Shown here in pieces: positions 1 through 64,000 of a DNA stretch of 64,000 nt. Every line of letters starts with the position of its first letter. Within the stretch, counting starts at the first letter, position 1. The translations under genes and the position numbers were made by a program. The notes below the pieces were generated by a model. It saw only the letters and a program-made list of their open reading frames with translations. It was not told the origin of the DNA and did not search any database. Source of the DNA: Serpula lacrymans var. lacrymans S7.9 (lineage: Eukaryota; Basidiomycota; Agaricomycetes; Boletales; Serpulaceae); NCBI RefSeq assembly GCF_000218685.1, contig NW_006763299.1, positions 740,061-804,060 of the forward strand. The letters are read 5' to 3'.

Positions 1-985
1 TCATGATGTCATGGGAAGATGCAGTAAAGAAAGCAAGGCAAAAAATAACTTCAGTATCAACACAGTTCCTTTGTTGTCAGTCAGGCATTCTTAAAAAAAT
101 ATGTGTCCATAAAAATGATTCAAAAATGAAAAATAATTGCACTGCAAATGGATGTTCTGCTGAAAAAAAGGAACTGGAGCCACCGGTCCACCACCTAGTC
201 CAAATCTGACAGTTCCATGGCCTTATCAATGGTCTGGTTGTATTGGACCACCTGCTCAAATGAAGGAGGGAGAAGAGTAGTTCCGATTTGGAACAAATGT
301 GTCCCAGGCAGTGTGTGGTAAGTGTAGCTGTAATGAAAACAATGGACGAAGGATAAATGTACCCAAGTGAATGGGACAGCAATGTACATAGGCAACGCAA
401 GGGAAAACAAGTGACCAATGATTTAATAGTGGAAAACGGCAGATCAACATCATGAAGATGGACCTGTTTCCCAATTTAGACTGGCCGCTGGGGCTTTGCT
501 GATATTAACAGTGGCATATGGTGGTCAATAGATTGGTGATGGAGGCGGATGGAGAGTGATGACATCAAGTGTGGTGAAGGAGCAAGGAAGATGAGTAGGA
601 GGAGGGTGGAGGTGACGAAGAAGTGGACTAGAATAGGGAGCCAGATACGACCATCTGGTGAGAATAAAAAGGAGAGTTAAGGGCCCATAGTGGGGCTAAG
701 TAAAGGGAAAAGGGTAAGGGAGAACAACAAAAGCAAGGGCGCAATGTGTAGCCAGTGGCGACACGGAAATTTACCAAAATGCAGAAAGTACTGAATGGAA
801 AGTAAAGGTGAGCGCGACTTGACTGCCTAATAGAGATGGTGCTGATCAGCCACAAGTTCAAAAAAGGCAATATTAATTACTATTCCACATGGCACTGTGC
901 TTGTGTGGCGCAAAGGCGAGTCTTTTGAATATTTGCTTCATTTTTGACACTTGTCCATGCTACCAATCAATTTTGGTGCATGACA
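1..985 (-). mobile_element. LTR family A, truncated and decayed copy
   Basis: This is the reverse-strand 5' part of the long LTR that recurs at 28049, 38120 and 45757. Its outer end reads TGTCATGCACC on the minus strand, the same terminus as the other copies, and the other end runs off the window. The internal ORF that is open in the other copies is broken here into several short frames. The copy is also shorter than the matching part of the full copies. Many differences are transitions at former CpG sites. The target duplication cannot be checked because one flank lies outside the window. Confidence 0.85.
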
Positions 986-1081
986 CCAAACCCCCAAATT
1001 TTTGATACTCTCAGAATTATGCTCATCATGCTCTGCTGCTTAGTATAGCCCTGTACCCCACCCCCACATGGTACTCCAGAT

Positions 1082-2459
1082 TGTGAGGCAACATTAAACT
1101 ATAACAAAAAAACACCTGTCTCCTTCTGCACTTGCAGGGAGTAAAAGGTACAATAAGTTCTGAGATCAACAGATGCTAGAGATTGTAGCAGGTAGAGTAC
1201 TGAGAGTGGACTCAAGGGTTTTGATCAGGAGTAAAGCGGGTTATTCAAGTAATAAAAAGCTAAAGAACTATACACAAGTATGTAGGATTTTTATAGCTAA
1301 TTGTCTATCTCTCAGATTGGAAAAGGAACAATAGAAAGGTGGTCTGAGAATGAAACCGACCAATAAGAAAAAGAACAACTATTGTACAATTTCAAGGGTT
1401 AATCAGTAAGTGGGAAAATATACTGTAAGGACCATTTACATTTTCTTATCTTTTCGTTCCATGCCTTGGTTCTCAGACGCTTTCCCCATTACACCTCTGG
1501 CTTTAGGGCTAGAGGTATCCTTTGCTATCTTGCTCCTCATAGCTCTAATAAGCTTTTTTAACCATTGTTACCATTTCATATTGCAGATCAGAGACTGGGT
1601 GACACTCCCAGCCAGCCAGCATGATGGGTAAGAGCTGGTGGTAGAGATCTCACTAATCAGCTCCATGCCGCATACGTGCCTGGACGTATTAATAGATGCT
1701 TTAGTCAGGATTGTACCTCATCATGAGAATACAGTTTCTGAACGTGCATGACATACCCATTATTAGTACATTTTCTCACCTGCTGATTAATCCCTGAAGT
1801 CGTACAATAAGTTGTTCCTTTTTTCTATTGGATAGTTTCATCCTCAGACCACTTTTCTTTTATTCTATTTTCCAGTCTGAGAGATAGACAATTAGCTATA
1901 AAAACCCTACATACTCATGTATTGCTCTTTAGCTTTTTATTACTTGAATTATCCACTTTATTCCTCAACAGAAACCCTTGAGTTTACTCCCTGTCCTCTA
2001 CTTGCTAAAATCTCTAGCATCTGTTGATCTTAAACTCATTGTACCTTTTACTCCCTACAAGGGCAATTGGAGACGGGTATTGTCTTTGTTATAATTTAAT
2101 GTTGCCTCACATATACTAATAATAGGTATTGACATGCATGTTCAGGAACTGTATCCTTATGATGAGGTAAAATCCTGACTAAAGTGTCTATTAATATATC
2201 CAGGCACTGATGTGGCTTGAAGCTGGTTAGCAAGATCTCTATTACCAGTTTTTACCCATTGTGCTGGCTGGCTGGGAGTGCTACCCAGTCACTGATCTGC
2301 AATATAAAATGGTATTGATGGTTGAGAAAACCCGTTAACGCTATGAGAAGTAAAATGGCAAAGGACACCTCTAGCCTTAAAGCCAGAGGTGTAATGGGAA
2401 AAGTGTTTGAAAACCAAGACATGGAATGAAAAGATAGGGAAAAGTGAATGGTCCTTACA
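1082..2459 (-). mobile_element. LTR family D, interrupted copy
   Basis: A minus-strand solo LTR that begins TGTAAGGACC at its outer right end and finishes TTGCCTCACA at its left end. It is split into two halves by a plus-strand copy of the same family. The flanking pentamers are CAGAT and TAGAT, an imperfect 5-bp target duplication as expected of an old insertion. The two halves together cover the full length of the family seen at 36949. It contains a TATA-type promoter region and no coding capacity. Confidence 0.85.
1424..2111 (+). mobile_element. Solo LTR family D nested in another LTR-D
   Basis: A 688-bp solo LTR starting TGTAAGGACC and ending GCCTCACA, flanked on both sides by the perfect pentamer TATAC. 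It sits inside the minus-strand LTR-D copy, which resumes immediately after the right-hand duplication. The pair gives a large imperfect inverted-repeat structure. It has no genes. Confidence 0.92.
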
Positions 2460-3199
2460 TAGATACCCACTCTGATACTCCTGCACTGGACTTCTAGTTC
2501 GCCATACATTTCCTCCGCATGTTCTCATATTCCTCATGTACTCTGTAGTTTAGACATTATGGTACACTCCCCTCATATATGATTTTCCCTCACTAGATAC
2601 TTGTCCGCATGAAACTCCATACCTACATTACAAGTTACTCCTTACAAACTCCCATCCCTCTGATAGTATATAAGCCGTAGCTCCTGTACTCCGTTCCTGC
2701 AGTTCGGATATTGACTAGTCCCTCCCACCTTTATTCAAGTCTCCTTCTGAGTTTCTGGTCCTTCTCCAAAGGACCTTTACTCCACTCCATTATTCATCCT
2801 CTACTCTCACCCATTCACTCTGACAAGTGAGGGACTAAGATCCACAGAAGGGCCTAGCGTACAAGCTATGTCAATCCCCAACTTTGTGCTCTGTTTTACT
2901 GCCCACTTCATCTCCGCACTCCAAACTCTGCTACTCCAAAGGTCACAGTTCTGACGGTATATTTAAACTGACACTTTCTGGACCCTCTGTATCTCTCCCA
3001 TGGTTAAATGTGTACGTAACACCTCACAGGGCAACACCAAATTCCTCAGTTTTTCTGCTTGTTAACCCCTAGGGATGCAATTAATTTCCATGGCCCCTCA
3101 ATGCCCATTCTCCTTGTACCCCTAGGGGTTCCTCAATCCCTCCCAACTCTCCTCATACCCCAACCCCCACTCCAAAAACTCCGGACTTGACCAATAAGT

Positions 3200-3520
3200 T
3201 GTTAGTTTTGGTGATTCTGCACCTAGTTGAGCTATCTATTTTCCCTTCTTTCTAAATCACTTTCCTCTTTATTCTTTTTGCTCTATTGTTCAGTATTCAC
3301 TGAGCATTCTATAATTTCGCCTTTGTGGCTGATTTGTTTACCTTTGTTTACAAAACTTCGGACTAGTATTGCAGAGTCCAGTATTCCTATTCTTTAGTTA
3401 CTCATACTGGACTCTAGGTACTGTACACATTCTGTACTCTCTGATAATATAGTTACTCATACTAGACTCTAGTTCTGTCCTTGTTAGCTCTCAGCAAGTG
3501 GCTAGACACTTCCCAGAAGT
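3200..3520 (+). mobile_element. Solo LTR family C (321-bp copia LTR), degenerate
   Basis: Starts TGTTAGTTTTGGTG and follows the 321-bp consensus seen in six other copies, with more substitutions than the rest. The 3' end is blurred. It lies where the 5' half of a gypsy gag gene should be, so the insertion was accompanied or followed by a deletion. Confidence 0.8.
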
Positions 3521-3522
3521 TC

Positions 3523-3948
3523 TCAATTGAACATAAGTTAGGCAAGGACAGAAAATTCACTCTGGAAGAACACAAACATTGTTTTGACAATAATCTCTGT
3601 CTGTTCTGCAGACAAACCAGTCACAACACAAATTTGTGCCCTAAGTCCTCCTCCAGCACTGCAAAACCTTGTGCCACTACAGCAGTTCTGGATGCCACTG
3701 AGATAAAAAAAACAGTCAGCAGTCCTCCACGCTCTGCATGGGTTGAGGACTGTGTTGATCCCGACTATGCATTAATGGAGATATGTCTCAATGTGCCCGC
3801 TCTTTCTGATCTGTCCCTCCATTCTCACCTCTGCTCCTCCAATCTCTATACTCCAATAACTCTAAAAGCCATGGTTCTGGCAATTGAAAGCATAAATAAA
3901 ATTCCTTACCCTCACCACTTAGCAAAGAATGTAGAAGAAAAAAATTGA
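3523..3948 (+). pseudogene. Gypsy gag C-terminal fragment with zinc knuckle
   Basis: The frame encodes a KLGKD..FTLEE segment followed by LCLFCRQTSHNTNLC, a CX2CX4HX4C retroviral-type zinc knuckle. This is the usual 3' end of gag in basidiomycete Ty3/gypsy elements. The knuckle normally binds the element's RNA during packaging. The N-terminal capsid-like part is absent because LTR-C occupies its place, and no protease or reverse transcriptase follows. This is a dead fragment, probably of the same family as the gag at 62683. Confidence 0.75.
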
Positions 3949-4603
3949 AAATACAGTACTTTAGCAAATGTATAATTAGATTATTAGTGAGTGTGTCAAA
4001 GAAGAAGCCCTTACTTATGACTAATTATGCAGGTCCAAAGTGGTTTGGACCAGGTCTTCAATTAATAGACCTGAACTGGACTTGGTGCAAAGGTTTGGTC
4101 CAGTGACCCAGGTCCGGACCCAAGTTCAGGACGAGACTTTGGGCAGCTTTGAGATGGTGGTACAGGATAAAAGATGAAATTGCAAAAGTGTGACCAGATA
4201 TAGTTGTGAATGTATAATGTATGACTGCACTGCACAATGATGTGATGCTACAGTGTATTGCATTCAAGTGCATGAGACTGCATGCAATTACAAGTTCTGC
4301 TGATTCAATGTAAGTAGTTTGATTTGTCAGGATTCTGACTAATTTAGTATAGTCATTTCCGACTGAGATTGAGTAGAGCAAGGAAAGTATGTGGGTGAAG
4401 TGATGGAGATTGAGCGACGGTGACCTGGGTGGGATGATGCGGTTGCAATGACTATTACGCAGTCACATGATGTCATGGGTACGTCAGAAGCAGGTTGTGT
4501 TACATAAGAAGGGGTTCCGTAGAAGGCAAGTGAGTTTACTAAAAAGGCTTTTCCCCACTGATTTTGAGCACTCTTTCTTCTGCCCGCATCGAAGACGAGG
4601 AGG
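3949..4603. other. Intergenic; repeat debris then gene promoter
   Basis: No gene recognised. Around 4030-4130 there are short repeated motifs of the GGTCCAAA / TTTGGACC type, resembling the degenerate repeats at 47.9-48.1 kb next to the hAT remnant, so this may be the end of a hAT-like element. The last 300 bp upstream of the next gene are presumably its promoter. No clear TATA box was seen. Confidence 0.4.
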
Positions 4604-6593
4604 ATGTCGCAACGCAGGCTGTCTACTCGCCGTGGGTCTGTGTCAGCGTCTGATCCGTGGGGACAGCACTCGCCGCTGAATCTGGACCCCAACCGATCGT
4701 CGTCGAGCAAGCTGACGATAGTGCGCGTGCAAGACTCTTCGCCGTTCGGTTCGCCTGTCTCATCGATCTCGTCGATCAGCCTCACAGAACCACCGTCGTC
4801 GCCGGTTCTGCACCACAGACGATCCCACCGCCGCCCTGTCAGCACCTCCGCCATCACCGGCCAGGACCCCTCTGCCCGCCTCAGCTTCGCCTTCTCGTCC
4901 TTTGCACCCTCTCCCCCGCCCCCAACCACCACCACCACCCGCCAGTCCGCCTCCAGCCCGTCCTCTTCCCCTCGTCTCCGGCCCTCTTCGCCGTCGTTCA
5001 CCCGCCGACTCTCTGGCTCTGGCTCGTTCGCGTCCAAACCGAACCTCAGCGCAGACCAGCTCGTCGAGCTTGCACGGCAGTCGTCCAGTCCCCGGTACAT
5101 TACGCCGTCTGCTCCGTCCACGCCTGGCTCAGCAGGCCCCGTTGCTGGTCCGCAGACCGCCGCTCCCACGTTTACTGCGCTGCCTGTCGATGTCTACCTG
5201 CCCTTCGTGGACCGTCCACAGGAGGTTTCGGTCCTTCTGTCCAGTGCCCCCACCGTCAAGCTCTTTTCTCTCCTCGCACAGACTTTCTCTGCAAAGCCAG
5301 ACGAGCCCTCTGTCTCTCCTATCTTCTCCGATGCCTCCGACTTCCCCCCTAATCCCCCCACGTGGTCCTTCGCTACCCTCCGTCTCTGGCTCACCACTGT
5401 CGACCGCGACTCCGCCCCAGATGCTCTCTGGGTTCGCTCTGCTCGCAGATGCATCCTCGCCCATTCAGAGCTCATCTGGGAACGCATGAAGGGTGCTCTT
5501 GGTGTCCCCCCTGAGCTCGAGCTCGACGACGACTGGGACGCCTGGGATTCTGACAACGAACAGGCTATAGTCGACTCTCCATCCAATCCTCCCCTCATCG
5601 GCACCTTTGATATCGATGACACCGAAGATGTGACCACCCCACATGCCAAATCTCCCCCCGCAGACCCCATCATCTCACAGTCCGGTAACCTGGCTCTCTC
5701 TGTCTCTCCCTCTCCCTCTCCTCCCCCCTCCTCTCCGCCCTCGTATCTCTCTATCGAGCCTCTCTTCGCAACAAGCTGCCCACAATCTACGACACCGTCC
5801 GGCAATCCTCCTCCCCTTTCTCTCCCCTCTACTCAGAGTGATCCAGGTGCTGGTTTGCAGGACATCTCAGAAGACCAAGAAGACGACGACGACGCTCCAA
5901 ACGAGGCTGCAAATGCCAAAAAACTTGCAGAGGAAAAGGACCGCGAGGATCGCGAACAACAAGTTCACGGACTCCGCATTTCCACTTCCCCTCTTCCATC
6001 CTCTCCCCTCGTCCCTATCGTTCCATTCTCTCCCGTTCATGCATACCGCACTCCGAGCCCTTCAGTCCCCTCTTCACCCTTGTTTTCCAAGCGTTTATCC
6101 CGCACTTCATCTCATGGCTCCGTATCTAGCTTGGGTGCACCCCGCACATCCAGCAGTGCAGGGTATGTTTTTCTCTAATCTTTCTCACCCGTGTAGCTAA
6201 GCCCTACACACAGAATGTATGGATACACCCACCATTACGGTTCTGACGCAGGCGGAGACAGTGGAAGTGAACGTGCTTACGATCCAGTAGGTGATCGAGT
6301 ACCTGGAAACCCTTTGTTTCCAAGCAACTTTGCAAGGCTAGCCCTGGGGCCCACCTTGAGTGCAAAGTGAGTTGATCTCCCGCTCGTCGCACTATCTGCC
6401 GTTGACGTATGTTTATGCATACAGTAATCCTTCCTTGCGGTCTTCGCGTCCACCACCCGCCCCTGCCTACTCTCGATTCGCCCGTTTCGGTGGTCGCCCA
6501 CCTAGCTGGGCCGAGGGGTGGGATCCCGTGAAGCAAGAATACGCAGTGACAGTTGCAAGCGGGAGTAGTGTTGGTATTGGCGGTGGTGAATAA
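4604..6593 (+). CDS. Ser/Pro-rich protein of unknown function (3 exons)
   Basis: The protein is 626 residues from exons 4604-6162, 6214-6366 and 6425-6593, with GT-AG junctions that keep frame. Exon 1 is strongly biased to Ser and Pro, with many SP and SSP motifs of the kind phosphorylated by proline-directed kinases. It contains one more ordered stretch (about residues 190-310, rich in Trp and Leu) followed by an acidic patch. An EKDRED-type charged segment lies near residue 440. The C-terminal 100 residues look the most conserved in style, ending in a GRPPSWAEGWDP segment. No catalytic motif, signal peptide or membrane segment was seen. The start is the first ATG of the long frame. I do not recognise a characterised family. 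A regulatory or scaffold role is possible but is inference only. Confidence 0.8.
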
Positions 6594-7102
6594 TGCCATT
6601 TGTGGATAACTTTTGATCATAAAAATGTATACAGTAGATAGGGCTGGCTTGTATGTTTACATCTTTTTTTCGGGCGGGAGCTAGTAGAAATTCCAGGTCT
6701 TGTAATTTTCTTCTTTTAGTTTTTCTCTCCTTCCAACCGTCTTCCTTTTGTTTCAAGTTGCCTTGTAGGGCTTGTTGTTCTGTAACTCTGTACATACTCC
6801 ACCAGTGGCTGATAATACACGCACAGCTCACTACTCTTAAAGTACGATATCTTCAAGTCGTGTTGATGCTATTACTTTCATTGATTCATGATGCAGTCCT
6901 AAGAATAAAAAGGTAAACCGTGCAACAAAGGATTAACATTTCTCGATGGAGTTTGCAGTACAAAAAAAGCATTTCATTTCATAGAGCATGTCAGGAACGG
7001 TGAGCACGTAGTCTAATTGGGTATATTAATTGAATGTGATTGACACCTTACGGTCATGTCGATCATTACAAGAAAACTAGCGACTAATTAACAACCATTG
7101 CA
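6594..7102. other. Convergent intergenic region
   Basis: Holds the 3' ends of the Ser/Pro-rich gene and of the opposing Sec14-like gene. It is AT-rich with scattered AATAAA-like signals (for example near 6903). No ORF worth calling. Confidence 0.5.
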
Positions 7103-8349
7103 CTAAAAGGCATCTGCCTCTCCCCCATATCGTTTCGGAAGTTGGTCTGCGTCAATGACCGGCAGCAGTGCTTGTCCGATGGCGCGTTTCCCGCTGCCAA
7201 CGACCGACATTTTGGCCAAGGTCGCAGACGATATGAGTGGCTTGAATATCCAGAAAACCCACGAGAGGAAGCTTGGGACGTTGATGAAGAATTTTCGTGA
7301 CTGTAGTGCGAGGTATATGGTGAATGAGACTGGGTTGGTCGGCTCTGATGGGAGAGCACGGATGGAGGGAACGTACCAAAAGCTCGGGGTAGTGTCCCTG
7401 GAAGATGCTCGAGGCTTCGGAAGCGGCATTCTTGGAATTCGGGGTGCGGCTTGAAAAGCCTACGCCATCGTAATCTAGATTCATGTCAGTGTTCATTTTC
7501 GAATGGATGATAAGGTAAGTGAGGCTGAACGACATACCATGAATTTGGACCATCTGGTCGATAGTCTCGAAATCGAGGAGAGCGATACTCTTTTCCATAA
7601 AGGCGACGCGCCATCTTATGTGCAGAAAGAGCTATATCACGGGGGTTACTTGTCAACGACGCGGGAGAGAAGCGTACCGCAAAAAACGGTTCACGTCGCC
7701 GAAAACAGCGTCGAGGTCCTTGTTTGCGCCATACAGGTTGTATCTGTGATTGACATCGGGTGACTCGTCACCGAGTACCAGGGTATGAACATGGTAGGGA
7801 GATTGACGTACACAACAGGCCGTCCCTCTTTGTCATGCCCGTATATATATCCAAGCTGTCCGAAGATATCTTCGGGGAACTCCTCCTGGAGTGCCTCTTC
7901 CACCTTGAAAGACTCACGCCAGCGCAAGGTCGAAACCAACATATCTTTAGCCTCAGGTATGCTAAGATTCCTGTCGTATTTTTTGTCAGATAATCCTTTA
8001 CGAAAGAAGGTCTTGGAGCCATGCGCACCTTGCTCGTAAGAACTTCATGAGGACGACACTGACACGAGCGTCTATCGGGTTAGAAGGATCTATATCGACG
8101 CCCCATAGCTTGACGGGTTTCGTATCGGCGTCAGTCCTGTCAGGATCATCACGGTATCCTTCTGCAATAACGCTGGGTAGAATGCTCTATTCCCAGCCCT
8201 GTCAGGACGCCGTTATGTATTGAAAAGCGTAATGTAAAACTGACACGGAATCCTTTCAGTGCTGCCCACTCTGCTTCAGTGAATTTCTTTGTCAGAGCAT
8301 TCTGTGGCTCTTCCTGTTCTCCTTCGACGGTCGAGTCCACTGTACTCAT
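7103..8349 (-). CDS. SFH5: SFH5-like Sec14 (CRAL-TRIO) phosphatidylinositol transfer protein
   Basis: A Sec14-family lipid exchange protein, expected to move phosphatidylinositol between membranes (ER/plasma membrane in yeast Sfh5). The N-terminal CRAL-TRIO-N region contains DARVSVVLMKFLRAR. The lipid-binding lobe contains LRWRESFKVEEALQEEFPED and YGHDKEGRPVVYN-like residues, then ALLDFETIDQMVQIHG. The C-terminus has KFFINVPSFLSWVFWIFKPL, AKMSVVGSG and LPKRYGGEAD, which is the SFH5 pattern. The gene has several short introns. Exon 1 starts at an ATG and ends after a KGFR codon run, and the last exon stops after GGEADAF. Exact exon borders were not all resolved. No frameshift is needed. Confidence 0.88.
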
Positions 8350-8797
8350 GCTAGTAGTAGGATTATCTAGGATGCGTGACGCCTTACTGTAACGTGAGAC
8401 AACGTGTGCTTCGGTAGGAGTAGCGCGGCGGTACCACAGTAGGACCCTGAATACCGCCCAACTAAAGTATACTTTTACTGTAGTACGTTACTCCCATTCT
8501 CCTACACAAGTGGATCAGCCAACGCGATAGTCTCTACGTCAGATGTATTACAGCGCTATGAACAAGTTGCCATGAAAGATATACAATAGAGGTCGAAAGG
8601 GTTCGTCTACGAAAAAGAAGGTCGTTCAAATCCAAAGTGCGTAACGAAATGACAGTCGTCTCGTATAAGTCTATGAGTGAAATGGGGTCGATAGGATGTT
8701 TTGTGTATTAAATAATGCAGGCAAGGGAATAGGGTGGAGAACCACAGAAAAAGTTTGATTAAAATCAATAAAGATATACCTGGGGTATTTTGAATGT
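8350..8797. other. Intergenic region upstream of the Sec14-like gene
   Basis: Contains the promoter of the leftward Sec14-like gene and the 3' end of the leftward transporter gene. No ORF or repeat recognised. Confidence 0.5.
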
Positions 8798-10603
8798 TCA
8801 GGCTGCGAGAAGCTGCGGTTCTGGCCCTATCTGATGCGAGTGCGAGAGAGGATACACATGAGAATGCGAGTTGAGAGGTGGAAACCCAAGGGAAATGGTT
8901 TTTAGCGGGGGAGAATCGTTAGACGGAGGCGGTGAGGGATAAGAGTCTGTAGGCGAGATAGCACTGCGCTTAGACAGAGCAGACACTGCAGCCGTCGGGG
9001 ACGTTATTTGTATGTGGAGATTCGGATGTATATGCGAGTGGATATCATGAGTGCGCAAGTTGGAATAGTTATTGTGAGGTGGTGGTATCTGTGTTCGCGG
9101 TCGGCCGTACACGGGTGACGTACCCATCCCAGTCGTAGCGGCCATAATGGGGACCTCGGATACAGACAATCGGGATGGTGAGGAATCAGTCCCGTTCAAC
9201 ATCCTCTCTTCAGTCTTGTTGATCGGAAGCATCATATCTCGAACAGCCTCGACTCTTCTCATTTTGTTTTCTCCCCTTTCCACGTCACCCTTGGCGGTAT
9301 TGTACATGTAAAGTCCTAAGAAGGTCATTCCTATCCCAAGCCCTTGCACGGGATGTACACTTTGGTTGAACCACATTATTGCTATACAAATCACAGCAAC
9401 GCGCTTGATCAGTGATGCGATGGAATATGTGACGGGTGACGTGGAAGACAGAATGATAAAAGCTATGATGTTCTGCGCAAAATGGACAGTACCATTCACG
9501 AAGAAGTAGTAGTGCACTGAGTGAGGGACTGCATGTCCACGCGTAGGGTGAGATACGTGGGTCGGATCCTCAGTGGCAGAGAGAAGCAAGGGAAGGTCGG
9601 TATAACTCCAGATAGGGATCATGAGGATGAAAGCCATGCTGGATGAATACAGTAGAAGGTTCAGTTTGTCAAGTTTATGGGATGACATCTGCGCGCCTGA
9701 GGGCATGATCTTCTTGAAAAATATGTTTGAGCTAACGAATACAAGAGCAGACCCGAAAGCACAAAGAAGACCAGCAGGACTTGAGGTGGACATATCGAAA
9801 GTGCACGCTAGCATGACTCCAATAGTGAGGGGTAGCAGCGAGATATACGTCTTGGGAGAGTATCTCACACCAAACAACAGAGCATAGGCTGCTACAGTGA
9901 ATAGGGGAGATAGAGCCTAAAAGCAGTTTTGTCTCTGAAGCTCTTAGTGTATAGCTAATAGACATACCTTGATCGTATGAACGGTACTGACAGGGATCCG
10001 AGATATTGCCATACTTGAAGACACATGCCCTCCGACCTGAAACATACCCATAGGAAGTGTGCTCCATACGATGGCCTTCGTCGGAGGCCGTAATTTGGAA
10101 AACCCAAGGGCAGGACTCATCAAAAGCAGGCAAAAAAATGCGACGAAACCGAATTGTATGATGGTAAGGGTGATCGGATAGCGAAATTGAGTTAGGATAG
10201 TCTTTCCTGTATTTGATGATAACGCAGAGGTGGTATACCAGAAGGCACAGAGAAGAGCAAAGCGGAATGTTGAATTGGTCGACCCGTTCGTAGCCTTATT
10301 AAAAGAATCAGTTGATCTCCGCGACATGGACGGTAGCGATAAAGAAGACGCCGGCCAGTACTGCAGTATAGTTCGTTTGAACTGGGAAAACGAGATACGG
10401 CTTGCTACATTCCGCTCTTTCTCGAGATGACGCTTCTCATTCGCCCAGGAACCTTGGTGGGGAGATGAGGGTTGAATACCCTGAGAGCTGTTGGCCGGCC
10501 ATACACCCTCGATACGCTGATCTCTGGAAATGCTGTAGTGCTCGTTGAAAGGTAAATGGGAATTGTGACCATTAACGTCTGCGGGTATGTTATTCCAAGA
10601 CAT
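8798..10603 (-). CDS. Triose-phosphate transporter family membrane protein, SLY41-like
   Basis: A multi-pass transporter of the TPT/nucleotide-sugar transporter superfamily, resembling yeast Sly41 of the ER/Golgi. It has two exons, 10603-9968 and 9916-8798, separated by a 51-bp GT-AG intron that falls between codons, and encodes 584 residues. The hydrophilic N-terminal 120 residues are followed by about ten hydrophobic segments. Typical family stretches include FALLCAFWYTTSALSSNTGK, a PVSTVHTIKALSPLFT segment at the exon junction, KLNLLLYSSSMAF and SIASLIKRVAVICIAIMWF. The C-terminal tail is long, Ser/Pro-rich and cytosolic-looking. The ATG chosen is the first in frame; a frame extension upstream lacks an ATG. 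Substrate cannot be told from sequence. It shares a divergent promoter with RPS4. Confidence 0.85.
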
Positions 10604-11090
10604 AACTTGCAGAGAATGATGCAAATAGGCCTTTGCAGGTGTGTCGGGGAATATAGTGTTCGTCTATGATGAAGGGTATATTTGCGTTGCAGCACAGAGA
10701 GGATACTGGAACACATCCAAGCGGCGCAGTTAATTTGTTCGTATTTACATCAGCACGTGGCAAGGCTGAACCGAACAGGAGCCACGAGAGACGTAGAAAC
10801 GAGGTCCAGCCCGTGAATAAGCACCATCGGGCTTGTTCATACCTGCAGTGTTTACTGTAATATAGATATAGAATAAAACAACATCTATAGTAGCGCCTTT
10901 GTTGACTTACTTACCGACTGCAACTGTACCTCAATATTTTCAGCTTGAGGCGATATCAGAACAGATCACGTGACCGTATATTGACCTCCCCTAAACTCAC
11001 GTCCCAGCTTCCCCGCTAGACTAAGTCGCAAGTGTAGCATCAAGATCAAGACCGCCGTCGTCGACCCCTTCCGACCTCAAGAAACCCACC
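10604..11090. promoter_or_regulatory. Divergent promoter of the SLY41-like gene and RPS4, with TCACGTGA
   Basis: About 490 bp between two divergently transcribed start codons. A perfect palindromic octamer TCACGTGA lies at 10966-10973, about 120 bp upstream of the RPS4 ATG. This is the type of site bound by bHLH factors (Cbf1/Pho4-like E-box). The same octamer occurs in the mannosidase/ERV1 divergent promoter at 54721-54728. Binding itself is not shown here. Confidence 0.55.
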
Positions 11091-12246
11091 ATGGTTAGTG
11101 GAATGTTCCAAACGCAGGTTGTGGGCCTACAAACCTCTTTTAGTGGTTGTTTCATTGGTCCGTTCTCTCAGATTGGATGGATGGCTGTACCGATGGACGG
11201 ATACCCTATATCGAGCTGCTTTGCATTTTCTGCATATTTCTGTCCTACAAGCTGTTTCAATGATAGAGATGTTTACTAACGACTGTCGTAGGCACGAGGA
11301 CCCAAAAAACACTTGAAGCGCCTTGCTGCACCCTCTTCATGGATGCTTGACAAATTGAGCGGAACTTATGTATGTCCATTATTTGCATGAGCTTTTTGAA
11401 AGTATCAACTCAACTCCACGTATCTAGGCTCCTCGTCCTTCTCCTGGTCCCCATAAATTACGCGAATGCCTTCCTCTCACCATTTTTCTTCGTAATAGGT
11501 TGAAGTATGCATTGACTGGTCGCGAGGTTACTTCCATCGTCAAACAACGTTTGATCAAAGTTGATGGTAAAGTCAGGACCGATGCCACTTACCCTACTGG
11601 TTTCATGGGTAAGTGCTCAGAACGTGATGAAATTTGCAACTGAATGTGATATACGGACATCAGACACTATTTCTATTGAAAAGTCTGGCGAGCACTTCCG
11701 CTTGCTCTATGACGTAAAGGGCCGTTTCACAATTCATCGGATCACAGCCGAGGAAGCTTCCTACAAGCTTCTTAAGGTGCGCAAAGTCGCTCTTGGTGCT
11801 AAGGGCGTTCCCCATGTCGTCACCCACGATGGTCGTACAATCCGTTACCCAGACCCTCTGATCAAAGTCAATGACACCATCAAATTTGACCTGGAACAGG
11901 GAAAAATCATCGACTTCGTTAAGTTTGACACTGGAAATATTGTCATGATCACTGGCGGGCGTAACATGGGTCGTGCTGGAGTTATCGTGCATAGAGAGAA
12001 GCACATCGGTGGTTTCGATATCGTGCACGTGAAAGACTCGCTGGACCGGACGTTTGCCACACGGTGCGTTTTTTTTCGCGTGTAAAATTGTCAGCTAAAC
12101 TGACATTGGGGATCAGTATCTCCAATATCTTCGTCATCGGTGAAGGTACAAAACCATGGATATCCCTACCCAAGGGTAAGGGTACCAAACTCACTATTTC
12201 CGAGGAGAGAGATGTCAGGAGGAGACAGCGAGCTGCTGAGCAATAG
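11091..12246 (+). CDS. RPS4: 40S ribosomal protein S4
   Basis: Component of the small ribosomal subunit (eS4). Five exons: 11091-11093, 11292-11369, 11428-11608, 11664-12063 and 12117-12246, all with GT-AG introns, giving 263 residues, the normal length. The protein starts [15 protein letters not shown], contains the S4 RNA-binding segment [20 protein letters not shown], then the eS4 central domain and the KOW-like [17 protein letters not shown]. It ends in [12 protein letters not shown] and a basic tail. The first exon is only the ATG, in a good context (CCACCATGG). No defect seen. This is the most secure gene in the window. Confidence 0.97.
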
Positions 12247-12413
12247 GTCTAACGCTGTTCGCTTCATCTTAGTATTCATGTATCATACCATGCCATGTAT
12301 GCTTTTTTCATGATGCTTTAAAATGCTTACATGATGATAGTGGCTGTAAATCCACTACGGTCTAATCAAATGATGATTGAGCCTCGCTAAATGCCCACGA
12401 TTAGTATAGCAAA
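12247..12413. terminator. Convergent 3' region of RPS4 and PSO2
   Basis: A 167-bp convergent spacer holding both 3' untranslated regions. It is AT-rich with no coding signal. No strict AATAAA was identified. Confidence 0.4.
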
Positions 12414-15263
12414 CTACCAATAGTCGAGTCCTCTATACTCCACAATGATATCTGATGGCCTCTTCTTCTTCTCCACTTCCCAATGCTGGACCCATTTGTT
12501 TATCTTAGCTCTCGAAGACTCACTACCAACGTTTACTGTTGCTATTATCTTTGCCCAATCGAGTGAAAGTGCAAAACATGTAAGCTCGAAAAATGAGCTG
12601 TGCTCCGAGTAAGGGACGCCATATAGTTGAATGACATGGGAAGATTTCTGCATGGGTTTTAGATTTGAGAAAGTGAAGGGTCGGTGTTGCGAGGCTGATA
12701 TAACGGTAGATATCGGAGGACATGGATTACTGCCTACTGGAGCTGTATAACTGTCAAATTGTGAGGCCTTGCATATAAAAAAGAGAGAAGTTATGAAGAT
12801 ACTAACGTCCACCCAGTGGGTCGGAATCCAACAATACGACAGTACGTTCCCTTGAAGCGTTCCAAATATATCTTGAGCTTATCGGATACAATCATACCGA
12901 GAGGAAGCAGATGGACTTTGCCTTCGATGGGATCAGAAGTTAACATATCATGAAGCTCAGAATCATTTTGGCAGCGAAGGATAGCAGCTTTTCGAGCGTC
13001 ACAATAAATTTTTGTTTGAAGAACTCTTGCGATAGCTGAATGGCACCCGGTCAAAAGATGTGCCGACGAAGACGAACAGCTCTTGCCTTTAACAATCCGC
13101 TCCTTGCCTATGGAGTAAGTGCTATTGTAAGGTCTTAGCACGGTACATTATTCCACACAGGGACTGCAGCACTGACCCAACTACCACCAAAACTCCTCCC
13201 TCTTTGAGATGTTGAGTGGACTCGGGCTTGACGTGCGCTACCCAATCATCCATGGTAGATGTACCATTTCCTTGCGAGCGGAAAGTACCAGACGATGACT
13301 GTGAGCTAATCTTTTGAGCGAGTTCTGCACAAGCAGAAATGACGAGTGATTGAGGGGGAAAGGTATACTGCAGAAGCAGAAATTTGTCAAAATCATATTT
13401 GGTCCCTCTATTTCTGGGCTACTTGCCTTTGGATCGAGGTAAGTGGTATCGAGATAAACATGATCCATCCTTTTATTCTTCACCGAAGGGTGAAGCACGT
13501 GGCGAGGAGATGCACGAAAATCGCCGCAATGAAGATACCGAAATGTTTTTGATGAGCCTACAAATCGGGACTTATATGCACTACCACCTGCATCTACTGT
13601 CTGAAGTCCCTCGAAAAGGAACAGGCAGGAACCTGGGCAGTGATTTGCTTCAATCAATGTAACAGAAACACCACCCGTATTGGGTATGATTGTTGGTACA
13701 TCCATGGGAAGGGGGTGTACCCATCGAGGATCAATAGAGAGCATGTGAGTAATGAGCTTCGCAGTCACGTCTATTGATAAACGATATATCAGGAGGGACT
13801 CGAAACTGGGGTAATAGACGGATATTCTAACCAGAACAATATATGGGTCCATTCTTCCAACTATGTGATAAATTCGTGTAGTGGTCCGAGTGAGCATGCC
13901 TGTAAATCGCAGAGATGGATCAGTATTTAATTTATAGTAAGTAGATATTGTGCTCACGTTAAAAAATAAGCAGTAACTCCCGGAATATCCCCATACCTAA
14001 AAGCATCCACTGCTATAGGCATCCCTTGTAGTACTTTATAAAATGGTGCTTTATGGCGACTTGCTGATACTTGAGTGTGTTCACTAGCTCGGACGTCAGC
14101 GACTGCCGCTTCTGTCCATACTTCATTTTCTCTGTGACTGGACATCAAAAAGTTGAAGGCATTGTCCTTCAGGGGCAAAGCTAAGGTTTTTTGATCCAAC
14201 ATGAGTTTTGACGAAGATGGGCTGTCATTCGGGATCAATGGGGGAGATGATGCATGGTCAATGCATCGATTGACGTGATTTTGAATTTTCTACCTGAATA
14301 GTTAATGTCCTAAATACGTCTCATACAAGGATGTATTGGACTTACATCAACCTGCACTGCAGAGAAGCACTGGGCACACACAGGGCATGCAATACTATTT
14401 GCAATGTGACTCACGCAATCCACCTCCTCTCTCTGAACGTGATAGCCGTGTATAGACTCGGCAACCGTCTTGTCCAAACCCACATCCCAAGATTTATTAA
14501 ACTGCATTTTCGTGTCATCCATGAGTGGTGTATTTGGGCTGCTGTCCCGACTGTCACTGCCTCCACGTACGGAAAAGTTGTCTGCGTCCTCATTCCAAGA
14601 TCCTGGTTTAGGTGGAACCTGATTTAAATCAGCAGTATTTGACTGCGAAGACAGCAGTACGGCTGGGGTACCAAAAGATAACTCTTCAGAAAGCTGGTCC
14701 AATTTGGTACGCTGGTACTGAAGAGAAGGTGTAACGCGGCTTGTGAATGATGCATTACTACAACTGGTCTTTTCCAAGGGCTCCAGACTCCTATCCTGCA
14801 AAAGATTGCTCGGTTGTCCGAAGGAAATGGGTACACTGCTCTGAGCTGATGGTAAGGACAGTAGTCCTCCCCCTTCTTTCGATAAGACTGCTGATACCCT
14901 GGTCAAGTTATTGGGTGTATCAGGAGAGACGTTATCTGTTGCGCTCTTACTACTAGGATGGCTCCTATGTTTCTTCTCAGGAAGCGGGTCGACGAACTGT
15001 CCATTAGAGTTATTCTGGTCTGACACCTTGTGTGATTTGTATTTCTTGTTTGGTTGGATTGTTTCTTCATCAGAGTCAGAATCAATGAATATGACTTCAG
15101 TTGAGCGAAGTGCGGCCTGCTCCTTTTTCGCATAAGAGCTGGCATGTGAAGGACGTACTCCCGAGACTCTCTTCGCAGGGATCTTTGGAGCGAAAAAGTC
15201 GTGCAGAGTGACGGACGGAGGCTCTTTACGTTTTTTCGTGGAAAATGGCATGACTGTGGACAT
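12414..15263 (-). CDS. PSO2: PSO2/SNM1-type DNA interstrand cross-link repair 5' exonuclease
   Basis: A metallo-beta-lactamase/beta-CASP nuclease acting in the nucleus on DNA interstrand cross-links. Exon 1 encodes a disordered N-terminus (PIP-like TLHDFFAP near residue 18, an acidic IFIDSDSDEE stretch) and the first half of a UBZ4-type zinc finger, CPVC. The next exon supplies HVNRC. Then come APFYKVLQGMPIAVDAFRYG and, across a short intron, HAHSDHYTNLSHSW with the metal-binding HxHxDH motif. Later segments are TLIEANHCPGSCLFLF, YLHCGDFRASP, VYLDTTYLDP and VPYSEHSSFFELTCF. The beta-CASP part and C-terminus (VNVGSESSRAKINKW) are present. At least five introns. No inactivating change seen, though every junction was not verified. 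Confidence 0.92.
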
Positions 15264-15612
15264 GCAAAGCTCGAGGTTGCTACTACGAGTATAGCAAAGA
15301 AAGTAAAGATACTGGAATTCGGAATTTTGGTGGACTCAGCGGGCACATGATCACCCTGCCTTAATTATATGTAAGCATATAGTACTCACTTAGCTTTTGG
15401 CTACTAGTAGGTCTTCGAAGCTTCAATTATCTTTTACCTACTTAATAGCCTGCTAAACAAAGGACTCTGGGGAAAATTCGAGTCGAAAAGCAGCAGTCTT
15501 GATTGACATCGCAGTAGAAGCATTTAGTACAACAGCAAAGTGTATTTAATCCTGTATACCCATGCGGCGAAGAGCAAAGGGCAAATTGTCATGGGTCGAT
15601 GTGGACCAATGC
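15264..15612. other. Intergenic region upstream of PSO2
   Basis: Spacer between the PSO2 start and the stop codon of the co-oriented TMEM14 gene. It must contain the PSO2 promoter. No ORF or repeat seen. Confidence 0.45.
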
Positions 15613-16097
15613 TCAATGATTCCTTAAGCCATAAACCGTTTTACCATAATATACTCCAGATGCAGCGGAGGCCACAGTCAATACTGCAGGTACAGGTCCT
15701 TTCGCAACCCTTGGTAGTGAAGAAAGTAGGAGGAGAGCAGAAGCACCTGGCCATGATTCATAACATTGAGGCCTGGGGAAGATACATTGGAAGGAGGATA
15801 CTACGTACCGAGAGCACCCTCAAGCCCGTTGGATGTGCCCTTCCGGATATTGTCTGCACTCCACAGGAATAGCAGACCGACACTGTAAGACCTTAATTAG
15901 CAACATGCTCGGGAAGTGATGGTAGTCCAAGTGAACATACCCCACACCGGCTACTAAGGACGGGACAGAACGTGTTCGAACAAAACCAGTCACGCCTCCA
16001 GCAAGACAAAGACCGCCCATGGCATAGGCAGGGTAAGCTGACTGGTGCACTCGGTATATCACTCAACAGTAATAATTCAGATAGACACACGAACCAT
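15613..16097 (-). CDS. TMEM14 family (UPF0136) small membrane protein
   Basis: A 103-residue protein assembled from four exons: 16097-16095 (ATG only), 16041-15941, 15882-15809 and 15746-15613. Introns obey GT-AG and preserve frame. It starts SAYPAYAMGGLCLAGGVTGF and continues RTRSVPSLVAGVGVGLLFLW and SNGLEGALGASALLLLSSLP, ending in YYGKTVYGL. These are the glycine-rich short helices typical of TMEM14. Human TMEM14C is a mitochondrial inner-membrane protein needed for haem synthesis, but transfer of that role to this fungal protein is inference. The first-intron donor is GTTCGT, which is unusual, so the first exon is the least certain part. Confidence 0.82.
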
Positions 16098-16239
16098 TTT
16101 ACGGTAATAAGTTTGTAGTAGACAACAGAAGGGTTTAATAGTAATGAAAGTTGGGCGAATTCACTTCCCCCGTTTCCCCACACTCAGCCACAATCTAGAA
16201 CATCCCGGCTGCTATAGCTGTGTTATTGCCAGCAACCGG

Positions 16240-16340
16240 TAGTCTCGAATCCAGACGGGTGGGAACAGAGGTCCCAGACCGTCTGGAGACATTCGTTTCA
16301 GGACGAGTGCATCGAGTCACAATGTCACACTTATAGCTGT
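16240..16340 (+). repeat. Left terminal inverted repeat with subterminal hairpin
   Basis: Begins TAGTCTCG directly after the duplicated AGCAACCGG. Arms TCCAGACGG (16250-16258) and CCGTCTGGA (16279-16287) pair perfectly. Between them TGGGA (16260-16264) pairs with TCCCA (16272-16276), giving a long stem with a 7-nt loop. The region 16310-16326 carries the 17-mer shared with the right end. Confidence 0.8.
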
Positions 16341-16593
16341 TTTTGGGTAGAGAGCTCGTCCAAAAGCAGAAATAGATAACATTTTGTCATCATGATTAGT
16401 CGTACAGTGTAAATAGAGTTTTTTTTTGGGTGTAATGCAATAAGTCGAGTATTTTCTACGCATGACAAGATACGGTCCTCAAGCTCGTCAAATGTCACAC
16501 ACAAAAGACAAAGAACAATCTTACAAACTTCTAAGTCAGCACTGAGACAAAGCAAACCATTATTGCTCCAGGGATGTTCGTCAAAAACTTATA

Positions 16594-16803
16594 ACAAGTG
16601 TTCATGAGCAATGCAGAGGCCGGACTCCATATGAGTGGCAGCTAGATGCCTTGGAAGCCTTCATACTGGGGTTAGATTGTACTATTATAGCAGGCACCGG
16701 GGCTGGCAAGACACTTGCTTTTGTCATGCCCCTATTTACTGACAAAAGCCGGATATTTGTGGTGATATCGCCATTAAAAACCTTGGAAGAAGAGCAGGTT
16801 AGT
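16594..16803 (+). pseudogene. RecQ-like DEAD-box helicase N-terminal fragment
   Basis: Frame encodes RTPYEWQLDALEAFILGLD, then the Walker A segment IIAGTGAGKT, then IFVVISPLKTLEEEQ (motif Ia region). This is the start of the RecQ-type helicases that are highly multiplied in agaricomycete genomes. After LEEEQ the sequence turns into GTTAGT, a plausible intron donor, and the gene does not resume: the Helitron follows. Walker B, the C-terminal helicase lobe and everything downstream are missing, so it cannot unwind DNA. No ATG precedes it closely, and upstream exons were not identified. It faces inward from the left terminal repeat. Confidence 0.8.
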
Positions 16804-16979
16804 AAATTGTATTCCTGGACCCATAGGATCCAGGTTTACATTTCGCAATTGAAGTTTTTTTCTTTCAAGGAGGCTTTATACCCGGTTTGTATTTCCATCC
16901 AAATGACAGGCTGTGCTTTTTCTTTCTCCGCTTTATCTTATCTTCATCGTCGTCTCCCTCTGCACCATCACCTCTTGTC

Positions 16980-19900
16980 ATGGGAAACCAACAGTCCTAC
17001 CCTGCTCCCGACGCTGACACATCTTCTTTGTCGATTTCTGTTGGACATCTCATTTCTTCTGATCCTGTCAATCAAGCTCCTTTCACGTCGGATACTCTGC
17101 CTGCTACTCAAATCCCTACTTCCAATCTTTGTACATGTTTCTCGCTCTTGTGCCACGAACATCACTCACTTTTTTGGACGGCCCATACATCATGTTTGTT
17201 TTTACATGTTGATTAATTGATTTTGATTTGTGAAATGAAATGCACCCGATATACTTGACTCTGCGAAAACTTTTTCATGTTTTCAGGATCTGATGTTACC
17301 TCTGTTATTGTGCCAGCAGTTATCACCGATGTCCCTGTACATGCTTTAGATGATGGTCACTCGTATATCACCACCTACCTACTGAATCGTTCCTTCAAAT
17401 TTCTTGATATCTATAATCATGCTCCTATACATCCCCGTGATTGTTGGCCTACAGGCAAATTGATTGTTGTGCGCTTTGAAGATTTAGCGTCCTTTCTAGA
17501 TAATTTTGATTTTCTGCGTGTTGTTGACATTTGCATGCTGGCTGCAGCCCATCATTTATGACTGCCAGCAAACAATAGGAAGGCTTGGATATTAAGGACT
17601 CTACGTTCCCATACTTGTACATCACAATGTCCGCCAGCCCTTTTGTTGTTTGAATCTTTGCAAGTTGAACATCCTTTTTTGCGTCTCAGACTTCATCGTC
17701 CCAGAACCAAAAATCTCCCTGGTGATGATACTGTCCAACAGCTTCGAAATGACTTGCACAACACTACTCATTCTTGTCAGCAATCTAGACGTGCGCGTGT
17801 CAACGATGCACCCGATGATGACCTTTTTCCTCTTGCACAGGCTCCGCAGTTGAGGCGATCCATCATCACTGAATGGCAAGAGACACTGTCTTATGATGCT
17901 CAGGCTTGCTCCCCTTGTGCTGTGTGTAGTCATAGCTGTGATCGATCTGCTTTGTCTCGCATCCATGCCAATGATTTTTGTTTACAATTACTACAGAATG
18001 CGTGCTTGCCACTTCCAACTGTTCCCTCAACTTATAACTTTGAGGCTTATCAACGTGCTTTATTAGATCCTAGAGCATTGGAAAACCTGGATGCTCCTGG
18101 TTTTATGTGGGTGTGTGATTCGTGCAAGAGGTGTCTCGTACATGATGAAAAGCAACCATTGAATGCCATTGCCAACTTTCAGTACTATGGAACACCCAAA
18201 TTACCAATTGATGTATCTCAATGTTGGGAGACTGCTACTTTGTATGATACTATAATGGTATCCTGGGCTTGCGCAACCAAACTGTCCCATCTCTTTGCTT
18301 ACAAGACAAATGCTGGTGGATTTAGTTCCAATCCCACAATGTCTCAGAAATACATCAAAGGCAATGTTGCAGTCATGCCCCAAGAATCTGTGCAACTGAG
18401 ACAAGTGCTACCTCCTTCTCGACATGAGATTTCTGATGCTATGTGTGCTTTGTTTGTTGGTTGGAAAGTGAAACCTACCAGAGAAAATGTTGCATCTTTG
18501 AAGCCTGTTCTTGTGTCAAAGCAACGTGTACAAACCTCTGCTCCGCAATGTGATGCCCACCTTGATACTTTGCTAATAGATACTGTTGGATATGCGGCGG
18601 GGGACTATACTCCTAAAGACTACAAGCTAATGAAAGCACAGTCATTATCACAAGTACTTGATGGCGGAAATTTTTTGAAAATGCAATCAGGTTCTCAGTT
18701 CATCAATGACAGAGACCAGGGATTAATGAGTTACCTATTTCCTCACTTGGATCCCTGGGGAATAGGAGGCTTCAACGAACCGAATCACCGTCCTGATTAG
18801 CAAATATCATTTGAGAGGCAGGTGCAGAACTTGCTGAAACAACATGACTCACTGTTCCAGAAAGATCCTCGCTTTGCATATGTATGTTGGAACATTCTGC
18901 AGAAAAGGGAGGTTAGTAAGAACACATCGTTCACTGTTAGCTCTCGTGAGCGTGATACAATTGTGCAGGAAATGAAGTCTCTTGCACCTGAACTGACTAA
19001 CATGATATCTTCCTTGGAATGTGATCCTGGTGCCAAACCATCAAATCGGCAACAGAAACGCGCATTAAAACTGTTAAACTGATTGAAGCTTGCTGCAAAG
19101 GAACTGAAAGGGAGCTTCGAATACAAACTGTGCAGGCGAAATGAGATTCGTGCACTTATTAAGAAATTTGGAACCCCTACTTTATTTGTCACTTTAAATC
19201 CTGCCGATTTGTACAATCCGCTACTGGATGTCATTGCAGGTCTGACAGCTGATCGTTGGCGTGAAATGTTGGCGTTTGAGCGTGGCGTTTTTGTCGCGAA
19301 CAACCCTGGTCCCGCTGCTGAGTTCTTTGACACTATGATTAAGTCATTCCTCGATATTGTGGTCCGTTGGAAAAGAGGTCCTGGATTGTTTGGGCACTGT
19401 ATTGAGCATGATGGTATGGTTGAAGCGCAAGGACGTGGCACGTTGCATTGTCACATGCTCTTGTGGATGAAAGGCAATCTGAATCCGCAAGTCCTCCGTG
19501 ATCGCATGACTGCGCATGATGAATTCAAGCAATCAATGTTTCAATGGCTAGAAAACTTGGTATTTTGCCACTTACCTGGTGACACCCACTTGGCTGTAGA
19601 TACTGATACTGTGCCATTGCGGAAACCTCGCTGTGACCCACACAAACCTGACCCTCGATTAACCATGAGTCCTATTTGTGCCAAAATGTCAGATGACGAC
19701 TTTACATCAGCCTTTCAAGATACTGTGCGACAACTCACCATTGATTGCAATTGGCACGAGCACACCGATACCTGTTGGAAGCATCTGAAACCTGGTCAGC
19801 CAAAGGAAGATCAGAACTGCTGCATGCGCATGAATGGCTCTACACAAGCAATGACTGACCTTGATCCTGAAACGCAATCCATCTTGTTGAAGCGTCTTCA

Positions 19901-21245
19901 CCCATGGATCAACAACTTCAATGACCTCATCCTTTTCCTGTTTTGCTGCAATATGGATATCAAATTTATTGGATCTGGGAAAGCAGCCAAAGTGTTAGTA
20001 TATTATGTGACTGACTATATCACTAAATCTCAGCTGCCTACCCATGTTGGCCTCGCTGCTGTGTTGTATGCTATTTGGCAAAATAATGTGAAGTTTGAAG
20101 GACTCGTGGGCTCGTCCTTGGCAGTGAACAGAAGCCTATTCACAAAAACAATAAACACTATTATGGCCAGACAAGAGGTTTCCCACCCACAAGTAATGAG
20201 TTACCTTGTGGGGGGCGGGGATTATTACTGCAGTCATTCGTTTCGGTCTCTTATATGGCAAAATTTTGACAGGTGGATTACTACATCACCAAACATTGTC
20301 GGCACCCACACCGACAACACACCTGTTGACACAGAGATTGATGTAAATATTGACCCAAACCAAACAGTTCCCCCTGCTAATGATCACTTACAGGCGGAGG
20401 AAAGTGGTGCTGATCTTGGTGACCTGCAGGAGGAAAATCTGGACGTTTCAGATCCATTGGATGAGCTGAACTTGACGTTTGGGGATGGTGAGGCAACAAT
20501 GTCCAATGACATGTTCATCTGAAATTGCACCAAGGTCGGCTGCTGACCTTATGTCAGGTAACTGTTCATGTAACAAAGTTGTCTGTTGATGCCGTCTTTC
20601 GTTCTTATGCCTGTCTTGCGCATCGCGACATTGATCCTTGACATGGATATTTTCGATAACACGTTGCAAGGTCGAGGGAAAATTGTGGGCGGCGTACATT
20701 TCCTCCCAAGACTGATTTATAGGATTTAAGTCCAGCGCAGTGAACCATGGCTTGAACAGGATAAGCATTGCACGGGACCATTCTTCCAGTTCAGATGCTC
20801 CACTGTCAGGCCTCGGCAGTCTATGCCCCAGCAGGACAGGAATTATGGGAATGTCTCGCACTCTCAACAAGTGAGATTGAGCTTGCGGGTGTGAAGGCTG
20901 AAAGTAACCCCTATCATTTGCTTGACGGCCAGGATGTGGTAGATTTGCGTTTTGTAAGCCTGCAAGACGTTGATTGTTGCTTTCCTTAGTTGTTTTGGTG
21001 GTTATCTCTGTGAACTCTGAACAGGCAACTTTATTACATGAACAGTTACCTGACATAAGGTCAGCAGCCGACCTTGGTGCAATTGCAGATGAACTGGAGG
21101 ACATGGAAGAACAGTTAGATGACCCTGGTGATTACAATACAGGCAAAAATTGCTCCCCTGATAACATCAATGCTGATCCCGTCATCTTCGCTGCAGAGCG
21201 CTCTAGCATCCTTGACAGTATACCAAATTTTCGACCCCCAACATA
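16980..21245 (+). mobile_element. Helitron remnant: Rep (HUH) protein gene with DUF6570-like N-terminal part
   Basis: A rolling-circle transposon gene, broken. The frame starts MGNQQSYPAPDAD, passes an intron-like AT-rich stretch (about 17130-17286) and continues in one frame to 20523 except for three in-frame stops (17559-17561, 18798-18800, 19080-19082). Recognisable Rep motifs are FVTLNPADLYNP, then GRGTLHCHMLLW (the HUH metal-binding pair) and VYYVTDYITKSQ (catalytic tyrosine region). The upstream part with paired CxxC motifs (CSPCAVCSHSC and CDSCKRC) resembles the cysteine-rich N-terminal region of fungal Helitron proteins. The Pif1 helicase domain is missing. The linker before it (PRPDSGASELEEWSRAM..) is present but inverted. 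The Helitron termini (5'-TC, 3'-CTRR hairpin) were not located. Confidence 0.85.
20523..21084 (-). repeat. Inverted segment of the Helitron gene bounded by 59-bp inverted repeats
   Basis: 20523-20581 and 21026-21084 are reverse complements with a single mismatch. The ~440 bp between them codes, on the minus strand, for the part of the Helitron protein that normally lies between the Rep domain and the sequence that follows on the plus strand at 21026: HPQAQSHLLRVRD, LLGHRLPRPDSG, LILFKPW and DQCRDAQDRHKNERR. Both copies of the repeat encode LLHEQLPDIRSAADLGAI. The segment has therefore been flipped in place and one junction duplicated. Confidence 0.85.
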
Positions 21246-21566
21246 TATTAAGAACAAAGCTTGAAGGAAGCGTCTAGCCACTTGCTGAGAGCAATCAGGG
21301 ACTGGAAACTAGAGTCCAATGTGAGTAACTATATTATTAGAGAGTATGACAGGTATACAGTACCTAGAGTCCAATGTGAGTAACTAGAGAATAGGAAGCA
21401 TTGGACTCTGCAGTACTGTCCGATGGTTTGTAAACAAAGGTAAACAAAGCAGCCACAAAGGCGGAATAATAGAGAACACAATCAATACTGAATGGTAGAG
21501 GGATAGATAGAGAAAGGAATGAAAATATAGCGGTAGCACAAAGGTGCAGAATCACCAAAACTAACA
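21246..21566 (-). mobile_element. Solo LTR family C
   Basis: A full-length 321-bp copy in reverse orientation, bounded by TATTAAGAAC at left and CTAACA at right. It separates the Helitron remnant from the DUF6589-like fragment. The flanking pentamers do not match, so it marks a rearranged junction or a decayed duplication. Confidence 0.88.
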
Positions 21567-21575
21567 CTTTGTGTT

Positions 21576-22226
21576 TCATTTTTCCTGTGAGTCAGTCCTT
21601 GTTAAATGTTGTAGCAGTGCCCATAGCATGGGTGTTCCATCAAACCCAGGGCTTTGAAGCTTTAGTACGAGATCTTCAATGAATAGGCTGGTAAGGCCCT
21701 CCTCAGATACATCTTCAGGAGGGCATTTTGCGAGGTCCTGGATCCTCCTCAGCTCGTCCTCAAGCACCTCTCCAATGCAACCAAACAAAAACTTCTCAAG
21801 AACTCCCTTGGCTCCACTTGCCCGTGCATTGTGAGTGCCTTGTGTGTATGGTGGCTTGGACCAACGCTTGAGAATCTCAGGTAATTCATTGCTGACCATG
21901 AGATTTGCCCTTTCATAGCAAATCTTGGGATCAGCGGTACACTCATGATCTCCCCAGCTCACATAATCGAGGAACAAAGGGAGATTGAGGCCAAGAGATG
22001 ACATGTATTCGAGGACGGCTCAGACTTTGAGGACAGGACTGCTGATGAGCTGACTCTTGAGGTATGCAGTATGTTGCACTTGAATTGGGAGCTGGGGAGG
22101 GTCCTCAGGATCACTGTCAGATTTTGTGTCAGTAGAATTGGAAAATACATGTATGCTACTCTGCGTGAATGGATTGACTTTGTCGTTAAACTGGCCACCA
22201 GGATGATCAATCTCACAGTCAGTCAT
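21576..22226 (-). pseudogene. DUF6589-type protein, N-terminal/central fragment
   Basis: The main frame (22004-21576) encodes LFLDYVSWGDHECTADPKI, YERANLMVSNELPEILKRW, KPPYTQGTHNARASGAKGV and LWALLQHLTRTDSQEK. This is the pattern I recall from DUF6589-containing proteins, a large family of repeated, uncharacterised agaricomycete proteins. An upstream frame (22226-22020) with an acidic SDSDPEDPPQ stretch is probably its N-terminal exon, separated by a frameshift or intron. The C-terminal DUF6589 region proper is missing: the copy ends at the LTR-C. The biochemical role of DUF6589 is unknown to me. It faces inward from the right terminal repeat. Confidence 0.65.
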
Positions 22227-22289
22227 GGCAAGAGATAAGATAACAGTTTGATTATGATTATGTTACTACAAGTTGGCAGGTACTCGGCA

Positions 22290-22384
22290 GGTTTCCCGGC
22301 TAATAAGTGTGACTCGATGCACTCGGCCTGTATCAAATGTCCCCAGACGCTAGCGCGAAGCCCTAGCTTCTGGGTTTGAGACTA
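22290..22384 (-). repeat. Right terminal inverted repeat with subterminal hairpin
   Basis: Ends GAGACTA directly before the duplicated AGCAACCGG. Arms at 22342-22353 (CCCAGACGCTAG) and 22363-22374 (CTAGCTTCTGGG) pair over 11 of 12 positions around a 9-nt loop. The inner stem sequence differs from that of the left end, but the folded form is the same. Confidence 0.8.
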
Positions 22385-22403
22385 AGCAACCGGGTCTGAT
22401 CTA

Positions 22404-22838
22404 TGGTGCGGTTCACTTGAGTGCCGCTACTTTTGTGCAAAATTCTCACCCCCTTCAGAAAAAGTCGGATTTTGATTTCCTCTAGTAAAAATGGTCCTTT
22501 TAATAAGGGGAACATAGTCACAAGACAGATTTTTTATTATGTCAAAACTGAGGGAGATAATTATTTTGATGGCCCCAAATTGGCACATAAGTACAAAAGT
22601 CGCCCAAAATTAATCAAAAAGACGTACAATAGCTTCTGGAACCTGTCTGTGAGACTTGTACTTTGCTGAACTAAACTGCTGAACCTGCAGCTGAGCATCT
22701 TTGGTCTCAAGTTCCGATTGGTAAGCCTCCATCTACTGATATATCCTGTGCTCCCACAGCTGAATGGTGGTCAGGGTTAGTTTGAATGGCCAATTTAGCG
22801 CTTGCACAAAAGTAGCAGCACTCAAATGAACCGCACCA
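22404..22838. mobile_element. MITE, Tc1/mariner-type (TA duplication, 37-bp TIR)
   Basis: A 435-bp element whose ends are 37-bp inverted repeats with two mismatches (TGGTGCGGTTCACTTGAG.. and TGGTGCGGTTCATTTGAG..). It is flanked by TA on both sides (22402-22403 and 22839-22840). No coding capacity for a transposase. Small size, long TIR and TA duplication fit a non-autonomous Tc1/mariner-like element. It sits 10 bp from the duplicated site of the RecQ/DUF6589 element. Confidence 0.85.
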
Positions 22839-22840
22839 TA

Positions 22841-24139
22841 TAGTGTGCCAAAAACCGGCAAGTCCCATAGCCCAAATTTTGCAAATGTATCTCCTACCAT
22901 AAATTGTCCTGAAAACTGTATAAAGCAGTATATTTACATTGTATATGTAGAAGTATCTCATTAGAATTTTAAAATTCAAACACCTGAAAGCAAGTATCAA
23001 GGAAATTCTATTTCAGTTGGAAAATATCAGACTTTCCTTATTAAGTAACTTTTTCAGGCTGAGAATAAATGTATTACCACATGTAGTAATTACTAAATGT
23101 GGTACATAGCAGTATACTTTGCTTGACCAGATTTATTATAGCTAGAAAAATAAACAACATGGCCCTCCGGGGCAAACCTGGACCCGGTTATTTTGCGTTT
23201 TGGTCCCCTTGTTGTGGCAAGTTATCATAGCATTAGCATTCCATTCATCTCTATGATGTACCAAATAGTGAGGTAAAGTTTTTCAGCAACTCATTTAAAG
23301 TACTGTTTTGCAGGTATCTCTGATAATTAACATTTTCTGATTGTTGCTGTTTACCCCATTTCTGCCACACTTAGTTGTAGGTGCTCCAAAAATTATATGT
23401 CAGGATCTGGCTCTGTCTGCTACCATGTAAGCCACTATATTGAATGGAAAGCAAAGGGAACGAGAATCAAGAGGTGGTATTAATTAAATTATACAAACTG
23501 CTTACAAATAAGAGGGCGAGTCATGCAGATCAATACATAAGAGATATAAAAATTCTGGGAAGAAAAAAAACTTCAATGTTAAAACAGAAACCTGGAACCT
23601 CTGGGTCCAGGAATATATTTATAACGCAATCACTATGCCGAACTAACGGAGTGATCACGCTAAATCTAAGCAGGTAGTTGAACCAGGTTTATAAAGAGTA
23701 AATCAAAAGCTCAGGTATGTACAGTTGTAGAGTAGCTACTTATATATGTATGAGAATGTGTTAGCCTTGAGGCGCTGACTGAGAAATATGAGGATGAAGC
23801 ATGTGTGATGAGTAAGGTAGTCAGGTGACTTAAGGTTACATGACGGAATAAGATAAATATCTATATACTGATTAGATAAGGTGAGATTAGTGTTTCTACA
23901 TCAGAGTTAGAGAGATTGAGAGATTGACTAGGTTCTGGGGTTTGAGATTGTGACAATATTGTTGGTAACTAAGTTCAACTGTTGTTAATAATACCTAAGT
24001 CTATCATTATTGTAGGGCCAATGCATCAGTGAGACTTATATTTCTTCACAGCAAATCCTGCCTACCTGGCATTTAAGCCTTTTCTAAAACATAAGATAAG
24101 AAAATGGTTTATTGATAGAATAATTATATGTACTACTTA
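22841..24139. other. AT-rich gene-free stretch
   Basis: About 1.3 kb of AT-rich sequence with no ORF, repeat or RNA gene that I can support. A short GC-richer patch lies near 23160-23210. Confidence 0.5.
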
Positions 24140-24405
24140 TTATTAAGAACGAAGCTTAAAGGAAGTGTTTAGCTACTTGCTGAGAGCAATCAGGGACTGG
24201 AAACTAGAATCCAATGTGAGTAACTAGAGAATAGGAAGCATTGGACTCTGCAGTACTATCCAAAGATTTGTAAACAAAGGTAAACAAAGCAGCCCAGAGG
24301 CAAAATCATAGAGAACACAGTCAATACCGAATGGTAGAGGAATAGATAGAGAAAGGAATGAAAATATGCAGGTAGCACAAAGGTGCAGAATCACCAAAAC
24401 TAACA
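24140..24405 (-). mobile_element. Solo LTR family C with internal deletion
   Basis: Bounded by TATTAAGAAC and CTAACA like the 321-bp copies but only 266 bp, because one of the two internal repeats of the ACTCACATTGGACTCTAG type is missing. Flanking pentamers CTTAT and TTTAT match at four of five positions. Confidence 0.85.
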
Positions 24406-24409
24406 TTTA

Positions 24410-24752
24410 TCTGTATGCATCCATGTAGTGCCACATTTTGTGGAAGATGGCCCTAATGGTTCGAGTTGGGCATGAGTTGGGAATTTCTGGAACGAGATGT
24501 TTGGCAGTGGGAAAATAATCATCAGTAGCCACACAAATGCCTGCATAGACAGTCAGTGACCCAAACACACTTTTTCAAGTCATTTGCACGGATGAGTGCC
24601 TCATTGTGGGCAATTGTAATGTGCAGTTTTTTTCCAGGCCTAAGTTTAGGCTCAATTGGCTCTAATGTGGAGTCGTTACAAATATTGAATTGGACAATAA
24701 AGGAGTAGTCCTCATAGATCCAATGAGGGTTGCCAATGTTCGAATTAGCCAA
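24410..24752 (-). pseudogene. DDE-type transposase fragment with the core deleted
   Basis: The minus strand encodes EPKLRPGKKLHITIAHNEAL..ANDLKKCVWV. This matches a conserved segment of a DDE-superfamily protein that is abundant in agaricomycetes (usual form: LKPGE..H.P..HDE..ANDLRRRVW). About 20 codons later the frame resumes with FPTAKHLVPE and TRTIRAIFHKMWHYMDAYR, which belong to the C-terminus of the same protein. The several hundred residues normally between them, including the later catalytic acidic residues, are absent. The HDE of the first segment is HNE here. It is a non-functional internal-deletion relic. Confidence 0.65.
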
Positions 24753-24805
24753 GATTCAGAGCTATGAGAAGTTTTCAGGAAATACCTATCAGCAGAAGAG
24801 AAAAT

Positions 24806-25126
24806 TGTTAGTTTTGGTGATTCTGCACCTTTGTGCTACCGCTATATTTTCATTCCTTTCTCTATCTATCCCTCTACCATTCAGTATTGATTGTGTTCTC
24901 TATTATTCCGCCTTTGTGGCTGCTTTGTTTACCTTTGTTTACAAGACATCGGACAGTACTGCAGAGTCCAATGCTTCCTATTCTCTAGTTACTCACATTG
25001 GACTCTAGGTACTGTATACCTGTCATACTCTCTAATAATAAAGTTACTCACATTGGACTCTAGTTTCCAGTCCCTGATTGCTCTCAGCAAGTGGCTAGAC
25101 GCTTCCTTCAAGCTTTGTTCTTAATA
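24806..25126 (+). mobile_element. 5' LTR of a Ty1/copia element (LTR family C)
   Basis: A 321-bp LTR starting TGTTAGTTTTGG and ending TTCTTAATA. It is followed at once by a primer-binding-site-like string and, 0.6 kb later, by copia pol in the same orientation. This identifies the family of the six other copies in the window. Two internal direct repeats of the type ACTCACATTGGACTCTAG are present. Confidence 0.85.
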
Positions 25127-25138
25127 GGTTATGAGCCC
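25127..25138 (+). promoter_or_regulatory. Primer-binding site of the copia element
   Basis: GGTTATGAGCCC immediately follows the LTR end, where reverse transcription is primed by a host tRNA in LTR elements. The string resembles the internal-cleavage initiator-tRNA primer sites of other copia elements. The same 12-mer occurs on the minus strand at 48166-48177, next to the hAT remnant. Confidence 0.55.
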
Positions 25139-25669
25139 TGTGCTCTAGCCATCTTCCTGACCTCATATCTCACCATCCAAGCGTCCTACTGCTTATCCAT
25201 CGTAACCATCGTCTTCTGGGACTCCTATTATCCCATCCATCACCTCAGATTACTCTGATCTCATCCTGATCTCCAACAACAACTCCTTGTTGCAAGTTAC
25301 CCCCATTTTGGACGCTTTTTTGGTCTTATCTGCATCATATCTCATCCAATCCTTATCTGATCGTCCCCAAACTTCTACCATCGTCTTCTACGGCCTAAAT
25401 GACCCTAGGAGACCTGTCAGAGCGGTTGGATTTGAGCTGGATCTTTCTGTGAGCCTTCATCATCATTTGATCACCTTTTGGCCCCCTACTCCATATCTCC
25501 ACATCCTGTGCTAGGATCTTGGCCCTATTTGAGCCATCTAGTACCCTATACTATCGCACTCTACACCCTCAATTTGGGGCCAATCCATCCACTCCATCAC
25601 CCTCTGTGAAGTTCGCATTTTTGGCACTTTCACCCCTATTGGACCCCTATTGCATATCTCCACATCCTG

Positions 25670-27790
25670 TGCTTCACTTGTTGTGATATTTGGGTCACTG
25701 AATCAGCTGGAAATGCAAGTCTTTGTTCCATTCATCCCTCTGATCCTCACTGCCCTCTCCAACTTGATGCTGACATTGATTGGAATGCAGACACAGGCGC
25801 CACTTCTCATATGACACCTCATCGTCATTGGGTGCACCACTATACCCCATATCGTGTGCCAATCAAGCTGGCTGATCACACTGTCGTCTATTCAGCTGGT
25901 GTTGGTACTGTGGTGTTTAATCCTGTGATGAATGGCAAAGTGGCTAGGGCTGTGGAATTCTCTAGAGTGCTCCATGTACCAGATCTTCGAAATAATCTCC
26001 TCTCAGTCTTGTATTTAACTCGTCAAAGTGGTTTCAATGTCACCATTTCGTCTCATTCCATGTCCTTTATGCGTGACAACACTCTCTTGTTCACTGCAAC
26101 TATCAATGACAACAATGCAGCATTCCTTGATGGATCTACTGCTGCTTGTGTTGAACTGGGACATTTCACTGTGACTATACCACTTGATTTGATGCTCTGG
26201 CATCGCAGATTGGCTCATCACCATCATGCTGATGTCAAGAGACTGATACAGAGAGATCTGGTCACTGGGCTGACACTGGACTCCAAGGCCGCTCCTGATC
26301 CTGTCTGTGAACCGTGCTTGTCTGGCAAGATGCATGCCAATCCATTCCCCTCATCTGATACTCGCTCTGCTCATCCTTTGGACCTCATCCACTCTGATGT
26401 TCACCAAGTCTCTTCCCCCACATTCTCTGGTTATCGCTACTGGGTCACCTTCATTGATGATCACAGTCGATTCCGTGTTGTTGTGCCTCTCAAGGCCAAG
26501 TCAGATGTCTTTGATGCTTTCAAGAGATTCAAGGCTTATGCTGAGACTCAATTGGAGCGCAAAATCAAGGCTCTGCGCGATGACAAAGGGGGAGAGTACA
26601 TGTCCAAGGAATTTGAGCAATTCACAGATGACCACGGGATTGTGAGACAGCATACCACCAGGAATCGTCCTCAGCAGAACGGTGTGGCAGAGCGAGCAAA
26701 CAGACTTCTGACTGAGCGTATCACTGCCATGTTATCAGAGTCTGGATTGCCTAATAGCTTTTGGGGTGAATGTCTGTCCGCTTTGGTGCATGTCTGGAAC
26801 AGGTGTCCCACTGATGCAGTGGCCCATGCCACTCCCTTTGAGCTGTGGTATGGACGCAAGCCTGACATGTCTCACCTTCGCGTTTGGGGCTGTACTGCCT
26901 ATGTGCATGTACAAAAGGACAAGAGGGGCGTCTTTGGCTCTCATATGGAGAAATGTGTGTTCATTGGTTACCCTGAGGGGTACAAGGGATGGAAGTTCTA
27001 CAATCCTACCACCAAGCGCACTGTTATCTCTGAGAGAGCTGATTTTGATGAGCGCTACTTCCCTGGCTTGAAGAGGTCTTCTGACAATGTCCCACCTCCA
27101 CCTCCACCTCCTACTCCACCTGCGCTATCCATGCCATTGGGCCTGATTGAGGATGTGCCTGCACCAGGTCCAGGGGGAGATATGGGCCCACCAGCTGCGC
27201 TTCAGCAGCCTCAGCCATTGCCTGACAATGGGCCTCATTTGGACCTTGATCCAGAACCTCCTGTAAATCAGCCTCCTGTACTCCCAGACCAACCTCTTCA
27301 TCGTTCACCATCTCCTGATATGCCTCTTGCTCTCAGACGTCCTGTTAGGGCTAAGAAACCACCTGGAGAGTGGTGGGTTCAACACAGAGAACCCACTCCT
27401 GCCATTGACAGTGACAGTGATTCTGAGGCAGATGGTGATCAAATGGCCCACTTTGGTGATTCTGCTGAACCTAGGTCATTTGCAGACGCTATGAGGCGCC
27501 CAGATGCTAACAAGTGGAGAGAGGCAGCCATGGAAGAGCTCCAAGCTCATGAGCGCAATGGTACTTGGTCACTAGTGGAACTACCTCCTGGAGTCAAGGC
27601 AATTGGTGGCAAGTGGGTCTTCAAGATCAAGCGCAACTCAGATGGCACTGTTGAGCGCTACAAGGCCAGATATGTGGCCAAAGGTTATACTGAGAAATCA
27701 GATATAGTGCACATGGTCGCAATCATTTCAAGAGTCATTGGTTCCATTACTGATAAATACAATGCAAACCACATGTCCTCCACGACCTAG
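25670..27790 (+). pseudogene. Ty1/copia pol: protease, integrase, truncated reverse transcriptase
   Basis: A long open frame, already open well upstream of its first ATG at 25811. In order: retropepsin core DADIDWNADTGATSHMTPH with the catalytic DTGA; GAG-pre-integrase segment LMLWHRRLAHHHHADVKRL; integrase catalytic core with LDLIHSDVHQ, FIDDHSRF, DDKGGEYMSKEF and RPQQNGVAERANR; a Pro-rich linker; and the reverse transcriptase N-terminus WREAAMEELQAHERNGTW..VKAIGGKWVFKIKR. After YVAKGYTEK it leaves the family and soon meets a stop, so the RT catalytic YVDD region and RNase H are absent. It cannot transpose on its own. The gag region between the PBS and the protease is poorly recognisable. 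There is no 3' LTR in place. Confidence 0.92.
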
Positions 27791-28048
27791 GTAGTTCTAC
27801 TGTACTATGCTGTACGTCTTACTCTGTAACCAATGTGTAACCGATGTCTTATTTGTCACGTAGTCATATTTCATTCTAGTTGCTGTGTGGTGGCCAAATA
27901 TATGCTTGGTACTACCATGGGTGGTTTGCTCTTGTTTGGTTGTTTCTGTTTTGGGTTTCACTATAAAACTGTGTCATTACCCTTAACTATTCTTCTTTCT
28001 GTCCATTCCACTTTCCAGTACACAAAGTTATTCTCTATATCAAAGCGT
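27791..28048. other. Remnant between copia pol and LTR-A
   Basis: About 260 bp without an ORF. It ends in a pyrimidine-rich tract TTCCACTTTCCAG that could be an intron acceptor of the Spt5-like gene interrupted by the LTR-A. A TATAAAA-like string occurs near 27962. Nothing else can be supported. Confidence 0.35.
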
Positions 28049-29872
28049 TGTCATGCACCAAAGTTGATTGGTAGCATGGACAGGTGTCAATAACGAAGCG
28101 AATATTCAAAAAGACTCGCCTTTGCGCCACACAGGCACAGTGCCACGTGGAATAGTAATTAATATTGCCCTTTTTGAACTTGTGGCTGATCAGCACCACC
28201 TCTATTAGGCAATCCAGTCACGCTCACCTTTGCTTTTCCATCCGGTACTTTCCGCATTTCGGCATTTCGGCAAATTTTCGCGTCGCCACTGGCTACACAT
28301 TGCATTGCGCCCTCGCTTTTGTCGTTTCCCTTACTCCCCTTCCTTTGCCTAGCCCCACCATGGGCCCCTTCCTCTCCTTTTTATTCTCACCCGACGGTCG
28401 TTTCTGGGTCCCCATTTTAGTTCACCTCCTCGTCACCTCCACCCTCCTCCTCCTCATCTTCTTTGCACCCCCACCATTTCTGATGTCACCACTTCCTATC
28501 CGCTTCCGTCGCCAATCCGTTGACTACCACGTGCCACTGCTGATATCAGCAAAGCCCCGGCGGCCGGTCCAAATAGGGCAACAAGTCCATCTTCATGACG
28601 TCGATCTGCCATCATATACTATCAAAACATCGGTCGCTCGTCTTGCCTGGTTGGAGCGTGGGTGGGTAGTTTTTGAGCTGGAGAAGGTTCATCCCCTTGC
28701 GTCGCCCATGTTCATCGCTGTCCCATTCACTTGGGTACACTTATCATTTGTCCATCGTCTTCGCTACAGCTACACCTACCACACGCTGCCTGGGACTCAC
28801 TTGTTCCAAATTGGAACTACTCCTCTCCCTCCCTCGTTTGATCAGGTGGTCCAACACAACCAGTCCATTGGTAAGGCCATGGAACTGTCAGATTTGGACT
28901 AGGTGGTGGACCGGTGGCTCCAGTTTCTTTTTTTCAGCAGAACATTCATTTACAGTGCGATTATTTTTGATTTTTGAATCATTTTTATGGACACATATTT
29001 TTTTAGAATGCCTGACTGACAATAAAGGAACTGTGTTGATACTGATAGTGTTTTGCCTTGCTCTTTTTTTACTGCATCTTCCCATGACATCATGATTTTC
29101 CTGCTCTCTTTTTGCTATTGGACTTTACTTTATGGCTGTACAAACCTGTGATATTACTCACAGCATTTATTGTTCTATCCCTTTCTTTTCTTTTTTTGAC
29201 AATCTTATCCTGTACTACCTACGCAGGATTCGTCAGCGTACATTCCTTCCTTCATATTCTTTCTCATTCTTTTTGCACAGCTATACTGTGCATAGCCTAC
29301 TTCTCTTTTACTATATAAACCCCTGTATTTTACCTTGTAAAAAAAAAACAACAAAGAACTCGATTCCAGACTTCTTCTCTAATCTTAAGTCCACTTCTTA
29401 CTGCTACTTGTGATCCAGTGTGGTCACAACACTTCCCACTTCTACCACTGTTAACTGCTGTCATCGTCACTCGTCACTTTTGAAAGTGATTGTCATCCCC
29501 TTCGATTAGAGTCCTTCTGAGCACTACAGTTTGTGCATCAGGAGCCTGCTATCACTGGGAACCTCGTCACCTCGTCATCCTCGTTGTTCTCAAACCTACC
29601 TTGTGCTACAATTAGCAAGGTAGTGCTCGTCTATACTCGCCACAAACCCCCTATCTTTCTATAAATTCAACTATCCCTCCTCCTCAAAACCCACACTCAT
29701 ACACCACTGGGTTTTACTTTGAAGGATCTTTATACGTACCACCCCACGAACAACCAGACCACTCCACTGTTCTAGGAGGCAAAGCCCATAAACAAGTTCC
29801 GTGGAATCTGGGAGGATTGTGTGTTAGTTTGTTTTGTGTGTGGTTTTCTAACAACAGTTCTCATCATCGACA
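28049..29872 (+). mobile_element. Solo LTR family A, full length (1824 bp)
   Basis: Starts TGTCATGCACC and ends CATCATCGACA, flanked by the 4-bp duplication GCGT (28045-28048 and 29873-29876). It appears identical to the copy at 45757 along its whole length. Order of signals within it: ORF, polyadenylation hexamer AATAAA (29021-29026), TATA box TATATAAA (29312-29319), an A-run, then a long downstream part. An internal region with gag/pol that would belong to these LTRs is not present in the window. Confidence 0.88.
28360..28902 (+). CDS. LTR-A internal ORF, 180-residue putative membrane protein
   Basis: Starts at ATG in a strong context (CCACCATGGG). Residues 16-38 form one hydrophobic segment (WVPILVHLLVTSTLLLLIFF), preceded by a short N-terminus and followed by a basic stretch IRFRRQS, so a signal-anchor topology is likely. 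The rest is soluble-looking with FELEKVHP and FTWVHLSFVHRLRYSYTYHT. An AATAAA follows the stop by about 120 bp. The frame is also open upstream without an ATG. The same ORF is intact at the same length in the copies at 38300 and 46068. I recognise no family. It could be an accessory protein of the retroelement, comparable in position to LTR-encoded ORFs of some retroviruses, but function is unknown. Confidence 0.6.
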   Translation: MGPFLSFLFSPDGRFWVPILVHLLVTSTLLLLIFFAPPPFLMSPLPIRFRRQSVDYHVPLLISAKPRRPVQIGQQVHLHDVDLPSYTIKTSVARLAWLERGWVVFELEKVHPLASPMFIAVPFTWVHLSFVHRLRYSYTYHTLPGTHLFQIGTTPLPPSFDQVVQHNQSIGKAMELSDLD

Positions 29873-29876
29873 GCGT

Positions 29877-32158
29877 GCAGCAAATGATTGTGTAGCTGAT
29901 GAGGAGCAGCAAAAACGAAGAAAAGTATAGGGCAATGTAAGTTACTTACTATCTGACTTACTATCCCTCACCATTTTGCATTCCACAGGTTCTCCAGTTT
30001 CTTCATATAGAAGCCCATGACAATGAGAGTGGGGAGGAGGACAGATTGGAAGAAGAAGGTAAGATTCAAATTTACTCGAGGAGCGCGTATTTACTGTTAG
30101 TTTTGGTGATTCTGCACCTTTGTGCTACCTATATATTTTCATTCCTTTCTCTATCTATTCTTCTATCATTCACTATTGATTGTGTTCTCTATTATTTTGC
30201 CTTTGTGGCTCCTTTGTTTACCTTTGTTTACAAAAACATCGGACAGTACTGCAGAGTTCAATGCTTCCTATTCTCTAGTTACTCACATTGGACTCTAGGT
30301 ACTGTATACCTGTTATACTCTCTAATAATACAGTTACTCACATTGGACTCTAGTTCCAGTCCCTGATAGCTCTCAGCAAGTGGTTAGACACTTCCCTTAA
30401 GCTTTGTTCTTAATATTTACTTGTAGTTAGATGATTTCATTGTTTCTGATGAGACTATTCTTACCGGACAAGGGGCTTCGTCTTCGACTCTATTAATGAT
30501 CTCCAGCCCTCAAAGCTATGCAAAAGAGAGATGGTCAAGTATAGCAGAGTGGATAGAGCAGTGGTACACAGAAATGGCTCCATCTCCCACGTCACATCCT
30601 GTGAACCTGAATCCTGAAGCCTGGAATATATTGGAACACTGGGGGCTGGGGAGTATACATACCCTGAGGCTGAGCGTTTGCTTCAAGATCTCCTGGGAGA
30701 TTCATATCATCCACACAATTGGGAGGATATAGTTAGGGCAGTCTTTGACGCAGAAGAAGACAACATTGCTGCAAGCTCCGCAATTCAAACCTTTAGAAAT
30801 GCAGCATTCAACACTATCTCCCATAATTCTGTTGGGAGGTCTTCATCTGTTTATGACGGCTCAACAGTTACGGAGCAATCACTCAACTCTGTGAATGGGC
30901 CCGAATGGTTACAACTTCCACCAAATGGTCCAGAGTTTGTAATTACAGTGCCAGGTACATGCTCTATTTCTCATTATTATTGTACTTGATTGTCAGTTTC
31001 TCATGTCTTGCAATAGCTAGTGTAGAAAGGTGATTGGCCCCTAAATTAGGTGCCAGTTTCCATTGTCATCTGCCAGGACGCATGTAGCTTAGCGCAGCTG
31101 ATCCTAGTTTGGCTTTATGCCTGATACTAGAGAATGCGCAGCATCTAGCAAGGTCCATACCCAAGATTCCAATTGAAGAGTCAATAACAGTGACCTGGGA
31201 CCAGGGATTGACCGAAGGCACATGGATTTGCATTAAACAAGGGAAGTTCAAGCAGGACATTGCATTTCTCACTACAGTCAACAATGACTACTGTGAGATA
31301 TTGATAGTACCTCACCTTGACTTACGGGCAATCAAGTTTCAAAAGCTAACAGGCCAATTCACCCCTCCGTGATCCCTTTTTGATGCCAGACGAGTTCGTA
31401 AAGTTTATGGTGACAACACCATACAAAACCAGGAGTACAATTTTGAAGATCATGAAAAGAAGAATTTTTATGGTCAATTCAGAGGACGTAGGTATGCAAG
31501 CGGTTTGCTTATTAGCAGATGGATGGACAAAAAAACATTGAGACCGGTCGTGTACCCAACCTACAATAAATTATACCTGTTTGGACAAGCATCTCAAGTT
31601 CATGCTCCAAGTGTCGGCACTGTCTCCCCTCCGGAAATAATGTATGTTCAAAGAACATTACATTTGTTTTCTCAAAACTCCTGGGATGAAGAAGATGCTG
31701 TCTCCGTAATAACCGGAGAGTTTCAATCCAAGCAGGGCAATTTGCTATCTGTTGATCACGTCAATCGGTCTGCTGTTGTCGCTTTCCCTGAAGACCAGCT
31801 TAGCTACAATCTCCCCTTATCTATTTTGCGTCATGTTTTCAAACCTGGCGATGGTGTAGGAGTCATGCTGCATAGTAACTCTCGGAGGACTGAGTGAATT
31901 GCGGCATATACTCCGGGCTCATGTAATCTTAATGTAAGACCAGTTTGGCTCAGATATGTTCTATCTAACTGAATGATCTTCTAGGTCAAAAGGTGTTGCA
32001 TTAGATGGCCACAACCTTGGAGAAGGCTGGCCTCTGAAATTCCAGGAAATTCAGAAAAATGCATATATTCAAGGCCTTGACCACAACCGCAAACTAACAT
32101 CCAGCCTTTCTCGTCAGCATACACCTCTTCCAGAGTCACCATTAAACAACAATGAATT
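29877..32158 (+). pseudogene. Spt5-like (KOW-domain) transcription elongation factor remnant
   Basis: Exon-like pieces in order: a basic KRRKV segment; FLHIEAHDNESGEEDR (acidic N-terminus typical of Spt5); after an intron holding an LTR-C, DDFIVSDETILTG; a central stretch with IVRAVFDAEEDNIAASS; then IPKIPIEESITVTWDQGL and GTWICIKQGKFKQDIAFL ending in IVPHLDLRA, which is the Spt5 KOW1 pattern (normally W.R...G.YKGDLA...PR.D). A further KOW-like part reads VITGEFQSKQGNLLSV and VFKPGDGVGVMLHSNS. Stops at 31370-31372 and 31895-31897 and missing exons make it non-functional. Spt5 normally clamps RNA polymerase. This is a divergent multicopy relative, not the housekeeping gene, and its promoter side is cut by LTR-A. 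Confidence 0.65.
30095..30415 (+). mobile_element. Solo LTR family C inside an intron
   Basis: A 321-bp copy starting TGTTAG and ending TTAATA, flanked by the perfect duplication TTTAC (30090-30094 and 30416-30420). The insertion lies between a GTAAG donor near 30058 and a TTACTTGTAG acceptor just downstream, i.e. within an intron of the Spt5-like gene. Confidence 0.92.
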
Positions 32159-32161
32159 ATC

Positions 32162-32482
32162 TATTAAGAACAAAGCTTGAAGGAAGTGTCTAGCCACTTG
32201 CTGAGAGCAATCAGGGACTGGAAACTAGAGTCCAATGTGAGTAACTTTATTATTAGAGAGTATGACAGGTATACAGTACCTAGAGTCCAATGTGAGTAAC
32301 TAGAGAATAGGAAGCATTGGACTCTGCAGTACTGTCCGATGTTTTGTAGACAAAGGTAAACAAAGCAGCCACAAAGGCGAAATAATAGAGAACACAATCA
32401 GTACTGAATGGTAGAGGGATAGATAGAGAAAGGAATGAAAATATAGAGGTAGCACAAAGGTGCAGAATCACCAAAACTAACA
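32162..32482 (-). mobile_element. Solo LTR family C
   Basis: Full-length 321-bp copy in reverse orientation, between the Spt5-like remnant and a gypsy gag fragment. Flanking pentamers differ (TTATC, ACTCC), so it probably marks a recombination junction rather than a simple insertion. Confidence 0.88.
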
Positions 32483-32689
32483 ACTCCAACATCAGTTCTA
32501 TAAAGGACTCTCTGCAAGGATCAAAGACAAAATCTCCCACATTGGAAAACCAGACTCCCTTGCAGAGTTATGGACCATTGCTCAAACCATCGAGTCTTGC
32601 TATTGGGAACGATGCAGCAGAGTCAGCAGGGAAACTACCACCCAGCCCAAATCATTGTTGAGCACCAAGAAGATTGGAGTCTTGCCCGA
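32483..32689 (+). pseudogene. Gypsy family E gag fragment
   Basis: About 200 bp collinear with 63188-63370 of the gag at the right end of the window. It encodes the HQFYKGL..RIKDKISHIGKPD and SYWERCSRVSRETT segments in shifted frames. Only the middle of gag is present. It is joined directly to LTR-C on one side and to a minus-strand pol fragment on the other. Confidence 0.7.
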
Positions 32690-33597
32690 TTCAAACATTG
32701 GCAACCCTGGATTGATCTATCAGGGTGACACCTTTGTTGTCATCTTTGATGCCATTGGCATAATCCTTTTTTCTAGATAAAGTGTCCACTTTCCCCATAG
32801 AAGTACCTGGATTGTGAATTAATTTATAATTAAACCTAGCTAGACAAGTACACCGCATAGCGGGCCTGTCTTCGGAACAAGTCTTGGGCCGTCATAAAAT
32901 ACTCCAGATTTCAAGTTGGTGCTTAGCACCTTCTAAGTAGTGCTGCCAGTGCTCTGGAGCTCTAATGATGCCCAGCATCTCCTTATCGTAAATTTGATAT
33001 TTGTGCTCTGTAGGCGACAAACTATGTGATAAATAGGCACAAGGCCTCCAAAAATTGTCAGGGCATTTAATGGATAGAACAGCCCTAGTAGCAAAATCAG
33101 AAGAGTCAGTTTCTAGCCAGAACTTTTTGTCTAAGTCTGGAAATGTTAACATGGGCGCTGTTGTGAATGCCCTTTTAAGCTTATCAAAAGCTTCTTGTTC
33201 TTTGGCGCCTCAATGCCAGACAACATCTTTTTTGGTGAGATCGTTCAATGGCCTCATTATTTTTGCCAAGTTTTCAACAAACCTTCGGTAGAAATTGCCT
33301 AAGGCAATGAAGGCCCTAACTCCTTCGACGCAAGTAGGTTCAGGCCAATCTAAAATAGCTTGAACTTTCTCAGGATCCATCCTGATTACGTTCTGGCCTA
33401 TTATCATACTGAGGAAGTCTACTTCCTTCACCTTAAAGTTACATTTTCCGGGTTTGACGAATAGGTCCTGTTCCTGTAAGCGTTGAAGGACTTCTTGAAT
33501 GATCCTGTCATGCTCAGCCTCATTGTCCGACTTTGTAAATATTAATAAATCGACAATGTAAATGACGACACAGTTTTCCATATCCGCAAAGATTTCT
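32690..33597 (-). pseudogene. Ty3/gypsy RT (C-terminal half) and RNase H fragment
   Basis: The minus strand encodes FADMENCVVIYIVDLLIFTKSD, the RT active-site strand. The expected DD pair reads VD here, so the enzyme is dead. It continues QVLQRLQEQDLFVKPGKCNF, ILDWPEPTCVEGVRAFIALG and, after a frameshift, LTFPDLDKKFWLETDSSDF and HKYQIYDKEMLGII of RNase H. It is a close relative of the plus-strand pol at 35233, which lies in the opposite orientation. The protease and N-terminal RT are cut off by LTR-B. Confidence 0.85.
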
Positions 33598-34018
33598 GTT
33601 ACAATTGACGTACCAGTACCTACTTACACTTCACCTTTTTGTACTTTTACTTTTCATTTTCCAAATCACATGACCAGTCATGTGACCATTTACTTTACTT
33701 TACATTTTCAAACTTTTCATAGTCACATGACCAGTCATGTGACACAACACCTGACCAATGTCTAGACTCATCATGTGACCGGTCACATGCTCAAACATCA
33801 GACTTTAAACTCTATTTACAACTGTACGATACCTCATGTATTTTAGTATATATACAGGAGCAATACATGGGGAAGGACTTAGCGAGTCCTCATGTTGTCT
33901 ACCAACAACTAACTTGTTGAGACCTAATGGGTAACCACTCCCACCTCTTCCTCTTCTTTTGAGTGTTGTTTTCATTGTGCTCCAGTGCCCCAAAACTGTG
34001 TCTTGTTGGCGTTGTCAC
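33598..34018 (+). mobile_element. Solo LTR family B
   Basis: Begins TGTTACAATTGACG like the copy at 35609. It contains paired motifs of the CACATGACCAGTCATGTG type and a TATA string near 33847, and ends about GTTGTCACA. The end was placed by comparison with the other copies and is approximate. It interrupts the minus-strand gypsy RT. Confidence 0.75.
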
Positions 34019-34410
34019 AATCTTGTTCGTCATGCTCTGGGAAATTGCTGGTGAATTAGTCAATCCACACTCCTGAGATGGCGCTGGTGCAGTGGTAGTA
34101 TCATAAATATTACAGTCACAATTCTTCATACAAGTACATACTTCAGATAGCAAATTTAAAAATCTAATTACAAATTTGGAAGCCACCCCCTTTCCTTTAT
34201 TGCTCATGCAACACCCTGGAGCAGGGCCCACCTTGTTGTGGTTTACTTCATTGTTACGAGAAGCAAAGGCACCCAAGTGACCTAAGCTCCAAACTCTTTT
34301 CCTTGAGCCTTCATCTCAGCGACCTGTTGGTCGTAAAAGAAGGCTCGGATTTCGTCGTATGAATGACTGGCCAGAGTATTGAGCCAATCGTCTGGCTTTT
34401 ATGTTTCTAA
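34019..34410 (-). pseudogene. Gag-pol linker remnant of a gypsy element
   Basis: Downstream (minus strand) of the gag stop codon. An in-frame segment DDWLNTLASHSYDEIRAFFY resembles the end of gag polyproteins of this family. After that the frame is full of stops. No protease motif seen. Confidence 0.4.
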
Positions 34411-35232
34411 TTAGCGCCCTTTCTGTTGAGTGGCCTGTGCCCCATTTTTACAGTCTTGGGACATGTGTCCCTCTTGGCCACAGTTGTAACAGTTGCCCTT
34501 GAATCTGCACATCTGTCCGCCTTGGACCGTGCCGATATCCATAGGAGCACCCTGTCCTGGCTGTAGCCCAAACGGCTTGAACCCGTGAGAGTGATGGCTA
34601 TTTTGTTTTGATGACCCAGGGCTCCTCTGGGAAGAGTTGTTTTTGGTGGTGGGCCCGCCCCCAAATTGCATCTTGTAGACTTTAATGGCCCTACCTATTT
34701 TGTGAACCTCTTCTGCAGCTTGTGAGAGGTTCTCGCTTCTCATATCCTGTATGTAAAGCTGTTGTGCAATGGCTGGTGACACATTGCGTTCCAGCAGCTC
34801 TACTGCATGTTCATTACCTAGACCCCCTTGGATGGAGAGGGCCAGGAACCAGGTAACAAAGTCATCTGTCCTCATGTTTCCTTGCTTGAAGATACGGATT
34901 TACTGGCATGCCCAGTTACACTCAGCTTTTGGTTTGAAATATTTTTCAATTTCAATTTTCAACTCATCCCAGGTAGGCCAGTGACCAGTGGTATAGCACT
35001 CCTTGAGTCATACTTGGGCATATTGACCCGCCACAGGTCCTTTGAGTCTTGATAGCACAGCTGCTGCTATCTCAAAATCATCAGCAAACACATCCCAGTT
35101 TGCCTTGATCCAAATTTGGAGCTTGATCCACCATTCAGCAAATCAAGCCCGGTCTCTTTTGAAAGTGCCGGGGTCAGCAATGATCTCAACTTTCTTATTG
35201 AATTTTTGCTCAATTGCTTCAGAACGGGACAT
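34411..35232 (-). pseudogene. Ty3/gypsy gag with zinc knuckle
   Basis: Starts MSRSEAIEQKFNKKVEI at the outer end. It continues through capsid-like segments (WWIKLQIWIKANWDVFADDF, GHWPTWDELKIEIEKYF, FVTWFLALSIQGGLGN) to a nucleocapsid knuckle CYNCGQEGHMSQDC and a stop. Several in-frame stops interrupt the first half, for example after FKRDR and after GQYAQV. Gag would form the virus-like particle of the retroelement. It abuts, head to head, a plus-strand pol fragment at 35233. Confidence 0.85.
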
Positions 35233-35608
35233 TTTGGAATGGCCAGAACCTACTCACATCAAAGGAGTTAGGGCCTTCCTTGGCTTAGGCAACTTCTACC
35301 AAAGATTTGTCAAAACCTTTGTGAAGATCATGAAACTATTGAACAATCTCACAAAAAATGACATTGTCTGGCGTTGGGGCACTAAAGAACAGGAAGCTTT
35401 TGACAAGCTCAAACAGGCATTTACAACAGCTCCCATATTAGCATTTTCAGAATTAGGCAAAGAGTTTCAGTTAGAAACCAACTCTTCTGATTTTGTTACT
35501 GGGGCTATTCTGTCAATCAAATGCCCTGACAATCTTTGGAGGCTTTGTGCCTATTTATCACATAGTTTGTTACCTACGGAGTGCAACTATCAAATTCACG
35601 ACAAAGAG

Positions 35609-36109
35609 TGTTACAATTGACGTACCAGTACCTACTCACACTTTACTTTTCATACTTTACTTTTATTTTTTCCAAGTCACATGACCAGTCATGTGACCAT
35701 TTACCTTACTTTTTATTTTCGGACCTTTCCTTTAATTTTCATTATCCGCTTTAAACTTGTACTGTAACCTTTCTTGCGCGGCACTGCCTTTATTCTTATT
35801 TTAGCTACAAGTATCTCACGCAGTGGAGCTGGTCACACGGGCTAGGCCCCATGACATTAGCAGCCACTGCCTCTAGCAACTGTACAATACATATGTACAA
35901 AAAAACCTGTATTAGTATATAAACCCCAATATATCTTGGGGAAGGACTGAGCCAGTCCTCCTGTTGTATCCTCACAACTAACTTGTTGAAACCTAAGGGG
36001 TGATCCCTTTCATTACTCTCTGACCAGTTAACGGTACATATTGTTGATTGGTATTCCTTTTTTTCTTGTCTAAGTTGTGCGCCAGAGTAACTAACTCTTG
36101 GTTGTTACA
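35609..36109 (+). mobile_element. Solo LTR family B (501 bp)
   Basis: Starts TGTTACAATTGACG, ends TTGGTTGTTACA, flanked by AAGAG on both sides (35604-35608 and 36110-36114). It splits an RNase H codon run so that the gene reads through when the LTR and one duplication are ignored. Contains a TATATAAA-type promoter near 35920. Confidence 0.92.
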
Positions 36110-36948
36110 AAGAGATGCTGGCCATCATTAGAGTGTTAGAGCATTGGCAGCACTATTTAGAAGGTGCCAGGCACCAATTTGAAATCTAAACTGATCATAA
36201 GAATCTGGAGTAACTTATGATGGCCTGGGACTTGAATCAAAGACAGGCTTGCTACACAGTGTACTTGTCTAGATTTAACTACAAATTAATTCATAAGCCA
36301 GAAATTTCTATGGGAAAAACTGATGCTTTTTAAAAAAGAAGATCATGTCAATGGCGTAGAAGATGACAACAAAGGTGTCACCCTGATAGATCAATCCAGG
36401 GTTTACAATATTCAATAGGGCAGGATCACAATCTTCTAGAAGTCTTCAGGAAAGACATCTCATCAGAAGAGAAAGTGCACCCTGGTGGCAATGAACATTA
36501 TTTATAGAAAGATGGGCTCTTCCATTACAAAGACAAAATTTATGTGCCTGAGTTCCCAAGGATTGAGGCTTTAGATAGACATCACACCACTCCAGTGGCT
36601 TGGCACCCTGGGTGGCAATGAACAATGGAGTTGATCTCCAGAAATTACATGTGGCCTGGCATGGTCAAAAACATACAAGAATACATAAAATCTTGTCTGT
36701 GCTGTGCTATGGCAAAGAACTCGCATCAACCGCTGGCCAGTAAAATTATGCCAAATCTGATACCAGCTGGTCCTTGGTAGGATATATTGGTTGATTTCAC
36801 AACGGTTCTGCCCAAGTCAAATGGGTATGATTCAGTAATAGTGGTGGTGGACCACTTCTCCAAAAAAATTGTGTTTATACCCACAAATAAAACTATACAG
36901 CCATGGGAACAGCAGATTTATTTATTTAAAGATTCTGTATGGTCTATC

Positions 36949-37612
36949 TGTCAGGATCATTTCACTTTCCCATCTTTATTTTCTATGTCTTGGTTTTTAA
37001 ATGCTTTCCCAGTTCACCACTAGCCTTAGGGTAAGAAGTTTTCTTTGCAATTCTTCTTGTTCTCCCTCTCTTTGGATTTTTTAACCATTGTTACCACTTC
37101 ATACCATAGCTCAGAAAATAGGTAGGCATCTCAGCCACCCAGCACAGCAATTAGGAGAGTAAGTAGAACTCTAGCTATTTAGCTCACAGATTTAATTCTT
37201 ACCTGGAAATAATAATATAGGCAACAGTCAGGAATAGCACCCTATAATGGTGATACTATTTCTCACTATAGCCTGACAAACCTATTAACAACTCATTCTC
37301 ACCAGCTGATTAATCCTTAAAGTCGTACAACAGTTATTATTTTTTTTATTGACTAGTTACTTCCTTAGACCACTTTTCTTTATTCCTCTTTCAGTCTGAG
37401 GAGATAGACAATTTGCTATAAAAAACCCTACATATCTATGTATAATTCTTTAGCTTTTTGTTACTCCATATCAGAAATACTTCGAGTCCAACCTCATCCT
37501 TGACCTGTGATAATCTCTTGCATCTATCAACATCCAAACTTGTTGACCTCCTCCTCCCTACAAGTGTTGAGAGATAGGTTTTGTTTTTGTTTTTGTTTAG
37601 CATTGCCTTACA
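36949..37612 (+). mobile_element. Solo LTR family D (664 bp)
   Basis: Starts TGTCAGGATC and ends GCCTTACA, flanked by CTATC (36944-36948) and CTACC (37613-37617). It lies inside the integrase core, between VWSI and GLPETVI. Confidence 0.9.
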
Positions 37613-37854
37613 CTACCCAGGGATTACCAGAAACAGTAATTTCCAATAGGGGACCTCAACTTGCTAGCAAATTTATAAAAAAAACTATGCTGGATGCTCA
37701 GCATCAAACCTAAATTATCAAAAGTGTTCCATCCACAAACTAATAGACAAACAGAGAGGCTCGACCAGGAATTGAAACAGTATCTCTGTATATTTAATAA
37801 TGATAGGCAGACAGATTGGGCCAAGTGGCTAAAAATAGCCCAGTTCTCATATAA

Positions 37855-38119
37855 TGTTACAATACATGATTTTTGGACTTACATCTTTATTTTTCTCCGC
37901 TTTAACTTTTCTTCTTAGTTTTCACACACTTGTGCCATGTGGCACTTTCCTTTTGTTTCAACACCACTTTCTCGTGTTGCACTACTTTCCTTTATTTTTG
38001 GATACAAACTCTCTCATGCAGTGGAGCTAGTTACTGTTACGATACACAATTTTCGGACTTTTAATTTTCATTCTCCTCTTTAACTTTCTACTGTAGTTTT
38101 CACACCCTGTGCCATGCGG
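37855..38119 (+). mobile_element. Two partial LTR-B copies
   Basis: A first LTR-B start (TGTTACAATACATGA) follows integrase sequence. A second start (TGTTACGATACACAA) appears at 38035 and is cut by LTR-A after 85 bp. Neither has its 3' end in place. Confidence 0.7.
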
Positions 38120-39812
38120 TGTCATGCACCAAAGTTGATTGGTAGCATGGACAGGTGTCAATAACGAAGCAAATATTCAAAAAGACTCGCCTTTGCACCA
38201 CACAGGCACAGTGCCATGTGGAATAGTATTTAATATTGCCTTTTTCAAACTTGTGGCTGATCAGCACCACCTCTATTAGGCAATCCAGTCACGCTCACCA
38301 TGGGTCCCTTACTCTCGTTTTTGTTCTCACCCGACAGTCGTTTCTGGATCCCCATTTTAGTTCACCTCCTCGTCACCTCCAGCCTCCTCCTCCTCATCTT
38401 CTTTGCTCCCCCACCATTTCTGATGTCACCACTTCCTATCCGCTTCCGTCGCCAATCCGTTGACTACCACATGCCACTGCTGATATCAGCAAAGCCCTGG
38501 CAGCCAGTTCAAATAGGGCAACAGGTACATCTTTATGATGTCAATCTACCATCATATACTATCAAAACATCAGTTGCTCGTCTTGCCTGGTTAGAGCGTG
38601 GGTGGGTAGTTTTTGAGCTGGAGAAGGTTCATCCCCTTGCGTTGCCCATGTTCATTGCTGTCCCATTCACTTGGGTACACTTATCTTTTGTCCATCGTCT
38701 TCGCTACAGCTACACCTACCACACGCTGCCTGGGACTCACTTGTTCCAAATTGGGACTACTCCTCTCCCTCCCTCGTTTGACCAGGTGGTCCAACACAAC
38801 CAGTCCATTGGTAAGGCCATGGAACTGTTGGATTTGGACTAGGTGGTGGACCGGTGGCTCCAGTTTCTTTTTTTCAGCAGAACATTCATTTACAGTGCAA
38901 TTATTTTTGGTTTTTGAATCATTTTTATGGACACATATTTTTTAGAATGCCTGACTGACAATAAAGGAACTGTGTTGATACTGATAATGTTTTGCCTTGC
39001 CCTTTTTTTACTGTATCTTCCCATGACATCATGATTTTCCTGCTCTCTTTTTGCTATTGGACTTTACTTTATGGCTGTACAAACCTGTGACATTACTCAC
39101 AGCATTTATTGTTCTATCCCTTTCTTTTCCTTTTTTTGATAATCTTATCCTGTACTACCTACGCAGGATTTGTCAGTGTACATTCCTTCCTTCATGTTCT
39201 TTCTCATTTTCTTTTGCACAGCTATACTGTGTATAGCCTACTTTTCTTTCACTATATAAACCCCTGTATTTTACCTTGTAAAAAAAAAAAACAAGAACTC
39301 GAATCCAGACTTCTTCTCTAATCTCAAGTTCACTACTCACTACTACTTGTGATCCAGTGTGGTCAGAACACTTCCCACTGCTACCACTGTCAACTGCTGT
39401 CATTGTCACTCGTCACTTTTCAAAAGTGATTGTTATCCCTTTCAATTAGAGTCCTTCTGAGCACTACAGTCTGTGCGTCAGGAGCCTGCTATCACTGGGA
39501 ACTTTGTCACCTCGTCACATTGTCATTCTCAAACCTACCTTGTGCTACAATTAGCAAGGTAGTGCTCGTCTATACTCGCCACAAAGCCCCTATCTTTCTA
39601 TATTCCAACTATCCCTCCTCCTCAAAACCCACACCCATACATCTCTGGGTTTTACTTTGAAGGATTGTTATACGTACCACCCCATGAACAACCAGACCAC
39701 TCCACTGTTCTAGGAGGCAAAGTCCATAAACAAGTTCCGTGGAATCTGGGAGGATTGTGTGTTAGTTTGTTTTGTGTGTGTTTTTTTCTAACAACAGTTC
39801 TCATCATCGACA
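38120..39812 (+). mobile_element. Solo LTR family A (1693 bp, 131-bp deletion)
   Basis: Same termini as the other copies (TGTCATGCACC ... CATCATCGACA), flanked by GCGG at 38116-38119 and 39813-39816. Relative to the 1824-bp copies it lacks a block just before the internal ATG. The block is bounded by CACC in the full copies, which suggests a short-homology deletion. It differs from them mostly by transitions at CpG. Confidence 0.88.
38300..38842 (+). CDS. LTR-A internal ORF, diverged copy (180 residues)
   Basis: Same length and reading frame as the ORFs at 28360 and 46068, with about eleven amino-acid differences (e.g. Gly to Ser at 13, Val to Ile at 17, the RR pair near 67 to WQ). The membrane segment, the basic IRFRRQS segment and the C-terminus are unchanged. 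No stop or frameshift despite evident CpG decay around it. The ATG context is CTCACCATGGG, kept even though the block upstream was deleted. Function unknown. Confidence 0.55.
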   Translation: MGPLLSFLFSPDSRFWIPILVHLLVTSSLLLLIFFAPPPFLMSPLPIRFRRQSVDYHMPLLISAKPWQPVQIGQQVHLYDVNLPSYTIKTSVARLAWLERGWVVFELEKVHPLALPMFIAVPFTWVHLSFVHRLRYSYTYHTLPGTHLFQIGTTPLPPSFDQVVQHNQSIGKAMELLDLD

Positions 39813-39816
39813 GCGG

Positions 39817-40203
39817 GTGAGCCAATTTTATCCCATAACTGCGGAACAGGATAAATCCAACAAGGTGACATAGAAGGTAGTAGGGGTGATTTTCCCGCAA
39901 GGAAAACAAACAGGCAAGCCTACCGCCCTAGTGATAATGGAGTTTGATGTTCCATCAAATAATTGGAGTCGGATTTGAGTAATGGTATAGGTAGGGAGAA
40001 AGTGGACTAGCATTCACAAAGGTGGTGTCTACAAAACAATGTGATAATCCAGACTCTACTAGCACTGTAAAGGAAATGTTCAGAAGGGATTCAGAGGTAA
40101 ATTCACATAGAGGGAATTGGTATCGGAAAGAGCGGATACATTGAGATGTATCTCTGTTAGTGCATGGTCAGGATCAACACAGTTCTCAACCCGTGCAGAG
40201 GAA
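39817..40203 (-). pseudogene. Gypsy retropepsin-region fragment
   Basis: Minus-strand codons include VESGLSHCFVDTTFVNASPL (retropepsin core; normally VDSG). They continue, with a frameshift, to IRLQLFDGTSNSIITRAVGL and FYVTLLDLSCSAVMGYD, the segment that follows the protease in one group of agaricomycete gypsy elements. It differs from the protease of the neighbouring element at 40204-44005. Cut at one end by LTR-A. Confidence 0.65.
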
Positions 40204-43200
40204 TACTGACTATTTTTTTTTTGCCTCAGTGGCGCCCAGTTTGTTTTCCAGTATCATTGGTGTGTCGTCATCTTCTTCTTTGTTGTTGACATATAAGTTG
40301 GGTCTTCTTGAGAGTGCGTTGGGTACCACCATGTGGGTTCCTGGTACGTGCTCCAAGGTGTAATTGTATTGTAACAGTTCCAGTTGCCATCTTCTTTGTC
40401 TTGGTGTGAGTTTTCTGGCTTCTTGCCAGTACGTCAAATTTTTGTGATCTGTCAGGATTTGGATTGTGTGGGGGCTTCCTAAAAGCAGGTGTTTCTACTC
40501 TTTCAGAGCTCTCATTACCGCTAATAGTTCCTTGTCGTAAATTTGGTAGTTCTTTTCTGCTGGGGATAGGGTTTTTGAGAAGAATGTGCACAGGTGCCAT
40601 TGTCCTTGGTCGTCTGGTTGCACACAGCCCCAGTAGCGTGTTTGCTAGTGTCTGCTGCTATCTTTGATGGTTTTGAGGAGTTGGGGATTTGTGTCACAGG
40701 GGATTTGAGGAATTTTTGTTTCATTAACTTGAAGGTGTTATCTTCAAATTGCATCCAGTTCCACTTTTTGTCTTTCTCTAGTAGGGTGTTCAGGGGTTTG
40801 GCTAGGTCGGAGTAATGACCAATGAACTTTCTATAGAAGTTTCCGTAACCTAGGAACTTCCTTACACCTTTGGTGTCTTTCGGGGTTGGCCAATCGCGTA
40901 TCCCCACGAGTTTAGCCGGGTTCATAGAAACTTGGTTGTGGGAAACAATTATTTCCAAATATTTAATAGTTTCTGCTTTGAAGGTGCATTTTTCTAGTTT
41001 CAGGAATAGGTCGTTGTCGCGCAGCCTCTGTAGAACCTGTTTTGTTTGGATTCAGAGTCTTTCAACATTGGTTTCAAAGATGAGGATGTCATCCATGTAT
41101 ATGATCATCCATCCTTTGTCAATGTGTTCTTTGAATTTGTCGTTCATCAATCTTTGGAATGTGGCTGGCAAATCGCACATGCCAAAAAATATGACCGTTG
41201 GTTCAAACACTCCTTTGCTGGTTTTAAACGCAGCTTTCCATTTGTCTCCTTCTTTTAGCCTTACGTTATTATAGCCCCAATGTAGATCCAGTTTTGTAAA
41301 AACTGTGGCTCCTTTCAATCTTTTGATGAGGTTGGATATCAGGGGTAGTGGATAGGGGTCCTTTACGGTATATGTGTTTAACTTTCTATAGTCCTGGCAC
41401 GGCCGGAGTGATCCATCCTTTTTGCTGATGAAGAAGAAGGGGAACACCCGTGGTGACTTACTCGGTCTGATGTATCCTTTCCTATAGTTCTCCGTTAAGA
41501 ATTCTCTTAACACTTTGTCTTCTTTTGGTGCCAATAGGTATAATTTGCAATCTGTTGGTACAAATTCTGGTTTCATGTTGATTATGTGATCATATTCCCG
41601 TTGTTTGGGAAGTCTTTCTGACTTCTTTTTATTGAAAACATCTGAATACTCCTTGTATTTGTCTGGGAAGATATGTTCCTTTTTTTCTCTGTGTGCTTGT
41701 GCATGCTCCATTGCTGTGTTGACCTTTAATCTAATTGTGGTTTGAGGATAGGGTGTTTGGTCAGATATGTATCTGTGAATGGTTTTGTATTTGTTCTCTT
41801 CTACCATGGTTGTCCTGATCTTTGTTTCCATAGTCATTTGGTTTGTCCTGATTGAGTGTTCGTCTGGGTTTGGTAATTCTTTGTCTTTCCAGTTAATAAC
41901 TGGATTAACCTTTTGTAACCAGGGAAATCCCAGTAGTACATCTTCTCTGTCTAGTCCGGTCAATAGGAATTTTGTAAACCTATTTTGTCCTCCTGCATTT
42001 ACCCTTTAATAGGTATAATGCGTAATCTTTCCGTTTTTGTTCGTGGTTCCGTCAACATTTTTACACGTTATAGGGGTTGGGAGCTTTTGGAGGGGGAATC
42101 AGTGTCTGATGGCAAATTTTGTGTCCATGAAGTTATCTGTAGCTCCTGAATCTATCAGGGCTTTGGTTTCAATGGTTTCCTGCTTTAATGAGCAATCAAT
42201 TTGTAAAGAGTTTGCATCAATCATTGCTATTGTTACAGTTGCCACTTTTGATGGTACTAATATCTGGGTAGTCCGTTATTTCAAAAACCCTTGTCTTCCA
42301 ATTCCTTCATTGCTTCGGTTCGTTGATCTTCCCCTAACTCCCTCCATATTCTCACGATGTTCTGGACCTTATCTTTTTCTACCACTGTTTTGGTGTCATC
42401 TTCTATTTTTGGTTTGACATACCTTTCTTTTGGGAGTTTATCCCTTATTCTGACAATTCCTTCCTATGTGCCCCTTCTTGTTGCATATGAAGCACCTCCC
42501 TTCTTTCCTTCGGGTTTCTTCTTTGTCTTTGGTCAGTCTTTTTGCGCTGGTGGATGGTCCACCGTTGCAATTTTTGTTGTTCTGTCTTTCCTTGTTTCTG
42601 GTACCCCGATTCCCTTCGGAGATGGTGTTGGCACTGATCCAGTTGGCGTCTAGGTTTGCCACTGTGTTTATCCAATCTTTGATGATAACCAGCTCCTTTC
42701 TGGTGAGGTCTCCATGAAGAAGGGGGGGTCAGATTGCTTTTTGATAAACCATGATCATGGCTTCATTGTTGATGCCGCTCTTTCCGGCATCTAACATGAA
42801 CCTTGAGTTAAATGCCACTGCATTTTCTCCTGGTTCCATTTTCATTTTCATCAAGACAGCCAAGGCCATTCCTTTGATGTTTGCCGTTCTGAAACTGGCT
42901 GTGAAGGTTTTCATGAAGTCTGCCCACGTGGGGTAGGCATTCTTCTCTTTGTATTCGGTCATCTTGGCTTCGCTCCACAAGGCGGCAGTTTTATCCTCCA
43001 TGTAGCTGAGAGCCATGTACATCTTTTTCTTGTCAGGGATGTAAATGGTGTTGTTGATATCGTAAATTGGTGGATGATATCCATCTTTGGGCCTTATCTG
43101 GGGTCCCATCGAAGTCATCGATCTTTCCGATCATCGTGGGTTTGGATGCTACAGCATTAGACATGGTGTTTGTTGGTGGAACAGGAGATGGATTGGGTGT

Positions 43201-44005
43201 TGTGGGAAGTATATGTGGTGTGGGAGGGGGTATTGATTCTCCTTGTGCTGCATATTCTTCAAAGTTGTTTTTGTTGTAGATGTCTGCTGCAACTACTGGG
43301 GGATTGTATTGTGTACTGGGTATTAGTCATGGGTGACTTTCTGCGTAAAACTGTAGCCAACGTGTTCTGGCTTCATAAAATGTGTTCGCCTGTTCTCTGG
43401 TGTGGAGTCAAGTGATGTCGGGTTGGGGAAAAGGAGGTAGTGCTGCTGTTCTTCCTTGTCTGGACGATACTGGGGGTGTTGATGTCTGAGTTTGAGAGTC
43501 GTCTGAGCTTCTTCCTGCTCTCTGAGATCTGGTTGTTGGTTGTTGCGACATCTTGTCGACTTTTTCTTCCCAAACCCAAATAGGTGGAACTTCTGGTGGA
43601 ATACATTTTTTTTTTACGCACAAAGTGTTTAACAAAGTCTGAGGGTTCGTTGAGGTTTCAAAGAGACTTATCCAAAGGCAAGTTTGAGGACGTAGTTCTG
43701 AGTAGAGTTTCTCCAACGAGAGTTGGTCTTCTTTTGAGTAGAGGTCTGATCTTAGGAATCTAGCTTTGTAAGCGTAAACTGCATAGAATTGTATTGAAGA
43801 AATACTACTACGGTTACAGATGTATTTATAGGAGTTAGGTTCTATATAGGGGAGGTTTGTCCGTAGAGGACTAAATACTATACAAGGTAATGCAACTGCG
43901 AAGAGAACGGGAATGTACGTGAAGAAAATGAGTCATTGGTCCAATGGTATAACCAATGAGTAAAATAAAATGAGTAGTCTGTAAAAGAGGATAAAAATTG
44001 TAACA
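40204..44005 (-). mobile_element. Ty3/gypsy element G with 5' LTR, gag, PR, RT, RNase H; integrase lost
   Basis: Order on the minus strand: 5' LTR (about 44005-43629, starting TGTTACAATTTTTAT, with a TATA-type string near 43819); gag beginning MSQQPTTRSQRAGR, with a capsid part PTWADFMKTFTASFRTANIK and a knuckle CFICNKKGHIGRNC; protease ALIDSGATDNFMD near 42150; RT KLDLHWGYNNVRLKEG and IIYMDDILIF with the catalytic DD intact; RNase H TSKHATGAV and QLELLQYNYTLEHVPGTHM. It ends in RNase H next to a T10 run. Several stops (e.g. after NVERL) and frameshifts separate the parts. It was inserted into the 5' side of the hAT element. No integrase or 3' LTR. Confidence 0.88.
41052..41963 (-). pseudogene. 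Gypsy G protease/RT core frame
   Basis: The longest uninterrupted frame of element G (303 codons). From the end of the protease (DVLLGFPWLQKVNPVINW) it runs through the RT fingers (FFFISKKDGSLRPCQDYRKL) to the palm (KLDLHWGYNNVRLKEGDKW and the YMDD box). The usual FGLCNAP before the active site reads FGMCDLP. The frame stops at NVERL, and the thumb and RNase H follow in phase after the stop. So RT is near-complete but interrupted. Confidence 0.85.
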
Positions 44006-45467
44006 CAGCAGCTTACTATTGCACAGCCAAGACTATTGAGACAGAAAACAGAGATGTGCAAGATGAAGACAATAATAAATGGGTTACGGATCCTGACGGT
44101 ATGGTATCTGATAGTGAGGAAGTACATAATGAAGAGAAACATGATACTGGTGATGCCTTGGGTAAAGTTTTGGCCTTTGTCAACCAAATAAAGCTTTCTA
44201 CCATTCATGCCACCTTATTTATAGCCTTTTAGGTGCGATCACCTCTCCAGGCCAAAGCATACTTTATAAAGGTCTGTGAAAAGGAGGAAATTACCCCATT
44301 GCAGCTAATCAAGTGGGTATGTACAAGATGGGGATTTATGCATGATCTTGTTGAGCATGTTATCACACATAAACCAGTAAGCCATATTTTGCATTTAAAG
44401 CCCCTTCTAACCCCATTTCCAAGCAGTCAACAAGTTTTGTGCCATAGCTGATATCAGTAGCAAAATCCCTAGGCTTAAAAAGAAGCAATACAAGGACTTT
44501 GTATTGTTTTCAGGGATAAAACTTTTTGGCACTTATCAAAGAGGTTTTGGCTGAACCACAAGCTGCTTAGTCTTCTTTCTCTTCTGAAATATTTCCAACT
44601 AGCTCATGTACCCTTCTAATAATTGAATGCCTTCAGCAGTGATAGAGGGTGATGTTGAAGAATACCAAGTTTGCTCCAGTAAATGTAGAACTTCAAAAAG
44701 GTCTTAATAAGTTTCATAAGTGGTATGTTGCCACTAATGACACTAATATATATTTTATCTGCTTGAGTATATGTCAACTGGTTCTCACAAAAGCATAATA
44801 TTAATTAGCTTCTTGTACAGCACTCAATCCTGGTGTCAAGCTGGAATATACCCAGATGAATTGGGATGAAATATATTACCTTAATGGACTATAAGCTCTT
44901 GAAAAAGAGGTAAGTTGTCTTTTTTTGATAGCTTTGGAATTGTTTTGACATTTTAAACTAGTTTAATGTTTATGCTAAGATATATAAAGGTAATAGGCAT
45001 TCTGAAGACTTTGAAGCTATTACTGGTATGTGATCCTTCTTTGCCACCTTTCTCATACTGACTTGCCATTTCAGCTGCTCCAACAGCCACTCATAGCTAT
45101 GGTGCTTCTTGGCTTTACTCTATAGTTCAGAGTAGAGTGAACCATAAGGATACCACTTATAGCCCTCACCAAGAACTTTAGGACTATATTAATAGTTTTT
45201 TGGAAACTAATATTACTGATATTATCAAGTGGTGGGGGTGAGTCCTATATTCTGCCTTTTACTATATCCTTACTAATAAATCAATAGCCTTATTCAGTTC
45301 AGTATCCAATATTATCCATGGTAGCACATGACTACCTTGCTATACAGGGATCATCTTTGGCATCTGAAAGGGCTTTCTCTAGTGCTGGAAGAACAGGTAC
45401 AGTGGCTAGAAACCAGCTTCTTCCTGAGACATTTGAAGCTTTGCAGATGGTCAAGAATGCCTATAAA
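44006..45467 (+). pseudogene. hAT transposase remnant (central and dimerisation regions)
   Basis: Acidic segment DEDNNKWVTDPDGMVSDSEE, then GDALGKVLAFVNQI. After a short intron-like gap ending TTTTAG come RSPLQAKAYFIKVCEKE and WVCTRWGFMHDLVEHVI (the hAT 'TRW' region). After about 900 bp of decayed sequence comes the dimerisation domain: DYLAIQGSSLASERAFSSAG and LPETFEALQMVKNAYK. This last part is the classic hAT C-terminus. The frame is interrupted by LTR-B after AYK and resumes at 47717. The N-terminal BED finger was lost or overwritten by gypsy G. Confidence 0.85.
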
Positions 45468-45756
45468 TGTAACAACCAAGAGTTAGTTACTCTGGCGCAC
45501 ACAAGAACACACTATAAAGAAGATGTTGAGGGAGTGGTTACCCCTTAAGCTACAGAGAGTTTGTTGGTATACAACAGGAGGACTCGCTAAGGAGTCTCCT
45601 GGATCTATTGGGGTATCTATACTAATACAGAGTGATTGTACTTATGTACTGTACAGTTGATAAAGTCAGTGGCTGATGATGTCATGGGGCCTAACCCGCA
45701 TGACCAGCTCCACTGTGTGAGAGAGTTGTATCTAAAATAAGAAGAAGGCAACGCGG

Positions 45757-47580
45757 TGTCATGCACCAAAGTTGATTGGTAGCATGGACAGGTGTCAATA
45801 ACGAAGCGAATATTCAAAAAGACTCGCCTTTGCGCCACACAGGCACAGTGCCACGTGGAATAGTAATTAATATTGCCCTTTTTGAACTTGTGGCTGATCA
45901 GCACCACCTCTATTAGGCAATCCAGTCACGCTCACCTTTGCTTTTCCATCCGGTACTTTCCGCATTTCGGCATTTCGGCAAATTTTCGCGTCGCCACTGG
46001 CTACACATTGCATTGCGCCCTCGCTTTTGTCGTTTCCCTTACTCCCCTTCCTTTGCCTAGCCCCACCATGGGCCCCTTCCTCTCCTTTTTATTCTCACCC
46101 GACGGTCGTTTCTGGGTCCCCATTTTAGTTCACCTCCTCGTCACCTCCACCCTCCTCCTCCTCATCTTCTTTGCACCCCCACCATTTCTGATGTCACCAC
46201 TTCCTATCCGCTTCCGTCGCCAATCCGTTGACTACCACGTGCCACTGCTGATATCAGCAAAGCCCCGGCGGCCGGTCCAAATAGGGCAACAAGTCCATCT
46301 TCATGACGTCGATCTGCCATCATATACTATCAAAACATCGGTCGCTCGTCTTGCCTGGTTGGAGCGTGGGTGGGTAGTTTTTGAGCTGGAGAAGGTTCAT
46401 CCCCTTGCGTCGCCCATGTTCATCGCTGTCCCATTCACTTGGGTACACTTATCATTTGTCCATCGTCTTCGCTACAGCTACACCTACCACACGCTGCCTG
46501 GGACTCACTTGTTCCAAATTGGAACTACTCCTCTCCCTCCCTCGTTTGATCAGGTGGTCCAACACAACCAGTCCATTGGTAAGGCCATGGAACTGTCAGA
46601 TTTGGACTAGGTGGTGGACCGGTGGCTCCAGTTTCTTTTTTTCAGCAGAACATTCATTTACAGTGCGATTATTTTTGATTTTTGAATCATTTTTATGGAC
46701 ACATATTTTTTTAGAATGCCTGACTGACAATAAAGGAACTGTGTTGATACTGATAGTGTTTTGCCTTGCTCTTTTTTTACTGCATCTTCCCATGACATCA
46801 TGATTTTCCTGCTCTCTTTTTGCTATTGGACTTTACTTTATGGCTGTACAAACCTGTGATATTACTCACAGCATTTATTGTTCTATCCCTTTCTTTTCTT
46901 TTTTTGACAATCTTATCCTGTACTACCTACGCAGGATTCGTCAGCGTACATTCCTTCCTTCATATTCTTTCTCATTCTTTTTGCACAGCTATACTGTGCA
47001 TAGCCTACTTCTCTTTTACTATATAAACCCCTGTATTTTACCTTGTAAAAAAAAAACAACAAAGAACTCGATTCCAGACTTCTTCTCTAATCTTAAGTCC
47101 ACTTCTTACTGCTACTTGTGATCCAGTGTGGTCACAACACTTCCCACTTCTACCACTGTTAACTGCTGTCATCGTCACTCGTCACTTTTGAAAGTGATTG
47201 TCATCCCCTTCGATTAGAGTCCTTCTGAGCACTACAGTTTGTGCATCAGGAGCCTGCTATCACTGGGAACCTCGTCACCTCGTCATCCTCGTTGTTCTCA
47301 AACCTACCTTGTGCTACAATTAGCAAGGTAGTGCTCGTCTATACTCGCCACAAACCCCCTATCTTTCTATAAATTCAACTATCCCTCCTCCTCAAAACCC
47401 ACACTCATACACCACTGGGTTTTACTTTGAAGGATCTTTATACGTACCACCCCACGAACAACCAGACCACTCCACTGTTCTAGGAGGCAAAGCCCATAAA
47501 CAAGTTCCGTGGAATCTGGGAGGATTGTGTGTTAGTTTGTTTTGTGTGTGGTTTTCTAACAACAGTTCTCATCATCGACA
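45757..47580 (+). mobile_element. Solo LTR family A, full length (1824 bp)
   Basis: Same length as the copy at 28049 and, by eye, the same sequence throughout, including the A10 run. Flanked by GCGG on both sides (45753-45756 and 47581-47584). Inserted into LTR-B. Confidence 0.9.
46068..46610 (+). CDS. LTR-A internal ORF, 180-residue putative membrane protein
   Basis: Identical in translation to the ORF at 28360: strong ATG context, a single hydrophobic segment at residues 16-38, basic IRFRRQS after it, and AATAAA about 120 bp after the stop. It is located upstream of the LTR's own TATA box, i.e. in the U3-like part. No known domain. Whether it is expressed cannot be read from the sequence. 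Confidence 0.6.
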   Translation: MGPFLSFLFSPDGRFWVPILVHLLVTSTLLLLIFFAPPPFLMSPLPIRFRRQSVDYHVPLLISAKPRRPVQIGQQVHLHDVDLPSYTIKTSVARLAWLERGWVVFELEKVHPLASPMFIAVPFTWVHLSFVHRLRYSYTYHTLPGTHLFQIGTTPLPPSFDQVVQHNQSIGKAMELSDLD

Positions 47581-47716
47581 GCGGCACGAGAAAGAGGAGT
47601 TTGAACAAAAGGGGAAGTGCCACGTGGCACCATGTGTGAAAGCTAAAGTATACAAGGTTAAAGCAGAGAATGAAAATGAAGGAAAGGTCCGAAAATTGTG
47701 TTATCGTAATAATAAA

Positions 47717-48164
47717 ACTGGTTTGTTGGGTGCAAAAGAAAAAAAAACTGGATATGAGAGGATAAAATTGTCATATAGTAGCAGATTGGTGTAAAAGCAC
47801 TTGAATATATCTGATTCTGTGATGGCTATTCAAAGACACAGCTTGGTTCTTAGTCAGAGAAACATTTGTTGGCGTTTTTAGCATTCCTTGGAAATTTTCC
47901 CATGTTATAGTTTGGTTCACAGGTTCAAACCAGAACCAAACCAAACCAAACCTTAGGTTCTGGTTAAGCTAGGTTTAGTTTGGGCAAATCCTCAAAATTG
48001 TGGTTTGGGGTTCAGCCAAAAATACCCCCTGAACTGAACTGAACTGAACATTTGCATCCCTAAACCTGGACCAAACTGACTCACCAACTGAACCAGGTTT
48101 GGTCAATTTGGGGTTTGGATAAATGTGTCTCAGAACCAAAGTGAACTGAACTTTGGCATCCCTA
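47717..48164 (+). mobile_element. hAT 3' end with candidate terminal inverted repeat
   Basis: The first codons finish the hAT protein (TGLLGAKEKKTGYERIKL, stop at 47792-47794). The rest is non-coding and full of short repeats (GAACT runs at 48030-48045, AACCAAACC runs near 47940). It ends with ACTTTGGCATCCCTA; read outward this is TAGGGATGCC, a typical hAT terminus. The matching left end was not found, because gypsy G and decay have removed it. Confidence 0.6.
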
Positions 48165-49047
48165 GGGCTCATAACCTGTTGGAGCTTAAGAAATATATAA
48201 GATTAGGAGAAGACAAAAAAGAGGTAATTACTCTAAGAAATCAATACTGAAGCATAATAAGTAAATGAAGATGTGAAAAAGACTGTATCTACTAACCTCA
48301 GTTTTGTGCAATACAAACTGAGGTGTAAATATTCTAGAAACGAGCATAAAAATGAGAAGGAAAAGTCCGAGTTTTTACATCCCAATGGGGAAACATTTTC
48401 CCATAACTATAGGGTCGGACTGTAAATGAATTATCTAGTACTTGAAATATTAGCGTAGGCTCAAATAAACTGTTGAATCATGAAAATGATATATTGAGTA
48501 TATAGAAATATGCCTACAATTACAACTATTCATTAGTATTTTTACTGTGGCAAGGATTGATGTCATGTATTATGTTGTTGGGCATTTGCTGAAGTAGAGC
48601 TAGCAGGCTTTGATTGATCATTTTGGTGCATGATTGCCTACTCCAGTCATCAAGTCACAACTTCAGCATTATTCACCCATCTGCAGGCACTTCAAAGATT
48701 TTTTCAGACTAGTAGGTACCTGGCATTGTTGTGATTTACCCATTGATGTTTTCTAGAAAGAAACCACATATTTCCAGCATGGGGTCTGGCCAGATCTGGT
48801 CATTTTTCTCCCAAATTTTGCACTTTTGGAGGTAGTGAGCTTGGTGTGAGGTCTGACCTGGTCACTACAAATGAGATATTCACAAAATTATTTCGTTGAT
48901 TTATTCATTATGATCTAGCTCTGGCAAATGTTGGCTACTTCTAGAACAATCATTGAGTCTATGCCCAAGACGATATCCAATACCGTATGCAATAGCTGTC
49001 CAACGATAGTGTTGCACAAGCGCTGTAATTCTAGAAACGCCAACATT
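48165..49047. other. Gene-free spacer with a copia-like primer-site string
   Basis: The first bases are, on the minus strand, GGTTATGAGCCC preceded by CTCCAACA, i.e. the arrangement LTR end plus primer-binding site seen at 25127. A decayed copia LTR may therefore lie in 48178-48450. The remainder (to the TMEM97-like gene stop) has no ORF, repeat or RNA gene that I can support. Confidence 0.35.
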
Positions 49048-49791
49048 CTATTTCGCCTTCTCTGCATCTTTTATTGCAGCCCCGACGTTGGCAAGTTTCA
49101 GCACACGTGAAGCCATGTCGAAAGTCATCACAAGTGGCACAAAGAAAAATGGTAGGTAACTAGTAAGTAGCAATAGCCTTTGAGCAAATGATATAGAAAC
49201 GACTCCTTGTGCAACTGTTTGAGGGGACGTAATTGGGGTGTAAAGGAGCACTGAAAGACAAGGCAGAGTAGTCGTTGTGGTCGAAGCGGCATAAATTAAT
49301 AGAAGGATATATATCGAATGTGAACCTGAGGGTAAAGGGGGCATGAGCATCCTGAACATATTGATAATATATTTACTTACCCGTCCAAAGACCCCGCGCG
49401 CCAAGAACAAAGACGGGTAATTGGAAAAATCTATGTTCAAGCTCGAAATATACGAGTAGCTAGATAACATCAGAAACTCACGCTTCGACCACTAAAAATG
49501 ACTTGAACCAAATAAAATGACTGCTTTGTCCTTGAAGTCCCATTACACCGCCAACCAGCGGATCACCGGACATTCGGATGTAAAGCTGTGGGAGACCACT
49601 GATAGCTCGAGGCACCAGCGACGGTGGATAGAGCGCTTGGAGATCGATGAAAAGTGTTGCAGGTATGTGAAGCTGTAGTTTTGTAGTTTTGATATGGTGA
49701 ATACTGGTGAACTTCTGGTCAAAATACGTACCAAGAAGAACATAAAGTATACAAGATCCAAGGGACGCGACATAATTGTAGTATTCGCCAT
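49048..49791 (-). CDS. EXPERA-domain membrane protein (TMEM97/sigma-2 receptor-like)
   Basis: Four exons. Exon 1 (49791-49732) encodes MANTTIMSRPLDLVYFMFFL. Exon 2 encodes HIPATLFIDLQALYPP, ending ..WFKSFLVVEA. Exon 3 encodes FFQLPVFVLGARGLWTG. Exon 4 starts SHSIYILLLIYAASTTTTTL and ends in a lysine-containing tail (KDAEKAK). GT-AG introns keep frame. Four hydrophobic helices with the Asp of IDLQ and the FQ.PVF motif fit the EXPERA family, ER proteins linked to sterol handling. The C-terminal K-rich tail could act in ER retention. Its start codon is 183 bp from the divergent TRM82 start. Confidence 0.85.
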
Positions 49792-49974
49792 GACCTCGCA
49801 CGCTGCACGCTGATCACTAAGACTTGGATGACCGTCAGACTCGTTTCATTTGTGGGTACTTACAATTTGAACCACTGACTGCTCTACGCGCGTGACTGTG
49901 ACAGCTCGAAAACGGTATCATTGATTCGGATCCGAGTCCATCTAAGAGATCTGAACAACGCTGAGAGTAAGCTC
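49792..49974. promoter_or_regulatory. Short divergent promoter between the TMEM97-like gene and TRM82
   Basis: A 183-bp spacer between two divergent ATGs, so both promoters must overlap. No TATA box; a CGCGCGTG stretch lies near 49885. Evidence is positional only. Confidence 0.5.
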
Positions 49975-51941
49975 ATGTCCTGTTTTCCTCATACGCAGCT
50001 CCACCTTGGGTCCATCCATGCGATTGTAGCTTCGGGTCCACATATCCAGGTCCTCAATATAAAGTGAGTGCACTAGTAAGATATGTAAATAATCATCACG
50101 TTCTTCCAACAATCCATAGCACCGGGGAGATTCTTTATACAACTGATCGATTTGATGGAGCCGACAAAGACGCAATACTGAAGTCTGGTCCGGTCCGCTG
50201 TAGTGCGGTCAATAGCTCATACCAGTTTCTTGCAACTGTAGGAGACGATAAAAAGCTGAAAGTATGGGAAGTGGGAGGCTTGAAGGTCTTGAGCTCGAGG
50301 TATGGCATTTTCTATTGCAGAGTAAATCCTGATATTGGTATTCCTCAGAGAGCTACCCAAGAGGCCTACGCGCTTGGAGTTTACTAAGTCAGATGATATT
50401 CTCGTATCAGATAAGTTTGGCGACGTTTTTAGGCAAGTGAGAAAGCCTTCTTCGAACGTTTACTTTAACTCGGCTTTTGCTTCAGGTATCCTCTCCATGC
50501 TTCTCAGGCAGAAGCTTCGTCGAGTAAATTGCGGCGTGATGCTTTCTCATCCCACGAAAATCCGTCTGGAGGAGAGCTTATACTTGGCCATGCTTCTCTG
50601 CTCACATCTTTTCTACTGACGGCCGATGAAGAATTCATAGTAACTGCCGATAGAGACGAACATATCAGAGTAAGCTGGTATCCGCAGGGATATAATATCG
50701 TAAGCTATTGTCTTGGCCATGAAAAGTTTGTTGAGCTGCTCTATCCTGTGCTATCATGTTAATTCATCACCATAGATATCTTTCTGCGTTACACATACCT
50801 CAATTCTCTCAATCCTCAATAGTTTCCGGCGGGGGTGATCCCACTTTAAAAATATGGGAGCTGAGTAGTGGACAGTTACAACAAGAAATCGCTATATTTT
50901 CCACTGTCGAACCCTTCATCAGAGTGAGGCCCCTAACGAGAAAAGAAATCAAAGCTGAATATGAAGCCAAGAAGACCAAAAGCTATAAAGAGAATAATGG
51001 AAGGCAAAAGCAGAAAGGAAAGGAAAAGTCAAACGCTGTGGGAGAAGATACCATTTCGACCACCCTAGATAATACTGCATTTGACTCAAATGGCACTGTA
51101 TTCGTTGTTCATAAGATCAGCTCCTTGGACTTGGAACACGGGCATTACTTGGTCTTTAATGCTGTTGGGTTCGTCTTATTCTTGCCAACCCGACCCAAAT
51201 AATGTGTTGATAACTGGATCCAGGGCTACAGCCATTTTCATATGTCCTTACCCTGATGGTGACGGCTCGTCGGATATCTACTTCTTCGATTTCGGAAAGC
51301 CCGTCATTGATTTCATTATAGCCCATGACGGGCTTGTCTGGACACTGTTAGATTCTGGATGGGATAGTAAAGTCACAGAAACCGTCGAGGTTCTCCCCAA
51401 AAAATTGGTCCGAGTAGTGCAATGGAACTCGGGAAAGGTATGTCATTTCTTTTGTGAATGTAGTTTGCAACTGATTAGTCCAACATCATCAAGTTCATTG
51501 AAGTCCACAATTTACCGCTTCTTGTTGCTCTGAACGCGCATTGCATGTTCCCAGGTTCGTGAGTTTCCCTCGACAGCAGAAACAAGTTAGTTTGTCTGAC
51601 CGGCTTCTCTTTTGACAGCAAGCATGGCAGACCTCAAGGCCTTGGATCTCTACTCGGACCTTTCTTTGTTACCTAAAAGCCCAGAAGTCGAACAGAACTT
51701 TGCAGATCGTGAAACATCAGAAGTGTTACCTTACAAGGTTGAAGAGGGGATCAGCGAGCATAATGATGCAGAGAAGGCCCTTGGTAAAAGGGAGCTTGGT
51801 AGGCTCAAACATAAACGTGCATTACAAGCCCATCTCCAACTAGCAAGTCAACAAGGGGATCGACCGGACGACGTATTACCTCGAGGCAATGGTGGGGAAC
51901 CAAAGATGAAGAAGGTGAGATCGAAATCAGAGGATATATGA
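49975..51941 (+). CDS. TRM82: TRM82/WDR4 subunit of the tRNA m7G46 methyltransferase
   Basis: A WD40 protein that partners the catalytic subunit Trm8 to methylate guanine-46 of tRNAs. Exon 1 (49975-50063) encodes MSCFPHTQLHLGSIHAIVAS. Later parts encode ILKSGPVRCSAVNSSYQFLA, LPKRPTRLEFTKSDDILVSD plus KFGDVF, the hallmark LGHASLLTSFLLTADEEFIV and TADRDEHIRVSWYPQ, YNIVSYCLGHEKFV and SSIVSGGGDPTLKIWELSSG. A Lys-rich insert follows. The last exon encodes ELGRLKHKRALQAHLQLASQ and stops after KSEDI. At least six introns; not all borders were fixed. No inactivating change is required. Confidence 0.88.
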
Positions 51942-52227
51942 AAATTTGCACCATGAGGTGGTCGTCGACGCGTAGTCACATATTTCTGACAAATACCAGT
52001 CTTGTCCCTAACTGCGTGCTATAAATATTTATAGATGTTTCCTAAAGTTCTATAACCATGGTGGCATATCGTTGTTTGAACATTACTGGCGCCGCAAACA
52101 GTATCGAAGTACAGTAAGTGACCTCGAAAGAATGGTTAAATAGTTCTACACGCGGTATCAAGCGTGACATGGAATCAGCATGGAGGACTAACAAAACAAG
52201 TAGTACATTACCATGAAACAGTCTTTG
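51942..52227. terminator. Convergent 3' region of TRM82 and the mannosidase
   Basis: A 286-bp convergent spacer with AT-rich sequence and an ATAAATATTTATA-type stretch near 52021. No gene. Confidence 0.4.
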
Positions 52228-54483
<2,256 letters not shown>

Positions 54484-54821
54484 CGCGAAGAAGGCCAGAA
54501 TGACTGGATGAGAGCGCCAGCCAACTGAAGGGTCTGGTTATGAGACGCGAGTATTTGAATGTAAGATGAGCCTCCCGGTGGATATCAGTAAACTTAAGAG
54601 CTTTGCTGTACTTAACTGACGACCTTTGAACACGCGGTAAAGATGCTGGTAAGGGTTGCAACTACCGCTGGCCCAGCGCCAGGTTGTTCTCTAAATTCAG
54701 TAATTTTAGAATACTTGATGTCACGTGATCCTTGTGAGATTCGATAACGTATTCACTTCAAGTTGCATTACTGTGCAGTGTCCCTTCACCTTTGCCTGTT
54801 TCCTGTCCTCTGAACCAGGCA
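54484..54821. promoter_or_regulatory. Divergent promoter of the mannosidase and ERV1, with TCACGTGA
   Basis: A 338-bp divergent spacer. TCACGTGA at 54721-54728 lies about 95 bp upstream of the ERV1 ATG. The same octamer sits about 120 bp upstream of RPS4. It is a candidate bHLH (Cbf1-like) site. Confidence 0.55.
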
Positions 54822-55391
54822 ATGGTGGAACACAGAGATAAGCAGAATTCGGCTAAAATTCCTCCAGATATGGTTATTGGCCCTGATGGCAAACCGTGCA
54901 AAATATGTACTGCATTCCGACACTGGTCTCCAACAGGTTACAAAGACTCCAAGTCGACTTCGGGTGGGGAAAAAAAGTCTACTGCAGCTATGATGGCAAC
55001 CTTTGCCTTTGGAAAAGGCTTCGATAACGAGCGCATCAACGCACGGTCTTCTCAGTGCCCTCCTGACGTCGAGCAGCTTGGGCGCGCAACATGGACATTC
55101 CTTCATACTGCCGCCGCCTACTATCCAGAACGGCCAACACCAAATCAACGAGCGAACATGCTCAATCTTCTTCATTCATTGCCCACACTTTACCCATGTT
55201 CACACTGTGCCTCGCATCTTGGAGACAACCTGAAGGAACATCCCCCAGACGTGAGCGGGAAGGCTGCGCTGAGTCATTGGTTATGTCAGAGGCATAACGA
55301 TGTGAACGAGAGGCTTGGGAAGGAGAGGTTTGATTGCACGAAAACAGACGAGAGGTGGAAAGATGGTCCGAGCGACGGGAGGTGTGACTAG
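54822..55391 (+). CDS. ERV1: ERV1/ALR FAD-linked sulfhydryl oxidase
   Basis: A mitochondrial intermembrane-space thiol oxidase that reoxidises Mia40 and passes electrons to cytochrome c. The 189-residue single-exon gene starts MVEHRDKQNS; a frame extension upstream has no ATG. N-terminal shuttle cysteines lie in GKPCKICTAFRHW. The FAD-binding core has LGRATWTFLHTAAAYYPERP, the active-site pair YPCSHCASHL, and LCQRHNDVNERLGKERFDC, which holds the His and structural Cys of the family. No N-terminal presequence, as usual for Erv1. The frame runs uninterrupted to GPSDGRCD. Divergent from the mannosidase gene. Confidence 0.95.
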   Translation: MVEHRDKQNSAKIPPDMVIGPDGKPCKICTAFRHWSPTGYKDSKSTSGGEKKSTAAMMATFAFGKGFDNERINARSSQCPPDVEQLGRATWTFLHTAAAYYPERPTPNQRANMLNLLHSLPTLYPCSHCASHLGDNLKEHPPDVSGKAALSHWLCQRHNDVNERLGKERFDCTKTDERWKDGPSDGRCD

Positions 55392-55773
55392 CTGTGAAGT
55401 GAGTGGACTGTTATCTCTGCAAACCATCAGGTGCTAATAGTGTCTTTGACACAGAAGACAACTACACTAATGGTCGTATGCAAACGTCACGCTCGGAAGC
55501 CCGCTTACTCAACTCCCTGGTTACTCGTATTAATGTCCATCTCCTTTACTATCGGTAGGAGAGTGTTTCAAATTTATTTTGTTTTTTACTATGGCCCTCT
55601 CAATTCGGTAGCTTGGTTTTCAATCACAAAAGATGAGAACTGATATTTATGTGTATAAGGCCTGCTTCTTCTTAGTAAGGTGTGGCGTGCGGGAGCCCCC
55701 CATTCGGTGTCAATAATTGGAATTCTAACAGGAGCCATGTTATTATATGATCGAAGCACATGTCCATATCATT
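55392..55773. other. Convergent spacer between ERV1 and ZPR1
   Basis: About 380 bp with the two 3' ends. No ORF of substance or repeat seen. Confidence 0.45.
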
Positions 55774-57560
55774 CTAAGTCTCATAACCTTCGACCTTCAT
55801 GTCATTTATCCCAAGTTCTTCATTCTGCTGCCAGGTACGCTCATAAGTCATGATCTCCATGTTAGGGTCCGGATCAGGTGCATACAGGTTTTGCACATAC
55901 GAGTTGGCTAGTGGATCATCCAGTATGAGAGTGAATGGACGGTCCGCGTTTGCCACCTTGAAAAAACCATACTACTAAGCAAAAGGTAATGGTGGCATGG
56001 TGGTAACACATCCTTACCTGTTTGAGGTTTTTCAAGAAAGAATCGAATATATTCCGCCCTTCTGTGTTCACATCTTTGATAGAAGAATCACCAGATGCAA
56101 AAACTTTGTCTGACAATTCCTCGTATATCTGATGCAAGATTCCTTCGACAGTTGTAAATCGTCCGCCCAGTGTACCAGCTTGAAGTACTAAATCGATTTC
56201 AGGGATCGATAGACCACTAGTTTCACTCTGTCATAGGGCACAAACGGTCAAGAACAATGCAGTTGTCGTTGCTCGGGGGTTTACCTTTAAAATATCCCTA
56301 CTCAAATCCTCGCGATCTATAACTTTGAGCGTAATTCTTTTGCCAAGGGCAGAGATAGCGGTCCCTGATTTTACTTCGTTGTCTCTGTATCCACATCTAT
56401 CGCAATTTGTCGACATGATCAAAATGTCCTAATGCATGATGAAAGTGAGTTCGAGAACAACGGCGAGTCACGATAAATTGACCTTGAAGTGTGGTATAAT
56501 GACTTTTTTCATCCTCGTGACTAGCGAATGTCCACAGCTCGAACATTTCCCTGGAAATTCATACACCTCGCCATCCATGTCTTCCTGACCATGTCCTAGG
56601 TTGTCACTACTTTCAGTTATGTCGGTTGCCTGTATTCTAGTGAGACTTTCTTCAGTAGAAGCGTTGGGGATATCATCCCGCGCCGCGAAACCTAACGCAA
56701 TGTTTTGCTCCGCCGTTCGCCGGTAAGTCCTCATATTCCATCTTGAATCCGCCATACTTTCTACAAATTCGATAAAAGAGCTCCCAGCTGGATCATCTAA
56801 GATAATGGTGATAGGAGAAGTAACAGAGTTGCTGGGCAGTGGACTGTTGCTCGCCAAGTCCTCTCCGTCAACTTGCCCTATGATACTCTGTATACCATCC
56901 AATATCGACTGAATTTTCACATATGCGGCTTCGGCACGAATACGGCGTAGTGGTTGTTCTGTGGCGAGATCCGTCACGATGTCGCGAAGTAACCCTTCAA
57001 TGGTAGTGAGTTGGCCACGGGAAGGTGGAAGAGTGAGCTCGTATTCGGGGATCTGAACAACGCAGGTGGACGATCTGACGATCTGACGGTTGAGGTCGCT
57101 GCGAAAAAGTATTCTCGCAGTATATATGGTCCCTTCCTCTGCTCATACGTTTAATAACACAAAGTCAGATGGGATCTTTGCATTAGAATCCTAGGAATGG
57201 ACAGACCTCGCACTGTCCCCGCTGACTGTATCTCATTATTGGAGGTACCACAATGATCACATCGGAAAGACATAACAATGACCTCGCGAAAATATGGGAT
57301 ACTTGTTAGGAGGAGGCGGGTAATTCCCTGCAACGTTATAATCAGTATCTCTGGCACTCCACACCAACTGAGCAGCTTAAGGTCAGTACCTGTTCTCCAC
57401 ATTGCATACATAGCGATGTCACCTCTTCAAGAGGCCTTTCACTGCTCTCTGATGACTCTTTTGTGTTCAACACAGAATCGCTTTGATTGCTTTCAATTGA
57501 GATATCTGTTTTTTCTGCAATATCGCCTATTGAGGGGAAATGTTCCCGATTGTGCGCCAT
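55774..57560 (-). CDS. ZPR1: ZPR1 zinc-finger protein
   Basis: A conserved eukaryotic protein that binds nascent eEF1A and is needed for growth. It has a duplicated C4 zinc finger plus beta-sandwich domain. First unit: [15 protein letters not shown] and [19 protein letters not shown], then [17 protein letters not shown] and [20 protein letters not shown]. Second unit: [71 protein letters not shown], then [19 protein letters not shown] and [14 protein letters not shown]. The stop follows VEGYET. Both zinc fingers keep all four cysteines. Several short introns separate the blocks. No damage seen. Head to head with the NDUFAF7-type gene, 254 bp apart. Confidence 0.93.
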
Positions 57561-57814
57561 CTGTGGGAGGGATCGGTGGGTGGACCGTGAATTGTTTGAA
57601 ACAGCTGCTAAGTAGTGTTATGGATGATTTTTCCAGTCGATGCCAGGAAGCACAATAGAGTAGCCAGCCCATAAGTATAAATGATCTTATCACATTGGCG
57701 TTTCCGGCATTCGGCATCCCGATATCACCTAAAATGGTCCCGGTGGCTCCGCTCCGGGTTACCTAGTATTATTATTTGCTTTTTTAAAACACATTGTTCT
57801 CCGTTCCCTGATTG

Positions 57815-59567
57815 ATGTCCACAAAACTCATGCTGCGCAAGCTCCTGTTACCCAGAAGTTCACTGCAGCGCCCACCTCGGTCTGCATGGACAAAATATCA
57901 CGCACCCGCCCGACCCTCCACCTTTTCTTCTTCGACAGCCATTTCAACGACTGGTCACAAAGCTGATAAATTCAACTACAACCAAGAGTTTTCTTTCAGT
58001 GATGCTACCAACACCAACTACAGTGACTACAAGCTAGTAAACGCGAACGAATTAGAAGCGATACAGACCCCTCCCAAAGGCGTCAAGATGTTGGTGCGGG
58101 ACTTCATCGAGGATTCACTGTACAATCCTCACTACGGGTACTTCCCTCAACGCGCTTGCATTCTAACTGCACCTGAAAGCTGCTTCGAATTCAATAAATT
58201 GAAGAGTAGCACCGAGTTTGAGGCTGAAGTAGCAAGGCGGTATTTTGTGCTCGGGGGTGCTGATCACGAAGGTCCAGGAAGGCAGCTGTGGCACACGCCG
58301 ACAGAACTCTTCAAGGTCCACTTTACTTCGTCGATGGGGCGCATAAACCATAATGCTGATAATATGCAATAGCCATGGTATGGTCAGGCAATTGCACAGT
58401 GCCTCGTGTCCGAATATCTCCTCAAATATTACCCGTATGAAGATTTCAATATCTATGAACTCGGCGCTGGCAATGGCACGCTTGCTAAGGATATCCTCGA
58501 TTACATCCGTGATCAGTATCCCAGCGTTTATGACCGTACGCATTATACTATCATCGAGATTAGTGCCAAATTAGCCGAGCAGCAGAGACAAACGCTCTGT
58601 CTTGTTCATTCCTGTGTGCAAGTGGTTAACAAAAGCATATTCCGCTGGAACACTCGAGAGTTGGCTCCATGCTACTTTGTGGCAATGGAAGTAATCGTGC
58701 GTTACACTGCTCTGCTGAATGTCTACATTTTAATGGGTTGCTTTCCTCCAGGATAACTTTGCTCATGATGTCATCCGTTACGACTTGAAGACTCTCGAAC
58801 CTTTTCAATGCTTTGTTGCCATCGACAACAATAGCGATTTTTCGACCTTTTACAGCAAGATTGAGGACCCTCTTATCTCAGCATTTTTGGCCCTTCGCAG
58901 TAGATTGTCACACCCTCATCCTTTATCGAAGGTTTTCAACGTATCAGTATTGCGTCAGGTATATGCCAGTCTCCCACTTGCACCAAATTTGTCACCCCCA
59001 GAGTATATTCCCACACGTCTCTTAAGCCTTCTGCAAATCTTGCGTAGCCAATTTCCACGACATCGGCTACTACTTTCGGATTTCTCCTCTTTGCCAGATT
59101 CTATCCCGGGTTTCAATTCTCCTGTGGTACAGACACGCATCGGAGCCACCATGGTGCCCTGTTCGACATTATTCGTAAGGCAGGGGTACTTTGATGTATT
59201 TTTCCCTACCGACTTTGAACGGCTGCGAGATATGTATGAACACATTCTTTCGCAGCCCCACAACGCTTCAGCGCAGTCGGATCTCTCACGTCCAAATCCA
59301 CTTCTTGGTCGAACGTCTCCACTATCGACAAATATCTCACCCCTGTCACTGGGCTCTGACTTTTTCTCCTCCCATTTACCACATACACGTAGGTCGCCAA
59401 TTGATGGGATGGCATCTGCCAGCGGATTACCTGTTGGGGAACGAAAATCGAATGTATTTACTCACACAGAGTTTTTGGAGACTTACGCTGACCTCAGTAA
59501 AACTACTCTTCGCAATGGCGAGAACCCCATGGTGGATTATTACAAAAATGTTAAATTCCTTTTCTAA
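57815..59567 (+). CDS. NDUFAF7/MidA-type protein arginine methyltransferase (complex I assembly)
   Basis: A mitochondrial SAM-dependent methyltransferase family; human NDUFAF7 methylates a complex I subunit during assembly. The N-terminus is Arg/Ser-rich (MSTKLMLRKLLLPRSSLQRP), fitting a presequence. Then KMLVRDFIEDSLYNPHYGYF and TPTELFK; an intron (about 58315-58372) contains a stop, so it must be spliced; then PWYGQAIAQCLVSEYLLKYY. The SAM-binding motif is NIYELGAGNGTLAKDILDY, and DRTHYTIIEISAKLAEQQ follows. A second intron precedes DNFAHDVIRYDLKTLEPFQC. The C-terminal half includes IGATMVPCSTLFVRQGYFDV and FLETYADLSKTTLRNGENPM. Appears complete. The start is the first ATG in frame. Confidence 0.88.
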
Positions 59568-59633
59568 CATCTAGTCTAGTACTTGGATTTATTTAATGTA
59601 ACTCATGAGTTCTGAAGTTGTTTATACTCATAT

Positions 59634-60662
59634 TCAGACTTTCAATACATATAGATAATAGTGGAACATCTCCCCAATTTCACGGATCTGGAGACTTGTA
59701 TCCGGAAATGATAGAAAACGACGACGGAAATGAGGTTGACCGAATGTGAGATACAGAAATACCCCGCCTCTAGGAAGGACACTATAGGAATTGTTTGAGG
59801 AGACAACGCTAAGATAATAGGTTCGCTCACCGCATAACTTCGTGCACTTCTCTGGTACAGTCTTCAACCACCTGCGTAGGGGGATCCTAAAACGTAAAAT
59901 ATTAGGAGCTAGCACATTCTGCATTTGCAGGTAGTAGTATGCTCACCCATACATTAATTTCGGACGCCATCATGGCATCCATCGTACCTATCGCGACATC
60001 ATCAACGACTACAGTGCTCAGATTCCCGCAGAGCTCACCTTTATCGATCGCTACATCAAAAGATGCATTGCCGAAAGATAGAGCGCGCACATCCATCTCA
60101 TGCCCTTAAGACAGGGCGATTACATGCGAAAAGCTAAATAATTTTGAAGGATATAAACTTACATTCCATACCTGGCCTGATGGAGCCATATTTCTGCTTC
60201 ATCTGTTGAATGACTACTGACGAATACTGGACAAGGTGTCAGTGGTGCTACCATCTGCGCAGTCTAGAGTCTGAGGCACATATATGCACACTCACATCAA
60301 TATTCACGATATTCTTGTATCCATCCTGCCACATCTGAGAAGAAATGAGGTCGTGTCCTTTATCAATGTTGCATACAGGTACAAACGTCCTCAGAGAGAG
60401 AAGAGTTCCCGCAGCCGAGCATTAGTATTTTCGAGGACTTGTCGGGAACATATTCTCGAATGAGATGTGCTACTTCTGCGTATGATTTGAACCAGTCAAA
60501 AGTTGCACTATCCGAATGCCTGTGGAGAACACCGTAGTCAACAACCGGTATTTCAATTCAGTTATCATTCATACTGGCTATATCTGTGATCCCTGGTCCC
60601 AAGTTCAATCATCGGCTGGTGCTGAAGCAGATAAAGAACTCACCAATATTCTTTTGTGCCAT
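59634..60662 (-). CDS. Class I SAM methyltransferase, METTL13/EEF1AKMT4-like
   Basis: Starts MAQKNIG. After an intron it continues RHSDSATFDWFKSYAEVAHL and IREYVPDKSSKILMLGCGNS, where the GCGNS is the SAM-binding motif I. Then a WQDGYKNI..ID segment, MEWHEMDVRALSFGNASFDV and AIDKGTMDAMM (split by introns), and PRGGVFLYLTFGQPHFRRRF to FHYYLYVLKV at the stop. This is the fold and motif set of the METTL13 N-terminal domain and EEF1AKMT4, which methylate lysines of eEF1A. The substrate here is inferred from family only. Four or more short introns. No break seen. Confidence 0.82.
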
Positions 60663-60934
60663 ACTCGATATTTTTACTTGGAAGGGTCATGACTGACTAT
60701 TAATTATCTCAGCGTACGATGCAGTGCAACCAAGGGACATCGGCTGGAGAAGAACGGCACATGAGGCCCAGCCGGAAGCCGCAAGATACTACGAGTCCGT
60801 TTTTGGGAACTCTTGCGAGCGCTTTTCCGGGGGCTTTAGCCTGATAGCCTTCCCCACAGCCATCTGTGCCGCTATGCCGTCGCGCCACCCATTTGCGCTC
60901 AGACTCATACCGCAATCTACACCAGTCGCTCACC
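60663..60934. other. GC-rich patch upstream of the Myb/SANT-like ORF
   Basis: About 250 bp noticeably richer in G and C than either neighbour. It is open on both strands (minus-strand GYQAKAPGKALARVPKNGLV), but I recognise neither reading. It begins at about 60715, just outside the methyltransferase gene, and may be the 5' region of the transposon that carries the Myb-like ORF. Confidence 0.35.
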
Positions 60935-61326
60935 ATGACGAGGAAGGTGTCTGCCTCTTTGGCAGCCCAGGGACCTCCTTGCAAACAGAAGTGCCATCAC
61001 TACTCACTCAGGATGATCCACAATCAACCGGTCCCAGCTACCCAATCAACTGTTGTTCCACCTGATACAGATTCTACTATGACTGGACAGACTTCCAAGG
61101 ACCGGGTGGTTTGGTCTGAGAGTCAACAGCATATCATGATTGACTATATAGTAGAGAACTGGAATAGAGTGGCTGATGGTATGAATTTCGCAAATTCATT
61201 CTGGGTTGAGGTCGAGTTGCTATTGTCCAAAAGCCCCTTTGTGGACGCACCTAAATCCTGGAAGACCTGCAGCGAGAAATGGAGGAGGGTAAGTACTCTT
61301 ATTGCAGCTCTGAGAATCATTATAAC
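60935..61326 (+). pseudogene. Myb/SANT-like DNA-binding protein, transposon-associated, truncated
   Basis: ATG in fair context (TCACCATGA). After about 50 disordered residues comes VVWSESQQHIMIDYIVENWN, ending in KSWKTCSEKWRR. The three spaced tryptophans and the flanking pattern fit the Myb/SANT-like domain of transposon-encoded DNA-binding proteins (as in PIF/Harbinger-type second ORFs). A possible intron donor (GTAAGT) follows EKWRR. The gene is then cut by an LTR-C. No transposase of that superfamily is visible in the window. It would bind element ends if intact; that is inference. Confidence 0.6.
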
Positions 61327-61645
61327 TATTGATTTTGGTGATTCTGCACCTTTGTGCTACCTACATATTTTCATTTCTTTCTTTATCTATTCTTCTATCA
61401 TTTACTATTGATTGTGTTCTCTATTATTTTGCCTTTGTGGCTCCTTTGTTTACCTTTGTTTACAAAACTTCAGACAGTACTGCAGAGTCCAATGCTTCCT
61501 ATTCTCTACTTACTCACATTGAACTCTAGTACTGTAAACCTTCTATACTCTCTAATTATACAGTTACTCACATTGGACTCTAGTTCCAGTCCCTGATAGC
61601 TCTCAGCAAGTGGTTAGACACTTCCCTTAAGCTTTGCTCTTAACA
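61327..61645 (+). mobile_element. Solo LTR family C
   Basis: A 319-bp copy with a mutated start (TATTGATTTTGG instead of TGTTAGTTTTGG) and the best-preserved end, CTCTTAACA. Flanking pentamers (ATAAC and TTTGT) do not match. It truncates the Myb/SANT-like ORF. Confidence 0.85.
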
Positions 61646-62682
61646 TTTGTTTGTACCAACACATAATGGCAAATATTCATTGTTTTAACTAAGGTTCTAA
61701 TCATCAGTTCAAAAGTGAAAAAACCCTTTCCATGGTGTTTCTATTTTAAATCAACCATATCTCTATAGCATGTAAACCCAATCACATGATCTATGGGGCA
61801 ATTTTATAGCCAAGAGTATGTACTAATTATGACTCCACCAAAACTAAGTGCAATTCTCAAGCTATTTGATGGTATGCTTTGTGCATGACACCCAGAGTCA
61901 ACATGGAAAGGGTTTTTGGAGTCACTGTACTCTGGTCATCCACTCCAATGCTCCTGCACCAGGCTTCCAGTCCGCCATACATTTCTCCTTGCATGTTCTA
62001 GTATTACTCATGGACTCTATAGTCAGACCTTATAATACACTTCTTGCACATATGTTCTCCTATCACTAGATAATTGTCCGCATGAAACTCCGTACCTACA
62101 TTATGAGTTACTCCTTACGGGCCCCCACTCCTCCAACAGTATATAAGTTGTAGCTCCTATACTCCGCTACTGCAGTTTGAATATCAACTAGATTCCCTTG
62201 CTTTTTACAAGTCTCCTTCTAAGCTTTCCGACCCTTCTCTGAAGGGTTTTTACTCTGCTCCCTTTTCAACCTCTACTCTCCCCCGTCCATTCTAACGAGT
62301 TAGGGACCAAGGTCCGTGGAAGGGCCTAGTGCATGAGCTAAGCTAATTCCCCACCTCGTTCTCCATTACTCTCTCACCCCATTCCCGTACTCTGCAGCTC
62401 CGCTCTACTCCAGAGAAGCCACAACTCTGACAGTATTATTTGAACTTCCTGGACCCTCCACATCTTCCATGGTCAAACATGTACATAATATCTCTCAGTG
62501 CAACACAGATTTCTTCAGCTTTTCTGCTTGTCGACCCCTAGAAGTGCAATGAATTTCTATGGCCCCCAAACACCCATCCTCTTCTTGTACCCCCAGGGGT
62601 TCCCCAATCCATCCCGGCTCACCTTGTACCCCAACCCCCACTCTGGATTCTCCAATACCTACTCTTGTGGGATTTACCCCGC
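61646..62682 (+). mobile_element. Gypsy family E LTR/leader region
   Basis: From about 61880 it is collinear with the family E sequence at 2460-3190, including a TATATAAG string near 62140. The gag start follows at 62683. The first ~230 bp after the LTR-C are unassigned. LTR borders not resolved. Confidence 0.6.
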
Positions 62683-63470
62683 ATGGAGCCAGGAAACGAG
62701 GATGCTGAAGACCTCACTCCGGCTCAAGCAATTACTTTGCTTGCCCAATCATCCAGACATACACCCAACAGTGTTTCCGCATGCACCAAGATCAGAGAGC
62801 CAGACACTCTCAATAGCTCTGATCCTCAAAAACTCTGCTCCTTCATTGTGCAGTGCCAGCTGAACTTCATTGACCATCCGGGCACATTTCAAACTGACCG
62901 AGTGAAGATCAACTACGCTATCTCCTTCCTTAAGGGAATGGTGTTAGATTAGTTTGAGCCAGATATCCTGACCCCAAACAACCTCGCCACTATTCCTATC
63001 TGGATGTATTTACTCTGAGTTTCTCTCCGAACTCCGCTTCAATTTTGGACCTCATGACCCCACCGGAGACGTGGAGTTGCAGAATGAGCACCTCCAGATA
63101 CGCGAGAATCAATGTCTAAATGAGTATATGGTGGAATTCAATTGTCTCGCCTCCCAAATCCAAGGTTGGGGAAAAGGCGCACTCCGACATCAGTTCTACA
63201 AAGGACTCCCTACAAGGATCAAAGATGATCTCCTGCATTGGAAAACCAGACTCCCTCACGGAGTTACAGACCCTTGCTCAAACTATTGACACTCATTATT
63301 GGGAACAACGCAGCAAAGTCAGCAGGGAAACTATCACCCAGCCCAAATCATCATCAAGCACCAACACCACGTCTTCCTCCAAGCAGTCCTCCTCCATGGG
63401 AACCAAAAGAACACTTGACCAATGCTGCGGAGATACTGGAAGCCTATAAGAAGGACCACAAACTACGTTG
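62683..63470 (+). pseudogene. Ty3/gypsy gag (family E)
   Basis: MEPGNEDAEDLTPAQAIT, then the gag matrix/capsid pattern REPDTLNSSDPQKLCSFIVQ, then NFIDHPGTFQTDRVKINYA and ISFLKGMVLD. There an in-frame TAG (62950-62952) replaces the usual Trp codon before FEPDIL. A second stop at 63016-63018 and frameshifts follow. The later frames encode FGPHDPTGDVELQNEHLQ, CLNEYMVEFNCLASQIQGW, QFYKGLPTRIKDDLLH and SLTELQTLAQTIDTHYWEQR. The zinc knuckle is not reached. Decayed, not translatable as one protein. Confidence 0.85.
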
Positions 63471-64000
63471 AAGAGAAAACGACCCTCAATACCACCAGTC
63501 CCTTGTCTCTCAATGCAAACATGTCCACTTCTCACTCTTCCAGCTTTCCTATCACCACCTATTCTATACCCGGCAAAGTCAACATGCTAGCCAATGAATG
63601 AGTGTCCTTGGCTTGTGGGCAACAACACAACCAAGCTGATGTCTCTGACACCATAGAACTGATGTCAGCCAAAAATGCCTACATTTATTTATTTCACAAA
63701 ACAGAAAAATGTTACCCCAATGCATACCATGCTCTTTCTTCCCTACATATTTTCCTTGCCATAGACCTCGTAGCTGATGAATTCTTAAAAGCTATATACT
63801 CACTACATTTGTTGGAAAGCAAGCATTCACTGCTCAGCAGTCAGGACTCAAGTATCTGTCGGGCACTCCGAATGGAAAAGTTAGTTTTGGAATCTTTGGA
63901 ACAATGATTGAGGATAAACTCCTCGATTGGGTAGACGGACGCGGCAAAGGCATATTTGGAATTAGGCGGGAAGATCTTGCTAACAGAGGCGTGCACGCGG
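63471..64000 (+). other. Unassigned sequence at the window edge
   Basis: After gag E the sequence no longer matches a retroelement I recognise. A frame at 63620-63907 reads SDTIELMSAKNAYIYLFHKT and continues without a stop. Another near the end reads MIEDKLLDWVDGRGKGIFGI and is open to the window edge. Either may be part of a transposon gene continuing beyond 64000. No family assigned. Confidence 0.3.

Follow-up and report, generated by a model that had tools for sequence, protein, structure and literature searches.

A transposon-like element bounded by terminal inverted repeats (TIRs) lies at positions 16240-22384 of the window, the 64,000-nucleotide stretch of Serpula lacrymans var. lacrymans DNA analysed here. 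Perfect 9-bp duplications of AGCAACCGG flank it on both sides, at 16231..16239 and 22385..22393. As the sequence-only reading had proposed, these duplications stand right beside the inverted repeats: the 64-kb window holds just two copies of AGCAACCGG, each directly adjoining an inverted end. In a shuffle control of the same 64 kb, two or more copies anywhere were found in 6 of 100 shuffles. The left TIR (16240..16339, plus strand), which opens with TAGTCTCGAATCCAGACGG, reads TAGTCTCGAATCCAGA from 16240, and the right TIR (22285..22384, minus strand) finishes at 22384 with its reverse complement, TAGTCTCAAACCCAGA; the inner limits of both are approximate. The repeats had been described as about 100 bp long. 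Inverted ends are indeed present, but their likeness is patchy rather than uniform across 100 bp, with matching 16-nt tips and a second matching patch of 42 nt at 88% (16280-16321 against 22308-22349). Each TIR contains a self-complementary tip, at 16251..16286 on the left (CCAGACGG...CCGTCTGG) and at 22342..22374 on the right (CCCAGA..GCTAG / CTAGC..TCTGGG). Both TIRs recur, as anticipated; the left one is matched, wholly or in part, at 19 other sites of this genome.

Two gene remnants face inward from these ends, and both identifications, first made from the letters alone, hold up. On the left, the N-terminal fragment of a RecQ-type helicase gene (16573..16800, plus strand) includes a Walker A motif (AGTGAGKT), soon after which the gene is cut off. 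The fragment matches the DEAD helicase family in a Pfam profile search (E 8.8e-10) and shares 59% identity with residues 34-113 of the helicase P0172; its 76 amino acids at these positions are 66% identical to the helicase frame of L036. On the right, the N-terminal part of a DUF6589 gene (21579..22019, minus strand) shares 56% identity with residues 73-219 of P0001, a DUF6589 protein. This fragment gives no match to the Pfam DUF6589 model, which covers a region of the protein C-terminal to it, and the regions holding the candidate catalytic residues are absent from it.

The window copy is dead, a broken copy of a fungal DNA transposon: its middle has given way to Helitron-type and other DNA, about 4.75 kb in all. 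A foreign block with Helitron-type coding sequence (16812..21245) contains one open frame with a DUF6570 domain (17562..18797, plus strand; E 2.1e-12) and another with a Helitron_like_N domain (19083..20519, plus strand; E 2.5e-22). Copies of this block elsewhere in the genome begin at 16810-16812, and its right limit is placed by the next repeat, a 321-bp high-copy sequence (21246..21566) that forms a second insertion and has at least 40 other copies at 96-99% identity (40 of 503 candidates scored). The sequence-only reading had the copy gutted by a Helitron and an LTR; the domain matches and the repeat bear out a break-up by Helitron-type DNA and one further repeat. A 75-bp inverted pair is also seen at 20513-21094.

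Like the elements described here, Helitrons bear a helicase, and Helitron-type DNA has invaded the window copy. Helitrons, however, have no TIRs, generate no target duplication and use an HUH nuclease. Helicase-driven, Helitron-like movement was rejected because the element has TIRs and perfect 9-bp duplications, and the Helitron-type domains are confined to the foreign insert.

Relatives in the same genome show a fuller form of the element. Equal 9-bp flanks were found on ten elements, whose ends are of three kinds; in nine of them the flanks agree perfectly. Their TIRs are 100-250 bp long. Copies retaining both ends, both genes and the 9-bp duplications exist, as had been predicted; they measure about 5-6 kb, their genes are convergent, and their inverted repeats mostly start with TAGTCTC, or with CAGNCTC in two other lineages. 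Genome-wide, 36 of the 41 helicase-DUF6589 neighbour pairs lying no more than 5 kb apart are convergent (control mean, 1.0), which upholds the view that the two genes belong to one TIR DNA transposon. Paralogous empty sites with a single target copy, also foreseen, were found for two other insertions, both among these ten elements. None was found in this genome for the window copy, whose left flank matches only itself, and none was found for L025. No clear ends were found for L041, L042, L044, L046 or L047; the 37-bp inverted repeat of L044 lacks equal flanks. Short copies of 0.9-1.8 kb retain the ends and hold gene fragments at most. DUF6589 matches 108 stretches in this genome. Very close copies differ by few changes, and their dN/dS of 0.5-1.4, which would be expected if the copies are decaying, is not in itself a sign of selection. 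Between subfamilies, selection on the genes is partly shown, with dS mostly saturated.

The pairing extends beyond this genome. Judged by consecutive gene numbers, a helicase and a DUF6589 gene adjoin in three other agaricomycetes, and DUF6589 matches come from many named agaricomycetes. No helicase-DUF6589 fusion protein with PF20231 was found among the best 120 of 138 matches, and no relative was found in IMG/VR viral contigs. The helicase itself is of RecQ type: that of L036 matches recQ_fam at E 3.7e-23 with 82.1 bits, under the curated cut-off of 219.8 bits, and the PDB entries related to the helicase of L041 are those of RecQ, BLM and WRN (best E 3.9e-10).

To which protein the chemistry of transposition may be assigned is suggested by a confident predicted model of a DUF6589 protein. 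Its closest solved folds are the DDE transposases of hAT (Hermes) and the P element, at 8-12% identity in the aligned part. The model has a predicted RNase H-like transposase fold with conserved D, D and E, giving a candidate triad of D310, D481 and E725 (P0001 numbering). The first of these residues lies outside the Pfam DUF6589 model, and a long helical stretch separates the second aspartate from the proposed last acidic residue. On this predicted resemblance, the role of transposase most probably falls to DUF6589 and that of helper to RecQ. The sequence-only reading had suggested a helicase-based or otherwise undescribed machinery; the model points to a DDE transposase rather than a helicase-based mechanism. 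The likeness to hAT and P element transposases is one of fold only, and membership by sequence was rejected, as P0001 gives no such Pfam match up to E 1. hAT and P elements make 8-bp duplications and carry no helicase, unlike the elements here. The proposal would give a function to a Pfam family of unknown role, and its candidate catalytic residues are directly mutable.

Because long TIRs (100-250 bp) together with 9-bp duplications fit Mutator, we considered whether a Mutator-like element (MULE) had captured the helicase and DUF6589 genes. This is very unlikely. DUF6589 is the sole Pfam match of P0001 up to E 1, and the predicted DUF6589 model is itself a transposase fold. Further, the gene pair is common to ends of different sequence and to other species, unlike what random capture would give. 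MULE membership was rejected, since the MULE-type transposase domain is absent from P0001 and from the seven L036 frames scanned, of 13 listed.

Another TIR element to be weighed is KolobokH, the RecQ-carrying Kolobok lineage known only from fungi, which, in the available text of PMC9587614, combines a RecQ helicase with a DDD/E transposase, as proposed for the elements here. The same text gives Kolobok duplications as 4 bp and TTAA-specific, whereas the duplications here are 9 bp, with TTAA in none of the 10 elements; the helicase and DUF6589 genes are also convergent here, which speaks against KolobokH. The 9-bp duplications already refute this assignment unless the KolobokH target rule is wider than printed, and we regard it as extremely improbable.

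The described features instead match Academ. RecQ helicases in Academ transposons (PMC3627910 and PMC6416283) and 9-10 bp target duplications in AcademH (PMC10045372) are already in print, in the portions of these papers available, so the earlier suggestion of an unexplained role and undescribed machinery is not supported. AcademH, described by Kojima (2020) and known here through passages of later papers, shares with our elements a RecQ-type helicase, 9-10 bp duplications and occurrence in Basidiomycota. A RecQ-family SF2 helicase, TIRs and 9-bp target duplications (10 elements) are all present here. Placed by published descriptions of AcademH, the dead, nested-into window copy is very probably a DNA transposon of the helicase lineage (AcademH) within the Academ superfamily; its fuller relatives carry two convergent genes, for a predicted DUF6589 DDE transposase and an accessory RecQ-type SF2 helicase. 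Alternatively, the elements could form a separate, unnamed DDE superfamily of DUF6589 type, which would share with AcademH the helicase and the length of the duplications and have an unrelated transposase. P0001 has no Pfam match except DUF6589 and no NCBIfam match, and DUF6589 is not named in the literature searched, all of which would suit such a superfamily. Against it, the fungal Academ and AcademH traits given in the published passages (RecQ-family helicase, 9-10 bp duplications, Basidiomycota) fit, and we consider a separate superfamily unlikely. If the function proposed for DUF6589 is right, many "RecQ helicases" and "DUF6589 proteins" of mushroom genomes are transposon genes, not host genes.

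In the mechanism we propose for this probable AcademH element, DUF6589 would bind the ends, then cut and join DNA via D310, D481 and E725, leaving staggered 9-bp gaps that the host would fill. The RecQ helicase, going by family knowledge, may open or process DNA, either at the element's termini or in the course of repair, and the short copies would depend on transposase from elsewhere. With the pairing conserved, the question why a cut-and-paste transposon should retain a RecQ helicase of its own can be put to the test. One tentative answer, which we think rather doubtful, is helicase-assisted cut-and-paste, in which DUF6589 would be a so far unrecognised family of DDE transposases, working with a dedicated RecQ helicase that may open or resolve hairpin-prone tips for cutting or gap repair. 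Tip palindromes are not general, as the CAG lineages lack them (z <= -2 at 0 of 4 ends). In the TAGTCTC lineage, some 30-60 nt of self-complementary sequence stand at the start of 23 of the 27 ends examined, and the inner arms of these palindromes vary between subfamilies with self-complementarity kept.

The element at 16240-22384 of the window (C10:740061-804060 of the 42.6-Mb, 29-contig genome) is flanked by two copies of AGCAACCGG, at 16231-16239 and 22385-22393, which are its only occurrences within the window. As the sequence-only reading proposed, both copies directly adjoin inverted ends; these start TAGTCTC. The inverted ends, which that reading extended over ~100 bp, are real, while their similarity is patchy, comprising the tip plus a 42-nt stretch of 88% identity. 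With the left end as query, 20 genome places were matched, some of them partially, and with the right end 12, each count including the query itself. This recurrence, which the reading had anticipated, indicates that the window ends are members of a repeat family and not a chance pairing.

Remnants of ~570 bp on the left and 820 bp on the right are what is left of this copy. Between them lie a ~4.4-kb block with Helitron-type domains, beginning at 16810-16812 with a start that is repeated elsewhere, and a 321-bp high-copy repeat (21246-21566); the suggested interruption by Helitron-type DNA is thus borne out. The helicase gene is truncated shortly past Walker A, and the N-terminal piece alone is left of the DUF6589 gene. 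Given these missing parts, we infer that the window copy is unable to move itself. Smaller repeats are also present: a 75-nt inverted pair (96%; 20513-20587 and 21020-21094) close to where the Helitron-type block ends, an exact 23-nt direct repeat (21309-21331 and 21364-21386) inside the 321-bp repeat and, just outside the element, a 39-nt inverted repeat (95%; 22402-22440 and 22802-22840) that has relatives at other genomic places and looks like a separate small non-autonomous element.

Twenty sources were scanned for equal flanks at TAGTCTC-type ends, and eight contain elements with both. Perfect 9-bp duplications flank seven: the window copy, an 18.8-kb copy on contig C2 that holds nested DNA including a retrotransposon, and the elements at loci L025 (888 bp), L026 (1830 bp), L027 (1724 bp), L032 (1174 bp) and L038 (5828 bp), L027 and L032 retaining a helicase fragment. 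The eighth, L028 (5498 bp), has a 9-bp duplication with one mismatch. The DNA nested in the C2 copy has a long LTR-retrotransposon-type open frame (L021:4572-8834) with reverse transcriptase, RNase H, integrase and chromodomain. At locus L036, inverted ends lie ~5.8 kb apart, and equal flanks were not found beside them. Six further loci (L041-L046), chosen for closeness of both genes, were inspected. Two have ends of different sequence, CAGACTCC and CAGGCTCC; their TIRs measure ~250 bp at 98.8% identity and ~200 bp at 78%, and each element is bounded by a perfect 9-bp duplication, CCTGATATG or GGGGGCTGG. Clear ends were not found at the other four, nor at a seventh locus, L047. By eye, the target duplications share no common motif.

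The genome was also searched for empty sites of four elements, that is, joined flanks with a single target copy. Such sites exist for L028, whose junction is spanned by many copies of an interspersed repeat, and for L043, whose junction is spanned by a paralogous stretch on contig C1. The target occurs once in every aligned site, three for L028 and two for L043, one of the latter being two bases off the duplication. No paralogous empty site was found in the genome for the window copy or L025.

At L036, a DUF6589 frame (PF20231, E 1.7e-93) runs inward from one end, and a helicase made up of recognizable DEAD and Helicase_C domains runs convergently from the opposite end. This helicase matches recQ_fam with E 3.7e-23 and 82 bits, below the model cut-off of 219.8; the solved relatives of the divergent L041 helicase are RecQ, BLM and WRN entries. 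Genome-wide, PF20231 matches at least 108 stretches and two helicase queries at least 74 and at least 65, which cluster into at least 72 DUF6589 and at least 69 helicase places, these being lower bounds as only the best candidates were scored. Of 41 neighbor pairs of these clusters within 5 kb, 36 are convergent; when the helicase positions were rotated 1000 times, convergent pairs averaged 1.0 and never exceeded 7. For 36 of the 72 DUF6589 clusters, a search out to 5 kb meets no helicase in convergent orientation. The proposed transposon is real, and its convergent pairing of a RecQ-type helicase with DUF6589 was correctly recognized.

Between subfamilies, dN/dS is 0.15 and 0.23 for the helicase in two computable stretches, with dS (2.2 and 1.6) near saturation, and 0.34 for DUF6589 in a single computable stretch. 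In the remaining stretches dS is saturated; there dN is 0.27-0.45 in the helicase, and in DUF6589 the main segments have 0.25-0.39, apart from a distant one at 0.80. Very close copies, with few changes, give a dN/dS of 0.5-1.4. Taken descriptively, these values fit maintenance of both genes during lineage divergence while individual copies decay.

Protein matches in other species cover the best 120 of 129, of 263 and of 138. Among the matches listed, Hygrophoropsis, Leucogyrophana and Serpula, all Boletales, supply the best DUF6589 relatives, so the genome of the window probably belongs in or near this order. Consecutively numbered genes encode a DUF6589 protein and a helicase of the element's family in Agrocybe chaxingu (NLJ89_g10340 and g10341), Trametes cubensis (ONZ51_g5810 and g5811) and Antrodiella citrinella (EUX98_g4409 and g4410). 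For 11 of 32 agaricomycete helicases (P0172-P0203), the contig equals that of a listed DUF6589 protein in species and length, which for long contigs is no more than suggestive.

In the literature, an Academ with a RecQ helicase is mentioned, with citation, in 2013 (PMC3627910), and Academ copies of fungi, which annotations often present as host genes, have DEAD/recQ_fam domains (PMC6416283). Target duplications are 9 or 10 bp for AcademH, the helicase lineage, and 3 or 4 for AcademX (PMC10045372), and the phyla from which AcademH is reported are Basidiomycota, Ascomycota and Mucoromycota (PMC10799480). For Marasmius oreades, one paper notes putative Academ elements of non-autonomous type (PMC8290104). 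KolobokH also has RecQ, and Kolobok duplications are TTAA (PMC9587614). From the RecQ helicase, the 9-10 bp duplications and the occurrence in Basidiomycota, as these papers describe them, the element is very probably of an already known kind. The machinery is most likely Academ-like, a DDE transposase (DUF6589) aided by a RecQ helicase. The searched literature, outside which the likeliest papers lie, yielded neither a paper naming DUF6589 nor a printed version of this assignment, and papers matching PF20231 were unrelated, judged by title.

The first 75 nt of TAGTCTC-lineage ends fold back on themselves. Against dinucleotide shuffles, 27 ends, which are related and so not independent samples, have a mean z of -4.2 (z <= -2 in 23), compared to -0.1 (z <= -2 in 2) for nt 201-275 of the same ends. 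Self-complementary tips are absent from all four CAG-lineage ends examined (those starting CAGNCTC). Within the TAGTCTC lineage, the inner tip arms vary among subfamilies (GGTCCGGGA, GCTAGG and GTTTTGGGAA), yet self-complementarity is kept.
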